Assembly: GCA_024689465.1 (NCBI GenBank)
Contig: JAILDL010000038.1
Coordinates: 1-64,000 of the forward strand
Length of the DNA stretch: 64,000 nt
Source of the DNA: Lachnospiraceae bacterium
Lineage (GTDB): Bacteria > Bacillota > Clostridia > Lachnospirales > Lachnospiraceae
Direction of reading: 5' to 3'
Position 1 is the stretch's first letter, and each line of letters opens with the position of its first letter. A model generated the notes under the pieces. That model had not been told where the DNA came from and did no database searches. It was given only the letters and a program-made list of their open reading frames with translations. Made by a program: the position numbers and the translations under genes. This document shows positions 1 to 64,000 of the stretch, piece by piece.

Positions 1-22
1 TGCCTCACTTTACTATGACCAA

Positions 23-51
23 ATTCTAATGAAAACATTGACAAATGTCAA
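23..51 (-). promoter_or_regulatory. Promoter reading out of the left edge, with palindromic -35 region
   Basis: On the minus strand TTGACA (46-51) is followed by a 17-nt spacer and TAGAAT (23-28), a good sigma-A type promoter directed towards the left end. The -35 box is one arm of the inverted repeat TTGACA-AA-TGTCAA (38-51), so a dimeric regulator could bind over it. The controlled gene lies outside the window. Confidence 0.55.
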
Positions 52-74
52 GCAATGACTTTGGCCTATCACAC

Positions 75-118
75 AAAAAAAGCCATAGCACCGGGTAAGA
101 TCCCCCTGAACTATAGCT
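75..118 (-). terminator. Intrinsic terminator after tRNA-Leu
   Basis: On the minus strand an imperfect stem (AGCTATAG with CTATGGCT, plus an inner GGG/CCC) is followed directly by seven T residues. It lies just downstream of the tRNA-Leu 3' end and fits as its terminator. Confidence 0.6.
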
Positions 119-121
119 TAA

Positions 122-205
122 TGCCGGCGGCGGGGGTCGAAGCCGCACGGTGTCGCCACCACGGGATTTTGAGTCCCGCACGTCTGCCAATTCCATCACG
201 CCGGC
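122..205 (-). tRNA. tRNA-Leu (anticodon CAA)
   Basis: The minus strand folds as a class II tRNA. The acceptor GCCGGCG pairs with CGCCGGC, the anticodon loop is CTCAAAA within CGGGA/TCCCG, the variable arm is GGTG-GCGA-CACC and the T loop is TTCGACC. The central loop triplet CAA reads UUG leucine codons. CCA is not encoded. One oddity is that position 53 of the T stem is C facing C61, where nearly all tRNAs have a G53-C61 pair; the other four T-stem pairs are intact. This is either a real variant, a weakened tRNA or a sequence error. Confidence 0.88.
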
Positions 206-259
206 ATGTTGCCGTTTTCATAACGGCAAGGTTTATCTTAACACAGGAACTATCCGATT

Positions 260-1045
260 TCAAGGAATTTTATGCTCCTGCACGTAGTCAGAGTAGCTGA
301 CCCCCGTGTACTTTTTAAAGCAGCGTCCGAAGTAGTTGGGATCCGGAATGCCTACTGCTTCGGCGGTACAGAACATCTTGGTTCCCCGGGATGCCATTTC
401 CATGGCTTTGCGCATGCGGCAGCTGGTCAGGTATTCCAGGAAATTGGTGCCGGTTTCCTGCTTGAACCGGCGGGATAAGTAGCTTGCACTGAAGCCGAAA
501 TGCTGGGCTACGCCGGTGAGGTTGAGCTGGGGATCGGTGTAATGTTCCTTGAGGAAATACTTGATCTGCTCCATGGAGGAGGCATTGTCGGGATCCGGCA
601 GGAATTCCTCTTGGGAGGGAGCGGAGGGCTCTGCGGGGACGCCTTCCTTTGCCTTCTTTTCTTCTGCCATGAGATCCAGCTTCTTTTTGGCGCGCAGCAG
701 GGTTTCGTGCACGTCGTCCTTCATCACGGGTTTTACCATGTAATCCATGACCGGAAGACGGACGCACTTTCGGGCATACTCGAAATCATCCAGGGCGGTC
801 ATGATGATGATGATCAGATCCGGATAACGTTTGGTGGCCAGTTCCGTAAATTCGATGCCGTCCATAAAGGGCATGGAGATGTCCACAAAACACAGATCGG
901 GCCGGATCTCGTCGATGGTATTGATGGCTTCGATGCCGCTGGCAGCTTCCCCCACCACTTCCATATCGGTGCTTTTCCAGTCGATGGAAACCTGCATCAG
1001 TCTGCGGATAGCGGTTTCATCGTCGATGAGCATGACTCTGTACAT
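260..1045 (-). CDS. YesN-type response regulator with AraC DNA-binding domain
   Basis: This cytoplasmic transcription regulator of 261 aa has an N-terminal receiver domain (about 1-120), with the acidic pair IDD at 7-9, phospho-acceptor Asp55 in VDISMP and the conserved Lys in MVKP. A charged linker leads to two AraC-type helix-turn-helix units at about 160-258 (FGFSASYLSRRFKQ and later YFGRCFKKYTG). It starts 6 nt after the histidine kinase stop codon, so the two are co-transcribed partners. The position downstream of a sugar ABC importer suggests that it controls that importer, as is common for this family. The assignment is firm; the target and signal are inferred. Confidence 0.92.
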   Translation of the reverse strand: MYRVMLIDDETAIRRLMQVSIDWKSTDMEVVGEAASGIEAINTIDEIRPDLCFVDISMPFMDGIEFTELATKRYPDLIIIIMTALDDFEYARKCVRLPVMDYMVKPVMKDDVHETLLRAKKKLDLMAEEKKAKEGVPAEPSAPSQEEFLPDPDNASSMEQIKYFLKEHYTDPQLNLTGVAQHFGFSASYLSRRFKQETGTNFLEYLTSCRMRKAMEMASRGTKMFCTAEAVGIPDPNYFGRCFKKYTGVSYSDYVQEHKIP

Positions 1046-1051
1046 GATGTC

Positions 1052-2809
1052 TTACCTCGTTTTAAGTGGAATGTGAAAGGTGATCTTTGTATATTCCCCT
1101 TCTTCGCTGTCTATGGTCACTGCATCCCGATTATCGCAATAGAAGCGGATGCGGTCAATGGTTCCCTTTAAGCCGAAACCGGAGTGCTTTTCTTCTTCAT
1201 CGGAGCCGGCTTCTCCGGCCATCACCCGTTCGATGGCTTCCCGGCTCATGCCCACACCGTCGTCGTATACGCTGACGATGATCCCGTCTTCGGAAAGACG
1301 GGTTGTGATCCGGATGATCCCGGGTTCGCCCTTTGGCCGGATCCCGTGGTAGATACAGTTTTCCACCAGAGGCTGCAGCAGCAGCTTGGGGATCATCAGA
1401 TCCTGGGTTTCCTCCTGGATATCGTATTCATCCTGAATGATGTCTCCGTAGCGCAGTTTCTGCAGGGACAGGTAATCCCGGATGATGCTGACTTCTCTGC
1501 GGACGGTGATCTCACGGTCTCCCTTGCTCAGGAAATTCCGGTAGAAATTGGACAGCGTTTCCAGTGCTCCGTATACATCCATGGCCCCTGCTTCATAGGC
1601 CATGTAGCTGATGGTCCCCAAAGAGTTATACAGAAAATGGGGCTTGATCTGCTCATTCAGCACACGCATCTGGGCTTTCTGTACGGATTTCTCGTTTTCC
1701 AGAAGGCGGGTAAACAGGTCGTTTAAGTAGTCGATCACGCTGTTGTAGCTGTCCACCAGGATACCGATCTCGTTGGGCGGAGCTTCCAGATCCACCTTTT
1801 CCAGCCAGCCGGATTCCTTGGTCTTTTCCATGGCACTTGCCAGCTCGTAGATGGGCTTGTTGATCCTGCGGGAAACAAATACTACGGCAAAGAAGATGGC
1901 AATGACAAAGGCGCCCAGCAGAAGGGTCAGCATATAAACATAGATGGTGGGCACGGAATAAATATCCGCGGAGTTCTCACAGATCAGCACCAGAGGCATA
2001 TCAGCCAGGGCATAGGAGGAGATCATCCGATTGGGACCGGGGTTTTTTAGCTCCGTGTGGAGCACGGTTTCCTTGGGCATGGAAGGATCGTAGTAGGAAA
2101 CCAGTTCCTGGTTCCCCGACAGGAAGGTACCGTCCTCTGCCAGGATGCACAGCCTGGAGGTTTCCTGTACGCTGACGATCATATCCAGCATCTTGGTGGA
2201 AACGTTGATGAGCAGCACACCGGTTTTCTGCTGGGTGTAGATATCATAGATGGAACGGGCAATGGTGATGATCTGGCTGCCGTTTTTGTGCTCGATGGCG
2301 CCGTTGGCGTTCATGAGGATCACAGCGCCTCCTCTTTTTGCAAAGATGGGCTCTGTCCAGGCCGGATCATTCATCAGAGTGAAATTTACATTGTACTCGG
2401 CGCGGCCGGTACTGACATAGGCATTGTCGTTACGGAAGATGAAAACGGAGTCCAGATTGGTGCTCACGTTTAATACGTCCAGGATACCGAAACGGGCATC
2501 GTTGACGATCCCGCGGTCCACATATTTGGCATTCAGGAAGGTGGTTACCTTTTCATTGAGCATGACCAGACGGGAGATATCCTTGTAACTGTCGATGCCG
2601 GAGCGAAGATTTCCGGCAACGGAAGCGATCAGGGTCTCCGCTTCCCGAACTTCCGAGTCTTTGCGGGATTCTCTGGAAAGAACCAGAAGAGCAATGACAA
2701 AGGCGATACCGAAGATCATGAGGGCGGTCAGAATGACCAGCCACATTTCCGATGCAAGGGACCTTTTGGGCTTACGCAGTGGCCACAGAGTGATTTTTTC
2801 TTTATCCAT
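1052..2809 (-). CDS. YesM-type sensor histidine kinase
   Basis: This membrane sensor kinase of the LytS/YesM group has 585 aa from the chosen start. It has a transmembrane helix at about 20-45, an extracellular sensor region of about 240 residues, a second helix at about 289-313, a HAMP linker, and a kinase core with phospho-accepting His391 in EQIKPHFLYNS. An N box (ENCIYHG) and a G box (DDGVGM) follow. An in-frame ATG at 2845 lies inside the upstream terminator stem, so the start at 2809 is preferred, although no strong Shine-Dalgarno is visible. It pairs with the downstream response regulator and may sense a sugar taken up by the adjacent importer (inference). Confidence 0.9.
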   Translation of the reverse strand: MDKEKITLWPLRKPKRSLASEMWLVILTALMIFGIAFVIALLVLSRESRKDSEVREAETLIASVAGNLRSGIDSYKDISRLVMLNEKVTTFLNAKYVDRGIVNDARFGILDVLNVSTNLDSVFIFRNDNAYVSTGRAEYNVNFTLMNDPAWTEPIFAKRGGAVILMNANGAIEHKNGSQIITIARSIYDIYTQQKTGVLLINVSTKMLDMIVSVQETSRLCILAEDGTFLSGNQELVSYYDPSMPKETVLHTELKNPGPNRMISSYALADMPLVLICENSADIYSVPTIYVYMLTLLLGAFVIAIFFAVVFVSRRINKPIYELASAMEKTKESGWLEKVDLEAPPNEIGILVDSYNSVIDYLNDLFTRLLENEKSVQKAQMRVLNEQIKPHFLYNSLGTISYMAYEAGAMDVYGALETLSNFYRNFLSKGDREITVRREVSIIRDYLSLQKLRYGDIIQDEYDIQEETQDLMIPKLLLQPLVENCIYHGIRPKGEPGIIRITTRLSEDGIIVSVYDDGVGMSREAIERVMAGEAGSDEEEKHSGFGLKGTIDRIRFYCDNRDAVTIDSEEGEYTKITFHIPLKTR

Positions 2810-2835
2810 AAGCATATTATAAGCGAACGGGCGGC

Positions 2836-2887
2836 AAAAGACCATCGAACCGTTTTGCCGGTGAAGAAAACGGTTAGATGGTCTTTT
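2836..2887 (-). terminator. Terminator between sugar importer and yesMN-type genes
   Basis: Arms of 21 nt, AAAAGACCATC-T-AACCGTTTT and its near-perfect complement, enclose a 10-nt loop with a single mismatch. The minus-strand transcript then reads TTTTGCC, so the U-run is short. It separates the importer operon from the kinase gene. Partial read-through would still link them. Confidence 0.7.
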
Positions 2888-2908
2888 CGGAGAGAATTAA
2901 GAAAAAGA

Positions 2909-3793
2909 TTATCCTTTGATCGCCCCTGCGATAAAGCTTTCCTGAATACGCTTACTAAGGAAAACATATACCAGCAGAGTCGGAAAGGTCGCAATGACCA
3001 GAGCAGCTCCGATGGGGCCCCAGTTGGTGGTGTACTGACCGGAGAGTGCCTGAATACCTACGGGCAGGGTCTTTAATGCATCCTTGCTGTTAAAGATATT
3101 GGCAAACATCAGCTCGTTCCAGCACTGCAGGAAGGTGTAGATACCGATGGTGGCCAAAGCGGGACGCATGAGGGGGCAGATGATGCGGAAAAAGATGCCC
3201 CACACACCGCAGCCGTCAATACGGGCCGCTTCATCCAGATCCTTGGGAATATCCCCCATAAATCCGCTGCAGATCAGGATGGCCATGGCCAGGGCAAATG
3301 CCGCATAGGGAACGATCAGTGCCCAGTAGGTGTTGAGCATGTGGATCCGGGATAAGGTGACATAAATGGGAACGATGGATGCATGGATGGGAATGGTAAG
3401 ACCCATCATAAAGAATGCATTCACGGTGCCACTTAGTTTCCATGCCATACGGGTAATGGCGTAGGTTGCCATCAGCGCTGCGATCAGGGTGATCAGGATG
3501 GTTGCTACCGCAACGATGATGCTGTTTACAAAATACACGTTCATGTGGCCGGTGTTCATGGCGCTGGTGTAGTTGCTCCACAGCCAGTGTTTGGGAAGTC
3601 CGGCAACGTTTTCTCCGAAGATCTCCTTGTTATCCTTCAGGGAGAAGGTAAACATCCAGTAGATCGGGAAGAGATTGATGAAGGTCCAAAGGGCCAGACC
3701 GATGTAGATCAGAACCTTTACAACCTTGCTTTCTTTTTTTAACTGGTACTGGTCTAAGGACAGATCCATGGATACCTTTACTTCTGCACTCAT
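2909..3793 (-). CDS. Sugar ABC transporter permease, MalG family
   Basis: This inner-membrane permease subunit (294 aa) belongs to a carbohydrate uptake type 1 importer and has six predicted transmembrane helices. The cytoplasmic EAA loop is clear (EAARIDGCGVWGIFFRI, about 190-206), which is where an ATPase of the MalK/MsmX type docks. Its ATG follows directly on the TAA of the preceding permease gene with no gap, so translation is probably coupled. No ATPase gene is in the operon; a shared MsmX-like ATPase elsewhere is the usual arrangement in this group. The substrate cannot be read from the sequence. Confidence 0.93.
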   Translation of the reverse strand: MSAEVKVSMDLSLDQYQLKKESKVVKVLIYIGLALWTFINLFPIYWMFTFSLKDNKEIFGENVAGLPKHWLWSNYTSAMNTGHMNVYFVNSIIVAVATILITLIAALMATYAITRMAWKLSGTVNAFFMMGLTIPIHASIVPIYVTLSRIHMLNTYWALIVPYAAFALAMAILICSGFMGDIPKDLDEAARIDGCGVWGIFFRIICPLMRPALATIGIYTFLQCWNELMFANIFNSKDALKTLPVGIQALSGQYTTNWGPIGAALVIATFPTLLVYVFLSKRIQESFIAGAIKG

Positions 3794-4672
3794 TTAGCGA
3801 TCCTCCTTAAACAGTCGATTGATCAAAAGGGCAAAGGCAAAACACAGGATGATCAGCATAACGGCAATGGTACTGCCCATACCGTAGCGGTTTCTGAGGA
3901 ACAGCATGTTGATCATCAGCGTGGAGGGAACCTCGGTTGCATGGAGAGGTCCGCCGTTTGTCAGAACATATATCAGGTCAAAGGATTTTAAGGATCCTGT
4001 GATTGCGAAGATCACGCTTACCTTGATGATGGGCTTGATGCAGGGGATGACGATGTAACGGTTTACCTGTCCGTTGGTGGCACCGTCGATCTTGGCTGCT
4101 TCACGAAGCTCCGGAGAAACACCCTTTACACCTGCGTACATCAGCAGCATATGGTAGCCGACGTACTGCCAGAGAGTAGGAGCAAAACAGGCACCCAGTG
4201 CGGTTTCGGGAGTACCCAGCCAGATCCGGGTAAGACTTTCCAGACCAATCTTGGTAAGAAATACATTTAAGATACCGTAGGACGGATTGTAGATTTTCAG
4301 CCACAGCTGACCGATGACTACGGTAGAGATCAGAACCGGCATGAAGTAAACGGCCAGAAATCCGCGCTCGCCTTTGATGCCGCGGCCCAGGATCAGTGCC
4401 AGACCCAGGGAAACCGGGAGCTGTACGAATACGGATAAGGCGGCTAATAAAAGGGAATTGCGCAGGGCCTTCATAAAGCCGATGGCGTTACTGGAAAACA
4501 GCTCCCTGTAGTTGGACAGCCCGATGAATTCCTTGGGGCCGAAGCCGTTCCAGTCAAAAAAACTGTAGTAGCCGGATAAAGCGATGGGGGCGATGAGAAC
4601 GCCAACAAACAGGATCAGAGCCGGCAGTAAAAACAGGATGATGTTGATGGTGCTTATGACTTTCTTATTCAT
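3794..4672 (-). CDS. Sugar ABC transporter permease, MalF/UgpA family
   Basis: This is the partner membrane subunit of the same importer, 292 aa from ATG 4672 (an in-frame TTG at 4681 is less likely). Six transmembrane helices are predicted, and the EAA loop reads EAAKIDGATNGQVNRYIVIP near residue 210. A GGAAGG sequence lies upstream. It sits between the binding-protein gene, from which it is separated by a hairpin, and the MalG-type permease, which it abuts. Uptake of an oligosaccharide or glycoside is likely, but the substrate is unknown. Confidence 0.92.
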   Translation of the reverse strand: MNKKVISTINIILFLLPALILFVGVLIAPIALSGYYSFFDWNGFGPKEFIGLSNYRELFSSNAIGFMKALRNSLLLAALSVFVQLPVSLGLALILGRGIKGERGFLAVYFMPVLISTVVIGQLWLKIYNPSYGILNVFLTKIGLESLTRIWLGTPETALGACFAPTLWQYVGYHMLLMYAGVKGVSPELREAAKIDGATNGQVNRYIVIPCIKPIIKVSVIFAITGSLKSFDLIYVLTNGGPLHATEVPSTLMINMLFLRNRYGMGSTIAVMLIILCFAFALLINRLFKEDR

Positions 4673-4718
4673 GGAGATCAAAACCTTCCATAGGGGATTT
4701 ATATGTTTCCTTTTAAAA

Positions 4719-4758
4719 TGCGGCTTTCCCGAAAGATTGTCTATTCGGAAAAGCCGCA
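4719..4758 (-). terminator. Intercistronic hairpin between binding protein and permeases
   Basis: The minus strand shows TGCGGCTTT and its complement AAAGCCGCA as a strong stem, extended inward by TCCGAA/TTCGGG, followed by TTTTAAAAGG. It lies 36 nt after the binding-protein stop. Such a partial terminator or 3' stabiliser would let the binding protein be made in excess over the permeases. Confidence 0.65.
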
Positions 4759-4794
4759 GGTTTTAGAGCTTAGCAGCTATCGTTGTCGGTACGA

Positions 4795-6150
4795 TCAGCG
4801 GATATCAGCTGCCAGACCGCTTACAAAGCCGGCGCCGTCAATGTTGCAACCGTATACCTGATCTACATAAGACAGGTAGGTGTTTGCTTCGTCAGCGTTC
4901 ATAGCGGTATCACCAAACAGTACATAGGAATCAGCCTTTGCACAGATCTCAGATACAGCCTGGGTTAAAGGATTGATGTTGGAGGTATCGCCGAAAGGTG
5001 TCCAAGCGGGAAGACCACAACCATCCAGGTAACCGTAGTGGCAGATCAGACGGCCCAGTTCGAAGGTGAACTGTGCAGCAGCTTCCGCATTGGGAGAAGA
5101 AGCAGCAACAGCCAGAGTATCGGAAGGACCACCGATGAGCTGTCCAAGCTTTGCCTTGTCAGCGTTGATAACAGGGAACTCGGAAACCTTTACCTTAGGA
5201 CCGAAGTCTGCATCAGCAGAGAAGTCAGCACAGTTCCAGGTACCGTTCATGTAGAAGGCATACTTGCCAGCCATGAAGTTTGCTTTTACTTCGTCGTTGG
5301 AAAGAGCGATTCCTTCGGGATCGAAGTAACCCTTGGTTACCATACCCTGGAAGGTATCAACTGCTGCAGCAACGTCTTCATTGTTCCAGGAAGCTCTTCC
5401 TAAGAAGATGTCGTTTAATACGTCAGCGCCACAGCTCTTCTCGATCACGGACTCAAGATACTCGGTTACACACCAGGTTTCCTTGCCGGCGCATCCGAAA
5501 GGAATGTAACCAGCTTCAACCAGCTTATCGCAGCATGCGATGAACTCGTCATAAGAACCGGGAACCTCGCTGTAGCCTACTTCAGACAGGATGTCCATGT
5601 TTGCGAACAGACCAACGATGTTCATGGTAAGAGGAACACCGTAGTGCTTTCCGTCGTAGGTGGAGTTGCCCATCATAACCTCGGGAAGTTCATCCTTGAA
5701 GTTCTGATATGCATCGTCTAAGCAGTAAACACGATCAGCAGCTACGAAGTCGCCAAGGAATGCACAGGACCATGTAAAGAAGATGTCAGGCATCTCGTCA
5801 GCAGCAACGGCAGCCTTGATCTTGGTCTTGTAAGCCTGGTTCTCAATTGCTTCCCAAGTGAAGTTGATCTCGGGATGTGCTGCGGTCACGTCAGCGATAG
5901 CAGCTTCATAAGAGTGACGGTTCGAGTCAGACTCAGTTGCGATGCACCACATCTCCAGATTGATGGCATCTGCAGATGCCTCAGCTGCAGGTTCTGCAGC
6001 GGTGGTATCGGCTGCGGGTGCGGCTTCTTCTGTGGTAGCTGCGGGAGCGGGGCTCTCAGTTGCTGCAGGAGCAGGGGAGCTTCCACAACCGGCTAAGGAC
6101 AGAACCATAACACCGGCCAATAATGTTGCAAGTACTTTTGCTTTTTTCAT
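4795..6150 (-). CDS. Sugar-binding lipoprotein, extracellular solute-binding family 1
   Basis: This is the substrate-capturing lipoprotein of the importer (451 aa). It has a lipoprotein signal peptide with lipobox LAGC (Cys22), then a linker of about 35 residues rich in Ala, Pro, Thr and Glu typical of surface lipoproteins in Clostridia. The family 1 fold follows, starting at INLEMWCIAT. A clear GGAGGGTAAT-ATG start is present. It is the first gene of the importer set after the small lipoprotein gene. Ligand identity is unknown; the kinase/regulator pair downstream may respond to the same ligand. Confidence 0.93.
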   Translation of the reverse strand: MKKAKVLATLLAGVMVLSLAGCGSSPAPAATESPAPAATTEEAAPAADTTAAEPAAEASADAINLEMWCIATESDSNRHSYEAAIADVTAAHPEINFTWEAIENQAYKTKIKAAVAADEMPDIFFTWSCAFLGDFVAADRVYCLDDAYQNFKDELPEVMMGNSTYDGKHYGVPLTMNIVGLFANMDILSEVGYSEVPGSYDEFIACCDKLVEAGYIPFGCAGKETWCVTEYLESVIEKSCGADVLNDIFLGRASWNNEDVAAAVDTFQGMVTKGYFDPEGIALSNDEVKANFMAGKYAFYMNGTWNCADFSADADFGPKVKVSEFPVINADKAKLGQLIGGPSDTLAVAASSPNAEAAAQFTFELGRLICHYGYLDGCGLPAWTPFGDTSNINPLTQAVSEICAKADSYVLFGDTAMNADEANTYLSYVDQVYGCNIDGAGFVSGLAADIR

Positions 6151-6219
6151 ATTACCCTCCTTGAAAATGTTGAAAAATATCCATAAAACGGGATGTACCG
6201 GGTCCCGTTCGGACCAATG

Positions 6220-6807
6220 TTACTGTGCCTTTACCATGGACCAGGGATACTCGATGTGGAGCCGGTCGCCGTCTAAGGTGTAATACAAGGTGGTGTCGTA
6301 GAACTGATCGTTGTACACCAGCTTGATCTGGCCGTTGTCCGCATCCTGGGTGTAGTATCCGGGGAAGTATCCGTCTTCCCGGAAGGTCCCGTCGTCTGTG
6401 AATTCGTAGCTCCAGCGGGTCTCCTTATCCACCCAGCGTCCGACGATACCGTCGGGAGCGCCTTCCCCTTCGTAGGTATAGTCACAGGGCTGATAGAGAT
6501 AAAATTCCTCTCCATCCTTTTCATATCGAAGGTTTAACTGCTCTGAATCAGATTTCAGATACAGATAGGTATCATCCACGGTGTAGGTAAAGTTTTTACC
6601 CTGATAGGATGCCTTTCCGTTTTTGCCAAGCTGCAGGATGGTGGTCTGGGGATCATGGATGTAGGCCCAGTCCCCTGCTACCGCCTTCTGAAGGAGGTCC
6701 TCCTCCGCATCTTTCCCACAGGCGGTGAGAAGCATGCAGCACAGCAGCAGAAGGAGCACCATGGCTCTGGAAGATCTTAAAAAATGAGTTCTTTGTTCAT
6801 GTTTCAT
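6220..6807 (-). CDS. Small predicted lipoprotein, unknown function
   Basis: This 195-aa protein has a type II signal peptide with lipobox LTAC (Cys30) and an AAAGGAG site upstream of the ATG. The mature part seems to hold two similar small beta-rich modules, each with a 'W...G.....Y....D' pattern: GDWAYIHDPQTTILQLGKNG and later VGRWVDKETRWSYEFTDDG. This resembles lipocalin-like or DUF5640-type repeats. It precedes the sugar-binding protein gene by 69 nt and could share its transcript. I do not recognise a specific function; a surface protein linked to the importer is one guess. Confidence 0.75.
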   Translation of the reverse strand: MKHEQRTHFLRSSRAMVLLLLLCCMLLTACGKDAEEDLLQKAVAGDWAYIHDPQTTILQLGKNGKASYQGKNFTYTVDDTYLYLKSDSEQLNLRYEKDGEEFYLYQPCDYTYEGEGAPDGIVGRWVDKETRWSYEFTDDGTFREDGYFPGYYTQDADNGQIKLVYNDQFYDTTLYYTLDGDRLHIEYPWSMVKAQ

Positions 6808-7020
6808 AACGAACTACTCCTTTGACACCTTGATTCTCTTATTTTTGTACAATGATTGGAACGGATTTTGTTTACTTCGAGACGCACATTTTTTACTTTT
6901 TGACACTTTGGTGTCATTTTTTTGTACATTATCACATTTTTGTTGTTTCCGCTTTTGGATTTAAGTCCAGTTTTGCTCACTTTTTGCTCTTTTTTAACGG
7001 AGGGGTGAAAAACAGATACC

Positions 7021-7049
7021 TAGTCAAAATGTACTAGATTGAGTATAAT
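7021..7049 (+). promoter_or_regulatory. Promoter for the membrane diguanylate cyclase
   Basis: TAGTCA (7021-7026), a 17-nt spacer and a perfect TATAAT (7044-7049) lie about 57 nt before the ATG at 7106. The rest of the divergent gap 6808-7020 is AT-rich and shows no further structure that I can support. Confidence 0.6.
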
Positions 7050-7105
7050 GAGACTTGTCTGCGTCAATCATGAAATAGTTTCATTTTGTTGAAAGCGTGG
7101 TATTT

Positions 7106-8206
7106 ATGAAGACTATAAAAAAGATCCATTCCCTTTTTCATAAAGAAGATTACCTGTCGCCCTCGGTGTTCATCATGCGTCTGATCCGGCAGAATTCCAA
7201 AATGGAGCATGCGATCCTGCGCTATATCTGCGGTATGGAAGTGTGCATGACCATCTTTGGACTGTTAACCTTTAATCTTTCCAACCCCAGAGCGCAGATA
7301 CATCTGATACTGTACATCGCACTGGCGCTGGTGGCTTTTTTGTCCGACCGGGCGTTTACCATCGGTGAAAAGCGCAACACCGTACGAAGAAACCGTCTGA
7401 TTTTGGCGGCAGGATACTTCTTCTACGTATTCATCCATATTTGGGCGGTATTGGTCACCACCATGGAAGTACTGCGGGGAGGAACCTACTGGGTAGCGGC
7501 TACGGCGTCCATTGCCACTGCCGTATTTGTGGTGCTGCGACCGGCATTTTGCCTTGGCGTCAGCCTGTTAACCGGTTTTTCCCTGGGTGCTCTTTATGTG
7601 TATACCGAGGGCTGGTCGGCCGGCCTGTTAAACATCATCCTGTTTGCCATGGTCCTTTGCATCATCAATATCCGGATGTACATCGGTGCCTACAATACCA
7701 TGTATGTGGAGGATCAGCTCCGGGAGCTTTCCTTCAGGGACGGCCTGACCGCTGTGCGAAACCGGAGATCTCTGGATGATCGGATAAGCGGCAACGGAAC
7801 ACCGGTAAAAGGTGCGGTTGCCATTATGGATATCGATAATTTCAAGACCATCAACGATACGGAGGGTCATCAGAGCGGTGATGAAGCCCTTCTGTTAGTT
7901 ACAGCCTGCCTGAGAGATCTGTTTAAGGATGAAGAGATCTATCGCTACGGCGGCGATGAGTTTGTGATCCTGTCGGAGAAAAATGCGGAAGAAACCGCGC
8001 GCAAACTCAGGAGGGTCAACGACCGTCTGGCTGCTGCAGAGCGGGAATTTGACATCCGTGTTTCCTGCGGCGTAGCCGACCTGGAGGCAGATAAAACCCT
8101 GGAAGAGATCATCGGTCTGGCAGACCAGGCCCTTTACAAGATCAAAGAGGCCGGCAAAGGCCAGGTCGGAGTTTTTTCAAATGGTAACGAACGCATTCAT
8201 TTTTGA
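7106..8206 (+). CDS. Membrane-bound diguanylate cyclase (GGDEF)
   Basis: This enzyme is predicted to make cyclic di-GMP from GTP. It has 366 aa from ATG 7106 (a GTG at 7097 is the alternative). The N-terminal half has about six hydrophobic helices; the C-terminal GGDEF domain carries the intact motif YRYGGDEFVIL and the metal/GTP region MDIDNFKTINDTEGH. The product-inhibition RxxD motif expected five residues before GGDEF is not present, so feedback inhibition at that site is unlikely. No EAL or HD-GYP partner is in the window. Its 3' end overlaps the next gene by 26 nt, which suggests coupled translation. Confidence 0.9.
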   Translation: MKTIKKIHSLFHKEDYLSPSVFIMRLIRQNSKMEHAILRYICGMEVCMTIFGLLTFNLSNPRAQIHLILYIALALVAFLSDRAFTIGEKRNTVRRNRLILAAGYFFYVFIHIWAVLVTTMEVLRGGTYWVAATASIATAVFVVLRPAFCLGVSLLTGFSLGALYVYTEGWSAGLLNIILFAMVLCIINIRMYIGAYNTMYVEDQLRELSFRDGLTAVRNRRSLDDRISGNGTPVKGAVAIMDIDNFKTINDTEGHQSGDEALLLVTACLRDLFKDEEIYRYGGDEFVILSEKNAEETARKLRRVNDRLAAAEREFDIRVSCGVADLEADKTLEEIIGLADQALYKIKEAGKGQVGVFSNGNERIHF

Positions 8207-8897
8207 TATGGATGATACCCTGTATCTGCGAAAAGATCCTTACATCCGTGCTTATCGGGACATGTTTTCGTCCTTTTTGCTGGATGAGGAGGAGCTGTAC
8301 AGGGTAAGCCGTAAATGGAGTGAGATCACCTTTCGCCGGCAAAAGCAGGGAGAGGTGTCTCTGGAGCAGATGCACGTGGACCGGGTGGTCTCTACCTTCC
8401 GGGAAATGGGCAGAGAAGTTTCTGTGAAGGAGGCTCTGGCATTTCAGGATCGGTATGCCTATCATCAGGATCATATAACCCTTCGGGAAGGCACGGAAAA
8501 GGTTCTTTCGTACCTTAACGAAAAAGGGGCATTTCTCGGACTTCTGTCCAACGGCCCGTCGGATCATCAGCGGGCAAAATATCGTGCACTGGGTCTTGCA
8601 GCATACATTCCCGAAGACCAGGTGCTCATTTCCGGGGATCTGGGGATCCATAAACCGGATGTTGGTATTTTCCATGCATATGAGGATATAATAGAGAAGA
8701 AAGGCTTTGAAACAGACAAAAGCCGGATCTGTATCATCGGGGACTCTCTGGAGACAGACATCGCAGGCGGCAGGGGAGCCGGCTGGATGACCATTCTTCT
8801 TCGGAATCCCGGATTGGAAGAAAAAGCAGAGGCGCAGCCGGATCTGGAAGCGGCGGACATGGGGGAACTGCTTACGCTGTTGCAGGCACTGACCTGA
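8181..8897 (+). CDS. HAD-superfamily phosphohydrolase
   Basis: This cytoplasmic HAD hydrolase (238 aa) has all core motifs: nucleophile loop FDMDDTLY (Asp at about 9 and 11), motif II LLSNGPS, the Lys of HKPDVGIF and the acidic motif IGDSLETDIAGG. The length and helical cap fit the YjjG/phosphoglycolate-phosphatase-like group. It begins inside the end of the cyclase gene and is followed after 36 nt by the ATP-grasp gene. A role as phosphatase in the pathway of the downstream ligases is possible but unproven. Confidence 0.88.
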   Translation: MVTNAFIFDMDDTLYLRKDPYIRAYRDMFSSFLLDEEELYRVSRKWSEITFRRQKQGEVSLEQMHVDRVVSTFREMGREVSVKEALAFQDRYAYHQDHITLREGTEKVLSYLNEKGAFLGLLSNGPSDHQRAKYRALGLAAYIPEDQVLISGDLGIHKPDVGIFHAYEDIIEKKGFETDKSRICIIGDSLETDIAGGRGAGWMTILLRNPGLEEKAEAQPDLEAADMGELLTLLQALT

Positions 8898-8933
8898 GCG
8901 CTTACGAAGAACGGATCCCGGAAAGGGCAGAAC

Positions 8934-9818
8934 ATGAAGAAACGATGCGGCTATCTCATTGAAAAGTACAGGGATATGGGATCGGCCTATACCTGCAGAC
9001 GGCTTCTGGAGGAAGCAGAAACAGCAGGCCTTTCTCTGCGCATGATCGGAGTAGAGGATTGCCTTATCCGTCCGGATGGCGTCTATTTTGGAGAAGAAAA
9101 ACTGGAGCACAGGGACTTTGCCATTCTCCGGTACAAGAGAGGGCATGTGATGGAAGAGATCCGCAGTCTCTGTGATTTTTCCTATAATTCACCGGCCTGC
9201 TTTGACCGGTATGTGGACAAATACCATCAGCTGAAGGATATAGAAGGAAGCGGGATCCCTTATCCCCGGTACGTGCTGTGCCATGGTGCTTCCATGCCAT
9301 TTGCAGTATTAAAAGAAGAACTGGGGCTTCCCTTTGTGTTAAAGGGCCTGGCATCTTCCATGGGCAGAGAGATCTATCTCATCGAAGATGAGATGGGGTA
9401 TGACGCCGCTTTGAGAGACGGAGCGTGTTCTGCAACCGGGCCGGACAAAGAAGCTCTGGCCCAGGAATTCATTGCCCACAGCAGGGGGAGAGATCTTCGC
9501 CTTTATGCCATCCGGGGAAAGGTGATCGGTGCCATGATCCGCTCTTCCAAAGACGATTTTCGCTCCAACGTGGCACTGGGGGCAGAGGTAAAAGGTGTTC
9601 CCATTACGCCGAAAATGGAGGAGATCGCAAAGAAGCTGTTTATCTGTACCGGCTACGACTATGTGGGGATCGATCTGCTCTTTGCTTCGGATGATCCGGA
9701 TGACCTGCTGTTTTGCGAGATGAACGTCATGGCCGGCATCCAGGGCATGGAGGAAGCTACCGGCGTCAATGTGGCAGGTGCGATCATCGGCATGATCGCG
9801 GAGGATTTCGGGATCTGA
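8934..9818 (+). CDS. RimK-like ATP-grasp amide ligase
   Basis: This is a predicted ATP-dependent carboxylate-amine ligase of 294 aa. The ATP-grasp fold is visible: a central lysine segment (LPFVLKGLASSMGREIYLIE, about 130-149), AQEFIAHSRGRDLRLYAI with the catalytic basic residues, and the Mg/ATP-binding end (YVGIDLLFA ... FCEMNVMAGIQG). This matches the RimK/CofF/MptN/LysX group, which adds glutamate or other amino acids to proteins or cofactors. It lies 18 nt upstream of a Mur-ligase-type gene, the same domain order as in cyanophycin synthetase CphA, though here as separate proteins. The substrate is unknown. Confidence 0.85.
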   Translation: MKKRCGYLIEKYRDMGSAYTCRRLLEEAETAGLSLRMIGVEDCLIRPDGVYFGEEKLEHRDFAILRYKRGHVMEEIRSLCDFSYNSPACFDRYVDKYHQLKDIEGSGIPYPRYVLCHGASMPFAVLKEELGLPFVLKGLASSMGREIYLIEDEMGYDAALRDGACSATGPDKEALAQEFIAHSRGRDLRLYAIRGKVIGAMIRSSKDDFRSNVALGAEVKGVPITPKMEEIAKKLFICTGYDYVGIDLLFASDDPDDLLFCEMNVMAGIQGMEEATGVNVAGAIIGMIAEDFGI

Positions 9819-9836
9819 TAGCAGAAAGGAGCGGCC

Positions 9837-11252
9837 ATGAACTTTGAGGAAGCCGTAGATGAAGTATATGCATCCCATATGGCAGCAGAGCCCTATCAGG
9901 ATCGTTATACGCCGGATATCATAAAGCGGCATCCGGAGCTGACGAAGGATCTGCTGACGGAATTGGCATCCCGCCGGGAAGTGCCCACGGTTTTGGTCAC
10001 CGGCAGCAAGGGAAAGGGCTCCGCAGCCCGTATGCTGCAGACTCTTTTATCTTCCGCAGGATCCGTGGGACTGATGACCAGCCCCCATCTCCATGATTTC
10101 AATGACCGGTTCCGGGTGGGGGATGCCATTATGCCGGAGGAAGATCTGGCCCGGATCGTGGAGGGATTAAAGCCCTCCTTTGATGCCATTCAAAGCAGGA
10201 TCCCCAAAGAGCAATGTATCAGCCCCATGGGCTATCAGGCAGCCATCGCCCTGACCTGGTTTCAGGAGAAAAAGGTTTCCTTCCGCATTCTGGAATGCGG
10301 AAAAGGGGTAAAAAGCGACGATGTGGGAAATGTACCCCACGGCTATGCCATGATCAACGGTATTTTCCGGGAACACACCAGAGAGCTGGGGCCGGAGCTG
10401 ATGGACATCGCAGCCAATAAGGCAGCGATCCTTTCCCCTGAAACCAGGGCAGCGGCCATCGCCCCCCAGGAAGAGGAAGTGCTGGAACTGTTTCTAAAGC
10501 GGGCAGAGGAAACGGGGACGAAACTACTGGTATACGGCAGGGATTTTGCAGCGGAGGATATCCGCTACAGTAAGCAGGGAATGGAATTTGCCGTTCGGAC
10601 ATCCCGGCAGTATTATGAGAACGTGAAAGTTCCCCTCTTAGGAGAACATCAGGCCAGAAACGCAGCCCTTGCCATCGCACTGGCAGAAGAGATCCTGGCA
10701 GATGTGGGAGCTGCTTGGCAGGATGGACAGCAGACGCCGGAGATACCCAAGAGATCGGCAGGTGTCCGGAATGTAGCGGTGTCTGCGCTTCAGGAGATCT
10801 CCTGGCCGGGACGGATGGAAGTGGTATCCCGCGAACCGTTTTGTATGGTGGATGCTTCCATTAACCGGGAAAGCGCCAGGGAAGTCGTGAAGGTGCTGGA
10901 AGAATTAAAACGGGAAAAGGCCCTGAAGGAAGGGGAAAAACTAACCTTCGTTATCGGCGTTCCCGATGATAAGGACTATTTCGGAGTGGTCAGCACGATC
11001 CTGCCTTATGCAAAGGAAGTGATCCTGACCGGAACCGTGAACAGACGCTATGTATTTGCAGGGATCCAATTGCCCAGGCTGCAGGAAGCCTATCCGGAGA
11101 TGCCCTTTTCCTGCATCACGGATCTAAGAGAGTTGCCCGCCCTTTCCAAAGCGTCCTTACAAGCCGGCGGCTGGACTAAAGGCCCTACGGTGATCCTGGG
11201 TACCACAGCTTTGATCGAGAATGTGTATTCTCCTGCGATCCTGGGGTATTAA
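9837..11252 (+). CDS. FolC/Mur-ligase family amide ligase, divergent
   Basis: This 471-aa ATP-dependent ligase has a GAAAGGAG ribosome site. It has a P-loop of FolC type (VTGSKGKGSAARM, near 55), the Ser-Pro-His segment SPHLHDFNDRF, a GEHQARNAAL motif in the central domain and a DDKDYFG motif in the C-terminal domain. It departs from folylpolyglutamate synthase in the second loop (LECGKGVKSDDVGN instead of LEVGLGGRLDATN) and in the usual DGAHN motif (here VDASINRES). It is therefore probably not the housekeeping FolC but a relative acting on another substrate, perhaps together with the adjacent ATP-grasp enzyme. Confidence 0.82.
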   Translation: MNFEEAVDEVYASHMAAEPYQDRYTPDIIKRHPELTKDLLTELASRREVPTVLVTGSKGKGSAARMLQTLLSSAGSVGLMTSPHLHDFNDRFRVGDAIMPEEDLARIVEGLKPSFDAIQSRIPKEQCISPMGYQAAIALTWFQEKKVSFRILECGKGVKSDDVGNVPHGYAMINGIFREHTRELGPELMDIAANKAAILSPETRAAAIAPQEEEVLELFLKRAEETGTKLLVYGRDFAAEDIRYSKQGMEFAVRTSRQYYENVKVPLLGEHQARNAALAIALAEEILADVGAAWQDGQQTPEIPKRSAGVRNVAVSALQEISWPGRMEVVSREPFCMVDASINRESAREVVKVLEELKREKALKEGEKLTFVIGVPDDKDYFGVVSTILPYAKEVILTGTVNRRYVFAGIQLPRLQEAYPEMPFSCITDLRELPALSKASLQAGGWTKGPTVILGTTALIENVYSPAILGY

Positions 11253-11275
11253 CAGGCACAGAAAGGTAAAAACCT

Positions 11276-12220
11276 ATGAGCAATGTAGTTGTATTTGGTG
11301 GCGGAACAGGCTTGTCCTGTCTGCTCAGCGGACTGAAGCTGTTTCCGGTGGATGTGACCACCATCATTACCGTAACCGATAACGGCAGCAGTACCGGCGT
11401 TTTAAAGGAAGAACTGGATATCCCTGCAGTAGGAGATGTGGGAAAGGTGCTTCTGTCCATGGCCAACGTGGACAAGGATTACATCCGCCTGCTGCGCTAT
11501 CGTTTTAAAAAGGGGGAAACCTTAAACAATCACCCGGTACGGAACATCCTTCTGGCCGCACTTATCGACCTGAAAGGCAACCTGACCGATGCCACCCGGT
11601 ATATGTCGGAGCTACTCAGGATCAAGGGTACCGTGCTTCCCCTCACCGAGGAGAAGATCGATCTGGTGGGCCTTGGAAAGGATGTCAATTACTTCGGCGA
11701 GGAAGAAGTCAGCCGCAACATTTCCAAGATCCGGCGTCTGACCCTGGACCATCCGGTCACGGTCAGCGAAGAGATCCAGGATAAGATCCGTCATGCGGAC
11801 CTGATCATCTTCAGCCCCGGGAGCCTGTACACCAGCATTATTCCAAATCTTTTGGCAGACGGGGTGAAAGAGTCCATTGATGAGAGCCATGCGCCCATTA
11901 TGTATGTGGCCAATCTGGTCACCCAGCCGGGCGAAACCGATGATGCACGCTTAAGCAGCCATCTGCGGGTTTTAAATTCCTATCTGGGAGAGCGCAAGCT
12001 GGATATCACCATCGCCAACAACGCGGTGATCAACGAAGAGGTTACGGCCCGCTATCTGGAGCAGGAGAACAAGAAGGTAGTGGAGATCGACCACGACAAC
12101 ATCGACATCGAGGTGATCGCCGATGCCATCTTTACCCTGGAGAACGGAACGATCCGGCACAATGCCTTAAAGACGGCGTATCTGATCTTTTCGTATCTCA
12201 TGGATCGTGGGCTGGAGTAA
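11276..12220 (+). CDS. YvcK/CofD-family protein
   Basis: This 314-aa protein has the YvcK (gluconeogenesis factor) fold related to CofD, the 2-phospho-L-lactate transferase of F420 synthesis. The N-terminal nucleotide-binding loop VVVFGGGTGLS is present, as are FSPGSLYTSIIPNLLADG and LVTQPGETDDA. The usual clostridial loop 'DNGRSTGRLR' reads DNGSSTGVLK, and 'GHPVGN' reads NHPVRN. In Bacillota yvcK normally sits with rapZ and whiA; here it follows two amide-ligase genes by 23 nt. It could be the usual regulator of cell-wall and carbon metabolism or a paralogue with a biosynthetic role. Confidence 0.85.
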   Translation: MSNVVVFGGGTGLSCLLSGLKLFPVDVTTIITVTDNGSSTGVLKEELDIPAVGDVGKVLLSMANVDKDYIRLLRYRFKKGETLNNHPVRNILLAALIDLKGNLTDATRYMSELLRIKGTVLPLTEEKIDLVGLGKDVNYFGEEEVSRNISKIRRLTLDHPVTVSEEIQDKIRHADLIIFSPGSLYTSIIPNLLADGVKESIDESHAPIMYVANLVTQPGETDDARLSSHLRVLNSYLGERKLDITIANNAVINEEVTARYLEQENKKVVEIDHDNIDIEVIADAIFTLENGTIRHNALKTAYLIFSYLMDRGLE

Positions 12221-12279
12221 ATTATACTCGTCTGCAGATAAAACGCTGCAATGGAAATGCGAGGTATATTTGTATGGAC

Positions 12280-12496
12280 GCCGCGGCAGCGGGTTTGTCC
12301 TGCTAAGCACACAATTTACGATGCGTTCTTAGCGGAGACGAGATCCACGGCTTACGAAGCCTTATGAGAAACAGCTGTCCGGAGAGACGGTGTCCTTTAC
12401 CGGCTCTCCAGCTGGTTCGAATTAGTGCGTAGTTAGCCGTTAGCTCGGCGGAGTCGTTGCATCGGTGTGCATGCAGGACAATCCCGCTGCCGCGGC
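12280..12496 (+). ncRNA. Large structured noncoding RNA, family uncertain
   Basis: GCCGCGGCAGCGGG (12280-12293) plus GTCCTGC (12297-12303) pair perfectly with GCAGGAC (12473-12479) plus CCCGCTGCCGCGGC (12483-12496), leaving a symmetric 3x3 internal loop. Further inward, GCACAC pairs with GTGTGC and GATGC with GCATC. The core contains a GGCTT/AAGCC hairpin, a long hairpin CAGCTG...GGAGAG...CGGT/ACCG...CTCTCC-AGCTG, and a tRNA-like GGTTCGAATTAG segment. No ORF or terminator is evident. It lies in the 344-nt gap between the YvcK-family gene and fchA. The raiA-type RNA class is a possible match, but I cannot confirm it. Confidence 0.7.
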
Positions 12497-12564
12497 ACCT
12501 GAGAAATAAGCTACGGCAAATGAAACAGGATGATCATACATAGAGAATAAAAGAGGACAAGCAT

Positions 12565-13197
12565 ATGGCTATGGAAGAAATGACCATCGAAAAGTTTATA
12601 GAGGAATTATCCGGTGCTGCACCGGTTCCGGGGGGCGGCGGCGCCAGCGCCCTGGTAGCTGCTGTGGGCATGAGCCTTGGGAATATGGTGCTTTCTCTGA
12701 CCACGGGGAAGAAAAAATATGCCCAGTATCAGGAAGAGATCGAACGTTCCATGGAAAAGGCAGGAGAACTGACGGCTCGGTTAAAGGCCGGCATGGATAA
12801 GGATGCGGAGGCATTTGAGCCGCTCTCCAAAGCCTACGGCCTTCCCAAGGATACGCCCGAGGAGGAAGCCTATCGCACCCAGGTGATGGAGAAAGCCTTA
12901 AAGGATGCGGCCGGGGCTCCGTTAGAACTGATGGAATGTATCCTGGAAGCGGTAAAGCTGGTGGAGCGGATCGCTGAGATCGGATCAAAGATCGCCATTT
13001 CCGATGCGGGCGTTGCGGCTGCGCTGTGTAAGGCAGCCATGAACGGCGCTTCCTTAAATGTGTACATCAATACGAAGCTGATGAAGGACCGGGAATGCGC
13101 GGAACAGTTTAACCGCAGGGCACAGGAACTGGTGCGGGAAGCAGAGAGGAGTGCGGATGCTACCTTTGAACTGGTGGCGTCGCAGCTGCGGAACTGA
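12565..13197 (+). CDS. fchA: Formiminotetrahydrofolate cyclodeaminase / methenyl-THF cyclohydrolase-like
   Basis: This 210-aa helical protein of the cyclodeaminase (FTCD_C) family has the characteristic N-terminal loop PVPGGGGASALVAA (about 18-31) and conserved helices to the end. The family either deaminates formimino-THF or hydrolyses methenyl-THF. Standalone FchA next to folD, as here, is the arrangement seen in clostridial one-carbon metabolism. An AGAGGACAAG site precedes the ATG. FolD begins 80 nt later. Lack of a histidine-degradation cluster nearby favours a role in the formyl/methylene-THF branch. Confidence 0.88.
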   Translation: MAMEEMTIEKFIEELSGAAPVPGGGGASALVAAVGMSLGNMVLSLTTGKKKYAQYQEEIERSMEKAGELTARLKAGMDKDAEAFEPLSKAYGLPKDTPEEEAYRTQVMEKALKDAAGAPLELMECILEAVKLVERIAEIGSKIAISDAGVAAALCKAAMNGASLNVYINTKLMKDRECAEQFNRRAQELVREAERSADATFELVASQLRN

Positions 13198-13277
13198 GAG
13201 GAAACTTACAGGCTGTAGAGGGAAACAGCAGTAGAGGGAAACAAAAGGAAAATCAAAAGAAAAACGGGAGATAAAGC

Positions 13278-14123
13278 ATGGAGATTTTAAAGGGGATCAC
13301 CGTGGCGAATGCCATCAATGAGAAGATCATGGAGGAAGCAAAGCTTCTTCCCGGCGCGGCACCGCACCTTACCATCGTACGGGTGGGAGAAAGGCCGGAT
13401 GATCTGGCCTATGAGCGCGGCGCTTTAAAGAAAATGGAAAAGGTGGGCTTTACCTGTGAGGTGAAGACCTTTCCGGAAACCATTACCAATGAGGCATTTC
13501 TGGAAGCCTTTGATGCCATCAATGCAGATCCTGCGGTAGACGGCATCCTGCTGTTTAAGCCCCTGCCGAAGCATCTGGATGAAAAGGAAGCTGAAAGACG
13601 GATCGACCCTATGAAGGATCTGGACGGGATCTCCCCCATCAATATGGCGAAGGTCTATGCCGGAGATCCTTCCGGCTTTGCACCCTGTACGGCGGAAGCG
13701 GTCATCGAGATGCTGGACTTTGCCGGGATCGATCTGACCGGGAAGCGGGTGAGTGTTGTGGGCCGCAGCACGGTCATCGGAAAGCCGGCCGCCATGCTTT
13801 TGATGAAGAAGAACGCCACGGTTACCGTTTGTCATACGAAAACAAAGGATCTGGAAGGTACCTGCCAAAACGCAGAGATCCTGGTAGCAGCTGCAGGCTC
13901 TGCCCGCATGATCCGTCCGGAGCATGTTGCGCAGGATGCAGTGGTGATCGATGTGGGCATCAATGTGGATGCAGAGGGGAATCTTTGCGGAGATGTGGAC
14001 TTTGACGCAGTCTGCGAAAAGACCAGCCTGATCACGCCGGTACCGGGTGGTGTGGGCTCCGTGACCACGTCGGTTCTGGCAAAGCATCTGCTCAGTGCGG
14101 CAAAACGGCGTAGAAAGCAGTAA
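13278..14123 (+). CDS. folD: FolD methylene-THF dehydrogenase / methenyl-THF cyclohydrolase
   Basis: This 281-aa cytoplasmic enzyme interconverts 5,10-methylene-THF, methenyl-THF and 10-formyl-THF with NADP. The catalytic region holds YERGALKKMEK, where the cyclohydrolase Tyr and Lys sit in the family signature, then DGILLFKPLPKHLD, and the dinucleotide-binding stretch VVGRSTVIGKPAAMLL. The C-terminus has TPVPGGVGSVTTSVL. GGGAG lies before the ATG. The family motif 'DGILVQLPLP' appears here as DGILLFKPLP, a recognisable clostridial variant. It is co-oriented with fchA and glyA (41 kb) would feed the same pathway. Confidence 0.95.
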   Translation: MEILKGITVANAINEKIMEEAKLLPGAAPHLTIVRVGERPDDLAYERGALKKMEKVGFTCEVKTFPETITNEAFLEAFDAINADPAVDGILLFKPLPKHLDEKEAERRIDPMKDLDGISPINMAKVYAGDPSGFAPCTAEAVIEMLDFAGIDLTGKRVSVVGRSTVIGKPAAMLLMKKNATVTVCHTKTKDLEGTCQNAEILVAAAGSARMIRPEHVAQDAVVIDVGINVDAEGNLCGDVDFDAVCEKTSLITPVPGGVGSVTTSVLAKHLLSAAKRRRKQ

Positions 14124-14134
14124 CTTCTTTTGTT

Positions 14135-14163
14135 TTGCGCACAGGGTATTTAGATAGTATAAT
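14135..14163 (+). promoter_or_regulatory. Promoter for PAS-GGDEF gene
   Basis: TTGCGC (14135-14140), a 17-nt spacer and TATAAT (14158-14163) lie 37 nt before the ATG of the PAS-GGDEF gene. This makes folD the likely last gene of the upstream run. Confidence 0.6.
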
Positions 14164-14200
14164 AGCCTTGTATGTTTTTCCTTTGGAGTTTTCGTAATTT

Positions 14201-15562
14201 ATGACCATGGATATTGAAGAATTAAAAGCCAAACTACAGGAACAGGAGATCATGCTGGAAGATGCCGAGAAGCAGCTCCAGCTTTTGATCGATAATATAC
14301 CGGGCGGTATCCTTACCTATGAGGAGGAGAGCGGGAAATTCATTACCATCTCCAAGGGCTGCCTGGATATTTTCGGCTGTGATGAAGGCAGTTTTCGGGA
14401 TTTTTATTACAACAATTTCGAACTCTTCATCAGTAAGCCCGACCGCCAGAAGGTAAAGGATCTGATCGCTCAGCAGCTGAATTTTCTGGGCAATGCAGAG
14501 GTGACCTTCCGGGTAAGGGATCTTCTGGGAGAGACCAAATACATCGCCTATCGCGGTAAGCGGTTTGAACGTCATGACGGCATTAAGCAGGTGTACGCCG
14601 TGATCGAGGACGTAACGGAGCAGACCGAGGTGCAGCAACAGCTGCAGCGGATCGCCAACACCCTTTATCTGGAGACCCAGCGGTATCAGCTCCTGCAGGA
14701 AGCGGTGGACGATATTACCTTTGATTACAACGTGGAAACCGATACCCTGGAATACTTTATGCCCACAGAAGGCTCTCTTCGCAAGACCATTGCCCAGTTC
14801 GAGGAAAAAGGGAAGCTTTCCGAGTATATTGAATCCAAGGATCTGGTGGACATTTCCGATATGTGGAAGTCTCTGCTGTCGGAGCAGATGAAGAACATTG
14901 CCGAGTGCCGGATCTATATTTCCTCTCGCAAGAAGTACGTATGGTCCCGTATTTATGTGGCCAGCTTTACGGACCAGCAGGAGAAGGAAAAGGTTGTCCG
15001 CATCGTGGGCAGCATCAAGGATATTTCCGCAGAGCGCAAAGAGATCGATGCCTTAAGCAAACAGGCTAATTGCGATAACATGACCGGTCTTTACAACAAG
15101 CGGGCCATGCAGATGCTGGTAAAGGATTATCTGCGCAAGCACGGGGATGGTACCAACCACGCCATGCTCATGGTGGATGCGGATAATTTCAAGGCGGTCA
15201 ACGACAATCTGGGCCATCTTTACGGAGATGAGGTCATTAAATATGTGGCCAAGTCCATTCGTTCCACCTTCCGTGAAAGCGATTTTGTAGGCCGTGTAGG
15301 CGGCGATGAATTCCTGATCTTCATGAAGAATGCGGATCTGGACGCAGCCAAGATGCGCGCCGGCAAGCTGAACGAAAAGATGCGCCAGACCTTTGAAAAT
15401 GACGGCATCACCATCCGGATCTCCTGCAGCATCGGTATTGCCCTGTATCCTGACCAAGGAACGGATTACGAGGCCCTGTACCAGAAAGCGGACGAAGCAC
15501 TTTACAAAGCAAAAGAAGGCGGACGTGACAGATATGAACTTGCAGGTGAAGAAGACCAATAA
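14201..15562 (+). CDS. PAS-domain diguanylate cyclase
   Basis: This soluble c-di-GMP synthase of 453 aa starts with a short coiled-coil helix (about 1-30), then has PAS domains (about 25-135 and 150-280, the second with the PAC-like IVGSIKDISAERKE) and a C-terminal GGDEF domain. The active motif is GRVGGDEFLIF, with MVDADNFKAVNDNLGHLYGD for metal and GTP. An I-site RESD stands five residues before the motif, so product inhibition is expected, in contrast to the cyclase at 7.1 kb. There are no transmembrane segments. The aminopeptidase gene starts inside its last 29 nt. Confidence 0.92.
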   Translation: MTMDIEELKAKLQEQEIMLEDAEKQLQLLIDNIPGGILTYEEESGKFITISKGCLDIFGCDEGSFRDFYYNNFELFISKPDRQKVKDLIAQQLNFLGNAEVTFRVRDLLGETKYIAYRGKRFERHDGIKQVYAVIEDVTEQTEVQQQLQRIANTLYLETQRYQLLQEAVDDITFDYNVETDTLEYFMPTEGSLRKTIAQFEEKGKLSEYIESKDLVDISDMWKSLLSEQMKNIAECRIYISSRKKYVWSRIYVASFTDQQEKEKVVRIVGSIKDISAERKEIDALSKQANCDNMTGLYNKRAMQMLVKDYLRKHGDGTNHAMLMVDADNFKAVNDNLGHLYGDEVIKYVAKSIRSTFRESDFVGRVGGDEFLIFMKNADLDAAKMRAGKLNEKMRQTFENDGITIRISCSIGIALYPDQGTDYEALYQKADEALYKAKEGGRDRYELAGEEDQ

Positions 15563-16856
15563 TGCATTATTTGATTTTATAGGCAGCAGCCCTACCTGTT
15601 TTCATGCAGTGGAGAATCTCTCCGCTGCCTATGAAAAGGCAGGGTTTCTTGCTTTATCCGAAAAGGATGTCTGGGAGATAAAGCCCGGCGGAAAATACTA
15701 TGTGACCCGGAACGGTTCCTCCGTGATCGGCTTTACGATCCCGAAAAAGGATCCGAAGGGCTTTCATTTATCCGCTTCTCACAGCGATTCTCCCTGCTTT
15801 AAGTTAAAGCAGATTCCTGTGACGCGGACAGAGAAGTATCTCAAACTGAATGTGGAAAAATACGGCGGCATGATCATGGCGACCTGGCTGGATAAGCCGC
15901 TTACCATTGCGGGCCGTATTTTTACCCAAAAGGCCGGGGGAGTTTTCCCGGAGATGGTCCAGCACCTGGTCTGCCTGAAAGAAGGCAGCTGCATCATTCC
16001 CAATGTGTGCATTCATTTTGAGCGGAACATGAACAGCGGTCTGGAATACAATGCACAGACCGATATGGCTCCTGTTTTTGCAGTGGATACAGAAGGAAAG
16101 GTAAAGACAGATGCGGATGCCCAGAAGCTGTTTTGGAGCGTGATCGCGGAAAATGCCGGTGTTAAGCCGGAAGAGATCCTGGGAAGCGATCTGTATGTAT
16201 GCAGCCCGGAAAAGGGCACCTTTATCGGCCTTTCTCAGGATATGATCGCATCTCCCAGATTGGATGATCTGCAGTGCGTTTTTGGGACCTATACCGGTTT
16301 TCTAAAGGCAGCAGGTTCCTCGGAAGCCTACATCGGTGTCCATGCCGTGCTGGACAATGAGGAAGTGGGCAGCATGACCCGTCAGGGCGCCCAGTCCACT
16401 TTTTTAAAGGATACACTCCTGCGGATCTGTGAAAACCTGGGCCTTTCCGGGCAGGATTATCTGCGCCTGCTGGCAGACAGCTTTATGGTATCTGCGGACA
16501 ATGCCCATGCAGTGCATCCCAACCATCCGGAGAAATCCGATGCGGGCAATCGTCCCTACATGAACGGCGGTATCGTGATCAAGAGCCACGGTGGCCAGAA
16601 ATATACCTCCGACGGCTATTCCATCGGTGTGTTTACCTCCATCTGTGCATCCGTGCAGGTTCCCGTGCAGATGTTCTCCAACCGTTCGGACATCGCAGGG
16701 GGCTCTACGCTGGGCAATATTTCCAATACACAGGTATCGGTCAAGGCAGTGGATATCGGCCTGCCGCAGCTGGCCATGCATTCTTCCTGCGAAACCGCAG
16801 GCAGCCTGGATACCCTTTATCTGGTACAGGCCATGGAACGTTACTACAGCCTGTAA
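15534..16856 (+). CDS. M18-family aminopeptidase
   Basis: This zinc aminopeptidase (440 aa) is of the aspartyl/leucine aminopeptidase M18 family. Metal-site segments are visible: HLSASHSDSPCFKLK, the DNEEVGS motif (catalytic Glu and metal ligand) and SADNAHAVHPNHPEKSD; near the end there is MHSSCETAG. The open frame runs back to 15393, but the ATG at 15534 is chosen because a purine-rich site (AAGGCGG) precedes it and it matches the family N-terminus. It overlaps the cyclase gene by 29 nt. A role in intracellular peptide turnover is likely. Confidence 0.93.
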   Translation: MNLQVKKTNNALFDFIGSSPTCFHAVENLSAAYEKAGFLALSEKDVWEIKPGGKYYVTRNGSSVIGFTIPKKDPKGFHLSASHSDSPCFKLKQIPVTRTEKYLKLNVEKYGGMIMATWLDKPLTIAGRIFTQKAGGVFPEMVQHLVCLKEGSCIIPNVCIHFERNMNSGLEYNAQTDMAPVFAVDTEGKVKTDADAQKLFWSVIAENAGVKPEEILGSDLYVCSPEKGTFIGLSQDMIASPRLDDLQCVFGTYTGFLKAAGSSEAYIGVHAVLDNEEVGSMTRQGAQSTFLKDTLLRICENLGLSGQDYLRLLADSFMVSADNAHAVHPNHPEKSDAGNRPYMNGGIVIKSHGGQKYTSDGYSIGVFTSICASVQVPVQMFSNRSDIAGGSTLGNISNTQVSVKAVDIGLPQLAMHSSCETAGSLDTLYLVQAMERYYSL

Positions 16857-16866
16857 TGGAGCGTTT

Positions 16867-18594
16867 ATGAAAATCATTTTGAACATTCTGAAAAACTATA
16901 AAAGGGAGAGCATTCTTGCTCCCCTTTTTAAAATGCTGGAAGCCACCTTTGAGCTGTTTGTGCCCCTGGTGATCTCTGCCATCATCGACAAAGGTATCGG
17001 GCAGGGAGATAGGGGACTGATCCTTTCCTACAGCGGCGTGTTGCTGCTGCTGGCCCTGATCGGTCTTACCTGCTCCATCACGGCCCAGTATTTTGCTGCG
17101 AAAGCGGCCATCGGAACCGCTACCACCCTTCGGGAAAAGCTCTTTTCCCATATCCAGTCCTTTTCCTACACGGAAATGGATACCCAGGGAACTTCTACCC
17201 TTATCACCCGTATGACCAGTGACATCAATCAGGTGCAGAACGGCATCAACATGACCCTGCGTCTGTTTCTCCGGTCTCCCTTCATCGTATTCGGCGCCAT
17301 GATCATGGCATTTACCATTGATGCAAAGGAGGCCCTTATTTTCGTGGCCACCATTCCGGTGCTGTCCGTGATCGTATTCGGCATCATGCGCCTGACCCGT
17401 CCCCTTTATAAAAAGGCCCAGGGCGGTCTGGACAACCTGCTGCTGGTAGCAAGGGAGAACCTTACCGGTGTCCGTGTGATCCGGGCATTTCGCAAGGAAC
17501 AGGAGGAACTGGAGAAATTCCGGAGCCGGAATGAAGATCTGACTTTCCTGCAGAAAAAGGCAGGGGCCATTTCGGGACTGACCAATCCTCTGACCTATGT
17601 GGTGGTCAATCTGGCCATTGTGATCCTGATCTGGACCGGCGCCATTTCCGTGCAGCACGGGATCCTGACCCAGGGCCTGGTGGTTGCGCTGTACAATTAC
17701 ATGTCTCAGATCCTGGTGGAGCTGATCAAGCTGGCCAACCTGATCGTGACCATTACCAAGGCACTGGCCTGCGGCAGCCGTATCCAGGATGTTTTTGAAG
17801 TGACCTCCTCCATGAAGGACGGCACCGGTTGCCTTCCGAAAAAAGAAGGTTCTGCCATCCTGGAATTTACAGATGTCTCTCTGACCTATGAGGGAGCCGG
17901 TGCGCCGTCTCTGGAGCACATTTCCTTCTCCGTAGAGAAAGGACAGACCATCGGTATCATCGGCTCTACCGGTTGCGGAAAGAGCTCTCTGGTAAACCTG
18001 ATCCCCCGTCTGTATGACCCGACGGAAGGAGTGGTCCTGTATAAGGGCAGAGATCTTAAGAGCCTGCAAATAGAGCAGGTGCGGGAAGAAATGGGCATGG
18101 TGCCTCAGAAGGCACAGCTTTTTGCGGGAACGATCCGCTCCAATCTGCTGATGGCAAAACCGGATGCATCCCCGGAGGATCTGCACCGCGCTCTGGAGAT
18201 GGCCCAGGCAGCAGAGTTTGTGGAAAAGAAGGAAGGCGGGCTGGATGCCCCGGTGGAACAGGGCGGCAGGAACTTTTCCGGTGGTCAGAAACAGCGCCTT
18301 ACCATTGCGAGGGCTTTGTTAAAACAGCCGGAGGTGCTGATCCTGGATGACAGCTCCTCTGCGCTGGATTACGCAACGGACGCAAAACTGCGCACGGCCT
18401 TAAAGACCTTAAAGGATACAACGGTATTTCTGGTATCCCAGCGGAGTGCATCCATCTGCCATGCAGACAAGATCATCGTGCTGGAAGACGGCAAGGTGGA
18501 GGGGATCGGAACCCATGAAGAACTCCTTCAGTCCTGCCTGGTTTATCAGGAGATCGTTTCCAGTCAGAATACAGAAAAGGAGGCAGCGGTATGA
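16867..18594 (+). CDS. ABC exporter half-transporter with degenerate ATP site
   Basis: This protein fuses a type I exporter membrane domain (six helices, about 15-310) to an ATPase and has 575 aa from ATG 16867, which follows TGGAGCG. It has Walker A GSTGCGKSS and the signature FSGGQKQR. In the Walker B region, VLILDDSSSALD, the catalytic Glu is replaced by Asp. This is typical of one half of heterodimeric exporters such as TM287/288 or BmrCD. Its stop overlaps the ATG of the partner gene by 4 nt. The substrate (drug, lipid or peptide) cannot be told. Confidence 0.92.
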   Translation: MKIILNILKNYKRESILAPLFKMLEATFELFVPLVISAIIDKGIGQGDRGLILSYSGVLLLLALIGLTCSITAQYFAAKAAIGTATTLREKLFSHIQSFSYTEMDTQGTSTLITRMTSDINQVQNGINMTLRLFLRSPFIVFGAMIMAFTIDAKEALIFVATIPVLSVIVFGIMRLTRPLYKKAQGGLDNLLLVARENLTGVRVIRAFRKEQEELEKFRSRNEDLTFLQKKAGAISGLTNPLTYVVVNLAIVILIWTGAISVQHGILTQGLVVALYNYMSQILVELIKLANLIVTITKALACGSRIQDVFEVTSSMKDGTGCLPKKEGSAILEFTDVSLTYEGAGAPSLEHISFSVEKGQTIGIIGSTGCGKSSLVNLIPRLYDPTEGVVLYKGRDLKSLQIEQVREEMGMVPQKAQLFAGTIRSNLLMAKPDASPEDLHRALEMAQAAEFVEKKEGGLDAPVEQGGRNFSGGQKQRLTIARALLKQPEVLILDDSSSALDYATDAKLRTALKTLKDTTVFLVSQRSASICHADKIIVLEDGKVEGIGTHEELLQSCLVYQEIVSSQNTEKEAAV

Positions 18595-20345
18595 GCAGCA
18601 AAATGACCTCCGAAACCCGAAAAGAGACCATGAAGATCCTCTTTTCCTATCTGAAGCCCCATAGGGTCTATGTGTGCCTGTCCATCCTGATGGCAGCCTG
18701 CACGGTGGCTCTGACCTTATATCTGCCGGTCATCTTTGGCTACGGCATTGACTGCGTTGTGGGAAAAGGACAGGTGGATCTGGAAGGCTTAAAAGGGTAT
18801 CTTCTCAAGGCCCTGATCGCCCTGCTTCTGACAGCCCTTACCCAGTGGCTGTTAAACCAGTGCAACATGAAGATCACTTATCATGTGACCCGGGACATTC
18901 GAAACGATGCCATGGAGCAGCTGGAAAAGCTGCCCTTAAAATATCTGGATTCCCATGCCTACGGTGATATCGTCAGCCGGATCATCGCGGATGTGGACCA
19001 GCTTTCCGACGGCCTGCTCATGGGCTTTACCCAGTTTTTTACCGGTGCGGTGACCATCCTGGGAACGCTGGTATTTATGTTTACCATCAATCTTTGGATC
19101 GCCCTGCTGGTGGTGTGCTTAACGCCCATCTCCCTGCTGGTTGCCCGGTTTATCGCCACCCGGACCTATTCCATGTTTCAGATGCAGTCAAAGACCAGAG
19201 GAGAAGAGACTGCACTGGTGCAGGAGATGATCGAGGGAGGAAAGGTGACCCGGCTCTTTGGCTATGAAGAAACGGCCATGGAGCGGTTTCGGAAAGTAAA
19301 TGACCGCCTTCGGACATATTCCCTGAAGGCTGTGTTCTATTCCTCCATTACCAATCCCGGCACCCGGTTCGTAAACAACATCGTTTATGCGGCGGTGGCT
19401 CTATCCGGCGCGCTGACCATCCTTGGAGGCGGCCTTTCCGTAGGAGAGCTGGTCATCTTTTTAAGCTATGCCAATCAATATACCAAGCCCTTTAACGAGA
19501 TCTCCGGTGTGATCACCGAACTGCAGAATGCCCTGGCCTGTGGGGCCCGGATCTTTGAGATCCTGCAGGAGGAGCCGGTAAGCCCGGATGCAGCAGATGC
19601 CAAAGTCCTTACGGATGCAAGAGGCGCGGTGGACATACAGGGCGTGTGGTTTTCCTATACGCCGGAGCAGAAGCTCATTGAGGACTTCTCTCTGCAGGTA
19701 AAGCCCGGGCAGAGAGTGGCCATCGTAGGCCCTACGGGATGCGGTAAGACCACGCTGATCAACCTGCTCATGCGTTTTTACGATCCCCAGAAGGGACAGA
19801 TCTGCGTGGATGGCGTCGATACACGGGAAATGACCAGGGAGAGTCTGCGCAGCGCCTATGGAATGGTGCTGCAGGAAACCTGGTTAAAGAGCGGGACCAT
19901 TCTGGACAACATCCGGATGGGGAAGCCGGATGCTACCATGGAGGAAGTCCTGGAAGCTTCAAAAGCAGCCCACTCCTATGAATTCATCCGCCGTTTGCCA
20001 AAGGGATTTGATACGGTGATCGGCGAAGACGGAGGATCCCTGTCCCAGGGACAAAAGCAGCTCTTATGCATTACCCGTGTCATGATCGCCCTGCCGCCCA
20101 TGCTGATCCTGGATGAAGCAACCTCCTCCATTGATACCCGTACGGAACTGCAGATCCAGAATGCCTTTGCAAAACTGATGGAAGGCAGGACCAGCTTCAT
20201 CGTGGCTCATCGCCTGTCCACCATTCGGAATGCGGACATGATCCTGGTGATGAAAGACGGCCACATCGTAGAGCAGGGAACCCACGAAGAACTGCTGAAA
20301 CAAGGAGCATTTTATGCCAAATTATACAACAGTCAGTTTGCATGA
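18591..20345 (+). CDS. ABC exporter half-transporter, catalytic partner
   Basis: This 584-aa fused membrane-ATPase protein has Walker A GPTGCGKTT, Q-loop VLQETWLKSG and a canonical Walker B with Glu (MLILDEATSSID). Its signature is LSQGQKQL, deviating from LSGGQ. In the heterodimer the canonical Walker B Glu here works with the intact FSGGQ of the partner, while the other site combines Asp and LSQGQ and should be weak. Translation is coupled to the partner at the 5' end; its own last 32 nt contain the start of the rRNA methyltransferase gene. Confidence 0.92.
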   Translation: MSSKMTSETRKETMKILFSYLKPHRVYVCLSILMAACTVALTLYLPVIFGYGIDCVVGKGQVDLEGLKGYLLKALIALLLTALTQWLLNQCNMKITYHVTRDIRNDAMEQLEKLPLKYLDSHAYGDIVSRIIADVDQLSDGLLMGFTQFFTGAVTILGTLVFMFTINLWIALLVVCLTPISLLVARFIATRTYSMFQMQSKTRGEETALVQEMIEGGKVTRLFGYEETAMERFRKVNDRLRTYSLKAVFYSSITNPGTRFVNNIVYAAVALSGALTILGGGLSVGELVIFLSYANQYTKPFNEISGVITELQNALACGARIFEILQEEPVSPDAADAKVLTDARGAVDIQGVWFSYTPEQKLIEDFSLQVKPGQRVAIVGPTGCGKTTLINLLMRFYDPQKGQICVDGVDTREMTRESLRSAYGMVLQETWLKSGTILDNIRMGKPDATMEEVLEASKAAHSYEFIRRLPKGFDTVIGEDGGSLSQGQKQLLCITRVMIALPPMLILDEATSSIDTRTELQIQNAFAKLMEGRTSFIVAHRLSTIRNADMILVMKDGHIVEQGTHEELLKQGAFYAKLYNSQFA

Positions 20346-21678
20346 TGCGCCGGAACTTCTGCCGGAGGACTTTATCAAACGCTCCGGAGAAGATCTGGGA
20401 GAGGAAGCAGATGACTTTTTAAACAGTTTAACGAAGGAACCGGTGGCCAGCCTGAGGGTCAATCCCTTAAAGGTACCGGAAGGAACCGATGCGGTGCAGC
20501 GGTTCAGGGATGCTGCGGAATTTACCACCTTGGAAGAAGTTTCCTGGGAAAGGAACGGCTTTTATTATGCCTCCCCGGATCAGCCGGGAAAACACCCCAT
20601 GCACGAAGCCGGTGTGTATTATATCCAGGAAGCCAGCGCCATGCTGCCCGTTACCTTATTGGAGCCCCTGCCCGGAGAGCGGATCCTGGATCTGTGCGCC
20701 GCCCCCGGAGGAAAGACCACCCAGATCGCCGGGTATATGGCGGGAAAAGGGCTGTTGGTCACCAATGAGGTGAACGGAGAGAGAGCCCGGATCCTTTCGG
20801 AAAATGTGGAGCGTATGGGTATTCCCAATGCCCTGGTACTGAATGAAACGGTGCAGCGCTTATCGGCGGCCTTTCCGGCCTGCTTTGACCGGATCCTGGT
20901 GGATGCGCCCTGTTCCGGTGAAGGGATGTTCCGGAAGAATGCAGATGCCTGCAGACAGTGGAGCCTTTCTGCAACGGAGGATTGCGCCGCAAGGCAAAAG
21001 GAGATCCTGGATCACGCAGCCATCATGCTTCGGCCCGGTGGCAGACTGGTGTATTCCACCTGTACCTTTGCCCCCGTAGAAGATGAGGAGCAGATGACCT
21101 CCTTTGTCCGGGAGCATCCGGAGTTTACCCTGGTCTCCATGCACCGGATCTGGCCCCATAAGGACCGGGGCGAAGGTCATTTTTCCGCAGTCCTTATCAA
21201 GGAGGGAGATGCAAAGGCTTCTTCCCTTAAGGGGGAAGATTTAACCTCCGTGACCGACAAAAACCTGGAAAGCCTGCGTTTGTTCTGGGAGGAAACTCTG
21301 AAAAAAAACCTTCCTTCCCGGGTACTGCTCTTTGGAGACCAGGTCTACCAAACACCTGACGAAATGCCACGTTTACGTGGCCTTAAGGTATTGCGGGCAG
21401 GACTTCATCTTGGTACACTAAAGAAGAATCGATTCGAGCCGTCTCATGCACTGGCTTTATCCTTAAAGCCGGAAGATGCGGTGCATGTGGCAGACCTTTC
21501 CCATAACGAAAAAGATCTTACAGCCTATCTGAACGGTATGACCCTTCATCACGAGGGAGACAAAGGGTGGTACCTGGTAGTAGATCATGGCTACACCTAC
21601 GGCTGGGGCAAGCTTTCGGGACAAGTGCTGAAAAATCACTATCCCATCGGCCTGCGTCGTTATTGGATGACGGACTGA
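20314..21678 (+). CDS. RsmF-type 16S rRNA (cytosine-C5) methyltransferase
   Basis: This is a SAM-dependent RNA m5C methyltransferase of the NOL1/NOP2/Sun family, 454 aa. It has the SAM loop [15 protein letters not shown] (about 126-140), [12 protein letters not shown] with one catalytic Cys and [15 protein letters not shown] with the second. The C-terminal region (about 300-454) resembles the RsmF RNA-binding extension, including [24 protein letters not shown] precedes the ATG inside the exporter gene, so translation is coupled. The target is probably 16S rRNA by family, but the exact cytosine is not deducible. Confidence 0.9.
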
Positions 21679-21727
21679 ACAAGCGGACATCGGATCCGGG
21701 TTACAAGAGAAGGAGAATGGAGAGAAT

Positions 21728-23323
21728 ATGAGCGATCACAAGAGTTTCATTGAAGAGGGGAAAGCAGTTCTTGGAATCGAGTTCGGTTCCACACGTATCA
21801 AAGCGGTTCTGATCGATGATCAGAATACACCCATTGCACAGGGTTCCCATGAATGGGAAAACCGTCTGGAGAATCACATCTGGACCTACTCTCTGGAAGA
21901 TATCTGGGAGGGGCTTAAGGATTGCTACCGCGATCTGACCGAAGATGTAAAGAAGCAGTATGGCGCAGAGATCACTAAGCTGGCAGCCATCGGCTTTTCT
22001 GCCATGATGCACGGCTATCTGGCATTTGACGAAAAGGAGGAATTACTGGTTCCTTTCCGTACCTGGAGAAATACCATTACCGGTGAAGCATCCGAGAAGC
22101 TCACCGCCTTATTTGACTATCCCATCCCCCAGAGATGGAGCATTTCCCATCTCTATCAGGCGATCTTAAATAAAGAGCCTCATGTTCCTCAGGTGGCATT
22201 CTTTACCACCCTGGCAGGCTATGTACACTGGAAACTCACCGGAAAGAAGGTCCTTGGTGTAGGCGATGCTTCCGGTATGTTCCCCATTGATACCGATACA
22301 AAGGATTTCGATAAGGGCATGATCGCAAAGTTTGATCAGGCCATTGCAGGAGAAGGCTTTAACTGGAAGCTGGAAGAGATCCTGCCCAAGGTCCTGGTAG
22401 CAGGGGAAGATGCAGGAACCCTGACCGCAGAAGGCGCTAAACTCCTGGATCCTACCGGCAAGTTACAGGACGGTGCAGTGATCTGCCCTCCGGAAGGAGA
22501 TGCAGGAACCGGTATGGCAGCAACCAACGCGGTTGCAAGAAGAACCGGTAACGTATCCGCAGGTACTTCCGTATTTATCATGGCGGTCCTGGAGAAGGCA
22601 CTGAGCAAGGTTTATTCCGCCATCGATCTGGTAACCACACCCTCCGGTGATCTGGTTGCTATGGTGCATTGCAACAACTGTACCTCCGACATCAATGCAT
22701 GGGTGAACCTGTTTGATGAATTTGCCAAGGCATCCGGCCATCTCGTAAGCAAGAACGACCTGTATACCATGCTGTTTGAAAAGGCACTGGAAGGCGATAA
22801 GGACTGCGGCGGCCTGTTATCCTACAACTATTTCTCCGGTGAGAGCATTACCGGATTTGAAGAGGGACGTCCCTTATTTGTACGTACTCCCGATGCGGCA
22901 TTTACCCTGGCAAACTTTATGCGCATGAACCTGTATTCCGCACTGGGCGCATTAAAGGTCGGTATGGATATCCTCTTTAAGGAGGAGAAGGTAGAGCTGG
23001 ATAAGCTTTGCGGACACGGCGGTTACTTTAAGACCGAAGGTGTGGGCAACCGCATCATGGCAGCAGCTGCCAATGTGCCGGTTTCCGTTATGGAGACCGC
23101 AGGCGAAGGCGGTGCCTGGGGTATTGCCCTGCTTGCAGGATACAGCATCTGGAACAAGGACAACGAGGATCTGGGCGTATATCTGGACAACAAGGTATTC
23201 GCAGGCCAGAAGGCAACGGTGGTAGAGCCCGATCCTGCCGATGTAGCCGGCTTTGATGCATTTATGAAACGATATGTGGCTACCCTTCCCGCAGAGAAGG
23301 CTGCTGTGGAGAACCTGCAGTAA
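21728..23323 (+). CDS. FGGY-family carbohydrate kinase, probably pentulose kinase
   Basis: This sugar kinase of 531 aa has the actin-like phosphate loop [16 protein letters not shown] near residue 17, a second ATP-site stretch ([15 protein letters not shown]) and a C-terminal adenosine motif ([17 protein letters not shown]). It is annotated variously as xylulokinase or ribulokinase in related genomes. The next gene encodes an L-ribulose-5-phosphate 4-epimerase, 21 nt downstream, so L-ribulose phosphorylation is the most coherent role. It departs from the classical AraB N-terminus, so it may be another FGGY branch with a related pentulose substrate. Confidence 0.85.
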
Positions 23324-23344
23324 AGCGCCATAAGAGGAGAAGAT

Positions 23345-24043
23345 ATGTTAGAAGAATTAAAGAAACGTGTATACGAAGCCAATATGCTGCTTCCCAAGTA
23401 CGGTCTGGTTACCTTTACCTGGGGCAATGTCAGCGAGATCGACCGGGAAAGCGGCCTCTTTGCCATTAAACCCAGTGGCGTGGATTATGACAAGCTTACC
23501 CCTGACGATATGGTCATCATGGACTTAAACGGAAATAAGGTGGAGGGGCGTTACAATCCTTCCTCCGATACACCCACGCATTTAGAGCTGTATAAGGCAT
23601 TTCCCCAGATCGGCGGTATCGTACATACCCATTCTTCCTATGCCACCAGCTGGGCGCAGTCCGGTCGCAGCATTCCCTGCTACGGAACCACCCATGCAGA
23701 TTACATCTACGGAGAAGTTCCCTGCGTCAGATGTCTGAACAAGGAAGAGATCGATTCCGCTTACGAGCAGAATACCGGTCTTCTGATCATTGATGATTTT
23801 CAGAAGAACGACCGTGACGTGGTAGCGGTTCCCGCAGTCCTTTGCAAGAACCACGGCCCCTTTACCTGGGGCAAGGATGCCCACGAAGCGGTGCACAATG
23901 CAGTGGTTCTGGAAGAAGTGGCCAAGATGGCTTACCGTACCGAACTGATCAATCCACAGGTACAGCCTGCTCCCCAGGAACTGCAGGATAAGCACTATTA
24001 CCGCAAGCACGGTGCAAACGCTTATTACGGACAGGGAAACTAA
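23345..24043 (+). CDS. araD: L-ribulose-5-phosphate 4-epimerase (AraD/SgbE type)
   Basis: This is a class II aldolase-fold, zinc-dependent epimerase of 232 aa, matching AraD in length. N-terminal WGNVSEID and [10 protein letters not shown] phosphate-binding motifs are present, followed by the metal site [12 protein letters not shown] and [14 protein letters not shown] further HGPFTWG histidine segment completes the Zn ligands. It converts L-ribulose-5-P to D-xylulose-5-P, linking the upstream kinase to the pentose phosphate pathway. AGAGGAGAAG precedes the ATG. A strong terminator follows. No arabinose isomerase gene is seen in the window. Confidence 0.92.
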
Positions 24044-24060
24044 GAATCCGGGAACAAAAA

Positions 24061-24103
24061 AAGACCGGCATCCCCAAGGAGGGGTGCCGGTCTTGTTGTT
24101 TTT
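24061..24103 (+). terminator. Terminator after araD
   Basis: The stem AAGACCGGCATCCCC / GGGGTGCCGGTCTT with a short loop is followed by GTTGTTTTT. It closes the kinase-epimerase transcript and also lies just beyond the end of the convergent acetyltransferase gene. Confidence 0.9.
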
Positions 24104-24660
24104 CAGGATAACCTGGGAAATGGGATAAATTCGCCCACGGGTACGGTGTGTTCGCCGATCATTTTCTCCATCCAGAGCATGTCGTACCAGCGGTCAAACT
24201 TATAACCGCAGGAATGGAAGAGGCCTACCAGTTTGTAGTCTCTGGTTTCATGAAAACGGATGCTGTCATCGGTCAGATAAGGATCCTCCCCTTTGGGAGA
24301 GGAAATACAGGCATTGACATTGAGGACGTTCTGCTGTGCCAGGCGTTTTTCCAGTTCCGCAAGCAGAAGAGAACCGATGCCGCTCCGACGGAGGGTGTGA
24401 TCCACATAAATGGAGGTTTCCACGCTGTGGGAGTAAGCAGCCCGGGCTTTAAAGGCAGATGCGTAGGCATAGCCCAGTAGTTGTCCGTTTTCTTCCGCCA
24501 CCAGATAGGGATACTTTAGCAGGGTGTTCCGGATACGGGAAGCAAATTCTTCCGTGGTCGGGACATCGTATTCAAAGGTGATGGCGGTATTTTCCACATA
24601 GTAGCGGTAGATGGAAAGAAGGAGGGGGGCATCCTCCGGTGTTGCGATCCGAATGTGCAT
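24103..24660 (-). CDS. GNAT acetyltransferase, phosphinothricin-acetyltransferase-like
   Basis: This is a 185-aa N-acetyltransferase starting at ATG 24660 behind GGGAGAATCATC; the open frame extends further upstream without support. The layout follows the Pat/Bar subgroup: IRIATPEDAPLLLSIYRYYVENTAITFEY at the N-terminus (in pieces), ETSIYVDHTLRRSGIGS as the acetyl-CoA loop (R-x-x-G-I-G) and FHSCGYKFDRWYDMLWMEK near the C-terminus. Members acetylate amino groups of amino acids or amino-acid-like toxins. The gene follows trkH by 41 nt on the same strand. Confidence 0.87.
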   Translation of the reverse strand: MHIRIATPEDAPLLLSIYRYYVENTAITFEYDVPTTEEFASRIRNTLLKYPYLVAEENGQLLGYAYASAFKARAAYSHSVETSIYVDHTLRRSGIGSLLLAELEKRLAQQNVLNVNACISSPKGEDPYLTDDSIRFHETRDYKLVGLFHSCGYKFDRWYDMLWMEKMIGEHTVPVGEFIPFPRLS

Positions 24661-24696
24661 GATGATTCTCCCGTCGTTTATTTTTTTGCTATTATG

Positions 24697-24720
24697 AACC
24701 CCTAACCCCGTCGCCAGGGG
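24697..24720. repeat. Dispersed GC-rich repeat, copy 1, at the 3' end of trkH
   Basis: On the minus strand the core reads GGCGACGGGGTTAGGGGTTC, one base off the shared core GGGGACGGGGTTAGGGG. The TAG within the repeat is the stop codon of trkH, so the repeat supplies its last few codons. See the copies at 38.95, 45.76 and 56.24 kb. Confidence 0.6.
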
Positions 24721-26189
24721 AGCAGGTTCTTTACGCGGAAGCTGAGCTTTACAGGGCGTGCCCAGCAACTGGGGGCAAAGAGCACCAGCATGGGGAACAG
24801 CTCCAGACGACCGGCCAGCATGTCAAACATCAGGATGATCTTGGAGAAGTAGGAAAACTGCGAAAAGTTTCCGGCAGGTCCGATCATATTAAGGCCGGGG
24901 CCGATGTTGTTTAAGGTGGCTACTACCGCGGTAAAGTTGGTGGTAAAGTCAAACTCATCCACACTGATCAGAAGTACGGACAGAAACAGGATGATGGAAT
25001 ATACCGCAATGTATACATTGGTAGATCTGGTGGTCTCATGGGCGATGATATGATCGTCCATGCGGATCTTCTTGATCACGCGGGGATGAACAATGGTAGC
25101 CAGCTCCTTACGGATGGTCTTACCAAGGATCATGATACGGGAAACCTTGATACCGCCGCCGGTGGAACCTGCACAGGCACCGATGAACATCAGGATCACC
25201 AGAATGGTCTGGGAAAAGGCAGGCCATTTCCCAAAGTCTGCTGTGGAATAGCCGGTGGTGGTTATAATGGAACCAACCTGGAAGAGGGCATCCCGGAAAG
25301 CAGTGGGCAGATTGGGGGCGATGGAGCGGATGTTGATGGTGATGGCGATCACGCTTATGGCGATGATGCCAAGATACCAGTGAACTTCCTGCATCTTTAA
25401 GGCATCCTTGATCTTTTTGCTGAACAGCAGGAAGTAGCAGGAATAGTTGATACCGCTGAGGATCATGAATACAGCGATGATATACTGCTGCAGGGTGCTG
25501 TAGCTGCCGATGCTGGAGTTGAGCACACCGAAACCACCGGTACCTACCGTACCGAAGGTCAGGGTCAGGGATTCAAACAGACTCATGCCGGATAATAACA
25601 GGCAGATGATCTCGACTGCGGTCATGCCGATGTAGATGGTATACAGCAGGGACGCGGTATCCTTTACATGAGGCACCAGACGCTCCACAGAGGGACCGGG
25701 GCTCTCTGCCTTCATCAGGTTCATGGTGGAAGCTCCCACCATGGGAAGCAGGGCCATGATAAATACTACAACGCCCATGCCGCCTACCCAGTGGGTAAAG
25801 CTTCTCCAGAACAGACCGGATTTGGACAGGGCTTCCACATCCGTGAGGATGGAGGAACCGGTGGTGGTGAAACCGGATATGGTCTCAAACAACGCATCGA
25901 TATAATGCGGAATATCTCCGGTGAGCACGAAGGGAACCGCTCCGGCGGCGGAAAGCACCAGCCAGCTTAAGGCTACGGTGATAAAGCCGTCCCGGGGATA
26001 CAGGGTTTCGTGGGTCGGTTTCCTGCGGGAGAGGAGCCAGCCGATTACGAAGCAGGCAATGGCGGGCAGCAGGTAGAAATACCAGCTGTTCTCCTGATAG
26101 ATGAGAGATACGATCAGGGGAAGGGCCAGAAACAGACCTTCCACCTGGAGGACCAGCCCGATCACATAAAATACAACACGATAGTTCAT
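24702..26189 (-). CDS. trkH: TrkH-type potassium uptake channel
   Basis: This integral membrane K+ translocator of 495 aa belongs to the TrkH/KtrB superfamily. Four selectivity-filter-like pore loops are recognisable, including ETISGFTTTGSSI, GTVGTGGFGVLNSS and TTGYSTADFGKWP, and a later GACAGSTGGGIKVSRI. It begins 3 nt after the trkA stop codon, so the two are translated together and form the channel with its cytoplasmic gating ring. The extreme C-terminus (PWRRG) is encoded by the dispersed GC-rich repeat. Confidence 0.94.
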   Translation of the reverse strand: MNYRVVFYVIGLVLQVEGLFLALPLIVSLIYQENSWYFYLLPAIACFVIGWLLSRRKPTHETLYPRDGFITVALSWLVLSAAGAVPFVLTGDIPHYIDALFETISGFTTTGSSILTDVEALSKSGLFWRSFTHWVGGMGVVVFIMALLPMVGASTMNLMKAESPGPSVERLVPHVKDTASLLYTIYIGMTAVEIICLLLSGMSLFESLTLTFGTVGTGGFGVLNSSIGSYSTLQQYIIAVFMILSGINYSCYFLLFSKKIKDALKMQEVHWYLGIIAISVIAITINIRSIAPNLPTAFRDALFQVGSIITTTGYSTADFGKWPAFSQTILVILMFIGACAGSTGGGIKVSRIMILGKTIRKELATIVHPRVIKKIRMDDHIIAHETTRSTNVYIAVYSIILFLSVLLISVDEFDFTTNFTAVVATLNNIGPGLNMIGPAGNFSQFSYFSKIILMFDMLAGRLELFPMLVLFAPSCWARPVKLSFRVKNLLPWRRG

Positions 26190-26192
26190 AGA

Positions 26193-27551
26193 TTAGTCCT
26201 TTAAGATACCTTTGATATCGGAAATACGGAAACCGGAGAGCACAACTACTACGGAATCCCCTACCTTCAGACAATCCTGTCCGGTAGGGAAAATGGCCTG
26301 TCCGTTTCGGTAGATACAGCAGATCAGCAGGTTGTCCTTTAAAGACAGCTCGGCCAGAGGGGTATCGGTGGCCTTGGAAGGCTCCTTGATCACAAACTCC
26401 AGAGCTTCAGCCTGTCCGTCTGCCAGCTTGTAGAGGTTCTCCACTTCGCTGTCGGTATTGTCCATGGAACGGACAAACTTGGAGATGAAGTCCGCAGTGA
26501 TGACCTGGGGATTGATGATGGTGTCCAGGTTCATCTGATTGATGACGTCCGAGAAGGTGATCCGGTTGATCTTGGTGATCACTTTCGCACCGGGATTGAC
26601 ACCCTTTACATATAAGGAAAGCAGGATGTTCTCTTCATCCAGACCGGTCAGTGCGGCAAAGCCTGCAGTACTTGCTGCGTTTTCCTGCAGCAGTAGATTC
26701 TGGTCCGTAGCATCTCCGTGGATCACGGTGGCATCCGGCAGAAGGCCTGCCAGTTCTTCGCAGCGTTCCCGTTTCTGCTCGATGATGGTGGTGCTGATAC
26801 CGGTATTTAACAGGATCTTGGCAAGATAATAAGCGATCTTGCTGCCGCCTGCGATGATGGCGTTGTCGATACGGTTCTTGGATAAACCGATCTTTCGAAG
26901 GAAGGCAGTGGTATCCTTTCGCCGCGCGGTAAAGCCGATCTCATCTCCCTCCTGGAGGGTAAACCCACCGTTGGGGATATGGGTCCGCCCTTCTCTGGTA
27001 ACGGAACAGATCAGTACATTGGTATGCAGACCGGAACGGATATCCAAGATGCGCATGCCGTTTAAGGGAGAATCCTTGCTGATCTTTACATGGAGGATAT
27101 CCACATGCCCTCTGGCAAAGGTATCCACCTTTACGGCAGAGGGGAACTGGAAAATACGGGCCACTTCGTTGGCAGCCTCAAATTCCGGATTGATGATCAT
27201 GCCCAGATCAAATCCCTTTTTCAGGAAGGGGATCTCGGAAATGTACAGAGGATTACGCACGCGGGCAATGGTCTTGCAATGACCGGATTTCTTTGCGATG
27301 AGACAGCACAGGAGGTTCTGCTCGTCAGAGCCTGTTACGGCGATCAGCAGGTCTGTGTGGGCCACATCCGCTTCCTGCAGGGTGTTGAAGCTCACCCCGT
27401 TTCCCACGATGCCCAGTGCATCCAGATTATTGGTAATATTACGGATCTCTTCGGCGTCTTTGTCGATGACCGTGATATTATGATCTTCTTTGCTAAGCTG
27501 TGCGACCAGGTTATAACCTACCTTGCCGCAACCTACTACGATAATGTTCAT
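26193..27551 (-). CDS. trkA: TrkA potassium channel regulator
   Basis: This cytoplasmic NAD-binding gating subunit has 452 aa from ATG 27551, preceded by GGAAG. It has two tandem RCK units: a first Rossmann domain with GCGKVGYNLVAQL at the N-terminus, a TrkA_C segment near 140-220, then a second Rossmann domain (IIAGGSKIAYYLAKIL) and second TrkA_C domain to the end. The double RCK layout is the standard TrkA form. The gene has its own promoter and precedes trkH by 3 nt. Confidence 0.94.
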   Translation of the reverse strand: MNIIVVGCGKVGYNLVAQLSKEDHNITVIDKDAEEIRNITNNLDALGIVGNGVSFNTLQEADVAHTDLLIAVTGSDEQNLLCCLIAKKSGHCKTIARVRNPLYISEIPFLKKGFDLGMIINPEFEAANEVARIFQFPSAVKVDTFARGHVDILHVKISKDSPLNGMRILDIRSGLHTNVLICSVTREGRTHIPNGGFTLQEGDEIGFTARRKDTTAFLRKIGLSKNRIDNAIIAGGSKIAYYLAKILLNTGISTTIIEQKRERCEELAGLLPDATVIHGDATDQNLLLQENAASTAGFAALTGLDEENILLSLYVKGVNPGAKVITKINRITFSDVINQMNLDTIINPQVITADFISKFVRSMDNTDSEVENLYKLADGQAEALEFVIKEPSKATDTPLAELSLKDNLLICCIYRNGQAIFPTGQDCLKVGDSVVVVLSGFRISDIKGILKD

Positions 27552-27579
27552 AAAAAATGTCTTCCTTTCGACCACACCC

Positions 27580-27607
27580 ATTATAGCAGAAGACGACTAA
27601 TATGCAA
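27580..27607 (-). promoter_or_regulatory. Promoter of trkA-trkH
   Basis: On the minus strand TTGCAT (27602-27607), a 16-nt spacer and TATAAT (27580-27585) lie 28 nt before the trkA ATG. A separate TATAAT at 27652-27657 on the plus strand probably serves the divergent DUF1653 gene; its -35 box is unclear. Confidence 0.6.
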
Positions 27608-27744
27608 CTCTCGGGGAGAGCAGGGGAGTGGTATTACAGCGTGGTTTCGGATATAATGAGGGAGTGTGGCGATAAAAGCTTATCCCGGATCACGGGAAAC
27701 AAAAAAAGAGCCACAGGATAAGGAAAAAAGGGGAAGTAACCGTT

Positions 27745-28374
27745 ATGGGAGAACCAATCAGAATGCCTGCAGAAGGTGATGTCTATAAGCATTTTAAAGG
27801 AAACAGCTATCGGATCGTAACGCTGGCAGAGGATACGGAAACCGGTGAGACGCTGGTGATCTATAAGGCACTGTACGGCGAAGGCAAGGTCTTTGCCCGG
27901 GAAGTGAACATGTTCCTGGAAGAGATCGACAAAGCCCGCTATCCCGGCGCTGCCCAGAAGCACCGCTTTGAACTGGTACAGGAAGCAGGGGCCTGTGTGG
28001 ACCCGCAGGCAGCCGTCAGACCTGAACCTGTGGGGGTGGAGAAAACGGCGGAAGAAACAGTGGCCCAACCACTGAACGTCCAGGAAGCCGGGACCATCTG
28101 TGCTGAGGAAGTGGCGCTTGCCAGGGAAGAAGCGGATGAAGGAGCCCTGCATCCCATGTTGCTGCAGTTTCTGGATGCCGATCGCTACGAGGACCGCCTG
28201 GATCTGCTGGGACTGATGCACAGCCGAAAGATCCTGACCGCAGACATGCTAAAGACCATGGCGATCTCCATTGATCTGGATCTGGCAGAAGGAGATCTGG
28301 AGGATCAGTACGAGCAGGTCAAATACGCGCTGGTCACTCGCAGGAAATTCGAAACCACAAGGCTGCGGGGATAA
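27745..28374 (+). CDS. DUF1653 domain protein
   Basis: This 209-aa cytoplasmic protein has an N-terminal DUF1653 domain (about 8-60: GDVYKHFKGNSYRIVTLAED, ETLVIYKALYGEGKVFAREVNMF in pieces), a variable Ala/Glu-rich linker (about 85-135) and a conserved-looking C-terminal helical part (MLLQFLDADRYEDRLDLL onwards). DUF1653 proteins are small and have no firmly established function. The gene lies 6 nt upstream of mutY. The extra C-terminal region makes it longer than the minimal family. Confidence 0.8.
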   Translation: MGEPIRMPAEGDVYKHFKGNSYRIVTLAEDTETGETLVIYKALYGEGKVFAREVNMFLEEIDKARYPGAAQKHRFELVQEAGACVDPQAAVRPEPVGVEKTAEETVAQPLNVQEAGTICAEEVALAREEADEGALHPMLLQFLDADRYEDRLDLLGLMHSRKILTADMLKTMAISIDLDLAEGDLEDQYEQVKYALVTRRKFETTRLRG

Positions 28375-28380
28375 GATACA

Positions 28381-29520
28381 TTGCGTAAGGATAAAACAAT
28401 CGAAGCAGTAACAGGGGCAGGGAAGGAAAGGGTGTCCCCCTTGGATCCCGGGATCATTCCCCGACTGCTTGACTGGTTTGATCAAAATAAAAGAGATCTT
28501 CCCTGGCGTACATCGCCGGAAGCCTATCATGTCTGGCTCTCGGAGATCATGCTGCAGCAGACCCGTGTGGAAGCGGTAAAGGAATATTATGCAAGGTTTC
28601 TGGAAACTCTACCCTCGGTGGAGAGTTTGGCGAATGCCCCGGAACAGCAGCTTCTTAAGCTCTGGGAGGGCCTTGGCTATTACAGCCGGGTCCGGAATCT
28701 GCAGAAGGCAGCCGGGCTTTTAAAAGAGCGGGATTACCTCTTGCCGGAGGAAAAGGAAGAACTGCAAAAGCTTCCCGGGATCGGCAGCTATACAGCCGGT
28801 GCCATTTCCTCCATTGCTTTTGGGAAAAGGGAAGTGGCAGTGGACGGAAATCTCCTGCGGGTCCTTTCCCGTTTGCGGGAGGATCCACGATGCATCGACG
28901 AGGGGAAGACCAAAAAGGCAGTGGAGGACGAACTGCTTTCGATCTATCCTGAAAAGCGCTGCGGAGACGTTAACCAGGCCTTTATGGACCTGGGAGCCAT
29001 GATCTGCACGCCGGGCGGGGCACCGCTTTGCGAAAAGTGTCCGTTAATGCCCTTTTGCGCAGCGGGGGAAAAGAATACCTGGCAAAGGTATCCGGTGCGA
29101 AAAGAGAAAGCAGGCAGACGGATCGAGAACAGGACCGTTGTGATCCTGGTGGACGAGGAAAGGATCGCCCTTCATAAACGGCCGGACAAAGGTTTGCTAG
29201 CCGGAATGTATGAGTTCATCAATCTGGAGGGGACACTTTCCGATGGGCAGGTGCTTGACTACCTGAAGGCTTTGGGGTTAAAGTCCATACATGTGCGTAA
29301 ACTGCAAAGCGCAAAGCACATTTTCAGTCACATCGAATGGCATATGACCGGCTATGAAGTAAAGGCCGACGAACTGGAACCGGTAAAAGATCGGGCAAAG
29401 GATGCCGGACTGATTTTTGCAGACCTTCGGCAGATCCGGGAGGAATATCCCATCCCTTCCGCTTTTGCCGTTTACAGGGACTATGTTTTGGAAAACTATA
29501 AGAGATCAACGGAGGAGTAA
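28381..29520 (+). CDS. mutY: Adenine DNA glycosylase MutY
   Basis: This base-excision repair enzyme removes A mispaired with 8-oxoG. It has 379 aa from a TTG start placed 10 nt after GCGGGG; a GTG at 28432 is the alternative. It has the catalytic Glu in MLQQTRVEAV, helix-hairpin-helix LPGIGSYTAGAI and catalytic Asp in AVDGNLLRV. The [4Fe-4S] cysteines have spacing C-x6-C-x2-C-x5-C (CTPGGAPLCEKCPLMPFC). The C-terminal Nudix-like domain that recognises 8-oxoG is present (about 255-370). It is probably co-transcribed with the DUF1653 gene and the glycosyltransferase. Confidence 0.94.
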   Translation: MRKDKTIEAVTGAGKERVSPLDPGIIPRLLDWFDQNKRDLPWRTSPEAYHVWLSEIMLQQTRVEAVKEYYARFLETLPSVESLANAPEQQLLKLWEGLGYYSRVRNLQKAAGLLKERDYLLPEEKEELQKLPGIGSYTAGAISSIAFGKREVAVDGNLLRVLSRLREDPRCIDEGKTKKAVEDELLSIYPEKRCGDVNQAFMDLGAMICTPGGAPLCEKCPLMPFCAAGEKNTWQRYPVRKEKAGRRIENRTVVILVDEERIALHKRPDKGLLAGMYEFINLEGTLSDGQVLDYLKALGLKSIHVRKLQSAKHIFSHIEWHMTGYEVKADELEPVKDRAKDAGLIFADLRQIREEYPIPSAFAVYRDYVLENYKRSTEE

Positions 29521-29522
29521 AC

Positions 29523-30548
29523 GTGAAATTACTGACTTTTGCAGTACCCTGCTATAACTCTGAAAACTATATGAGAAAATGCATCGATTCCCTGTTACCG
29601 GGAGGAGAGGATGTGGAGATCCTGATCGTAGATGACGGTTCCACCGACCAGACAGCGGATATCGCAGATGACTATGAGAAGAAATATCCCGGCATCTGCA
29701 AGGCGGTACATAAGGAAAACGGAGGCCACGGATCGGCTGTCAATGCCGGTATCGAGAATGCCACCGGGTTGTTCTTTAAGGTGGTGGACAGTGATGACTG
29801 GGTAAGCAGCAGTGCCTACGAAGAGATCCTGAAGGTCCTGCATCAGTATGCGGGAGGAGATCAGGTACTGGATATGCTTATCAGCAATTTCGTCTATGAC
29901 AAGGTATCGGAAGACAAGCATAAGGTCATGCGGTATAAACATGCACTTCCCGAGAACCGCCTGTTTACCTGGAACGAGGTGCGCCATTTCCGGAAAGGGC
30001 AGTACATCCTCATGCATTCCGTGATCTACCGTACCAAACTGCTGAAGGACTGCGGCTTAAGGCTTCCCGAGCATACCTTCTATGTAGATAACATCTACGT
30101 ATTCGAGCCCATGCTGCAGGTTAAGAACATGTACTATCTGGATGTGAACTTCTATCGTTACTACATCGGACGGAGCGATCAGTCCGTAAACGAGAAGATC
30201 ATGATCTCCCGGATCGATCAGCAGATCAAGGTAAACAAGCTGATGTACGACTTCTTTGTTGTGCATAAGCCGCAGCTGGCTGCAAATCGCAAGCGTTACA
30301 GATATATGTACAACTACCTCGAGATCATCACGGCGATCTCCTCTATCCTGCTGGCGATCGCCGGAACACCGGAAGCGCTGGAGAAGCGGAAGGCACTTTG
30401 GGATTACCTGAAGGAAAAGGATGCGGTTTTGGCGGTGAAGCTTCGCCACGGATTCATCGGGGCCTACACCAACCTTCCCGGAAGAGGCGGACGGAAGATT
30501 TCTGTAGAAGGCTACAAACTGGTAAGAAGATTCTTTAATTTCAACTAA
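29523..30548 (+). CDS. Family 2 glycosyltransferase
   Basis: This 341-aa GT-A fold transferase has a GTG start, with the stop of mutY 2 nt before and GGAGGAG upstream. Nucleotide-sugar binding motifs are DDGSTDQTADI and the metal-binding FFKVVDSDDWV; GGHGSAVNAGIENA matches the acceptor-side loop. There are no transmembrane helices. The product is probably a cell-surface glycan or glycolipid; no other glycan gene sits beside it, so the pathway is unknown. Confidence 0.88.
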   Translation: MKLLTFAVPCYNSENYMRKCIDSLLPGGEDVEILIVDDGSTDQTADIADDYEKKYPGICKAVHKENGGHGSAVNAGIENATGLFFKVVDSDDWVSSSAYEEILKVLHQYAGGDQVLDMLISNFVYDKVSEDKHKVMRYKHALPENRLFTWNEVRHFRKGQYILMHSVIYRTKLLKDCGLRLPEHTFYVDNIYVFEPMLQVKNMYYLDVNFYRYYIGRSDQSVNEKIMISRIDQQIKVNKLMYDFFVVHKPQLAANRKRYRYMYNYLEIITAISSILLAIAGTPEALEKRKALWDYLKEKDAVLAVKLRHGFIGAYTNLPGRGGRKISVEGYKLVRRFFNFN

Positions 30549-30794
30549 AAATCGCAGAGTTTCGCCATCTGCGCGTCTTTGACGAAAATACGCCGAAATT
30601 TATTTTTTAATCTTTATAAGCGGATTTTGGTTATTTATTAACGAAATTGGAATGAGACGGAAAAAAAGGCAAATGTCTGAATTTCGTAATGTTTCGAGAC
30701 CAAAATACTGCCATGCTCCGGTAAAAAGGGGCATTTATTCTGAATAAAGATACAAAAATCTGTCTTTGCAGGACGGACATCCATTCGCAGTGGC

Positions 30795-30823
30795 TTGACA
30801 GTAATGTTTTTTGATAATAAAAT
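30795..30823 (+). promoter_or_regulatory. Consensus promoter for a short transcript
   Basis: A perfect TTGACA (30795-30800), a 17-nt spacer and TAAAAT (30818-30823) are found. Transcription would start near 30830, about 35 nt before a strong terminator. The rest of the 30549-30911 gap shows nothing else that I can support. Confidence 0.65.
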
Positions 30824-30829
30824 ATCGGT

Positions 30830-30898
30830 GTTTGAAATTTGAATAATTATGATTTTTGCAGAAAGAGTGCACTGAGGCGCTTGCCGCACTCTTTTTTT
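30830..30898 (+). ncRNA. Candidate small RNA or terminated leader, about 70 nt
   Basis: This would be a short transcript from the promoter at 30795-30823 ending in the stem AAAGAGTGC / GCACTCTTT (with inner GGC/GCC) and seven T residues. There is no ORF of useful size. It is either a free-standing small RNA or a leader whose terminator controls the membrane-protein gene that begins 13 nt later. Confidence 0.5.
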
Positions 30899-30911
30899 CA
30901 TATTTGTGCGT

Positions 30912-31478
30912 ATGCTACGGAATCCATACAAGGATGACTACGATCATCGCCCCGAAGTAAATAAGCGCGGACGGTTTGTGGATCGCTTCTATTATAAGGG
31001 AGATCTCTACAAGCTTCCCTTTGATCAGAAGAAAAAGAGACAGACGGTGGTTCTGAGTTTCCTGTTCTTCCTTGGGATGACAGGAATCTGGGTCCTGCAG
31101 GGTCTGGTGAATCAGGCATCCTCCAGAGTACTCTGGGTTCTGGGTCCGTATCTCTTTGTTCTGCTCCCCACCCTGTTTATGGGGCTGGGAACAGTGGAGT
31201 ATGCTTTTTCCCATGATCCCATGCGAAGGGATGAGTATGAGAGAGGGCTGGAGCGGATGAAGCATTCCGCCATCGGCGCCATGGCCCTTTCCGTGATCGC
31301 TTTTGTTTGCGAGATCGTTTTTCTGATCCTTCGCAGAGGCACCTATAATCTGCAAAAAGAGTTGTTTTTTGCTTTGTTTTATCCCATATTCCTTGCGGCC
31401 GGATTCCTTTTCGGGAAGTTTTATGACCGCAGCTTTTCCGGGATCACCATTGAGAAGGTGGAACTGGAACATGAGTAA
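30912..31478 (+). CDS. Four-helix membrane protein, unknown function
   Basis: This is a 188-aa protein (ATG 30912; GTG 30906 is in frame). A charged N-terminal part of about 45 residues (RNPYKDDYDHRPEVNKRGRF) is followed by four hydrophobic helices at about 48-66, 76-95, 120-140 and 150-170. I recognise no family. No Shine-Dalgarno is visible, because the start lies directly after the U-run of a terminator. It would be expressed only by read-through or from an unseen promoter. The next gene starts the Opp operon 60 nt downstream. Confidence 0.7.
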   Translation: MLRNPYKDDYDHRPEVNKRGRFVDRFYYKGDLYKLPFDQKKKRQTVVLSFLFFLGMTGIWVLQGLVNQASSRVLWVLGPYLFVLLPTLFMGLGTVEYAFSHDPMRRDEYERGLERMKHSAIGAMALSVIAFVCEIVFLILRRGTYNLQKELFFALFYPIFLAAGFLFGKFYDRSFSGITIEKVELEHE

Positions 31479-31538
31479 GTTGTTTTCTTCCTAATAATAT
31501 GGAAGATAACATAAAACTTATTTTTTAAGGAGGATATT

Positions 31539-33911
31539 ATGAAAAGAGCTAAGAAATTCCTGGCACTTGTACTTGCCGGGGCAATGACTGTATCTTTAGC
31601 TGCTTGCGGTGCTGCTGAACAGAGCGCAGAACCTGCCGCAACAACCGAGACTACAGCCGAAGGCGCTACAGAAGAGACCACTGCTGCTACTGAAGAAGCA
31701 AGCACAGGCAGTGATACTCCCCTTGTAATCGCCGCAGATGATTTCTCTGAGAAGTTCAGCCCGTTCTTCTCCAACTCCGTACCGGACACCAATGTTCAGG
31801 CATTGACACAGGTACTGCTGCTTGGAAACGACCGTGCAGGTGAGATCATCTACAATGGTATTGAAGGTGAAACAAAGACCTGGAACGGAACCGATTACTT
31901 CTATCAGGGTGCTTCCGATTGTACTGTAACCGAGAACGCTGACGGAACTGTACTGTATGAGTTCAAACTCCGTGACGATATGAAGTTCTCCGATGGCGAG
32001 CCTGTAACTGCAGACGACGTTATCTTTACCCTGTACGCATATCTGGATCCTTCCTATGATGGAGCAACTTCCGTGTACTCTCTGCCCATCGAAGGTCTTG
32101 AGGCATACAGAAGCGGTGCAGAACCTCTTTGGAAGGTTATGTACAAGAATGGTGATGCAAACACCGATTTCAGCCTTTACACAGAGGAACAGCAGAAGCA
32201 GTTCTTCGAGGTTGATCTGCCTGCAGCAGGTGCTGCATTTGCACAGGATATCACAGATTACTGTGTAGCCAACTACGGCGATTATTTTGATGCAAGCGTA
32301 TCCAGTGATGTTGCAAACGCTATGACTCTGTGGGGCTACGGTTCCATCGAAGACGGCGTTCTGACAGCTCCCTCCGGAAAGACCTGGGATCTGGCAAGCG
32401 AAGAGCCTACTACCGCTGAGTGGTGGGAGGAGATCCTGGCTGCTTACGATTACGATCTGGAAACCGCTACCGATACGGAGAAGGCTAACGCTTCCTTTAC
32501 CGAGCTGCTGGATGTATCCTATCTGAACACGGTTGAGACCGGTGCTTCCGCAGATCACATTACCGGTATCACAAAGGTAGATGATTATACCGTTGATATC
32601 CTGCTGACCGAAGTAGATGCAACCGCTATCTACTCTCTGGCAGTTTATGTAACACCTCTTCACTACTATGGTGATACATCTCTGTATGACTATGAAAACA
32701 ACAAGTTCGGTTTTGTAAAGGGTGACCTTTCTTCCGTACGTGCAAAGACCACTGTTCCTCTTGGTGCAGGTCCTTACAAGTTCGTGAAGTATGAGAACAA
32801 GACCGTTTACATGGAAGCAAACGACCTGTACTTCAAGGGAGCTCCCAAGACTAAGAATCTGCAGTGGAAGGTTACTTCCAATCCTGATAAGACACCCGGT
32901 GTTGTTCAGGGTACCATTGATATTTCCGATCCTTCCGCATCCAAGGATGCTCTGGCTCAGATCGCAGGCGAGAACAGCAACGGCGAGATCACTGGTGACA
33001 AGCTGACCACGATCCTGACCGATACAAGAGGATACGGTTACATCGGTATGAACTCTCAGAACGTAAAGGTTGGCGATGACGGCTCCAGCGAAGAGTCCAA
33101 GAACCTTCGTAAGGCAATCGCAACTGTTCTGTCCGTATACCGTGATGTTGTGATCGACTCCTACTACGGAGAAGCAGCTTCTGTTATCAACTATCCTATT
33201 TCCAATACTTCCTGGGCAGCTCCTCAGGCATCTGATCCCGATTATGCAATTGCATTCTCCACAGATGTAAACGGAGATCCCATCTACACAGACGGCATGA
33301 GCCAGGAAGAAAAGGAAGCAGCAGCACTGGAAGCAGCACTTGGCTTCTTTGAGGCTGCCGGCTATACCGTAGAAGATGGCAAGTTAACGGCTGCTCCTGC
33401 AGGCGCTGAGATGACCTACGAAGTACTCATCGGTGGTTCCGGCCAGGGTGATCATCCTTCCTTCGGTATCTTAACTGCAGCAAGCGAAGCATTAAAGACC
33501 ATCGGCTTTGACCTGGTTGTTACAGACCTTTCTGATTCTTCTCAGCTGTGGTCCGCAACCGAAGGTGGTACAGCAGATCTGTGGTGTGCTGCATGGCAGA
33601 CAACCATTGATCCCGATATGTTCCAGATCTATCACAGCGAGGGTGGTTCTGCTTACATGTACAGAATCTACTCTGATGAGCTGGATGAGCTGGTAGAAGC
33701 AGGTAGAACCAATACCGATCAGGCTTACAGAAAGGCTATCTACAAGGAAGCACTTGACTTCGTAGTAGATTACGCAGTAGAGATCCCTGTATATCAGAGA
33801 CAGGATCTGACTCTGATCAGTACAGAGAGAGTAAAGGTTGATTCCCTTTGCCCTGATATGACCACCTACTACAGCTATCTGGATGAGATTGAAACCGTAG
33901 AGATGAACTAA
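31539..33911 (+). CDS. Peptide-binding lipoprotein OppA type, unusually long
   Basis: This is an extracellular family 5 solute-binding protein for an ABC importer, 790 aa against the usual 500-600. It has a lipoprotein signal peptide with lipobox LAAC (Cys22) and a Thr/Glu/Ala-rich linker. The family core includes YEFKLRDDMKFSDGEPVTADD and later GAGPYKFVKYENKTVY. Extra sequence is present around residues 165-330, rich in acidic and aromatic residues. The ribosome site AAGGAGG is strong. It heads a complete opp set (oppA-oppB-oppC-oppD-oppF). The substrate is probably oligopeptides, by family and gene order. Confidence 0.92.
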   Translation: MKRAKKFLALVLAGAMTVSLAACGAAEQSAEPAATTETTAEGATEETTAATEEASTGSDTPLVIAADDFSEKFSPFFSNSVPDTNVQALTQVLLLGNDRAGEIIYNGIEGETKTWNGTDYFYQGASDCTVTENADGTVLYEFKLRDDMKFSDGEPVTADDVIFTLYAYLDPSYDGATSVYSLPIEGLEAYRSGAEPLWKVMYKNGDANTDFSLYTEEQQKQFFEVDLPAAGAAFAQDITDYCVANYGDYFDASVSSDVANAMTLWGYGSIEDGVLTAPSGKTWDLASEEPTTAEWWEEILAAYDYDLETATDTEKANASFTELLDVSYLNTVETGASADHITGITKVDDYTVDILLTEVDATAIYSLAVYVTPLHYYGDTSLYDYENNKFGFVKGDLSSVRAKTTVPLGAGPYKFVKYENKTVYMEANDLYFKGAPKTKNLQWKVTSNPDKTPGVVQGTIDISDPSASKDALAQIAGENSNGEITGDKLTTILTDTRGYGYIGMNSQNVKVGDDGSSEESKNLRKAIATVLSVYRDVVIDSYYGEAASVINYPISNTSWAAPQASDPDYAIAFSTDVNGDPIYTDGMSQEEKEAAALEAALGFFEAAGYTVEDGKLTAAPAGAEMTYEVLIGGSGQGDHPSFGILTAASEALKTIGFDLVVTDLSDSSQLWSATEGGTADLWCAAWQTTIDPDMFQIYHSEGGSAYMYRIYSDELDELVEAGRTNTDQAYRKAIYKEALDFVVDYAVEIPVYQRQDLTLISTERVKVDSLCPDMTTYYSYLDEIETVEMN

Positions 33912-33951
33912 TCTTCATTTCCGGCAAAAATCCACGGAAAGTGAATGAATT

Positions 33952-34065
33952 CGTCAGCTGTCCGGCTTTTTTATGGGCAGCTGACGATTATTCGTGTAAA
34001 AAGCATTTCGTGAGGAGAAGAAAAAGATAGTTCGAAACAGGTTCTTCCCGTCACGAAATGTTTTT
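33952..34065 (+). terminator. Two hairpins between oppA and oppB
   Basis: Stem 1 is CGTCAGCTG (33952-33960) with CAGCTGACG (33978-33986). Stem 2 is AAAAAGCATTTCGTGA (33998-34013) with TCACGAAATGTTTTT (34051-34065). The second ends in five T residues. They are likely to act as partial terminator and 3'-end protection, giving more binding protein than permease. Confidence 0.7.
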
Positions 34066-34116
34066 GCGTAAGCAATACATATGCTATAGGTAAGGAAAGT
34101 AAGGAGTAGTTTTTTC

Positions 34117-35103
34117 ATGAAGAAGTTTATTTTGAAGCGACTGTTGATATCGGTCGTACTGCTTTTCTTCGTATCGCTGATCATTTATGCGATCATGCGC
34201 TGCATGCCTATGTCCTACGTTGAGACACAGGCCATGGCTCTGGCTACCAGACCCGGTGCAAAGAGCTACGAAGAATGGGTAAAACAGCTGAATGCTCAGT
34301 ATGGTCTGGATGTAGGTGTGATCCAGGGATACTTTATCTGGGCATCCAAGGCAGTGCGCATGCAGTTTGGAGATTCCTGGTACTGGAACCAGCCGGTTCT
34401 GACCAAGTTCCAGAATGTCATCTGGTATTCGTTTTTCCTTGGTCTGGTAACCTTTATCATTGAGATCATCATTGCCATCCCGGCAGGTATCTCGGCTGCA
34501 AGAAAGCAGTATTCCCTGACGGATTATTCCGTTACGGTGATCGCGCTTCTGGGTATTTCCCTGCCCAGCTTCTTCTTTGCAACCATTTTGAAGTATGTAT
34601 TTTCCGTAAAGCTTGGCTGGTTTGATCTGTACGGTATCGTAGGCCGTATGCATGAGTCCATGACGCCCATGCAGCAGCTGGGGGATATCATCTGGCATAT
34701 GGTGCTGCCGGTTGTGACCATTTCCGTGGTCAGCATCGGTGGTCTGATGCGTTATACCAGAACCAACATGCTGGAAGTATTAAATTCCGACTATATCCGT
34801 ACGGCACGGGCTAAGGGTGTCAGTGAGCGGAAGGTGGTCAATCACCACGCATTCCGGAATACGCTGATCCCCATTGTTACTTTGCTTGGCGGATCCCTTC
34901 CCGGACTGTTCTCCGGTGCCATGATCACAGAGACCCTGTTCCAGATCCCCGGTATCGGATACACCTCTGATGTCAGCATTATGCAGGGAGATATTCCCTT
35001 CGTTATGTTCTATATGGTATTCCTTGCGGTACTTACCCTGCTGGGAAATCTGATCGCAGATATCCTTTATGCAGTGGTTGACCCGAGAGTCAGAGTAAGT
35101 TAG
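34117..35103 (+). CDS. oppB: Oligopeptide ABC permease OppB
   Basis: This membrane subunit (328 aa) has six helices. The N-terminal helix KRLLISVVLLFFVSLIIYAI is followed by the conserved extracellular motif 'LNAQYGLD', and the EAA loop is RTARAKGVSERKVVNHHAFRN (about 227-247, in pieces). The C-terminus VVDPRVRVS is typical of OppB. AAGGAGTAG lies upstream. It forms the pore with the enlarged OppC encoded 13 nt downstream. Confidence 0.94.
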   Translation: MKKFILKRLLISVVLLFFVSLIIYAIMRCMPMSYVETQAMALATRPGAKSYEEWVKQLNAQYGLDVGVIQGYFIWASKAVRMQFGDSWYWNQPVLTKFQNVIWYSFFLGLVTFIIEIIIAIPAGISAARKQYSLTDYSVTVIALLGISLPSFFFATILKYVFSVKLGWFDLYGIVGRMHESMTPMQQLGDIIWHMVLPVVTISVVSIGGLMRYTRTNMLEVLNSDYIRTARAKGVSERKVVNHHAFRNTLIPIVTLLGGSLPGLFSGAMITETLFQIPGIGYTSDVSIMQGDIPFVMFYMVFLAVLTLLGNLIADILYAVVDPRVRVS

Positions 35104-35116
35104 GAGGAATGCGAGA

Positions 35117-36787
35117 ATGGCTGACGTAAATAACAAGCAAACTGAAAAGAAACTGGATGATGTGACCCGTGTCCGCGTATTATCCCCGGGCATGATGGTT
35201 GCCAAGCGTTTCTTCCGTAATAAACTGGCGATCGTAGGTCTGGTGATCATTGCCTGTATGTTCCTGTTCTCCTTTGTGGGCGGCATGCTGATCCCCTATT
35301 CCCAGAGTCAGGTGTTCTACACCACCACCGAGATGCGTAAGGATTACGCCGGTGCGACCCTGATCGATCAGTTCCAGTTCCAGCTGGGAGAAGGCGTGAC
35401 CCTTCCCAAGGATATTTATTCCAAGATGATCCTGGCAGACATGCAGGGGGATTCCGTGATCAACTCCAAGGACGGCACCAAGCTGGGCGCCGAAAAGGTG
35501 GGAGATAAGATGTATGTGCTCTATGCACTTACGGAGATCAAGGGAACACCCCAGCTTTTAAAGGCTTATAAGGACCTGGCTGAAGGCGAAAACGTGATCA
35601 GTGCAGAGGACGGTATCTTCTTCTTTGAAGGCAAGGCCGATGCACCCATCCCTACCTTCTTTGAAGGAGAGCGGATCGCGACGGCTTCCCAGATGTCCTT
35701 TACCCCGTATTCCGCCGATGTATCCTTAAGCCTGGATTTCTGTCAGATGGCTCTGCGCTGCTTTGCGGACGGCATGAATTCCTTCTGGGCAGAGGAAGGA
35801 GAGTTTACCATGGAGGCAGAAGAGGACAGCGCATTGATCCAAAAGGACGGGGAGGATTTCTGTTTCCTGTCCAACATGAACTTCAATGCCATCGGTTCCA
35901 ATGTCTATCTGACACCGGAATATAAGCTGACCGCACTGGAAGCCATCGAAGAGGGCCGTACCTCCTTTGAGTTTCCCGATGCAGAAGGCAACCTGACCGA
36001 GTATGAGATCGAGAACAAAAACGGTCAGTATACCATCAAGCGTTTTGAAGAGACCAAGGTCATTGCCACTTATGAAGCTCCTTCCGGAAAGCATCTGGTA
36101 GGAACGGATGCAAACGGTATGGATCTTCTGGCCAGACTGATGTACGGTGGCCGTATCTCTCTGTCCATTGGTTTCGTCGTTGTATTTATTGAAGTATTCA
36201 TCGGTATGATCATGGGTGGTGTTGCCGGTTACTTTGGCAAATGGGTAGACAACCTGATCATGCGTATTGTAGATGTGATCTACTGTATTCCTTCCATCCC
36301 GCTGTACATGATCCTGGGTTCCATCATGGATTATTACAAGGCAAGCTCCACGGTTCGTATCTACGTCCTGTGTATCGTCATGGGTGTTCTGGGATGGGCC
36401 GGAATCGCACGTATTGTCCGTGGTCAGATCCTTTCTCTTCGCGAGCAGGAATTCATGATCGCAGCAGAAGCAACCGGTATCAGTACCTACCGGAGGATCT
36501 TTAAGCACCTGATCCCCAACGTTGTTCCGCAGCTGATCGTGTTTGCCAGTATGGGTCTGGGTGAAGTTATCCTGGCAGAGGCTACATTAAGCTTCCTGGG
36601 TCTGGGTATCAAATATCCGGCAGCCAGCTGGGGAAGTATCATCAACGCAGTAAACGATTCCTTCGTTATGACCAACTATCTGTTTGTATGGATCCCTGCA
36701 GGTCTCTTTATCCTGCTCACTGTACTGGCATTCAACTTCATCGGTGACGGTCTGCGTGATGCCTTTGACCCGAAGATGAAGCGTTAA
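35117..36787 (+). CDS. oppC: Oligopeptide ABC permease OppC with large extracellular insertion
   Basis: This permease of 556 aa compares with about 300 for standard OppC. The N-terminal part with the first helix (RNKLAIVGLVIIACMFLFSF, about 35-54) and the C-terminal permease core (from HLVGTDANGMDLLARL, about 327, with EAA loop AAEATGISTYRRIFKHLIPN) are normal. About 265 residues between them (about 62-326) form an extra, mostly acidic soluble region outside the membrane. The reading frame is continuous, and GGAGGAATGCGAGA precedes the ATG. The adjacent OppA is also enlarged, so the two additions may interact. Confidence 0.93.
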   Translation: MADVNNKQTEKKLDDVTRVRVLSPGMMVAKRFFRNKLAIVGLVIIACMFLFSFVGGMLIPYSQSQVFYTTTEMRKDYAGATLIDQFQFQLGEGVTLPKDIYSKMILADMQGDSVINSKDGTKLGAEKVGDKMYVLYALTEIKGTPQLLKAYKDLAEGENVISAEDGIFFFEGKADAPIPTFFEGERIATASQMSFTPYSADVSLSLDFCQMALRCFADGMNSFWAEEGEFTMEAEEDSALIQKDGEDFCFLSNMNFNAIGSNVYLTPEYKLTALEAIEEGRTSFEFPDAEGNLTEYEIENKNGQYTIKRFEETKVIATYEAPSGKHLVGTDANGMDLLARLMYGGRISLSIGFVVVFIEVFIGMIMGGVAGYFGKWVDNLIMRIVDVIYCIPSIPLYMILGSIMDYYKASSTVRIYVLCIVMGVLGWAGIARIVRGQILSLREQEFMIAAEATGISTYRRIFKHLIPNVVPQLIVFASMGLGEVILAEATLSFLGLGIKYPAASWGSIINAVNDSFVMTNYLFVWIPAGLFILLTVLAFNFIGDGLRDAFDPKMKR

Positions 36788-36815
36788 CAACGAAGTAGAG
36801 AAGAAAGATAAGACA

Positions 36816-37955
36816 ATGGCTGAAAAGAATTATATTTCCGCGAAGGAATCGCGGGCAATCGCAAAGAAGAATCGTAAGATCACTTCAGAGATCGAGAAAA
36901 AGCGGAATCGGAAGCACATTCCCGAATCCGAGTATGTAACACACATGAAGAATGAGGAGAACTGTGTGGAGTTTGATAACGTACACACCTTCTTCTTTAC
37001 CGATATCGGAACCGTAAAGGCGGTCAACGGTGTCAGCTTCGATGTACCGCAGGGTGCAACGGTGGGTATCGTAGGAGAGTCCGGCTGCGGTAAGTCCGTA
37101 ACCAGCCTTTCTCTGATGCAGCTGGTACAGAGACCTTCCGGTCAGACCGTGGAAGGGGAGATCCGTTTCAACATGGGAGACGGAAAAGCGTACAACATCG
37201 TGAACACGCCCACTTCCGAAATGCAGAAGATCCGTGGCAATCAGATGTCCATGATCTTCCAGGAGCCCATGACCAGTTTGAATCCGGTCTTCCGCATCGG
37301 CGATCAGGTGGATGAAGTCATTACTCTTCATAATCCCACCATGACCAGGGAAGATGTAAAGAACCGTACACTGGAGATGCTGCAGATGGTTGGTATCGCC
37401 AACAAAGAGGGCGTATATGCCATGTACCCTCATGAACTGTCCGGTGGTATGCGTCAGCGTATCATGATCGCCATGGCCCTTGCCTGCAACCCCAGACTGA
37501 TCATTGCAGACGAGCCCACAACCGCTCTGGATGTTACCATTCAGGCCCAGGTACTGGATCTGCTCCGCAACCTGAAGGACAAGATCAACAGCTCCATCAT
37601 GCTGATCACCCATGATCTGGGAGTGGTTGCCGAGATGGCAGATTATGTGGTTGTAATGTATGCAGGACGTGTGGTAGAAAAAGGAACTGCCCAGGAGATT
37701 TTTAAGAATCCGCAGCATCCCTACACCATCGGCCTGATGAATTCCAAGCCGGTAGTTGGAAAGCACGTAGACGAGTTATACAGTATTCCCGGTAATGTGC
37801 CTAACCCTATTAACATGCCGGATTACTGCTACTTCAAGGATCGTTGTGAGATGTGCGTGGAAGCCTGCAGCGGGGAATACCCCGGTGTGATCAAGCTTTC
37901 TCCCACCCATGAAGTCAGCTGCTGGAGATATTGTAAGAACGGAGGGAACGACTAA
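36816..37955 (+). CDS. oppD: Oligopeptide ABC transporter ATPase OppD
   Basis: This 379-aa cytoplasmic ATPase has Walker A GESGCGKS, signature LSGGMRQR and Walker B LIIADEPTTALD. The C-terminal extension typical of OppD/DppD carries a Cys-rich segment (CYFKDRCEMCVEAC), compatible with the iron-sulfur-type site described in this subfamily. An extra basic N-terminal helix of about 45 residues (KESRAIAKKNRKIT...) precedes the ATPase core. The stop codon overlaps the oppF start by one base (TAATG). Confidence 0.94.
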   Translation: MAEKNYISAKESRAIAKKNRKITSEIEKKRNRKHIPESEYVTHMKNEENCVEFDNVHTFFFTDIGTVKAVNGVSFDVPQGATVGIVGESGCGKSVTSLSLMQLVQRPSGQTVEGEIRFNMGDGKAYNIVNTPTSEMQKIRGNQMSMIFQEPMTSLNPVFRIGDQVDEVITLHNPTMTREDVKNRTLEMLQMVGIANKEGVYAMYPHELSGGMRQRIMIAMALACNPRLIIADEPTTALDVTIQAQVLDLLRNLKDKINSSIMLITHDLGVVAEMADYVVVMYAGRVVEKGTAQEIFKNPQHPYTIGLMNSKPVVGKHVDELYSIPGNVPNPINMPDYCYFKDRCEMCVEACSGEYPGVIKLSPTHEVSCWRYCKNGGND

Positions 37956-38935
37956 TGGCAGAAACAGATAACATATTAGAGGTTTCCCACCTGAAGAAAT
38001 ATTTCCCCATTAAGGGAGGCTTCTTTGGCGGCGTGACCGGACAGGTAAAAGCGGTAGATGATGTATCCTTTACCATAAAGCGCGGTACCACCATGGGTCT
38101 GGTAGGAGAGTCCGGTTGCGGAAAGTCCACCACCGGTCGTACCATTTTAAGATTACTGGAAAAGACGGATGGAACCATCCTTTTTAACGGTGAGGATGTA
38201 AGCACCAAGGATAAGAAGGAATTGCGGCAGCTGCGTACCAAGATGCAGATCATCTTCCAGGATCCTTATTCTTCCCTGTCTCCCAGACTTCCGGTGGGTG
38301 AGATCATCGGGGAAGCAGCCAGAGAGCACAAGATCGTACCGGAAAGCCAGTACGAGGAGTATCTGTCTGAGATCATGAAGGAATGCGGTCTGCAGGAGTA
38401 CTACAAGGATCGTTATCCCCACGAGTTCTCCGGCGGACAGAGACAGCGTATCTGCATTGCCAGAGCCCTTGCCTTAAATCCGGAATTCGTTGTATGTGAC
38501 GAGCCCGTATCTGCCCTGGATGTTTCCATTCAGGCACAGATCATCAACCTGCTTAAGAAGCTGCAACAGGAGAGAAAGCTGACCTATCTGTTCATCTCTC
38601 ACGACCTGTCTGTAGTAGAGCATATTTCCGATACCGTCGGTGTCATGTATCTGGGATCTCTGGTGGAAACCGGTGAGACCGGGGATATCTTTGATAACCC
38701 CTTACATCCTTACACCAAGGCCCTGTTCTCCGCGATCCCCATGCCGGATCCGGATATCAAGAAGGAGCGTATCCTTCTGCAGGGAGATATTCCTTCTCCC
38801 GCCAATCCGCCTGCAGGCTGCAAGTTCCATACCAGATGTTCGGAATGTATGGAGATCTGCAAGCATGAAGCACCGGTAATGAAGGATATGGGCGGCGGAC
38901 ATTGTGTATGCTGCCACCTGTACGACAAGCAGTGA
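37955..38935 (+). CDS. oppF: Oligopeptide ABC transporter ATPase OppF
   Basis: This is the second ATPase of the importer, 326 aa: Walker A GESGCGKST, signature FSGGQRQR and Walker B FVVCDEPVSALD. The C-terminal Cys cluster (CKFHTRCSECMEICKHEAP) is again present. It is translationally coupled to oppD. It ends the five-gene operon; a repeat copy and a terminator follow within 110 nt. Confidence 0.94.
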   Translation: MAETDNILEVSHLKKYFPIKGGFFGGVTGQVKAVDDVSFTIKRGTTMGLVGESGCGKSTTGRTILRLLEKTDGTILFNGEDVSTKDKKELRQLRTKMQIIFQDPYSSLSPRLPVGEIIGEAAREHKIVPESQYEEYLSEIMKECGLQEYYKDRYPHEFSGGQRQRICIARALALNPEFVVCDEPVSALDVSIQAQIINLLKKLQQERKLTYLFISHDLSVVEHISDTVGVMYLGSLVETGETGDIFDNPLHPYTKALFSAIPMPDPDIKKERILLQGDIPSPANPPAGCKFHTRCSECMEICKHEAPVMKDMGGGHCVCCHLYDKQ

Positions 38936-38953
38936 GGATACCGTTTGGTCCCT

Positions 38954-38975
38954 TGGGGACGGGGTTAGGGGGTCA
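38954..38975. repeat. Dispersed GC-rich repeat, copy 2
   Basis: Core GGGGACGGGGTTAGGGG, followed by GGTCA on the plus strand, 18 nt after the oppF stop codon. It is the same element as at 24.70, 45.76 and 56.24 kb. Confidence 0.65.
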
Positions 38976-39017
38976 GAAACACATTTTGTCTTATAACCCA
39001 ATATGGTAAGAAACAGA

Positions 39018-39042
39018 AAGGGACGCAAGTAATTGCGTCCCT
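39018..39042 (+). terminator. Terminator after opp operon
   Basis: The stem AAGGGACGCAA / TTGCGTCCCTT with loop GTAA is followed by TTCGTTG, a weak U-run. It lies 80 nt after oppF and before the convergent PAP2 gene. Confidence 0.65.
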
Positions 39043-39094
39043 TCGTTGTACGGTCAATATTCATAACAAATGGTTGGAAACCATCGCTGTCAGA

Positions 39095-39766
39095 TCATGC
39101 GATCTTTCGTTCTTTGGCCTGCTCCTTGGAGGAAGAGGGGCTAAAGAACAGCTCCCGCTGGTAAACCAGGAGATGCATGATCGCTGCCATGATGAAAGCA
39201 GTTGCCACATCAAATACGGAATGCTGCTTTAAGAACATGGTGGACAGGATAATGGAAATGCATAGGATCAAGGAAATGACTCTATTCCGTTTCCGCGCGG
39301 TAAATTCCGGAGAATGCATCAGTGCTACATGGGCTCCGATGGAATTATACACATGGATACTGGGCCAGAGATTGGTGGCCGTATCGCTTCTCCAAAGGGT
39401 GGAAACCATGGCGGTAAAGATGTTGTCCCGGCTCATATAGGTGGGACGCAAATGGTGCCCGTTGGGGAAGATGGTGGAAATCGCCAGGAATATGGTCATT
39501 CCCGTAAAGAGGAAGATGCAGGCTCTTATGTACTCCCGACGATTGGTCAGGTACAGGTAGATCACTGTAAAAGCGACATAGAAGAACCACATCAGGTAAG
39601 GGATGATGAACACTTCCAAAAAGGGAATGTAGTCATCCACTTTGGTGTGTATCAGCGTGTAATTACGGGTGGTTGTCTTCTCGAGATAGGCGAACCACAG
39701 CAGATAGAACACCATGTATGCAATTGAGGGAAGAAAAGCTTTACTCTTTTCCCAGACGGATTTCAT
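39095..39766 (-). CDS. PAP2-superfamily membrane phosphatase
   Basis: This is a 223-aa integral membrane protein of about six helices. The three phosphatase signature blocks are present in the order expected: the Arg-Pro block NGHHLRPTY, the PSxH block WPSIHVYNS and the third His-Asp block FLKQHSVFDVA. The family removes phosphate from lipids such as phosphatidic acid or undecaprenyl pyrophosphate, or acts in inositol lipid exchange. The adjacent upstream gene is a lipid-kinase homologue, which supports a lipid role. The specific substrate is unknown. Confidence 0.85.
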   Translation of the reverse strand: MKSVWEKSKAFLPSIAYMVFYLLWFAYLEKTTTRNYTLIHTKVDDYIPFLEVFIIPYLMWFFYVAFTVIYLYLTNRREYIRACIFLFTGMTIFLAISTIFPNGHHLRPTYMSRDNIFTAMVSTLWRSDTATNLWPSIHVYNSIGAHVALMHSPEFTARKRNRVISLILCISIILSTMFLKQHSVFDVATAFIMAAIMHLLVYQRELFFSPSSSKEQAKERKIA

Positions 39767-39773
39767 AGCAATA

Positions 39774-39821
39774 AACCCCTTCTCGTTCTTTCAAGAATAC
39801 ATCTTAAAACGAAAAGGGGTT
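39774..39821 (-). terminator. Hairpin between lipid kinase and PAP2 genes
   Basis: AACCCCTTtTCGTT and AACGAgAAGGGGTT form a long stem; on the minus strand TTTATTG follows. It could be a weak terminator of the lipid-kinase gene, but it also lies within the 5' leader of the PAP2 gene. Confidence 0.5.
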
Positions 39822-39881
39822 CAAATCAATGCGCAATTTAGTAAGATTTTATAAAGATTTACGAAACGTTTGTGCAATTTG

Positions 39882-40928
39882 CTAATTATATAAGTAGTCG
39901 ATGAAATGCAGCCGTTTCTCCAGACAGGTCAGGGAAATGGAACTGGACTGAACGGATACTTCGCCGTCTGTGTGCACCCAGCGGGGAGAAGAGGTTTCCA
40001 CCCGGTAAGTTTTTGCCCGGTATTCATCGATATGCGCAAACTTGAAATGATTGCCGGCATAGGCAGTGGGCAGAGCCCGCAGGATCGTCTTTGTATCCAG
40101 ATCGCCGATGGCACAGATATCCAGAAGTCCGTCATCTGCTACAGCATGCGGACAGAACTGGAAACCGCCGCCTTCATAGCGATGGTTCATGCCGGCCAGA
40201 AGAATGAGCCGGTCCAGATGAATGGGAGCGGGGATATCATCCAGATACAGATCGGCGGAAACGTCCCCGATGTTCATCAGCTGGGTAAGGGCAATGTTCA
40301 GATAGGAAAGCTTGCCCAGGCCCAGGGTATTGAGAAAGCTCTTCTTTTTGGAGGAATTGGCCTGTTCACATACGGCGGCACCAAAGCCGATATCACTGCT
40401 GACGCCGAAATAGCTTCTGGAGGGAACCGAACCGTCCGTAATGGGTCCTCCTTCCTTGTCAAACATGTTGTTTAACGTCAGGACGCCCAGATCCATGTGC
40501 CGCATCTTATCCGAACGGAGAATGCTCTTCAAGGTCTGGATGGGAGGAAGCTTTAATCCCAGATCCCGGGCCATATCATTACTGGAGCCGGTGGGAATAT
40601 AGCCGATGGCGGTTTTGGAAAAATTGCAGACACCCTGCAGGGCTTCGTTTAAGGTACCGTCGCCGCCTAAAACAATGACTTTTAAAGGATAATCATCGGG
40701 ATGATCCATACAGCCTTCCGCAGGATCGGGATCCGCAGGGATCTGTCCTGCATCTCCTCCGGCAAGGGGGGCGGTCAGCTCTCTCATGATCCTGGCGATA
40801 TCGCCGGGCTTTTCCGATAAATGAGCGGTGTAAGGGATCTCCTCACCCTTCATATACAGTTCCAGCTCCTTCCAGAGCAGGGAACCCTTTCCGGATTTGG
40901 AAGCGGGATTTACGATAAACTGATACAT
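39882..40928 (-). CDS. Diacylglycerol kinase family lipid kinase
   Basis: This 348-aa protein of the DagK/YegS group has the glycine-rich nucleotide motif VLGGDGTLNEAL, followed by IPTGSSNDMARDLGL, both hallmarks. The N-terminus FIVNPASKSGKG is the family start. It is predicted to phosphorylate diacylglycerol or a similar lipid at the membrane face. About 45 residues (AGGDAGQIPADPDPAEG...) are inserted before the GGDG motif compared with short homologues. It pairs with the PAP2 phosphatase encoded after it. Confidence 0.88.
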   Translation of the reverse strand: MYQFIVNPASKSGKGSLLWKELELYMKGEEIPYTAHLSEKPGDIARIMRELTAPLAGGDAGQIPADPDPAEGCMDHPDDYPLKVIVLGGDGTLNEALQGVCNFSKTAIGYIPTGSSNDMARDLGLKLPPIQTLKSILRSDKMRHMDLGVLTLNNMFDKEGGPITDGSVPSRSYFGVSSDIGFGAAVCEQANSSKKKSFLNTLGLGKLSYLNIALTQLMNIGDVSADLYLDDIPAPIHLDRLILLAGMNHRYEGGGFQFCPHAVADDGLLDICAIGDLDTKTILRALPTAYAGNHFKFAHIDEYRAKTYRVETSSPRWVHTDGEVSVQSSSISLTCLEKRLHFIDYLYN

Positions 40929-40992
40929 GAAACATGATCCTTTCCGATTTTCTCGAGTTTATAAGACTATTGTAGGCGTCTGTAAAATAAGT

Positions 40993-41020
40993 TTGCAAGA
41001 TATTTTTTTTATGATACAAT
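40993..41020 (+). promoter_or_regulatory. Promoter of glyA
   Basis: TTGCAA (40993-40998), a 16-nt spacer and TACAAT (41015-41020) are followed by a 70-nt leader to the ATG. No glycine riboswitch fold is apparent in that short leader. Confidence 0.5.
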
Positions 41021-41090
41021 CGTTACTGATGTATTAACGCTTTAACTTGTAAAAGTGTTTAAACCACGATCATAAACGAAGGAGAACAAG

Positions 41091-42329
41091 ATGTATTCAC
41101 TGGACGAGGTAAAGAGAGAAGACCCCGAAATTGCCCAGGCAATTGAGGACGAATTAAGCAGACAGAACGATCACATCGAGCTGATTGCTTCCGAAAACTG
41201 GGTGAGCAAGGCTGTAATGGCAGCTATGGGAAGCCCGCTGACCAACAAGTATGCCGAAGGATATCCCGGAAAGCGCTATTACGGTGGTTGCGACTGTGTG
41301 GATGTAGTGGAGAATCTGGCGATCGAAAGAGCCAAGCAGCTGTTTGGTTGCGATTACGCCAATGTACAGCCCCATTCCGGTGCACAGGCTAACTTTGCAG
41401 TACAGTTTGCCATTTGCGAGCCAGGAGATACCATCATGGGTATGAACTTAAACCATGGCGGACATCTGACCCACGGAAGCCCGGTGAATGTATCCGGTAA
41501 ATATTTCAACATCGTTCCCTACGGTGTAAACGATGACGGCTTCATTGATTACGATGAGGTTCGCCGCCTGGCGCTGGAGTGCAAGCCCAAGATGATCATC
41601 GCAGGTGCTTCCGCATACGCCAGAACCATTGATTTTAAGAAGTTCCGTGAGATCGCTGATGAAGTCGGTGCGGTTCTCATGGTGGATATGGCACACATCG
41701 CCGGTCTGGTAGCTGCCGGTCTTCATCCCAGCCCCATTCCCTATGCCGATGTTGTAACCACAACAACCCACAAGACTCTGCGCGGACCTCGTGGAGGCCT
41801 GATCCTCTGCAACCAGGCTGCGCAGGAGAAGTACAATTTCAACAAGGCAATCTTCCCCGGAACCCAGGGTGGTCCTCTGATGCATGTGATCGCCGCTAAG
41901 GCAGTATGCTTTAAGGAAGCACTGACTCCGGAATTCAAGACCTATCAGAAGGCCATCGTGGACAACGCACAGGCTCTTTGCAAGGGTCTGCTCTCCCGAG
42001 ACATCAAGATCGTTTCCGGTGGCACCGATAATCATCTGATGCTGGTGGATCTGACCAATTACAATGAGACCGGTAAGGCAGTGGAGAAACTCCTGGATGC
42101 TGCACATATCACAGCAAACAAGAACACCATTCCCAACGATCCTCAGAAGCCCTTCGTTACCAGTGGTATCCGTCTGGGAACACCTGCTGTTACCAGTCGT
42201 GGTATGAATACACAGGATATGGATCGCATCGCCGAAGCCATCGCGCTGATCATCAAGGGCGGTGAAGCAAACGTTCCTGCAGCCCGCGCTATCGTAGATG
42301 AGCTGACCGCCAAGTATCCTTTGATCTGA
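41091..42329 (+). CDS. glyA: Serine hydroxymethyltransferase
   Basis: This PLP enzyme (412 aa) converts serine and THF to glycine and 5,10-methylene-THF, the substrate of FolD encoded at 13.3 kb. It has the N-terminal [13 protein letters not shown], substrate loop [25 protein letters not shown] and the PLP-lysine motif [23 protein letters not shown] lies upstream of the ATG. It is a single-gene unit with its own promoter and terminator. Confidence 0.97.
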
Positions 42330-42391
42330 TCGGATTGGTATTTTTATACAAAAAGAATGTATTAAAATTGTTTATTATGTGGCTAATGCCG

Positions 42392-42427
42392 AAAATGCCC
42401 TGTTTTAAAGAAAACAGGGCATTTTTT
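42392..42427 (+). terminator. Terminator of glyA
   Basis: The perfect stem AAAATGCCCTGTTTT / AAAACAGGGCATTTT with loop AAAG is followed by further T residues. It is a strong intrinsic terminator, and nearly symmetric. Confidence 0.92.
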
Positions 42428-42537
42428 GTTGCGCTTCCGGACTTTGCTGTGCTAAAATATCTTTCGATGGCGCACATGTGTACATCTCACAAAGACACTC
42501 GGAAACATGTGTATGCTCTTGAAGGACAAGGTGAGAA

Positions 42538-42981
42538 ATGAAGGAAGCCAGCGAATACTTCGTAGTGCGTAAGAAGGCTGTTCCGGAGGTTCTTCTGAAG
42601 GTAGTGGAGGCCAAGACTCTGCTGGATTCAGAGAAGGTCCGTACAGTGCAGGAAGCGACTGACATGGTTGGGCTCAGCCGCAGCTCGTTCTACAAGTACA
42701 AAGACGATATCTTTGAATTTCATGATACGACCCAGGGTTCCACCATCACACTGATCTGCCAGATGGACGATGAGCCCGGTCTTTTGTCCGACGTACTGAA
42801 GATCATTGCCGATTGCGGTGCGAATATCCTGACGATCCATCAGAGTATTCCCATTAACAATGTGGCTTCCCTGACCATCAGTATCCAGGCACTCCAGACT
42901 ACCGGTAATCTTTCGGATATGCTGGCGAAGATGGAACATCATGCAGGAGTGCATCATGTGAAGATCATTGGTCGCGAATAA
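42538..42981 (+). CDS. ACT-domain protein, UPF0735/PheB type
   Basis: This 147-aa protein has an N-terminal helix-turn-helix-like region (about 35-60: QEATDMVGLSRSSFYKYKD) and a C-terminal ACT domain (about 70-145: LICQMDDEPGLLSDVLKII). It corresponds to the PheB/UPF0735 family often found directly upstream of homoserine dehydrogenase. It is probably an amino-acid-sensing regulator, although the ligand is not established. GGTGAGA precedes the ATG. It is followed by three hairpins and then hom. Confidence 0.88.
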   Translation: MKEASEYFVVRKKAVPEVLLKVVEAKTLLDSEKVRTVQEATDMVGLSRSSFYKYKDDIFEFHDTTQGSTITLICQMDDEPGLLSDVLKIIADCGANILTIHQSIPINNVASLTISIQALQTTGNLSDMLAKMEHHAGVHHVKIIGRE

Positions 42982-43096
42982 GAGAATTTCTCACATGCGT
43001 TCGAAATTCTCTCGACGTTCAAACAGAGTTTGAACGTCCTGAAATAAGATACGGATTGGAAAAAGTTCTTACGACGTTCCACTAAGTGGAAGCGTC
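42982..43096 (+). promoter_or_regulatory. Three tandem hairpins in the hom leader
   Basis: Hairpin 1 is GAGAATTTC (42982-42990) with GAAATTCTC (43003-43011). Hairpin 2 is GACGTTCAAAC (43014-43024) with GTTTGAACGTC (43028-43038), an 11-bp perfect stem. Hairpin 3 is GACGTTCCA (43073-43081) with TGGAAGCGTC (43087-43096), one bulge. None has a U-run, so these are not classical terminators. They may be mRNA stability elements or a protein-binding leader. Confidence 0.6.
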
Positions 43097-43126
43097 CACA
43101 TAATACATAGAGGATTGGAGAGTTGT

Positions 43127-44335
43127 ATGAGTAAGATTGCAGTTTTGGGTTATGGTACGGTTGGTAGTGGTGTTGTGGAAGTGATCGAGAAGAACCAGGA
43201 CATTGTCAGCCGAAATGCCGGAGAGGCAGTGGAGGTTAAGTATGTGCTGGATCTGCGGGATTTTCCCGGTGATCCCATTCAGGACCGTGTGGTGCATGAT
43301 GTGAATGTGATCCTGGAGGATCCGGAGATCAGCGTGGTCTGCGAGACCATGGGAGGAAACGAGCCTGCCTATACGTTTTCCAAGAAGGCGCTGGAAGCCG
43401 GCAAGAGTGTATGCACGTCCAACAAGGAGCTGGTAGCAAATCACGGACCGGAACTGATCCGTATTGCGAAAGAGCACAACTGCAATTATTTCTTTGAAGC
43501 CAGCGTAGGCGGCGGTATTCCCATTATCCGCCCTATGATCGAAGCGCTGACGGCAGAGCATGTGGTAGAGATCTCCGGTATCGTCAACGGCACCACCAAT
43601 TACATCCTGACCAAGATGACGGAAGAGGGTGCTGACTTTGATGAGACCTTAAAGGATGCACAGAACAAGGGCTATGCAGAGCGTAACCCGGAAGCAGATA
43701 TTGAAGGCTATGATGCCAGAAGAAAGATCGCGATCCTGTCCGGCCTTATGAGTGGCCAGTATGTAAAGGACGGCGATATCCACACCGAAGGCATCACAGC
43801 AATTTCCAAGGCAGATATCCAGTATGCGGCGCAGCTTGGCATGAACATCAAGCTTCTTGCCAGAAGCAAGCAGACAAAGCATGGCTATGAAGTGATGGTC
43901 GCTCCTTTCCTGGTAGGCAAGGAGAGCCCGCTGTATGCAGTAAGCGGTGTTTTCAATGGCATCGTTGTGGAAGGTGACATGCTGGGACAGGCCATGTTCT
44001 ACGGACAGGGTGCCGGAAAGCTTGCCACGGCCAGTGCGGTTGTAGGCGATGTAGTTGAGGCTGTTCAGAAAGCCGGAAAACATGTTGAGATCTTCTGGTC
44101 TCAGGAGCCTGCAAAGCTTGCCGGACTGGATGAAGCAGAGCATGCATTCCTGGTACGTGTCGCAAACGATACGCCTCAGGAGAGTGTTGCGAAACTGTTT
44201 GGCGAGCCCGAAGTTGTGATCGAAAATCTGGTTGAAGGTGAATATGCATTTATGACGGCTTCTATGGCAGAAGCGCAGTTTAATGAGAAATATGAGGCAC
44301 TTGCCGGAACCATCGGACGAATTCGATTGATGTAA
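43127..44335 (+). CDS. hom: Homoserine dehydrogenase
   Basis: This NAD(P)-dependent enzyme of the threonine/methionine branch has 402 aa from ATG 43127 (a TTG 12 nt earlier overlaps the GGAG site and is less likely). It has the Rossmann loop VLGYGTVGSGVVEV at the N-terminus and the catalytic region ISGIVNGTTNYILTKM. A conserved Lys/Asp segment GYAERNPEADIEGYDARRKI follows, and there is a C-terminal ACT-like domain (about 330-400). The aspartate kinase gene follows 41 nt later. Together they supply homoserine from aspartate. Confidence 0.95.
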   Translation: MSKIAVLGYGTVGSGVVEVIEKNQDIVSRNAGEAVEVKYVLDLRDFPGDPIQDRVVHDVNVILEDPEISVVCETMGGNEPAYTFSKKALEAGKSVCTSNKELVANHGPELIRIAKEHNCNYFFEASVGGGIPIIRPMIEALTAEHVVEISGIVNGTTNYILTKMTEEGADFDETLKDAQNKGYAERNPEADIEGYDARRKIAILSGLMSGQYVKDGDIHTEGITAISKADIQYAAQLGMNIKLLARSKQTKHGYEVMVAPFLVGKESPLYAVSGVFNGIVVEGDMLGQAMFYGQGAGKLATASAVVGDVVEAVQKAGKHVEIFWSQEPAKLAGLDEAEHAFLVRVANDTPQESVAKLFGEPEVVIENLVEGEYAFMTASMAEAQFNEKYEALAGTIGRIRLM

Positions 44336-44376
44336 GAAGTACGAAAGTTTTAACCTGAGGAGAATAAAAAAATATT

Positions 44377-45696
44377 ATGAAAAAAGTAGTCAAGTTCGGT
44401 GGTAGTTCTTTAGCCAGTGCGGAGCAGTTCAAAAAGGTGGGGGATATCATCCGTTCGGATGCATCCCGCCGTTATGTAGTGCCTTCCGCACCTGGCAAGC
44501 GCCATTCCAAGGATACCAAGGTAACAGACATGCTCTATGCCTGCTACGCTCTGGCAGAAGCAGATAAGGATTTTTCCGCAGCACTGCAGAAGATCCGTGC
44601 CAGATACGATGAGATCATCAAGGGACTGGGTCTCAAGCTGAATCTGGACAGTGAGTTTAAGACCATTGAAAAGAATTTCAAGGACAAAGCCGGAAGCGAT
44701 TATGCCGCTTCCAGAGGAGAATATTTAAACGGTATCATCATGGCGGAATATTTAGGCTTCCCCTTCATTGATGCCGCAGAGGTGATTCGCTTTGATGCCA
44801 AAGGCAATTTCGATGCGGATACTACCGACAGCCTGTTAAAGAAGAGACTGGAAAAGAATGAATATGCAGTGGTTCCCGGTTTCTACGGCGCATACAAGAA
44901 CGGAACGGTAAAGACCTTCTCCAGAGGCGGTTCCGATATCACTGGTTCCATCGTGGCAAAGGCGGCCAGAGTAGATGTATACGAGAACTGGACAGATGTT
45001 TCCGGTTTCATGGTAGCAGATCCCCGGATCATTGAGAAACCTGCCAACATTGAGATGATCACCTACAGAGAACTGCGAGAACTGTCCTACATGGGCGCCG
45101 GCGTTCTCCATGCGGATTCCATCTTCCCGGTACGGAAGGAAGGAATTCCCATCAACATCCGAAACACCAATGCTCCGGAAGATCCCGGTACTTGGATCGT
45201 AGAGAGCACCTGCCAGAAGTCCAAGTATACCATTACCGGTATTGCAGGAAAGAAGGGCTTCTGTGCCATCAACATTGAAAAAGACATGATGAACTCCGAG
45301 ATCGGATTTGGCCGCAAGGTTCTGCAGGCTTTTGAAGATAACGGGATCTCTTTTGAGCATACACCTTCCGGTATCGATACCATGACGGTATTCGTTCACC
45401 AGGATGAGTTCATGCACAAGGAGCAGAGCGTCGTATCTCAGCTGCATCGCCTGACTTCTCCCGATTCCATTGAGATCGAGTCGGACCTTGCTCTGATCGC
45501 CGTGGTAGGTCGTGGCATGAAGTCCACCAGAGGTACTGCAGGCCGTATCTTCTCCGCACTGGCCCATGCCAATGTCAACGTGCGTATGATCGACCAGGGT
45601 TCTTCCGAGTTAAACATCATCATCGGTGTGGCCAACGAAGACTTTGAAGCAGCGATCCGTGCAATCTATGATATTTTTGTATTAGTAAGAATCTGA
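44377..45696 (+). CDS. Aspartate kinase
   Basis: This is the first enzyme of the lysine/threonine/methionine pathway, 439 aa. It has the N-terminal nucleotide motif KFGGSSLASAEQF, active-site RGGSDITGSIVAKA and two C-terminal ACT domains (about 300-439), where feedback inhibition by amino acids occurs. It follows hom in the same direction, so the two pathway steps are probably co-regulated. A strong terminator ends the unit. Confidence 0.95.
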   Translation: MKKVVKFGGSSLASAEQFKKVGDIIRSDASRRYVVPSAPGKRHSKDTKVTDMLYACYALAEADKDFSAALQKIRARYDEIIKGLGLKLNLDSEFKTIEKNFKDKAGSDYAASRGEYLNGIIMAEYLGFPFIDAAEVIRFDAKGNFDADTTDSLLKKRLEKNEYAVVPGFYGAYKNGTVKTFSRGGSDITGSIVAKAARVDVYENWTDVSGFMVADPRIIEKPANIEMITYRELRELSYMGAGVLHADSIFPVRKEGIPINIRNTNAPEDPGTWIVESTCQKSKYTITGIAGKKGFCAINIEKDMMNSEIGFGRKVLQAFEDNGISFEHTPSGIDTMTVFVHQDEFMHKEQSVVSQLHRLTSPDSIEIESDLALIAVVGRGMKSTRGTAGRIFSALAHANVNVRMIDQGSSELNIIIGVANEDFEAAIRAIYDIFVLVRI

Positions 45697-45709
45697 TATA
45701 TGTATTGTT

Positions 45710-45744
45710 AAGGCTGTGTCTGTTTTCAGACACAGCCTTTTTTT
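45710..45744 (+). terminator. Terminator of hom-aspartate kinase
   Basis: AAGGCTGTGTCTG / CAGACACAGCCTT with loop TTTT, then a run of T residues, 14 nt after the stop. Confidence 0.93.
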
Positions 45745-45755
45745 GTGCCGAGAAA

Positions 45756-45780
45756 TGAACCCCTAACCCCGTCCCCAAGA
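45756..45780. repeat. Dispersed GC-rich repeat, copy 3
   Basis: On the minus strand the core GGGGACGGGGTTAGGGG is followed by TTCA. It sits between the convergent terminators of the aspartate kinase gene and fba. It is the same element as at 24.70, 38.95 and 56.24 kb. Confidence 0.65.
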
Positions 45781-45784
45781 GTTC

Positions 45785-45815
45785 AAAAAAAGGGTTCAGG
45801 CAAAAGCCTGAACCC
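45785..45815 (-). terminator. Terminator of fba
   Basis: On the minus strand the perfect stem GGGTTCAGGC / GCCTGAACCC with a four-base loop is followed by seven T residues, 19 nt after the fba stop. Confidence 0.93.
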
Positions 45816-45833
45816 TTTTAAAAGTCTGATCTA

Positions 45834-46772
45834 TCAGATTTTGTTGTTAGAACCAAGTACATCAACGATCTTGTGAGCAACGATATCCTTTACATTGCTA
45901 CGACCATCGGTCAGGTACTGACGAGGATCGAAGTGATCGGGATGCTCTACGAAGTGCTTACGAACACCGGCTGTCAGACCAAGACGAAGGTCGGAGTCGA
46001 TGTTGATCTTGCAAACAGCACCCTTAGCAGCTTCACGCAGCTGATCTTCGGGAATACCGATGGCATCCTTCAGTGCGCCGCCGTGCTCGTTGATGATCTT
46101 TACATATTCCTGAGGAACAGAAGAAGATCCGTGCAGAACGATAGGGAATCCGGGAAGTCTCTTGGCAACTTCTGCCAGGATGTCCAGACGCAGCTTAGGA
46201 TTGGTACCGGGCTTAAACTTGTAAGCACCGTGGCTGGTTCCGATCGCGATTGCCAGGGAATCTACACCGGTTCTCTTAACGAACTCTTCTACCTGATCAG
46301 GATCAGTGTACATAGCCTTGTCATCAGCAACCTTAACATCATCTTCCACACCGGCTAAGGTACCAAGCTCTGCCTCAACAACTACACCATGCTCATGAGC
46401 GTAATCAGCAACCTTCTTGGACTCTGCGATGTTCTCTTCGAAAGAGTGGGAAGAGTAGTCGATCATAACGGAAGTAAATCCGTTGTCTACGCAATCCTTG
46501 CAGGTAGCGAAGTCTGCGCCGTGATCCAGGTGAAGAACGATGGGAAGTTCAGGATGCAGTTCAACAGCAGCCTCTACTAACTTTACAAGGTAGATAGAGT
46601 TTGCATACTTTCTTGCGCCTGCAGATGCCTGCAGGATGACAGGGCTCTTCAGCTCTGCAGCTGCTTCTGTGATCGCCTGAACGATTTCCATGTTGTTTAC
46701 ATTGAAAGCACCGATCGCATAACCGCCATCGTAAGCTTTCTTGAACATTTCAGTAGATGTAACTAAAGCCAT
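45834..46772 (-). CDS. fba: Class II fructose-bisphosphate aldolase
   Basis: This zinc-dependent glycolytic aldolase has 312 aa. Metal and active-site blocks are the HLDHGADFATCKDCVD stretch (Zn His and catalytic Asp), VEAELGTLAGVEDD, and the later GTSHGAYKF and VLHGSSSVPQE with further Zn histidines. The start at 46772 is followed by typical MALVTSTEMFKKA. It is a monocistronic unit with TATAAT upstream and a strong terminator. It would cleave fructose-1,6-bisphosphate to two trioses. Confidence 0.96.
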   Translation of the reverse strand: MALVTSTEMFKKAYDGGYAIGAFNVNNMEIVQAITEAAAELKSPVILQASAGARKYANSIYLVKLVEAAVELHPELPIVLHLDHGADFATCKDCVDNGFTSVMIDYSSHSFEENIAESKKVADYAHEHGVVVEAELGTLAGVEDDVKVADDKAMYTDPDQVEEFVKRTGVDSLAIAIGTSHGAYKFKPGTNPKLRLDILAEVAKRLPGFPIVLHGSSSVPQEYVKIINEHGGALKDAIGIPEDQLREAAKGAVCKINIDSDLRLGLTAGVRKHFVEHPDHFDPRQYLTDGRSNVKDIVAHKIVDVLGSNNKI

Positions 46773-46818
46773 TTCAAATACCGCCTTTCATATTAGTTTG
46801 TTTCCCAAAACTGTACTC

Positions 46819-46847
46819 ATTATAGCGCACGTCCCTGTAATTGGAAA
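46819..46847 (-). promoter_or_regulatory. Promoter of fba
   Basis: On the minus strand TTTCCA (46842-46847), a 17-nt spacer and TATAAT (46819-46824) lie 47 nt before the ATG. On the plus strand a TATAAT at 46915-46920 probably serves the divergent ABC gene; its -35 box is unclear. Confidence 0.5.
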
Positions 46848-47008
46848 GATATTTTTTTAACGAAACTTAATTGGAATAAAGGATTTCTTAAGGAACGATA
46901 AGTGTATTATGCGTTATAATACAGTTGAATCGAACAGGGTGAAAAAAAGGCGCAAAATAAGGGCGTTTCAGGTTCACTCATGATACAGGATTATGATGGA
47001 GAGAGAAA

Positions 47009-47740
47009 GTGGGAACACAACAACCTGCCATACAGGTCAAAGACCTGTATAAAGTCTATCGTGTAGGCGAGACGAAGGTGCGTGCTCTGAACGGAGTGGA
47101 TTTTACCATATATAAAGGGGAATTCTGTTCCATTGTGGGTGCCTCCGGTTCCGGAAAGTCTACACTCTTAAACATGCTGGCAGGCCTTGAGAAACCGACC
47201 AAGGGTCAGGTGGTCATCGCCGGCGAGCATATCGAAAAGAAAAACGAAAGCCAATTGGTTAAATTCAGAAGAGAGCACATCGGATTTATCTTTCAGTCCT
47301 TTAATCTGATGCCCACCATGGATGCCGTGGAAAATGTGGCGCTGCCACTTACGTTCCAGGGGATCGGAAAAGGGGAGCGGATGAAACGGGCCAACAAGGT
47401 GCTGGATCTGGTGGGACTGGAAAAGTACAAGGACCACAGGCCGACCCAGATGTCCGGTGGTCAGCAGCAGAGAGTGGGTGTTGCCAGGGCTCTGGTGGTA
47501 AATCCGGAGATCATCTTTGCAGATGAGCCTACCGGTAACCTGGATTCCAAAACCAGCGAAGAAGTTATGCAGCTGATGAAGAAAGTTGTCCGGGAGCAGA
47601 ACCAGACGCTGGTCATGGTTACTCATGACAATCATCTGGCTTCCTATGCAGACCGGATCTTTCATATCAAAGACGGTAAGATCGAGATGATCGAAGATAA
47701 CCGGCAGCAACAGACAGAAAACGAATCTACTACTATATAA
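47009..47740 (+). CDS. MacB/LolD-type ABC ATPase
   Basis: This 243-aa ATPase starts at GTG behind a purine-rich GGAGAGAGAAA site. It has Walker A GASGSGKST, signature MSGGQQQR and Walker B IIFADEPTGNLD, with the LVMVTHDNHLASYADR switch segment. This is the subfamily that powers mechanotransmission complexes of the MacB/FtsX type. It begins a three-gene operon with an exported CARDB-like protein and a MacB-type permease, 15 and 1 nt apart. Confidence 0.93.
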   Translation: MGTQQPAIQVKDLYKVYRVGETKVRALNGVDFTIYKGEFCSIVGASGSGKSTLLNMLAGLEKPTKGQVVIAGEHIEKKNESQLVKFRREHIGFIFQSFNLMPTMDAVENVALPLTFQGIGKGERMKRANKVLDLVGLEKYKDHRPTQMSGGQQQRVGVARALVVNPEIIFADEPTGNLDSKTSEEVMQLMKKVVREQNQTLVMVTHDNHLASYADRIFHIKDGKIEMIEDNRQQQTENESTTI

Positions 47741-47755
47741 GAAGGAATCAAACCT

Positions 47756-49450
47756 ATGAAGACGATGAACATGAAGAAAACTGTTTTAAAGCTGGCTGCT
47801 CTTTGCCTGATGATCTTTGTGATCTTCGGCACAGCTTCCATGAGAGCCTATGCAGCGGATCCTGCCACGGCAAAGGATACACTGACCGATTATCTGAACC
47901 ATCTGGTAGTGACCAAGCATACCACTTCCATTCAGACCGATAAATTAAGAAGCATTTACTATACAGCTATCAATTACATCAATGCCAACTATCCGGAAAG
48001 TGAAGACAAGGAAGTGCCGGATGATTACATTGATTCCGTAAAGGATGACATGGATATGGTGGTAAAGGACATCATCGCCGATGCAGATACGCCCAAGTAC
48101 CTGTTCCTGGCCGATACCGCAGCAACGCCTACCGCATCCTACGGACAGACTATCCGTCTGTGCGTGCCGGTGATCAACTACGGTACCGTTGCCTTATCCG
48201 ATGTCATTGTACAGCCCCATGTTTCCGGCTCCGTATCCGAATGGCCTTTTGAGATCAGTACCGCAGGCTCCACACAGATGATCAAATCCATTCCTGCTTA
48301 CGAGGATGGCATCAACATCAACGATTACCGCCAGGAACTGGGCTGGACCTTTAAAGTCAGAAGCGATGTAAAGACCGGTTACTATCCTGTCAAGTTCGAT
48401 GTAACCTATCACATCAACGGAACCACCGAGCAGGGAGAAGAACTGCTGACCTTATATGTATACGTGAAAGGTAAGCCGGAAAACGGTAACCTGGACGGTA
48501 CCACCGATCCCAAGAATACCTCCAAGCCCCGTATCATCGTTACCGGTTTCGAGACAGAGCCGGAGAAGGTTTACGCAGGTTCTACCTTTACTCTGCACAT
48601 TCATATTAAAAATACTTCCACTTCCACGGTTGTGACCAACGCATTGTTTGATATGCAGGCCGTACAGGAAGGTACTGACAAGACCAATACCTATTCCGCA
48701 TTCCTGCCTACCAGCGGTTCCAGTTCCGTATACATGAACTCCATCGGCTGCGGTGAGAGCAGAGACATTACCATCGAAATGACAGCCAAGGCAGACCTGG
48801 CACAGAAACCGTATGTACTGGATGTCAATATGAAATACGATGCCGGTGAAGCCATTGATCTGGCAGATACCGCATCCGTTTCCATTCCCATTTATCAGGA
48901 ATCCAGATACGATACCGGCGCAGAGGACATCGCTCCTTCTTCCATTCCCGTGGGGGATCAGTCCAATGTGATGTTCTCCATCTATAACACCGGAAAGACG
49001 ACTTTATACAATGTATGGGCTCGTTTTGATCCTGAAGTGGTAAGCGGCGGAGATACCTTTGTGGGAACCCTTTCTCCCGGAGCAACGGGCAATGTGGATA
49101 CCATGGTGACCGGTCTGGCTGCCAATGACGGTACTTTAAAGTGCACCATTTCCTATGAGGATGAGTCCGGAAACGTGACCACCGAAGAGAAGACCCTGGA
49201 GCTGTCCATTTACGAGGATTCCTTCGAAGATATGGGTGACTGGAACGGCGACATGGGCTCTGAAGATGACATGGGTATGTACGACGGTATGGATGACGGC
49301 TCCCAGGGCGGCATCAAGAAGTACATTGGCTGGATCATCGCAGCCGCCGTTGTGATCATCGCAGTGGCAGCGATCTTTGTTCGCAGGCATCTGAAGAAGA
49401 AGAGAGAAAAGAAGGAAGCAGACGAATTATCAGAGGATCTGGAGGGCTAA
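47756..49450 (+). CDS. Exported membrane-anchored protein with CARDB/S-layer-like domains
   Basis: This 564-aa protein has a signal peptide (about 1-34, ending AYAADP) and an N-terminal helical part. Two or three Ig-like modules of the CARDB/COG1361 type follow (about 125-240, 265-390, 395-500: LCVPVINYGTVALSDV, LHIHIKNTSTSTVV, VMFSIYNTGKTTL). There is then an Asp/Gly/Met-rich stretch, one C-terminal helix (about 526-546) and a basic tail with a KKKREKKE segment. It occupies the place of a MacA-like adaptor between ATPase and permease, although its fold looks unrelated to MacA. Its role is unknown. Confidence 0.8.
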   Translation: MKTMNMKKTVLKLAALCLMIFVIFGTASMRAYAADPATAKDTLTDYLNHLVVTKHTTSIQTDKLRSIYYTAINYINANYPESEDKEVPDDYIDSVKDDMDMVVKDIIADADTPKYLFLADTAATPTASYGQTIRLCVPVINYGTVALSDVIVQPHVSGSVSEWPFEISTAGSTQMIKSIPAYEDGININDYRQELGWTFKVRSDVKTGYYPVKFDVTYHINGTTEQGEELLTLYVYVKGKPENGNLDGTTDPKNTSKPRIIVTGFETEPEKVYAGSTFTLHIHIKNTSTSTVVTNALFDMQAVQEGTDKTNTYSAFLPTSGSSSVYMNSIGCGESRDITIEMTAKADLAQKPYVLDVNMKYDAGEAIDLADTASVSIPIYQESRYDTGAEDIAPSSIPVGDQSNVMFSIYNTGKTTLYNVWARFDPEVVSGGDTFVGTLSPGATGNVDTMVTGLAANDGTLKCTISYEDESGNVTTEEKTLELSIYEDSFEDMGDWNGDMGSEDDMGMYDGMDDGSQGGIKKYIGWIIAAAVVIIAVAAIFVRRHLKKKREKKEADELSEDLEG

Positions 49451-49451
49451 C

Positions 49452-50819
49452 GTGAGATTCACAGATTTATTAAGGATGAGCCTGAACAGTCTGATGAAGC
49501 GAAAGGTGCGTACCATCCTGACCGTTCTGGGTGTTGTGATCGGTACCGCATCCATTGTGGTCATGATCTCCTTGGGCCTTGGCCTTTCCAATGCGATCAT
49601 GTCGGATCTGGAATCCTACGGTTCCATTACGGCGATCACTGTCCGGGAATCCTATGGCTATAATGATTCAGGCTCCAAAAAAGAATCAGAGCAAAAGCGT
49701 CTGGATGACGATCTGGTCGAAGAACTGAAACAGCTTCCCCATGTGACCTTTGTAGCGCCGCAGCTGCAGACCAATGTGATGTTAAAGAGCGGTCTGTATG
49801 AATGCAATGAGCAGCTCACCGGCATCCCTGCGGAGATCATGGGGCAGATGGGCTTTAAGCCGGGGCAGGGCGATATCCCCAAGCCCGGCGAGAAACTGCA
49901 GTTTTATTACGGCAATCAGGTCCTGACGGATTTCTATAATGCAAAGACCAATGCATACTACTGGGACACCGGAGTGTTGCCGGATGTGGATCTGATGAAC
50001 GATACCATTTTCGTCATTTTTGATACCGATGCGTATTGGAGATGGAAGTATCCTTCAGAGGGAGAGGTGACCCAGCCACCTAAAAAGTATGTGATCCCCG
50101 CCAGCGGTGTTGAACAGGGAGATGAAAATACCTGGAGCGAGCACAGCTACGGTATTTATTGTGATCTGGAAGCACTTAAGACCGAGTTAAAGCGGGTCTT
50201 TAAGAACAAGCCCATTCCCGGGCAGCCCACCACCAAGACCGGTAAGCCCTATAAGCAGCTGTTCTACAGTGCCATTATCGTCAATGCGGAAACCCTGGAC
50301 GATGTGGAGGAACTGACCAATACCATCAACAACATGGGTTATCAGGCATACAGCAACGGTGAATGGGTAAAGCAGGAACAGCAGACCCTTGGTTACATCC
50401 AGGCGGTTCTGGGCGGTATCGGTGCCGTATCCCTGCTGGTAGCGGCCATCGGTATCACCAATACCATGATGATGAGTATCTATGAGCGTACCAAGGAAAT
50501 CGGTGTCATGAAGGTGCTGGGATGCGATCTGGGCAATATCCGATCCCTGTTCATGCTGGAAGCTGCCTACATCGGTTTTATCGGCGGTATCGTGGGATTG
50601 GTATTGAGCTATACCCTGTCCTTTTTGATCAACCACGTAACGGGGGATATGCTGGCCAATGAAATGGGGCTGGCAGAAGGAGCGGGAATCTCCTACATTC
50701 CCTTCTGGCTGGTACTCCTGGCCATTGTCTTTTCCACCATGGTCGGTATGGTGGCAGGTTTCTTCCCGGCAAGAAGAGCCATGCGCCTTTCTCCTTTGGC
50801 TGCCATCCGAAACGAATGA
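49452..50819 (+). CDS. MacB/FtsX-type ABC permease
   Basis: This 455-aa membrane protein has a GTG start one base after the previous stop. The first helix at about 20-42 (RTILTVLGVVIGTASIVVM) is preceded by the typical LLRMSLNSLMKRKVR. A large extracellular domain (about 50-315) and three C-terminal helices follow; the FtsX core reads IGITNTMMMSIYERTKEIGVMKVLG in pieces. It has the fold used in export or in signalling through the membrane. It works with the ATPase two genes upstream; the extracytoplasmic CARDB-like protein is the likely third component. Confidence 0.93.
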   Translation: MRFTDLLRMSLNSLMKRKVRTILTVLGVVIGTASIVVMISLGLGLSNAIMSDLESYGSITAITVRESYGYNDSGSKKESEQKRLDDDLVEELKQLPHVTFVAPQLQTNVMLKSGLYECNEQLTGIPAEIMGQMGFKPGQGDIPKPGEKLQFYYGNQVLTDFYNAKTNAYYWDTGVLPDVDLMNDTIFVIFDTDAYWRWKYPSEGEVTQPPKKYVIPASGVEQGDENTWSEHSYGIYCDLEALKTELKRVFKNKPIPGQPTTKTGKPYKQLFYSAIIVNAETLDDVEELTNTINNMGYQAYSNGEWVKQEQQTLGYIQAVLGGIGAVSLLVAAIGITNTMMMSIYERTKEIGVMKVLGCDLGNIRSLFMLEAAYIGFIGGIVGLVLSYTLSFLINHVTGDMLANEMGLAEGAGISYIPFWLVLLAIVFSTMVGMVAGFFPARRAMRLSPLAAIRNE

Positions 50820-50868
50820 TCTTCGGGAAAAGAAGAAGTTGTTTCTATTCTATATAAAAAGAAAAACG

Positions 50869-50911
50869 GGCTCTCTGAAATCCTTCGGGATGACCACAGA
50901 GAGCCTTTTCT
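50869..50911 (+). terminator. Terminator of the MacB-like operon
   Basis: GGCTCTCTG / CAGAGAGCC with an inner ATCC-TTCG-GGAT hairpin, followed by TTTTCTTT. Confidence 0.88.
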
Positions 50912-51020
50912 TTCATCAGACAATGAAACAGATAAAATGTCAAAAACAATATAAATAATCTAAAAATATTAGAAAATAATGACAATTAAAAATTAAAATA
51001 AAAAATATTCAAAAATTGTG

Positions 51021-51048
51021 TTGACAAATATTTTTGAGTTGGTATAAT
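51021..51048 (+). promoter_or_regulatory. Strong consensus promoter with AT-rich upstream region
   Basis: A perfect TTGACA (51021-51026), a 16-nt spacer and a perfect TATAAT (51043-51048), with about 80 nt of A/T-rich sequence immediately upstream that could serve as an UP element. This is one of the best promoters in the window, yet no clear gene follows. Confidence 0.75.
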
Positions 51049-51054
51049 GAGTAC

Positions 51055-51370
51055 ATAAACAAGAGAGATAAGTCATATAGAGAAAAGAGTTGATGCCAAT
51101 GATAGGAGGCATAAACAGAAAAATCTTGAGTTAGGAGGTACAGTCCACCCGAAACAGTAAGAAGTACCAAAAGATCGTTGGAAACATCTTCATAAGTTGA
51201 ATCCAGGTAGAAGAAAAAATGACCTGAGTACGTGCGTACGAAATATCAACGGCAGGATGAAGAAAACGAGGGAAAACTGAATACCGACGAACTACAAGGA
51301 GGAAAGGTCCATTGGATAGTATAGCTTAGGAGCGGATGTCGATGCATATCATTGATGTCCGCTCCTTACG
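51055..51370 (+). ncRNA. Candidate orphan transcript of about 300 nt
   Basis: This is the region from the predicted start of the promoter at 51021-51048 to the stem AGGAGCGGA / TCCGCTCCT (51331-51369). No ORF above 13 codons with a plausible ribosome site is present. It contains two AGGAGG-like motifs without suitable starts, a short palindrome TACGTGCGTA, and purine-rich stretches. The 3' stem lacks a good U-run. I do not recognise the family. Confidence 0.45.
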
Positions 51371-51382
51371 TTTGTCCAAAAC

Positions 51383-51432
51383 TTTTCCATGCAGCGATTC
51401 TTAAGAAAGAATCTCCCTGAATCCGTGGAAAA
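51383..51432 (+). other. Nested hairpin upstream of the GH3-like gene
   Basis: TTTTCCA (51383-51389) pairs with TGGAAAA (51426-51432), enclosing GATTCTT (51396-51402) with AAGAATC (51407-51413). It lies 70 nt before the ATG of the GH3-like gene, with no U-run. It may be part of that gene's leader or the end of the orphan transcript. Confidence 0.45.
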
Positions 51433-51501
51433 ATCCCCTCATATAGAGTATGATTACTGTGTAGGTACTAAATATAGTAGTCCTGTGAAATGAGGAGCGA
51501 T

Positions 51502-53238
51502 ATGTCTAAGAAGAATCACAAGAAATCCCAGGCGGGCCAGAATCCTTCCCGGAATCAGAATACGCAGAAGAAACCGGTGACCAAAGCCGAAGAGATAAAG
51601 GAAACGGAAACAGCAGAAACGGAGGCAGAAGTGCCGGAGGCTGCAGAAACGAAGGAAACGACGGAAGCAGAAACGGCAGAAGTCCAAGCAGCAAAGAAAG
51701 AGCCGGAAGAAAAAAAGGATACAGAAATTCCCGAAGCAGCAGAGTTGGAAGAAGCAGATTCCGAGGAGACTGCAGAAGAGGAGCCTGAAGAAGAGGAAGC
51801 CGAAGAAGAGGAAGAGCCGGTAAGAGGCAGAAGCAGAGCGTTCCGGAGAAATCGCAGATACGAGGAAGAAGAGGACGACGACGAGGACGAGGACGATGAC
51901 GAGGAGGATGAGGAAGAAGAGGAGCTGACGCCGGAAGAGCGCAGACGACTTCGCAGAAGACAGCGCCGCATCCGTAATCAGATCCTGGCCTACGGAACCG
52001 TAGCCGTTCTCCTGCTTTGTATCTTATTCGGAACCTATCTGGGTGTTTCTTCCATCCATCAAAAGCGGGTACAGAAGGCGGCTGAGGAACAGGCCCTTCA
52101 GGAACAGACACTGGAGGAAGAAGAGACCATTGTTCTCTCGGAACCGGAAACCATTGAAGAAAGCGAAGAAGAGATCGACCCCTTAGATGAGATCGCCATG
52201 GCCTGCATCGCAGAGATGCCTTTGGAGGATAAGGTGGCAGGCCTGTTTATCATTACACCGGAACAGCTGACCGGTGTTTCTACGGCGATCCGTGCAGGAG
52301 ATTCCACCCAGGAAGCCCTGGGAACCTATGCCGTGGGTGGTCTGATCTATGCAAAGCAGAACATCCAGAATGCAGACCAGATCAAGGAAATGCTGGATAA
52401 TACGGTAAAGATGAGTAAATATCCCATCTTCCTGGCGGTAAACGAAGAAGGCGGCAAAAACGGTGCCATCGCATCCTCCGGGATCGAAAGTGCCGCAGCC
52501 AGTGCTTCGGAAGTGGGCAGCACCGGGGATGCGGCAGGAGCCTATACCGCAGGACAGACCATTGGTTCCTACATGAACAAATACGGATTCAACCTGGACT
52601 TTGCGCCGGTAGCGGATCTGATCACCAATGAAAACAATACCACCTTGCAGGGACGCACCTACGGTAGCGATCCTTCCATGGTCAGCGGGATGGTCAGTCA
52701 GATGGTGCAGGGCCTGATGGATGGCGGCGCCAGTGCCTGTGTAAAGTATTTCCCGGGCCTTGGCGGAACCGAGGAAGATACAGCAGACGGAATGGCTCGT
52801 ACCGAACGGACCCTGGAAGAAATGAACACAGCGGAATTTACCGTATTCCAGGCAGCGTTCCAGGCCGGTGCAGAATTTGTCTTAGTCAGCAATGAATCCG
52901 CACCGGGGGTTGTGGGAAATGACGATACCACCCAGTGCTCCTTATCTTCCGTGATCATGAAGGACATCCTGCGAGACCAGCTGGGCTTTAACGGAGTCAT
53001 TGTAACGGATGCCATGGACCAGCTCTCCATCACCGAATACTACACACCGGATGAAGCAGCCATCAAGGCCATTAAGGCAGGTGCAGACATGATCCTGCGG
53101 CCCGAAGATTTTAAGACCGCCTACGAAGGTCTGCTGGAAGCCGTACGAAGCGGCAGCATTTCCGAAGAGCGGATCGATGAATCTCTCCTTCGCATCTACC
53201 GGATCAAGTACAAAAATACGGTGGCGCTTACGGAGTAA
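51502..53238 (+). CDS. Membrane-anchored GH3-like protein, catalytic motifs partly lost
   Basis: This 578-aa protein starts at ATG 51502, behind AGGAG. A very acidic, low-complexity cytoplasmic region (about 15-145, long runs of Glu/Asp) is followed by a basic stretch, one transmembrane helix (about 160-185) and an extracellular glycoside hydrolase family 3 domain (about 225-575). The nucleophile region VIVTDAMDQLSITEYY is kept. The NagZ KHFPGHG motif reads KYFPGLG, and the DQEGGR motif reads NEEGGK. The His of the acid/base dyad is therefore missing. It may be an inactive or repurposed NagZ-like protein. Confidence 0.85.
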   Translation: MSKKNHKKSQAGQNPSRNQNTQKKPVTKAEEIKETETAETEAEVPEAAETKETTEAETAEVQAAKKEPEEKKDTEIPEAAELEEADSEETAEEEPEEEEAEEEEEPVRGRSRAFRRNRRYEEEEDDDEDEDDDEEDEEEEELTPEERRRLRRRQRRIRNQILAYGTVAVLLLCILFGTYLGVSSIHQKRVQKAAEEQALQEQTLEEEETIVLSEPETIEESEEEIDPLDEIAMACIAEMPLEDKVAGLFIITPEQLTGVSTAIRAGDSTQEALGTYAVGGLIYAKQNIQNADQIKEMLDNTVKMSKYPIFLAVNEEGGKNGAIASSGIESAAASASEVGSTGDAAGAYTAGQTIGSYMNKYGFNLDFAPVADLITNENNTTLQGRTYGSDPSMVSGMVSQMVQGLMDGGASACVKYFPGLGGTEEDTADGMARTERTLEEMNTAEFTVFQAAFQAGAEFVLVSNESAPGVVGNDDTTQCSLSSVIMKDILRDQLGFNGVIVTDAMDQLSITEYYTPDEAAIKAIKAGADMILRPEDFKTAYEGLLEAVRSGSISEERIDESLLRIYRIKYKNTVALTE

Positions 53239-53253
53239 TTAAGCAATCCATAC

Positions 53254-53283
53254 AAAAGCAGTCCTGAGGGGCTGCTTTTTTTA
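53254..53283 (+). terminator. Terminator of the GH3-like gene
   Basis: AAAAGCAGTCC / GGGGCTGCTTTT with a short loop, then T residues, 16 nt after the stop codon. Confidence 0.9.
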
Positions 53284-53293
53284 TGCTTAAAAG

Positions 53294-53307
53294 TTGACAA
53301 ATGTCAA
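53294..53307. promoter_or_regulatory. Palindrome TTGACAAATGTCAA, second copy
   Basis: This is the same 14-bp inverted repeat as at 38-51 (six-base arms, two-base spacer). It lies 185 nt before the chemoreceptor ATG, in a 253-nt intergenic stretch that otherwise shows no clear -10/-35 pair. Confidence 0.45.
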
Positions 53308-53491
53308 GAAGATATCGGGGGCTGAACTGAGCATAATCCACATATATACAGAAAGTAATCGATTTGTGCAAAATTTAATATGCAATTTTTGCTGTTGAAT
53401 AAAAGTTGATGATTAATTAGAATGTGATATACCAAGTAATAATAAGTAGCGTGGGGGCAAGTGGTTTTCATTTGTAAAGGAGATAATGAGA

Positions 53492-55951
53492 ATGAATCAA
53501 ACAACAGGAGGAAATTATTTTTCTTCGGTAAAAGGCAAGTTGACGCTGATGGGTGCCATGGGAATCCTGGTCGCTTTGATCATCGGGATCATTGGGATCG
53601 GCTCCATTAACCGGAATGCCAAAAGCAGTGAAGTGGTTTCCCTGGTAAATGAGATCAGTGTGCTGCAGTCGGAGAATCTGGCGAATGATGCATTGTATCA
53701 GTATTATGTGGACGAAGCCTATTTAAAGGCAGCCATGGACAATCTGGATAAGATGGAGGAGAAGGCCGGCAGGCTGAAGAGCATTGCAGATGCAAATTAC
53801 AGTGATTCCATCGACCAGATCCTGGAAAATGTGGCCAGAGATAAGCAGAATTACAGCGAGATCCTGCAGATCCATGAGCAGCGGGGATATGAGGAATCTT
53901 CCGGCATGTATCAGCAGTTTATTGCAGCCAGCGGAGATCTTTCCGAAAGTTTTAAGACGCTGGTCAACAACAATGACTGGATGGAGATCCCCTGGATCGT
54001 GGGCCATATGGGAGAAGGCGGCGAGATGGTGGAAGTGGATGGAGAAGCCTATCATAAGCTGATCTACGAAAATCCTCTGCCGGTGGTAGGAAAGAGAAAC
54101 AATCTGGTTTCCCGTGTGGGAGGTACCTTTACCTACCCTTCTGTATATTATGTAAAGAATTTTCAGCTCATCAACGGTTCGGAGATTCTGGATCTGGACC
54201 TGAGTAAGGTAGAGTCTCTGGAAAAGTCCGGCGATGGTCTGGAGGCCGCAGAACTCTGTGATTTTGGCGGAGAACGTGCCATTAAGGTAACGGGTAAGTA
54301 TGATGCCACCAAGGAACGCTGGGAAGAGGTAGCAGTTACCTTCAGTGTAAAAGACATCGATCTTGAGAACTATCCGGTACTTCGTTATGAGCTTTATATG
54401 GATCCTACCGCAGAGCCCGGACAGATGTTCCAGTACGGCGGCGCGATCTCCGGTGTATACGGGTTTGCCTCTGCTCTGAATAATCTGGATGCCATGGTAA
54501 AGACCTACAGTAAACTGGTAGTGGAAGGAAAAGATGTTTCCGCTAATCTGGGAGAGATCGAAGCACTGATGGCTGAGATCGAAGAAAATATACCCAAGTA
54601 TACCACCGACCCTTCCCTGGCAGAAACGTCCCTGGGCTATCTGGAGACCAAGCGGGAGATCTTTGACAGTATCAAGGCAGTGGATGAACAGACACTGGCT
54701 ATCAAAGCAGACAATCAGGCGATCAATGCACAGCTCAGTACCCTTTGCGAAACCGTTCAGACCAGTGCCGTAACGCAGATGAATGCAGTAAAGAATCTGG
54801 TTACCGTACTGATCGTTGTCGTACTGATCGTGAGTGTGATCATTCTGGCTTTGATCATGCTGCGGATCATCCTGGGGATCAATCGAAGTGTGCAGTCCTT
54901 CCGTAGTGCCATTGAAGAGATTGCAGCAGGTAAGATCTCTGCCCGTGCAGATACGAAGGGAAAAGATGAGTTTGCTCTGTTTGCCTCCAATCTGAACGGA
55001 TTTATGGATACCCTGGAAGAGACCATTTCCAAGCTGAAGGATATGACCAATGTGCTGGCCGATTCCGGATTGCAGTTGGAGGACAGTGCCAATAAAACAA
55101 AAGAAGTGGCCGGAAATATCAGCGATACCGTGGGCCAGATCTCTCTGGGTGCTGTGGAACAGGCTAAGGATATTGAAGCTTCGTCCCGACAGGTTGTGGA
55201 TATGGGAAACAACATCGATGAGATCTTAAACAGCGTGACTGCACTGTCTGAGAAGTTTGGGGAAATGAGCTCCAGTGGAAAGGAAGCAACAGATAACATG
55301 AACAATCTGATGCATTCCAGTGATATGACAACAGAGGCATTCCACAAGATCGCCGATCAGGTACGCAAGACAGATGAGTCCGTAGGAAAGATCCAGGATG
55401 CCATCAGCCTCATTGCTTCTGTGGCAAATCAGATCAATCTGCTGTCCTTAAATGCCAGCATTGAAGCCGCCCGTGCAGGAGAGGCAGGCCGTGGATTTGC
55501 AGTTGTGGCAGAAGAGATCGGTAAGCTGGCAGACCAGACCAATCAGTCCGCAGGCATCATTGATCAGATCATCCATATGCTGACCGAGGAATCCGGCCGG
55601 ACCGTTGCGACCATCAATGAAGTGACCGAACTGATCCAGAATCAGAAGAATGATATTGATGCCACCAATGAGATCTTTGGAAATGTAAGTACCGGCATTG
55701 CATTTACCAAAGATTCCGTAAACGGTGTTTTAGGCCAGGCCCAGTCCTGTGAAAGTGCAGGAGAAAATGTAGTCAATCTGATGACCAACCTTTCCGCTAT
55801 TTCGGAGGAAAATGCGGCATCTGCAGAGACTACATCCAATGCGATGACGGAATTAAATAAGGAAACCGTCAAACTGGCAGAAACCTCAGCAGAATTAAAA
55901 CGGCTGGCGGATTCGCTGAAGAGCGATCTGGATTTCTTTGTAGTTGAATGA
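53492..55951 (+). CDS. Methyl-accepting chemotaxis protein
   Basis: This transmembrane chemoreceptor has 819 aa from ATG 53492, which has the better spacing to AAAGGAG than the ATG at 53486. A first helix (about 15-38: [20 protein letters not shown]) leads to a large extracellular sensor of about 390 residues and a second helix (about 430-455). A HAMP region and a signalling coiled coil follow. The hairpin tip [31 protein letters not shown] (in pieces) is intact. The sensor domain does not match Cache or 4HB motifs that I can name. It implies a chemotaxis/motility system elsewhere, although none is in this window. Confidence 0.93.
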
Positions 55952-56054
55952 TCGAAAATACATTGGAGAGGAACCGGGAAGCCGCTTGTTTTCGGCTTCC
56001 CGGCACTTTCCGGAATCCCTGCAAAATATTTTTGAAAAAAAGTAAAAAAGAGTG

Positions 56055-56083
56055 TTGACACTATTTGGTGGGGATGGTATATT
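56055..56083 (+). promoter_or_regulatory. Promoter of tRNA-Gly
   Basis: A perfect TTGACA (56055-56060), a 17-nt spacer and TATATT (56078-56083) lie 39 nt before the tRNA. Confidence 0.75.
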
Positions 56084-56122
56084 AATTCTTGTCCGTCGGA
56101 ACTGACGGAAACAACTGAAAAC

Positions 56123-56195
56123 GCGATAGTGGCGTAGTTGGTAACGCGCGACCTTGCCAAGGTCGAGACCGCGGGTTCGAGCCCCGTCTATCGCT
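56123..56195 (+). tRNA. tRNA-Gly (anticodon GCC)
   Basis: Acceptor GCGATAG pairs with CTATCGC; anticodon stem GACCT/AGGTC encloses loop TGCCA with anticodon GCC; T arm GCGGG-TTCGAGC-CCCGT is normal. CCA is not encoded. It has its own promoter and a strong terminator immediately after. Confidence 0.95.
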
Positions 56196-56197
56196 TC

Positions 56198-56230
56198 AAA
56201 AAGACACACCAAATGGTGTGTCTTTTTTTT
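56198..56230 (+). terminator. Terminator of tRNA-Gly
   Basis: AAAAAGACACACCA / TGGTGTGTCTTTTT with a two-base loop and a long T run. It starts 3 nt after the tRNA end. Confidence 0.93.
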
Positions 56231-56237
56231 GAACCCG

Positions 56238-56259
56238 TGGGGACGGGGTTAGGGGGTCA
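56238..56259. repeat. Dispersed GC-rich repeat, copy 4, overlapping argS stop
   Basis: Plus-strand core GGGGACGGGGTTAGGGG followed by GGTCA. Read on the minus strand, its first three bases TGA are the argS stop codon. It is the same element as at 24.70, 38.95 and 45.76 kb. Confidence 0.65.
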
Positions 56260-57957
56260 CATTTCTTCCGGACATTCCATTCCCAGGAGGCCTGCAGCAT
56301 CCGAGATGAGTTTTTGCACGATGTTTACGAGAGCCAGGCGGCTTTCCTTCGCTACGATATCTGCTTCTTTTAAAATAGGCCGATCCTGATAGAACTTATT
56401 AAAGTCGGTACAAAGGGCAATCAGATATTTGGCGACGATAGACGGCTCGTTGTTTTCAGCTGCAGATTGAACAGCATCCTCATATCCGCCAATGGTCTTT
56501 ATAAGGGCGAAGGTGACGTCATCTGTCAGGGCTTCGCAGGAAAATGCATGGTCCGAAATCTCCTGGCCATATTTCCGCAGGACGCTCTTTGCCCGGGCAT
56601 AGGTGTATTGAACATAAGGTCCGGTGGTTCCGTCAAAACTGAGCACATCTTTCCAGGAAAAGTTGATGTTCCGGATCCGCTGATTGAACAGATCATGGAA
56701 GATGACTGCTCCGACCCCTACCTGTTTCGCTACGGTCTCTTTATCTGCAAGAGCGGGATTCTTTTCCTCGATCAAATCGCCGGCACGTTTGATCGCCTCC
56801 TTTAGAATATCCTCTGCATAGATGATATTTCCCTTTCGCGTGGAGAGCTTTTCTCCGCCCAAACTGACCAGCCCGTAGGGAACATGCACCAGCTCATCGC
56901 TGTAGTCATACCCCATCAACTCAATGGCTTTGAATACCTGTTTGAAATGCAGGGACTGTTCCAAGCCGGTCACATACAGGCACTTATCAAAGTGATAGGT
57001 TTCCTTCCGGTACAGGACCGCTGCAATATCACGGGAATGATAGATTGAGCTGCCGTCCTTTTTGGTGATCATGCAGGGTGGCATATCATAGGCAGACAGG
57101 TCGATGACATTGGCGCCCTGGCTTTCCATAAGGAGGCCTTTTTCTTCCAGTAAGGCAGCCAGAGCAGGAACCTTTTCTCGATAAAAGCTTTCTCCGGTAT
57201 AGGAATCAAAGGAGATTCCCAGTATGTCATACACCCGCTCAAATTCGGTGAGGCTGATCTCTTTAAACCATTTCCAAATGGAAAGGGCTTCTGCATCTCC
57301 CTGCTCCATCTTTACGAACCAGGCTCTTGCTTCGTCCATCAGTTCCGGATGTGCATTCTTTTCCTGGTCAAATTTGACATAGATATCCAGAAGTTCCTGA
57401 ATGCCGTTTTTCTCCACGGCTTCCTTGCTGCTCCAGTTTTTATAAGCAACGATCAGCTTTCCGAACTGGGTCCCCCAATCCCCGAGATGATTGATCCGCA
57501 CGACCTGAGCTCCCAGCTTTTGATAGATCTTATACAGGGAATTGCCGATGATGGTGGTACGCAGATGCCCTACGTGGAAATTTTTGGCAATATTGGGGGA
57601 GGAGTAGTCCATGCAGACGGTTTGACCCGCAAAAATCGGATGGACGCCCAGATCATCCCCCTGCACCGCTTCCAGTGTCGCTTTCGCAAAAAGGGTGCGG
57701 TCTGCATACAGATTGCAATAGCCACCGGTTGCAGTCACGCTTGCAAGGCCCAGGCTTTCCTTTTGGCCATCCAGATGCGTCTTCAGTTCCTGGGCGATCC
57801 GGGCCGGATTTTTATGCAGCACTTTTGCAAAGGAAAAGCAGGGGATCGCCAGGTCTCCCAGGGCAGGATCCGGCGGCGTCTCCACGATCACTGTATCTGC
57901 CGGGAATTGATCCTTTCCCAGTATCTCGGCGATTGCATTACAGATTGTTTCTTTCAT
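56257..57957 (-). CDS. argS: Arginyl-tRNA synthetase
   Basis: This class I synthetase charges tRNA-Arg. It has 566 aa from ATG 57957 behind GGGAGAC; the frame runs further upstream but that part is leader. It has the N-terminal Arg-N domain (about 1-85), HIGH-type motif NFHVGHLRTT, KMSKS-equivalent LSTRKG and the anticodon-binding DALR domain at the C-terminus (about 445-566). Upstream are a dedicated promoter, a leader ORF rich in Arg codons and alternative RNA stems (see the leader features), so supply of charged tRNA-Arg probably controls it. The stop codon lies in a dispersed repeat. Confidence 0.97.
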   Translation of the reverse strand: MKETICNAIAEILGKDQFPADTVIVETPPDPALGDLAIPCFSFAKVLHKNPARIAQELKTHLDGQKESLGLASVTATGGYCNLYADRTLFAKATLEAVQGDDLGVHPIFAGQTVCMDYSSPNIAKNFHVGHLRTTIIGNSLYKIYQKLGAQVVRINHLGDWGTQFGKLIVAYKNWSSKEAVEKNGIQELLDIYVKFDQEKNAHPELMDEARAWFVKMEQGDAEALSIWKWFKEISLTEFERVYDILGISFDSYTGESFYREKVPALAALLEEKGLLMESQGANVIDLSAYDMPPCMITKKDGSSIYHSRDIAAVLYRKETYHFDKCLYVTGLEQSLHFKQVFKAIELMGYDYSDELVHVPYGLVSLGGEKLSTRKGNIIYAEDILKEAIKRAGDLIEEKNPALADKETVAKQVGVGAVIFHDLFNQRIRNINFSWKDVLSFDGTTGPYVQYTYARAKSVLRKYGQEISDHAFSCEALTDDVTFALIKTIGGYEDAVQSAAENNEPSIVAKYLIALCTDFNKFYQDRPILKEADIVAKESRLALVNIVQKLISDAAGLLGMECPEEM

Positions 57958-57982
57958 CTCATGTCTCCCTTTATTTTTTGAT

Positions 57983-58035
57983 AAAAAAAGAACCGCAATG
58001 GATTTAAGGCTTTTCGCTAAATCTATTACGGTTCT
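57983..58035 (-). terminator. Attenuator terminator in the argS leader
   Basis: On the minus strand AGAACCGTAATAGATTTA (from 58035) pairs with TTAAATCCATTGCGGTTCT (to 57989), one base unmatched; six more T residues follow. It lies only 25 nt before the argS start, after its own promoter, so it must be bypassed for argS to be expressed. Confidence 0.85.
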
Positions 58036-58061
58036 GTTTATATTCTTTATGAACAGCACCG
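58029..58061 (-). promoter_or_regulatory. Possible antiterminator stem in the argS leader
   Basis: CGGTGCTGTT (58061-58052, minus strand) can pair with AACAGAACCG (58038-58029) with one mismatch. The second arm overlaps the 5' arm of the terminator, so the two structures exclude each other. Further upstream, CAGACATAaGTTC in the leader ORF pairs with GAACgTATGTCTTG just before the antiterminator arm. Confidence 0.6.
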
Positions 58062-58110
58062 CACGGCAACAAGACATACGTTCCTGCAACCATGCGAATG
58101 ATCGGTATGG

Positions 58111-58170
58111 TTACAAGAACTTATGTCTGCGCTGTCTGCGTCTTAAGCTGTTTGTAAGATACATGTTCAT
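58111..58170 (-). CDS. Arg-rich leader peptide of argS
   Basis: This 19-codon ORF has a good GGAAGG site 7 nt before its ATG. It encodes MNMYLTNSLRRRQRRHKFL. Five of the 19 residues are Arg, clustered as RRRQRR (codons AGA, CGC, AGA, CAG, CGC, AGA). It lies between the argS promoter and the attenuator. Stalling of a ribosome for lack of charged tRNA-Arg at these codons would be expected to favour the antiterminator. It is too short to appear as a normal gene and is unlikely to act as a protein. Confidence 0.75.
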   Translation of the reverse strand: MNMYLTNSLRRRQRRHKFL

Positions 58171-58199
58171 AGACTAACCTTCCTGAAATAATTGAATTC

Positions 58200-58229
58200 A
58201 CTATACGCTACCGTCACAACTTCTGTCAA
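58200..58229 (-). promoter_or_regulatory. Promoter of the argS leader
   Basis: On the minus strand TTGACA (58229-58224), an 18-nt spacer and TATAGT (58205-58200). The predicted start, near 58193, gives a leader of about 235 nt. Confidence 0.65.
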
Positions 58230-58262
58230 CAAAAAAGAAATCAGTTTTTCCCGAAAAGCTTT

Positions 58263-59996
58263 TTACATCTGTAACTTCTGCATATTGTAATAGAACCCCT
58301 TCTTGGCCATGAGCTCCTCATGGGTTCCCTGCTCCACAATGCTGCCTTCGTGGATCACCAGGATCAGATCGGCATTTATGATGGTGGACAGGCGGTGGGC
58401 GATGGCGATGATGGTTCGCTTGCCTGCCAGCTGGCTGATGGCGGCCTGGATCTGCCGTTCGGTCTGTACATCCACCGAGGCGGTGGCTTCATCCAGGATG
58501 ATGATAGGAGAGTTGCGCAGGATCGCCCGTGCAATGGATACCCGCTGTTTTTGCCCGCCGGAGAGGCGAAGCCCACGCTCACCCACCTGGGTATCGTACT
58601 GATCCGGCATATTCAAAATGTCCTCATGGATATTGGCGGCTTTAGCGGCGGCGATGATCTCCTCCCGGGAGGCATCGGGCCTTGCATAGCCGATGTTCTC
58701 CGCGATGGACCCGTTAAACAGGAAGGTATCCTGCAGAACCGGGGAAATATTGTGCCGAAGGCTTTCCAGGGTTACATCCCTGATGTCCCTGCCGTCAACG
58801 AGGATGCGGCCTTCCTGTGGATCGTAGAATCGGGAGATCAGCTGTGTCGCGGTGGTCTTTCCCACACCCGTAGGGCCAACCAGAGCCACCATCATGCCGG
58901 GCTTGCAGGAAAAGGATACGTCCTTCAGCACGGGGATCTCATTGCTGTAGTGGAAACTTACATGTTCAAAGGAAACCCCGCCTTTTACGTCCTTAAGCGG
59001 AGTAGCGTTTTCCGAATCCGTGATGGCAGAAGGGGTTTCCAGGATCAGAGCCACACGCTCTGCACCTGCAAGGGACTGCTGCAGGTCCTCGATCAGCTTT
59101 GCCAGCCCGGATACCGGCTGGTAAAAGAGGGAAAGATACAACATGAATGCCACGATATCCGCAACCCCCAGCTGTCCTTTATAGGCCAGATACCCACCAA
59201 AGAATACCACCAGGATGGTACCGATGGAGGACAGGAATTCTACGCTGGGGTGGAAGATCCCGCTGGCGCGCAGGGCCCGGAGCATGGCCCGAACCTGTTC
59301 AAAGCTCTTTTCCTTGATGCGGCTGCCTTCGTAGGCTTCCTGACCAAAGGCCTGGATCTCATGCAGGCCCGACAGGGAATCCTGCAGTTGGGCGTTGAGC
59401 TGGCCCATGCTTTTCTGGGACGCCCGGAAAAAGGGACGAACGACTTTGGCAAAAATGACGCCGGAGATCAGGATCAGTGGAATGGGGAAACAGGTGATCA
59501 GAGCCAACTTTACATTCACCGTCAGGAGGATGCAGAGCACGCCCATAAAGGTCACGACATTGGTGATCATATCCGGGATCATGTGGGCATACAAAAGCTC
59601 AAAATCCCTGGTATCGTTTACGATCCGGCTCATGAGATCGCCGGTCTGCTTATCATGGAAAAAGCCCAGATCCAGACTTTGCAGTTTATCGTACAGTCTG
59701 CTGCGCAGATCGCCCACCAGATACCAGGCGGCACGGTGTGCCAGGTAGTTACTGAGAAAGCGGAAGAGGACCCGCAGCAGATACAGGCCAAGCAGCAGAG
59801 CAGCAAGGCCCTGCACTCTGGTGAGGGCTGCTTCATCCACCCCGTCTCCCACGATCCCCACCATAGTGGAGAGAACCTTTGGCGCGGCCAGATTGACGGC
59901 AGTAAGCCCAAAAGTGGCCAAAATGGCGATCACATATAATCCCTTATAACGAGCTGCCTCTTTGGTCAGCTTCCACAATACCTTCCATACTTTCAT
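58263..59996 (-). CDS. ABC exporter, MsbA/LmrA type, probably homodimeric
   Basis: This fused exporter has 577 aa from ATG 59996 (behind AAAGGATC). Six helices (about 15-310) are followed by an ATPase with Walker A GPTGVGKTT, signature LSGGQKQR, Walker B IIILDEATASVD and the H-loop IAHRLSTI. Both halves of a composite site are canonical, so a homodimer is sufficient. It is monocistronic on the minus strand. The substrate is unknown; lipid or drug export is typical of the family. Confidence 0.92.
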   Translation of the reverse strand: MKVWKVLWKLTKEAARYKGLYVIAILATFGLTAVNLAAPKVLSTMVGIVGDGVDEAALTRVQGLAALLLGLYLLRVLFRFLSNYLAHRAAWYLVGDLRSRLYDKLQSLDLGFFHDKQTGDLMSRIVNDTRDFELLYAHMIPDMITNVVTFMGVLCILLTVNVKLALITCFPIPLILISGVIFAKVVRPFFRASQKSMGQLNAQLQDSLSGLHEIQAFGQEAYEGSRIKEKSFEQVRAMLRALRASGIFHPSVEFLSSIGTILVVFFGGYLAYKGQLGVADIVAFMLYLSLFYQPVSGLAKLIEDLQQSLAGAERVALILETPSAITDSENATPLKDVKGGVSFEHVSFHYSNEIPVLKDVSFSCKPGMMVALVGPTGVGKTTATQLISRFYDPQEGRILVDGRDIRDVTLESLRHNISPVLQDTFLFNGSIAENIGYARPDASREEIIAAAKAANIHEDILNMPDQYDTQVGERGLRLSGGQKQRVSIARAILRNSPIIILDEATASVDVQTERQIQAAISQLAGKRTIIAIAHRLSTIINADLILVIHEGSIVEQGTHEELMAKKGFYYNMQKLQM

Positions 59997-60114
59997 GTAT
60001 AAGATCCTTTCGGTTTCCTTTCCGTATTTTCGCAAAAAAGGAACTCCTGATTTCGATACTAACAGGAACGAAGGAAGCCAACAAGGGGGGAAGTTTCCTG
60101 AAAAAAAGAAGTTT

Positions 60115-60167
60115 GTGCGATTCTTGAGCGTGCGATTCTTGACAAGGGTATGATTTGAGCGTTATAT
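60115..60167 (+). promoter_or_regulatory. Promoter with a tandem 13-bp direct repeat, before HMA gene
   Basis: GTGCGATTCTTGA occurs at 60115-60127 and again at 60130-60142 (period 15). The second copy ends in the -35 box TTGACA (60139-60144), followed by a 17-nt spacer and TTATAT (60162-60167). The repeat spacing, about 1.5 helical turns, fits an operator for the metal-binding protein gene. Confidence 0.55.
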
Positions 60168-60234
60168 AGAACTTGTTTATCAGAAAGTTAGTTATATATA
60201 ACAGATGACCAAAAAGAAAGAGGAGAGCAATCTT

Positions 60235-60489
60235 ATGTACAAAACCATTGCAACCATCGACGGCATGATGTGCACCATGTGTGAGGCCCACATTTCCGAA
60301 GTGATCCGCAAAGCGGTGCCGGGTGCAAAGAAAGTATCTGCTGATCATAAAAAAGGGACGGCAACCTTCTTAAGTGAAGAGATGCCGTCCGAAGACGCAT
60401 TGTTAAAAGCCATTGCCGATACCGGTTATACCTGTGTATCCGTCGATACGAAGCCCTATGAAAAGAAGGGGCTGTTTGGTCTGTTTTAA
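60235..60489 (+). CDS. Heavy-metal-associated domain protein (CopZ-like)
   Basis: This 84-aa cytoplasmic protein starts at ATG 60235, behind GAGGAGAGC. It is a single HMA domain with the metal-binding motif GMMCTMC (residues about 9-15), followed by the ferredoxin-like fold to about 70. A short C-terminal extension ends KKGLFGLF. The family binds Cu(I) or another soft metal. No copper ATPase or regulator gene is adjacent. It is convergent with, and overlaps by 4 nt, the alpha/beta hydrolase gene. Confidence 0.88.
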   Translation: MYKTIATIDGMMCTMCEAHISEVIRKAVPGAKKVSADHKKGTATFLSEEMPSEDALLKAIADTGYTCVSVDTKPYEKKGLFGLF

Positions 60490-61232
60490 GCCTGCAGCTG
60501 TTCTAACATAAATTCCTTTACCGCAGCAGTCACCAGCTCCAGATGGTGATCGTAGCAGTGGGTATCGCCGGGAATGGTTACCAGCCTGCAGTTTTTATAC
60601 AGCTTGGAAAATCTAACGCCGCATTCATAGGGAACGGCTTCGTCCTGATCCCCGTGGACGATGAGAACAGGCTTCTGATATTTCTCAACGAATTCCTCTA
60701 CGTGGATGGTCTGAGCAACCCGGGCGTAGTTTCCCTTGAGCTTTCGACCGTCCCAGGCTTCCAGTTCTTCGGGAATGTTCTCGGGGTCAAACTGGATCCC
60801 TAAAAGACCACCGGTTCTGGCTACTTCCGGAATCATGGCAGCGGGAGATAAGGGCATGAGCGCTTTGATGCGATCCCGCTCCATAGCGGCCGCCAGCATA
60901 ACCGCCAGACCGCCCTGGGAATGGCCGGTCATATAAAGGTCGGTGACAAAGTCCAGGCTTCTTGCATAGTCTACAACCGCCAGGATGTTGGTGAGCCACT
61001 TAAACAGAGTATGATCTTCAAACTTGCCATCGCTCTTGCCATGGCCGTACATGTCTGCCCGCAGGGTGGCCACGCCGATCTCGTTTAAGGCTTCCTGCAC
61101 GGCGCTGATGTGCCGCTCCTCACTGTGTCCGGTAAAACCGTGGATCACAATGCATAGGGGGCACTTTTTCGGATTGCCCTTGGGCATATCCAGATAGGCA
61201 TTTAATTTGATTCCGTCACAATCGATGTACAT
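60486..61232 (-). CDS. Alpha/beta hydrolase
   Basis: This 248-aa serine hydrolase has the oxyanion region VIHGFTGHSEERH, the nucleophile elbow GHSQGGLAV (Ser near 106) and acid/His segments VHGDQDEAVPYE and GDTHCYDHH. It resembles cinnamoyl/feruloyl esterase-like or acylaminoacyl-peptidase-like cytoplasmic hydrolases. It has no signal peptide. Its strong AGGAGGAAC site lies right behind the hairpin that separates it from the SDR gene. The substrate is unknown. Confidence 0.9.
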   Translation of the reverse strand: MYIDCDGIKLNAYLDMPKGNPKKCPLCIVIHGFTGHSEERHISAVQEALNEIGVATLRADMYGHGKSDGKFEDHTLFKWLTNILAVVDYARSLDFVTDLYMTGHSQGGLAVMLAAAMERDRIKALMPLSPAAMIPEVARTGGLLGIQFDPENIPEELEAWDGRKLKGNYARVAQTIHVEEFVEKYQKPVLIVHGDQDEAVPYECGVRFSKLYKNCRLVTIPGDTHCYDHHLELVTAAVKEFMLEQLQA

Positions 61233-61248
61233 GTTGTTCCTCCTGAAA

Positions 61249-61279
61249 AGAAGCCAACGGGAATCCCCCGCTGACTTCT
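61249..61279 (-). terminator. Hairpin between SDR and hydrolase genes
   Basis: AGAAGTCAGCGGG / CCCGTTGGCTTCT, then TTTTC on the minus strand, 10 nt after the SDR stop and just before the hydrolase ribosome site. It is a probable partial terminator. Confidence 0.7.
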
Positions 61280-61289
61280 CTGTTTTTAT

Positions 61290-62051
61290 TTATGATGCGC
61301 ACCAGCCGCCATCTACTGCCAGTTCTGCGCCACTGACATAGGAAGCTTCGTCACTGGCCAGATATAAAGCTGCTTTTGCGATCTCGGTAGGTTCGCCGGG
61401 GGCAGGAGAGGTAGCCAGTGTTTTCTGGATCCTTCCGTAACCGTCCATATCGGGCTGGCCCATGGATGCTCCAATCTCGGTCTTGAAACCGCCTGCAATG
61501 ATGGAGTTGGAGCGGATGCCCTCTGCCATATACATGAAGGCTGTGTTTCTGGATAAGGCTACAACAGCAGCCTTGGAAGCACAGTATACAGCACCGGCGC
61601 AGGTCTTATAGGCTCCTTCGGATGCGATGTGTACGATGGAACCGCCACTCTTCTGATTTAAGAAAGTATTGACTGCCTTTCTGGTAGCATAGAAAGGTCC
61701 GTATACATTGACGCCGAATACCTTTTCCAACTTCTCATCGGAGAAGTTGCCAACCGGCTCCATGCTGTCCATGATACCTGCATTGTTTACCAGAATGTCC
61801 AGCTTTCCGAACTGTTCCACTGCGAAGTCGATCATGGCGTCGTTTACCTCTTTGGAAGAGATATCCCCGGGAAACGCCAGAACCTTGCCTTCTTCCCCTG
61901 CCAGAGCAGCTGCCAGTTCATCCAGACGTTCCTTTCTTCTAGCTACGGCAACCACTTTGGCACCTTCTTTTACAAAGAGCGTAACGATCTCTTTGCCCAT
62001 TCCGCTGCTGGCACCTGTCACAACAGCTACTTTACCAGTTAATCTACCCAT
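61290..62051 (-). CDS. Short-chain dehydrogenase/reductase
   Basis: This 253-aa NAD(P)-dependent oxidoreductase has the cofactor loop TGASSGMGKEI, NNAG motif, catalytic Tyr-Lys in YCASKAAVV with the Ser in VHIASEGAYK, and the C-terminal VDGGWCAS end. It is a classical SDR, probably acting on a small alcohol or ketone. The substrate cannot be told. AGGAGG precedes the start. It lies after a terminator from msrA and is probably a separate unit. Confidence 0.93.
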   Translation of the reverse strand: MGRLTGKVAVVTGASSGMGKEIVTLFVKEGAKVVAVARRKERLDELAAALAGEEGKVLAFPGDISSKEVNDAMIDFAVEQFGKLDILVNNAGIMDSMEPVGNFSDEKLEKVFGVNVYGPFYATRKAVNTFLNQKSGGSIVHIASEGAYKTCAGAVYCASKAAVVALSRNTAFMYMAEGIRSNSIIAGGFKTEIGASMGQPDMDGYGRIQKTLATSPAPGEPTEIAKAALYLASDEASYVSGAELAVDGGWCAS

Positions 62052-62094
62052 TTGTGTACCTCCTCAGGTTACATGATATAGGTATATTTTATCG

Positions 62095-62128
62095 AAAAAA
62101 GTGCCACCTATAAATGTACAGGTGGCAC
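62095..62128 (-). terminator. Terminator of msrA
   Basis: GTGCCACCTGTACA / TATAGGTGGCAC, followed by six T residues on the minus strand, 47 nt after the msrA stop codon. Confidence 0.9.
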
Positions 62129-62175
62129 AAATAATCCGAAGGAAAATAGAAATATTGGATAAAAGAGGGATTGCT

Positions 62176-62682
62176 CTACTGAAGCTTCTTAGCAATCTCA
62201 AACAGTTCCGGCCGGAGATGACAATAGCCGGTGGGATTCTTATCCAGGTAATCCTGATGGTATTCTTCCGCGGTGAAGAACTGATCCAGCTTACCGGATT
62301 CTACCGCCAGCTTCTTGCCCTCTGCAGCTAACTCCGCTCTCTTTTTCTCCATGAATGCATCCACCATGGGAGCAAGACTCTCATCTGCATAGTAAATGCC
62401 GGTGCGGTACTGCACGCCGGTATCTTCGCCCTGCTTATTGACGCTGGTGGGATCGATGGCGTAGAAGTAAAATTCCAGAAGCTTTTCCGGATCCAGAACA
62501 CGCTCGTCAAAATCCACCTTTACGGTCTCTGCATGACCGCTTCCTTTGCAAACCTCCTCATAGGAGGGATTCTCGGTATTTCCGTTGGCATAGCCTACGG
62601 TGGTAGCTGTTACCCCTTTAAACTGTGCCAGATATTTCTGAGTGCCCCAGAAGCACCCGCCTGCTAAATAAATGGTTTTCAT
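62176..62682 (-). CDS. msrA: Peptide methionine sulfoxide reductase MsrA
   Basis: This 168-aa enzyme reduces methionine-S-sulfoxide in proteins. It has the catalytic motif GGCFWGTQKYL (Cys near 10), the substrate segment TGVQYRTGIYY and a tail HQDYLDKNPTGYCHLRP with a possible resolving Cys. The length fits compact MsrA. No MsrB gene is nearby. It is monocistronic with its own terminator. Confidence 0.95.
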   Translation of the reverse strand: MKTIYLAGGCFWGTQKYLAQFKGVTATTVGYANGNTENPSYEEVCKGSGHAETVKVDFDERVLDPEKLLEFYFYAIDPTSVNKQGEDTGVQYRTGIYYADESLAPMVDAFMEKKRAELAAEGKKLAVESGKLDQFFTAEEYHQDYLDKNPTGYCHLRPELFEIAKKLQ

Positions 62683-62747
62683 TGGTCATACCTCCACACA
62701 TCAGAATACTCGATTCAAGGAAAAAGGAACAGTAAAAGTTTTCTAAA

Positions 62748-62776
62748 TTGATAAATCCCCTGATTTTCCCTATAAT
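62748..62776 (+). promoter_or_regulatory. Promoter of the acyltransferase gene
   Basis: TTGATA (62748-62753), a 17-nt spacer and TATAAT (62771-62776) lie about 75 nt before the ATG. Confidence 0.7.
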
Positions 62777-62852
62777 TTAGGAGATGGTAATGGCCCGGAG
62801 ATCTCTGTTTGGATATTTTGTCAGGCAAACCTTAGTACAAGGATAAAAGTTT

Positions 62853-63977
62853 ATGGAACAAACGGCAGGTAAAATTATAAATATAACGGAAAAAACGGTG
62901 GATAACAGGAAAAAGCATGATACCTCCATGGATTTTTTGCGGGTCCTTGCGATCACGCTGGTGATCGCAAGCCATGCTAAGATCTTAGAGCAAGGCGGTG
63001 TGGGAAACTGTATCTTTTTTGCTTTAAGCGGCTTTTTTGTGGCAATGCCTTTTAAGAAGGACGGGGAGCTTGCCTTTCTTTCCTTTAAAGAGTGGCTTTT
63101 CTATTACGGCAAGCGCCTTCTTAGAGTTCTTCCGGCATATTACGCGTATCTTTTATTTGTGGTCTATTTTACCGGCACCATCTTTGTGACGGCTTTAGAC
63201 GGCTACGGGAGTTTGCTTCTTCACATGTGCTTTTTCAAAGTGGGAGGGCATCTGTGGTTTATCCAGCAGGAGATGGCCTTTTTCCTGATCTGCCCGGTGA
63301 TCCTGTGCCTTACAGCAATCCTTAAAAAGACGCTTAAAAAAGTGATCACCAAAGACTGGCAGATATCTCTCCTGCAGGCTTTGTTTGTAGCGATCCTTGC
63401 GTATCTTTTTTACCGGTTCCTGCACATTAATCTCTACGGCAATAACAGCATCGTTGCCTTTATGCCCCAGCGGATCATGACGGGGATGGTGGCAGCTTAT
63501 ATCTATCAGGCTTTGAAAGCATCTCTTCCGAAATTGGGAGAAACAAAAGGCTTTCAGATCCTGACCGATATCTACATGGTCTTTTTTGTGCTGTTTTGCA
63601 TCCTGAGCAGCGAATGGATCCTATCCCGCATTAATCCCGCATTTACGGGCTATTACATCGGCTGGGAGAATCCTCTTCTGGTACTTAACCTGACCTGCCT
63701 GGCACTGATCCTGTTAGCAAGCAGCGGGAACTGTCTGATTAAGAAGTTTGCCTCTCATCCGCTGATCGGATTTCTGGCAAGTTTAAGCTTTTCCATGTAT
63801 CTGTTCCACTTTCCCTTCCTGTCCCTACTTGGAAGCGGCAGCAGGGCGCGGACCTTCCTCCTGGTATACCTTGTGACCGTTGGGTTCGCATATCTGGTAA
63901 AGAAGGGCATTGAGGAGCCGGTGCAGAAGCTGTTTAAAAAACGCAGACCGAAGGAAAATAAAGTACTGATCGCCTGA
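62853..63977 (+). CDS. Acyltransferase 3 family membrane protein
   Basis: This 374-aa integral membrane protein has about ten helices. Its N-terminus carries the family pattern MDFLRVLAITLVIASHAKI, with the conserved Asp, Arg and His. It is predicted to O-acylate a surface sugar or lipid. The start ATG lacks a clear ribosome site (AAGGATAAAAGTTT). A basic tail (KKRRPKENK) is cytoplasmic. No other surface-glycan gene is nearby, and the window ends 23 nt after the stop. Confidence 0.88.
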   Translation: MEQTAGKIINITEKTVDNRKKHDTSMDFLRVLAITLVIASHAKILEQGGVGNCIFFALSGFFVAMPFKKDGELAFLSFKEWLFYYGKRLLRVLPAYYAYLLFVVYFTGTIFVTALDGYGSLLLHMCFFKVGGHLWFIQQEMAFFLICPVILCLTAILKKTLKKVITKDWQISLLQALFVAILAYLFYRFLHINLYGNNSIVAFMPQRIMTGMVAAYIYQALKASLPKLGETKGFQILTDIYMVFFVLFCILSSEWILSRINPAFTGYYIGWENPLLVLNLTCLALILLASSGNCLIKKFASHPLIGFLASLSFSMYLFHFPFLSLLGSGSRARTFLLVYLVTVGFAYLVKKGIEEPVQKLFKKRRPKENKVLIA

Positions 63978-64000
63978 TCTGTAAAAAGGAACCTATATCA

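Follow-up and report, generated by a model that had tools for sequence, protein, structure and literature searches.

We propose that the argS gene of this Lachnospiraceae bacterium is most likely controlled by ribosome-mediated transcription attenuation, in which translation of an arginine-rich leader peptide would sense charged tRNA-Arg through a five-segment RNA switch. On the sequence evidence, the synthetase is very probably made only when Arg-tRNA runs short, and this without a T-box. Our confidence is high for the class of mechanism and lower for one of its steps, the pairing of segments B and C, and for the biological role.

The elements of the system lie on the minus strand of the 64,000-nucleotide stretch that was analysed (the window). 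The argS gene (56257-57957, ATG at 57957) encodes a 566-residue arginyl-tRNA synthetase that we call the leader-bearing type A enzyme; the product scores 496 bits against TIGR00456 (cut-off 262) and carries the Pfam catalytic, DALR and N-terminal domains. A consensus scan placed a promoter upstream, TTGACA (58224-58229) and TATAGT (58200-58205) separated by 18 nt, with 11 of 12 consensus matches, and six related loci (L003, L005, L006, L007, L062 and L064) have a promoter-like pair at a closely similar distance (46-56 nt) upstream of segment 1 of the switch. Next come a Shine-Dalgarno sequence, AGGAAGG (58178-58184), and a 19-codon open reading frame, MNMYLTNSLRRRQRRHKFL (58111-58170; ATG at 58170, TAA at 58111). 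Its five Arg codons form the cluster RRRQRR, encoded by AGA CGC AGA CAG CGC AGA; with Arg at 4.1% in the long ORFs of the window, at least five Arg in 18 codons has a probability of 0.0007. The arms of an intrinsic terminator (58035-58026 and 57998-57989) are followed by a run of seven U (57983-57989), a feature that nearly all relatives have, and argS begins 25 nt past this run. The terminator is absent from a simple-pattern terminator scan, which cannot accommodate its interrupted stem and loop. Folding of the leader yields -78.9 kcal/mol, compared with -50.1 +/- 4.3 in 200 shuffles (z -6.8). The promoter, the reading frame with its ribosome site, the Arg cluster and the U-run terminator had all been described in an earlier sequence-only reading, and each was located. 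The locus presents the sequence features of an attenuator: a leader ORF with a ribosome site between promoter and gene, Arg codons ahead of argS, a terminator and a mutually exclusive antiterminator. On the plus strand, a tRNA-Gly (gcc) gene (56123-56195) lies just past the 3' end of argS.

Searching named genomes with the ArgS protein returned 21 relatives, 14 of which have the leader; nearly all of these carriers are named Lachnospiraceae, comprising Butyrivibrio, Anaerocolumna, Lachnoclostridium phytofermentans, Lacrimispora and metagenome assemblies. A covariance model, R1, was built from the window and these 14 relatives and found more leader copies in genomes of the family; wherever more than 40 genomes were searched with models, seven candidates per genome were scored. 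The resulting alignment of argS-type leaders contains 22 distinct sequences, namely the window and 21 from related loci. All 22 have an SD-like site, a start codon and an in-frame stop, the stop being in the same place throughout, and each leader holds four to six Arg codons. Two peptide subfamilies can be recognized, LRRRQRRHKFL and LRRRxxRRKLL, with five Arg each, not all of them at corresponding codon positions. Whole codons are the unit of every indel in the Arg cluster, and in the first subfamily the fourth Arg codon, which is unpaired, is CGC, AGA or AGG. As far as the aligned sequences tell, arginine content is preserved through both codon change and displacement. Loss of the leader ORF or its Arg codons from relatives had been set beforehand as the refuting result; both are present in 22/22 leaders. 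Going by the codons alone, the sensed signal would be Arg-tRNA.

Conserved pairings define the RNA switch. Segment 1 (58135-58152) is the coding stretch AACAGCUUAAGACGCAGA, which covariation pairs with segment C when free of ribosomes. Segment A (58108-58119) spans the leader stop codon and pairs with B; segment B (58081-58096) pairs with A or C; segment C (58052-58073) pairs with segment 1, B or D; segment D (58026-58036) pairs with C as the antiterminator or with E as the terminator; and segment E (57989-57998) is the 3' arm of the terminator. Covariation was scored over 25 aligned leaders, three of them from the aspS leaders described below. In the terminated fold expected without ribosomes (segment 1:C, A:B and D:E), 92.4% of cells are paired and 15 pairs show compensatory double changes across the 25 rows. 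The 55 double-change cells compare with 15.2 +/- 3.9 in shuffles, none of 500 reaching as high, and sliding the partners by 1-3 columns brings the paired cells below 50%. Within this fold, the two segment 1:C helices have 83% and 90% of cells paired and seven compensatory pairs (for example, C-G to U-A at columns 15/94 in nine rows), A:B has 96.3% and three compensatory pairs, and D:E has 93.2%.

The alternative pairings are likewise conserved. C:D, which excludes D:E through the common segment D, is paired in 86.0% of cells across the 25 leaders; B:C has 97.0% of cells paired, and when these structures are slid by 1-3 columns the values drop to 34-52%. Variation in both runs mostly through G-U, as expected if C has to fit three partners and B two. 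Among argS leaders, B:C shows no compensatory change, only wobble changes; its one compensatory pair occurs in seven closely related aspS leaders and is reached by 61 of 500 shuffles. In the alignment of those seven aspS leaders, one position covaries in all five segments (A57, B74, C103, D138 and E163), a joint change that the interlocked chain predicts and that here comes from few, related sequences. These results bear out the expectation of covarying stems in relatives, and the stem at 58029-58061 that had been proposed to share the 5' arm of the terminator is the C:D pairing (C, 58073-58052; D, 58036-58026). The three-part scheme of the sequence-only reading was right about this sharing and incomplete otherwise, since the data fit five segments and segment 1:C, A:B and B:C had been missed.

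Together, these pairings suggest how the switch might operate. With ample Arg-tRNA, the ribosome would reach the stop codon inside segment A and cover it, allowing B:C to form; D would then be free to pair with E, and transcription would stop at the terminator before argS. When Arg-tRNA is short, the ribosome would stall on Arg codons 1-3 (AGA CGC AGA, 58135-58143), the proposed sensing codons, covering segment 1 and leaving A free to pair with B; C would then pair with D, the terminator would not form, and argS would be made. If the leader carries no ribosome, C may be held by segment 1, which would favour termination.

We modelled this choice by folding each of the 22 leaders, truncated after segment D, while masking the ribosome footprint; the calculation assumes equilibrium folding and ignores polymerase speed, and it shows only that the geometry is workable. 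When the A site was placed at Arg codon 1, 2 or 3, the mean probability of C:D, taken over discriminating pairs in the 22 leaders, was 0.86, 0.84 and 0.81, respectively, and 20-21 of the 22 leaders exceeded 0.5. At positions from Arg codon 4 through the stop, the mean was 0.14-0.38; a ribosome on Arg codons 4-5 (CGC AGA, 58126-58131) or later shifts the fold to B:C, whose probability rises from about 0.05 to 0.56-0.83 between these two sets of positions. For the window's own leader, C:D had a probability of 0.90-0.94 at Arg codons 1-3 and 0.21 at the stop. The switch survived most of the footprint sizes that we tried, with mean C:D probabilities of 0.78-0.91 at Arg codons 1-3; when the footprint extended 17 nt in front of the A site, B:C was no longer preferred at the stop position, and when it extended only 8 nt the switch point lay farther downstream, beyond the second Arg pair. 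Folding with no ribosome gave a mixed outcome, the mean C:D probability being 0.45 across the 22 leaders and the value for the window 0.80, so low expression in the absence of leader translation is not predicted for the window. In these simulations, ribosome position decides between the C:D and B:C folds.

A leader peptide so basic could also act through its own sequence: nascent RRRxxRR might arrest the ribosome, perhaps by binding free arginine or an antibiotic. The C-terminal part of the peptide is indeed highly conserved (LRRRxxRR.K.L), and R-L-R leaders have been tied to antibiotic sensing in Bacillota (uORFC-6-1 / hflX, PMC8632094). Yet the conserved nucleotides double as stem arms, so that part of the peptide conservation reflects the RNA; the positions between the Arg clusters are free to vary (Q, E, F, D, V or N), the second RR is displaced by one codon between the subfamilies, and R-L-R occurs in one leader only. 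As the regulated gene is moreover the synthetase that matches the codons, we regard peptide arrest as unlikely, and favour attenuation by codon reading.

Still less probable is control by a trans-acting factor, in which ArgS itself, uncharged tRNA-Arg or a protein would bind the long hairpin and set the terminator, leaving the ORF incidental. In favour of such control, the hairpin is a long one whose strong conservation extends outside the ORF, and T-boxes demonstrate that tRNA can bind leaders. Against this, no T-box or other known RNA family was recognized: at gathering score over the window, Rfam reports no T-box in the argS leader, in agreement with the sequence-only reading, and extending the search to matches with E up to 10 in 57900-58270 still gives no T-box (RF00230), a model that does detect T-boxes at two other loci (L016 and L067). 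Among the Rfam amino-acid leader families, Thr_leader reaches 14.4 bits against a cut-off of 55, and all others are below cut-off. A bound factor would also leave aside the conservation of the SD, start, stop, frame and Arg codons in 22/22 leaders, the prediction of the switch from ribosome positions alone, and a similar aspS leader that carries Asn/Asp codons where the Arg codons stand.

The genome holds a second argS elsewhere, which the sequence-only reading had not noticed; this type B enzyme is leaderless and 30% identical to the window's ArgS. Among 150 genomes of the family, type B is present in nearly all and type A, the window's type, in 14. In the ArgS tree, the leader-bearing type A enzymes form one clade (18/18, support 100/100), with the leaderless type A enzymes as its sister clade (10/10, support 95/89). 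The idea that the element is a constitutive partial terminator or a relic, its ORF being there by chance, is contradicted by conservation and is very improbable, since the leader is present in 18/18 members of a deep ArgS clade with covarying stems, although decayed or orphan copies do occur (L061, L058).

Genomes with a leader-bearing type A enzyme also hold type B in 18 of 19 cases, the exception being a metagenome assembly (L006), and type B is found in none of the ten genomes with leaderless type A. Counted by genome, the link between the leader and a second ArgS is near-perfect; we do not treat it as a statistical association, because the tree gives a single origin and hence one evolutionary event rather than an independent correlation. 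The pattern suggests that the leader may have arrived with the conversion of type A into a second, inducible enzyme. Bacteria of this clade normally have a leaderless ArgS in addition to the controlled one, so the latter's likely role is that of an on-demand ArgS, aiding charging under arginine scarcity or when the main enzyme does not work properly.

Several leader copies stand apart from an intact argS. One well-conserved argS leader has lost its gene by deletion, and just the final 28 codons of argS are left next to it (L058, genome G008; tblastn E 2e-7). An orphan leader before a methyltransferase gene has lost its first Arg codon and has a weak U-run (L061, genome G116), and another precedes a BlaI/BlaR-type pair with a BlaI-type repressor gene (L060) in a genome, G345, that carries a second, argS-linked copy (L064). 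In Lacrimispora celerecrescens 152B (L020), the leader-bearing argS appears broken, with tblastn pieces in different frames and part of the C-terminal half missing; a sequencing error is possible.

Hits of the argS-leader model were also obtained in three genomes from a single genus of a different clostridial family (per-genome E 2e-4 to 5e-4), and matches in this genus always precede aspS. With aspS leaders included in the model, the element was found in 7 of 11 genomes of the genus (L067, L068, L069 and L078-L081 in genomes G752, G593, G633, G792, G791, G794 and G793), and four of these seven had not contributed to the model. The aspS leader peptides, MLKVQFIKLNNGYNI, MLNFQFIKLNNGYNI, MLNFRFIKLNNGYNI, MSKLQLINLNHGDNI and MIKVQFEKLNRGDNI, contain Asn and Asp codons and lack the Arg cluster, and segments A to E are all present. 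AspRS in bacteria that make Asn on tRNA charges both tRNA-Asp and tRNA-Asn; the Asn codons would be explained if the AspRS is of this type. Downstream of the aspS-leader terminator is a T-box (89.4 bits, E 2e-19; curated cut-off 93), and the transcript thus appears to carry a leader-type and a T-box charging sensor in series.

A CUUGU-NN-CUAUG core in segments A and C is common to the argS and aspS leaders, which favours descent over convergence; the weak first-pass E-values do not favour common descent. We tentatively entertain a portable scaffold, in which both leaders would derive from one RNA with the peptide recoded between Arg and Asn/Asp, and with the aspS version in series with a T-box. 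A module common throughout Clostridia was considered and rejected: exact-pattern searches with the A-B core and the B-C core gave hits only in the aspS genus and in a single his operon, which makes the core a rare element. Also set aside were five weak, terminator-only model matches (L063, L084, L086, L088 and L089) and five opposite-strand matches, which are the leader's own palindromic stems and not separate elements (L065, L066, L070, L071 and L082). At a locus in another clostridial family (L087, about 1460-1635, plus strand; model E 1e-4), the ORF MFNPNLLQNIIFVHHHR, with three His codons, precedes hisZ-hisG; its A-B-C-D-E layout makes it a probable his-operon attenuator in Clostridia. At L090 (about 1440-1634, plus strand; E 0.008, a weak match), a leader ORF, repeated hairpin arms and a terminator precede a brnQ-like gene, of the branched-chain amino acid transporter type.

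Leader-peptide attenuators are well known from the proteobacterial his, trp and thr operons, and pheST of E. coli is an example on a synthetase. The argS leader shares with them a short ORF of cognate codons, alternative hairpins and an intrinsic terminator, and its multi-segment chain resembles the his leader. It differs in its target, argS, and its codon, Arg, in matching no Rfam leader family at cut-off, and in a segment A that takes in the stop codon and nearly repeats C. In Bacilli, His leader peptides before a hisS paralog and hisZ are predicted to act by attenuation (Naville and Gautheret 2010, PMC2965389); those hisS leaders are likewise from Bacillota and on a paralog of a duplicated synthetase gene, and differ in using His codons and hisS (PMC2965389). 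The earlier statement that Bacillota more usually rely on T-box control is fair, with the qualification that leader peptides on synthetases have precedent there. Ribosome-mediated attenuation by Cys codons is also predicted for the uORFC-8-2 motif before cysS in Rhodobacterales (PMC8632094), again a synthetase with cognate codons, although in alphaproteobacteria, with Cys and with another structure. Arginine sensing by ribosome pausing at consecutive Arg codons is described for orf34-speF of Salmonella, where a ribosome that has reached the stop codon blocks a hairpin lying further on; that system differs in its target, an ornithine decarboxylase gene, and in acting through Rho, RNase G and access to the RBS, with no intrinsic terminator (PMC6386406). 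T-boxes (RF00230) resemble the argS leader in using antitermination to control synthetases by tRNA charging, sometimes for a single one of several copies, as on one of three argS genes in B. cereus ATCC 10987 (PMC2494555), and differ in binding tRNA directly; none is found at the argS leader.

In a literature search that covered subscription journals thinly, we found no earlier report of an argS leader-peptide attenuator. Synthetase control by leader-peptide attenuation is already known, and the argS/Arg case would be an addition to that class; an amino-acid attenuation layout on argS, as first suggested from the window, is supported by the conserved ORF and Arg codons, the covarying stems and the alternative pairings. 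With it, argS and arginine join the few Bacillota synthetase genes that are apparently read by the ribosome and not by a T-box. The five-segment design places a stop codon in a hairpin arm of which a repeat follows downstream, and it lends itself to testing at the level of single bases; the aspS relative with its T-box in series would allow both modes of sensing tRNA charging to be compared on one transcript. Leader and RNA switch are conserved across one clade of gut and rumen bacteria, and the tie between the leader and one of two ArgS enzymes points to a division between a constant and an inducible synthetase in these organisms.
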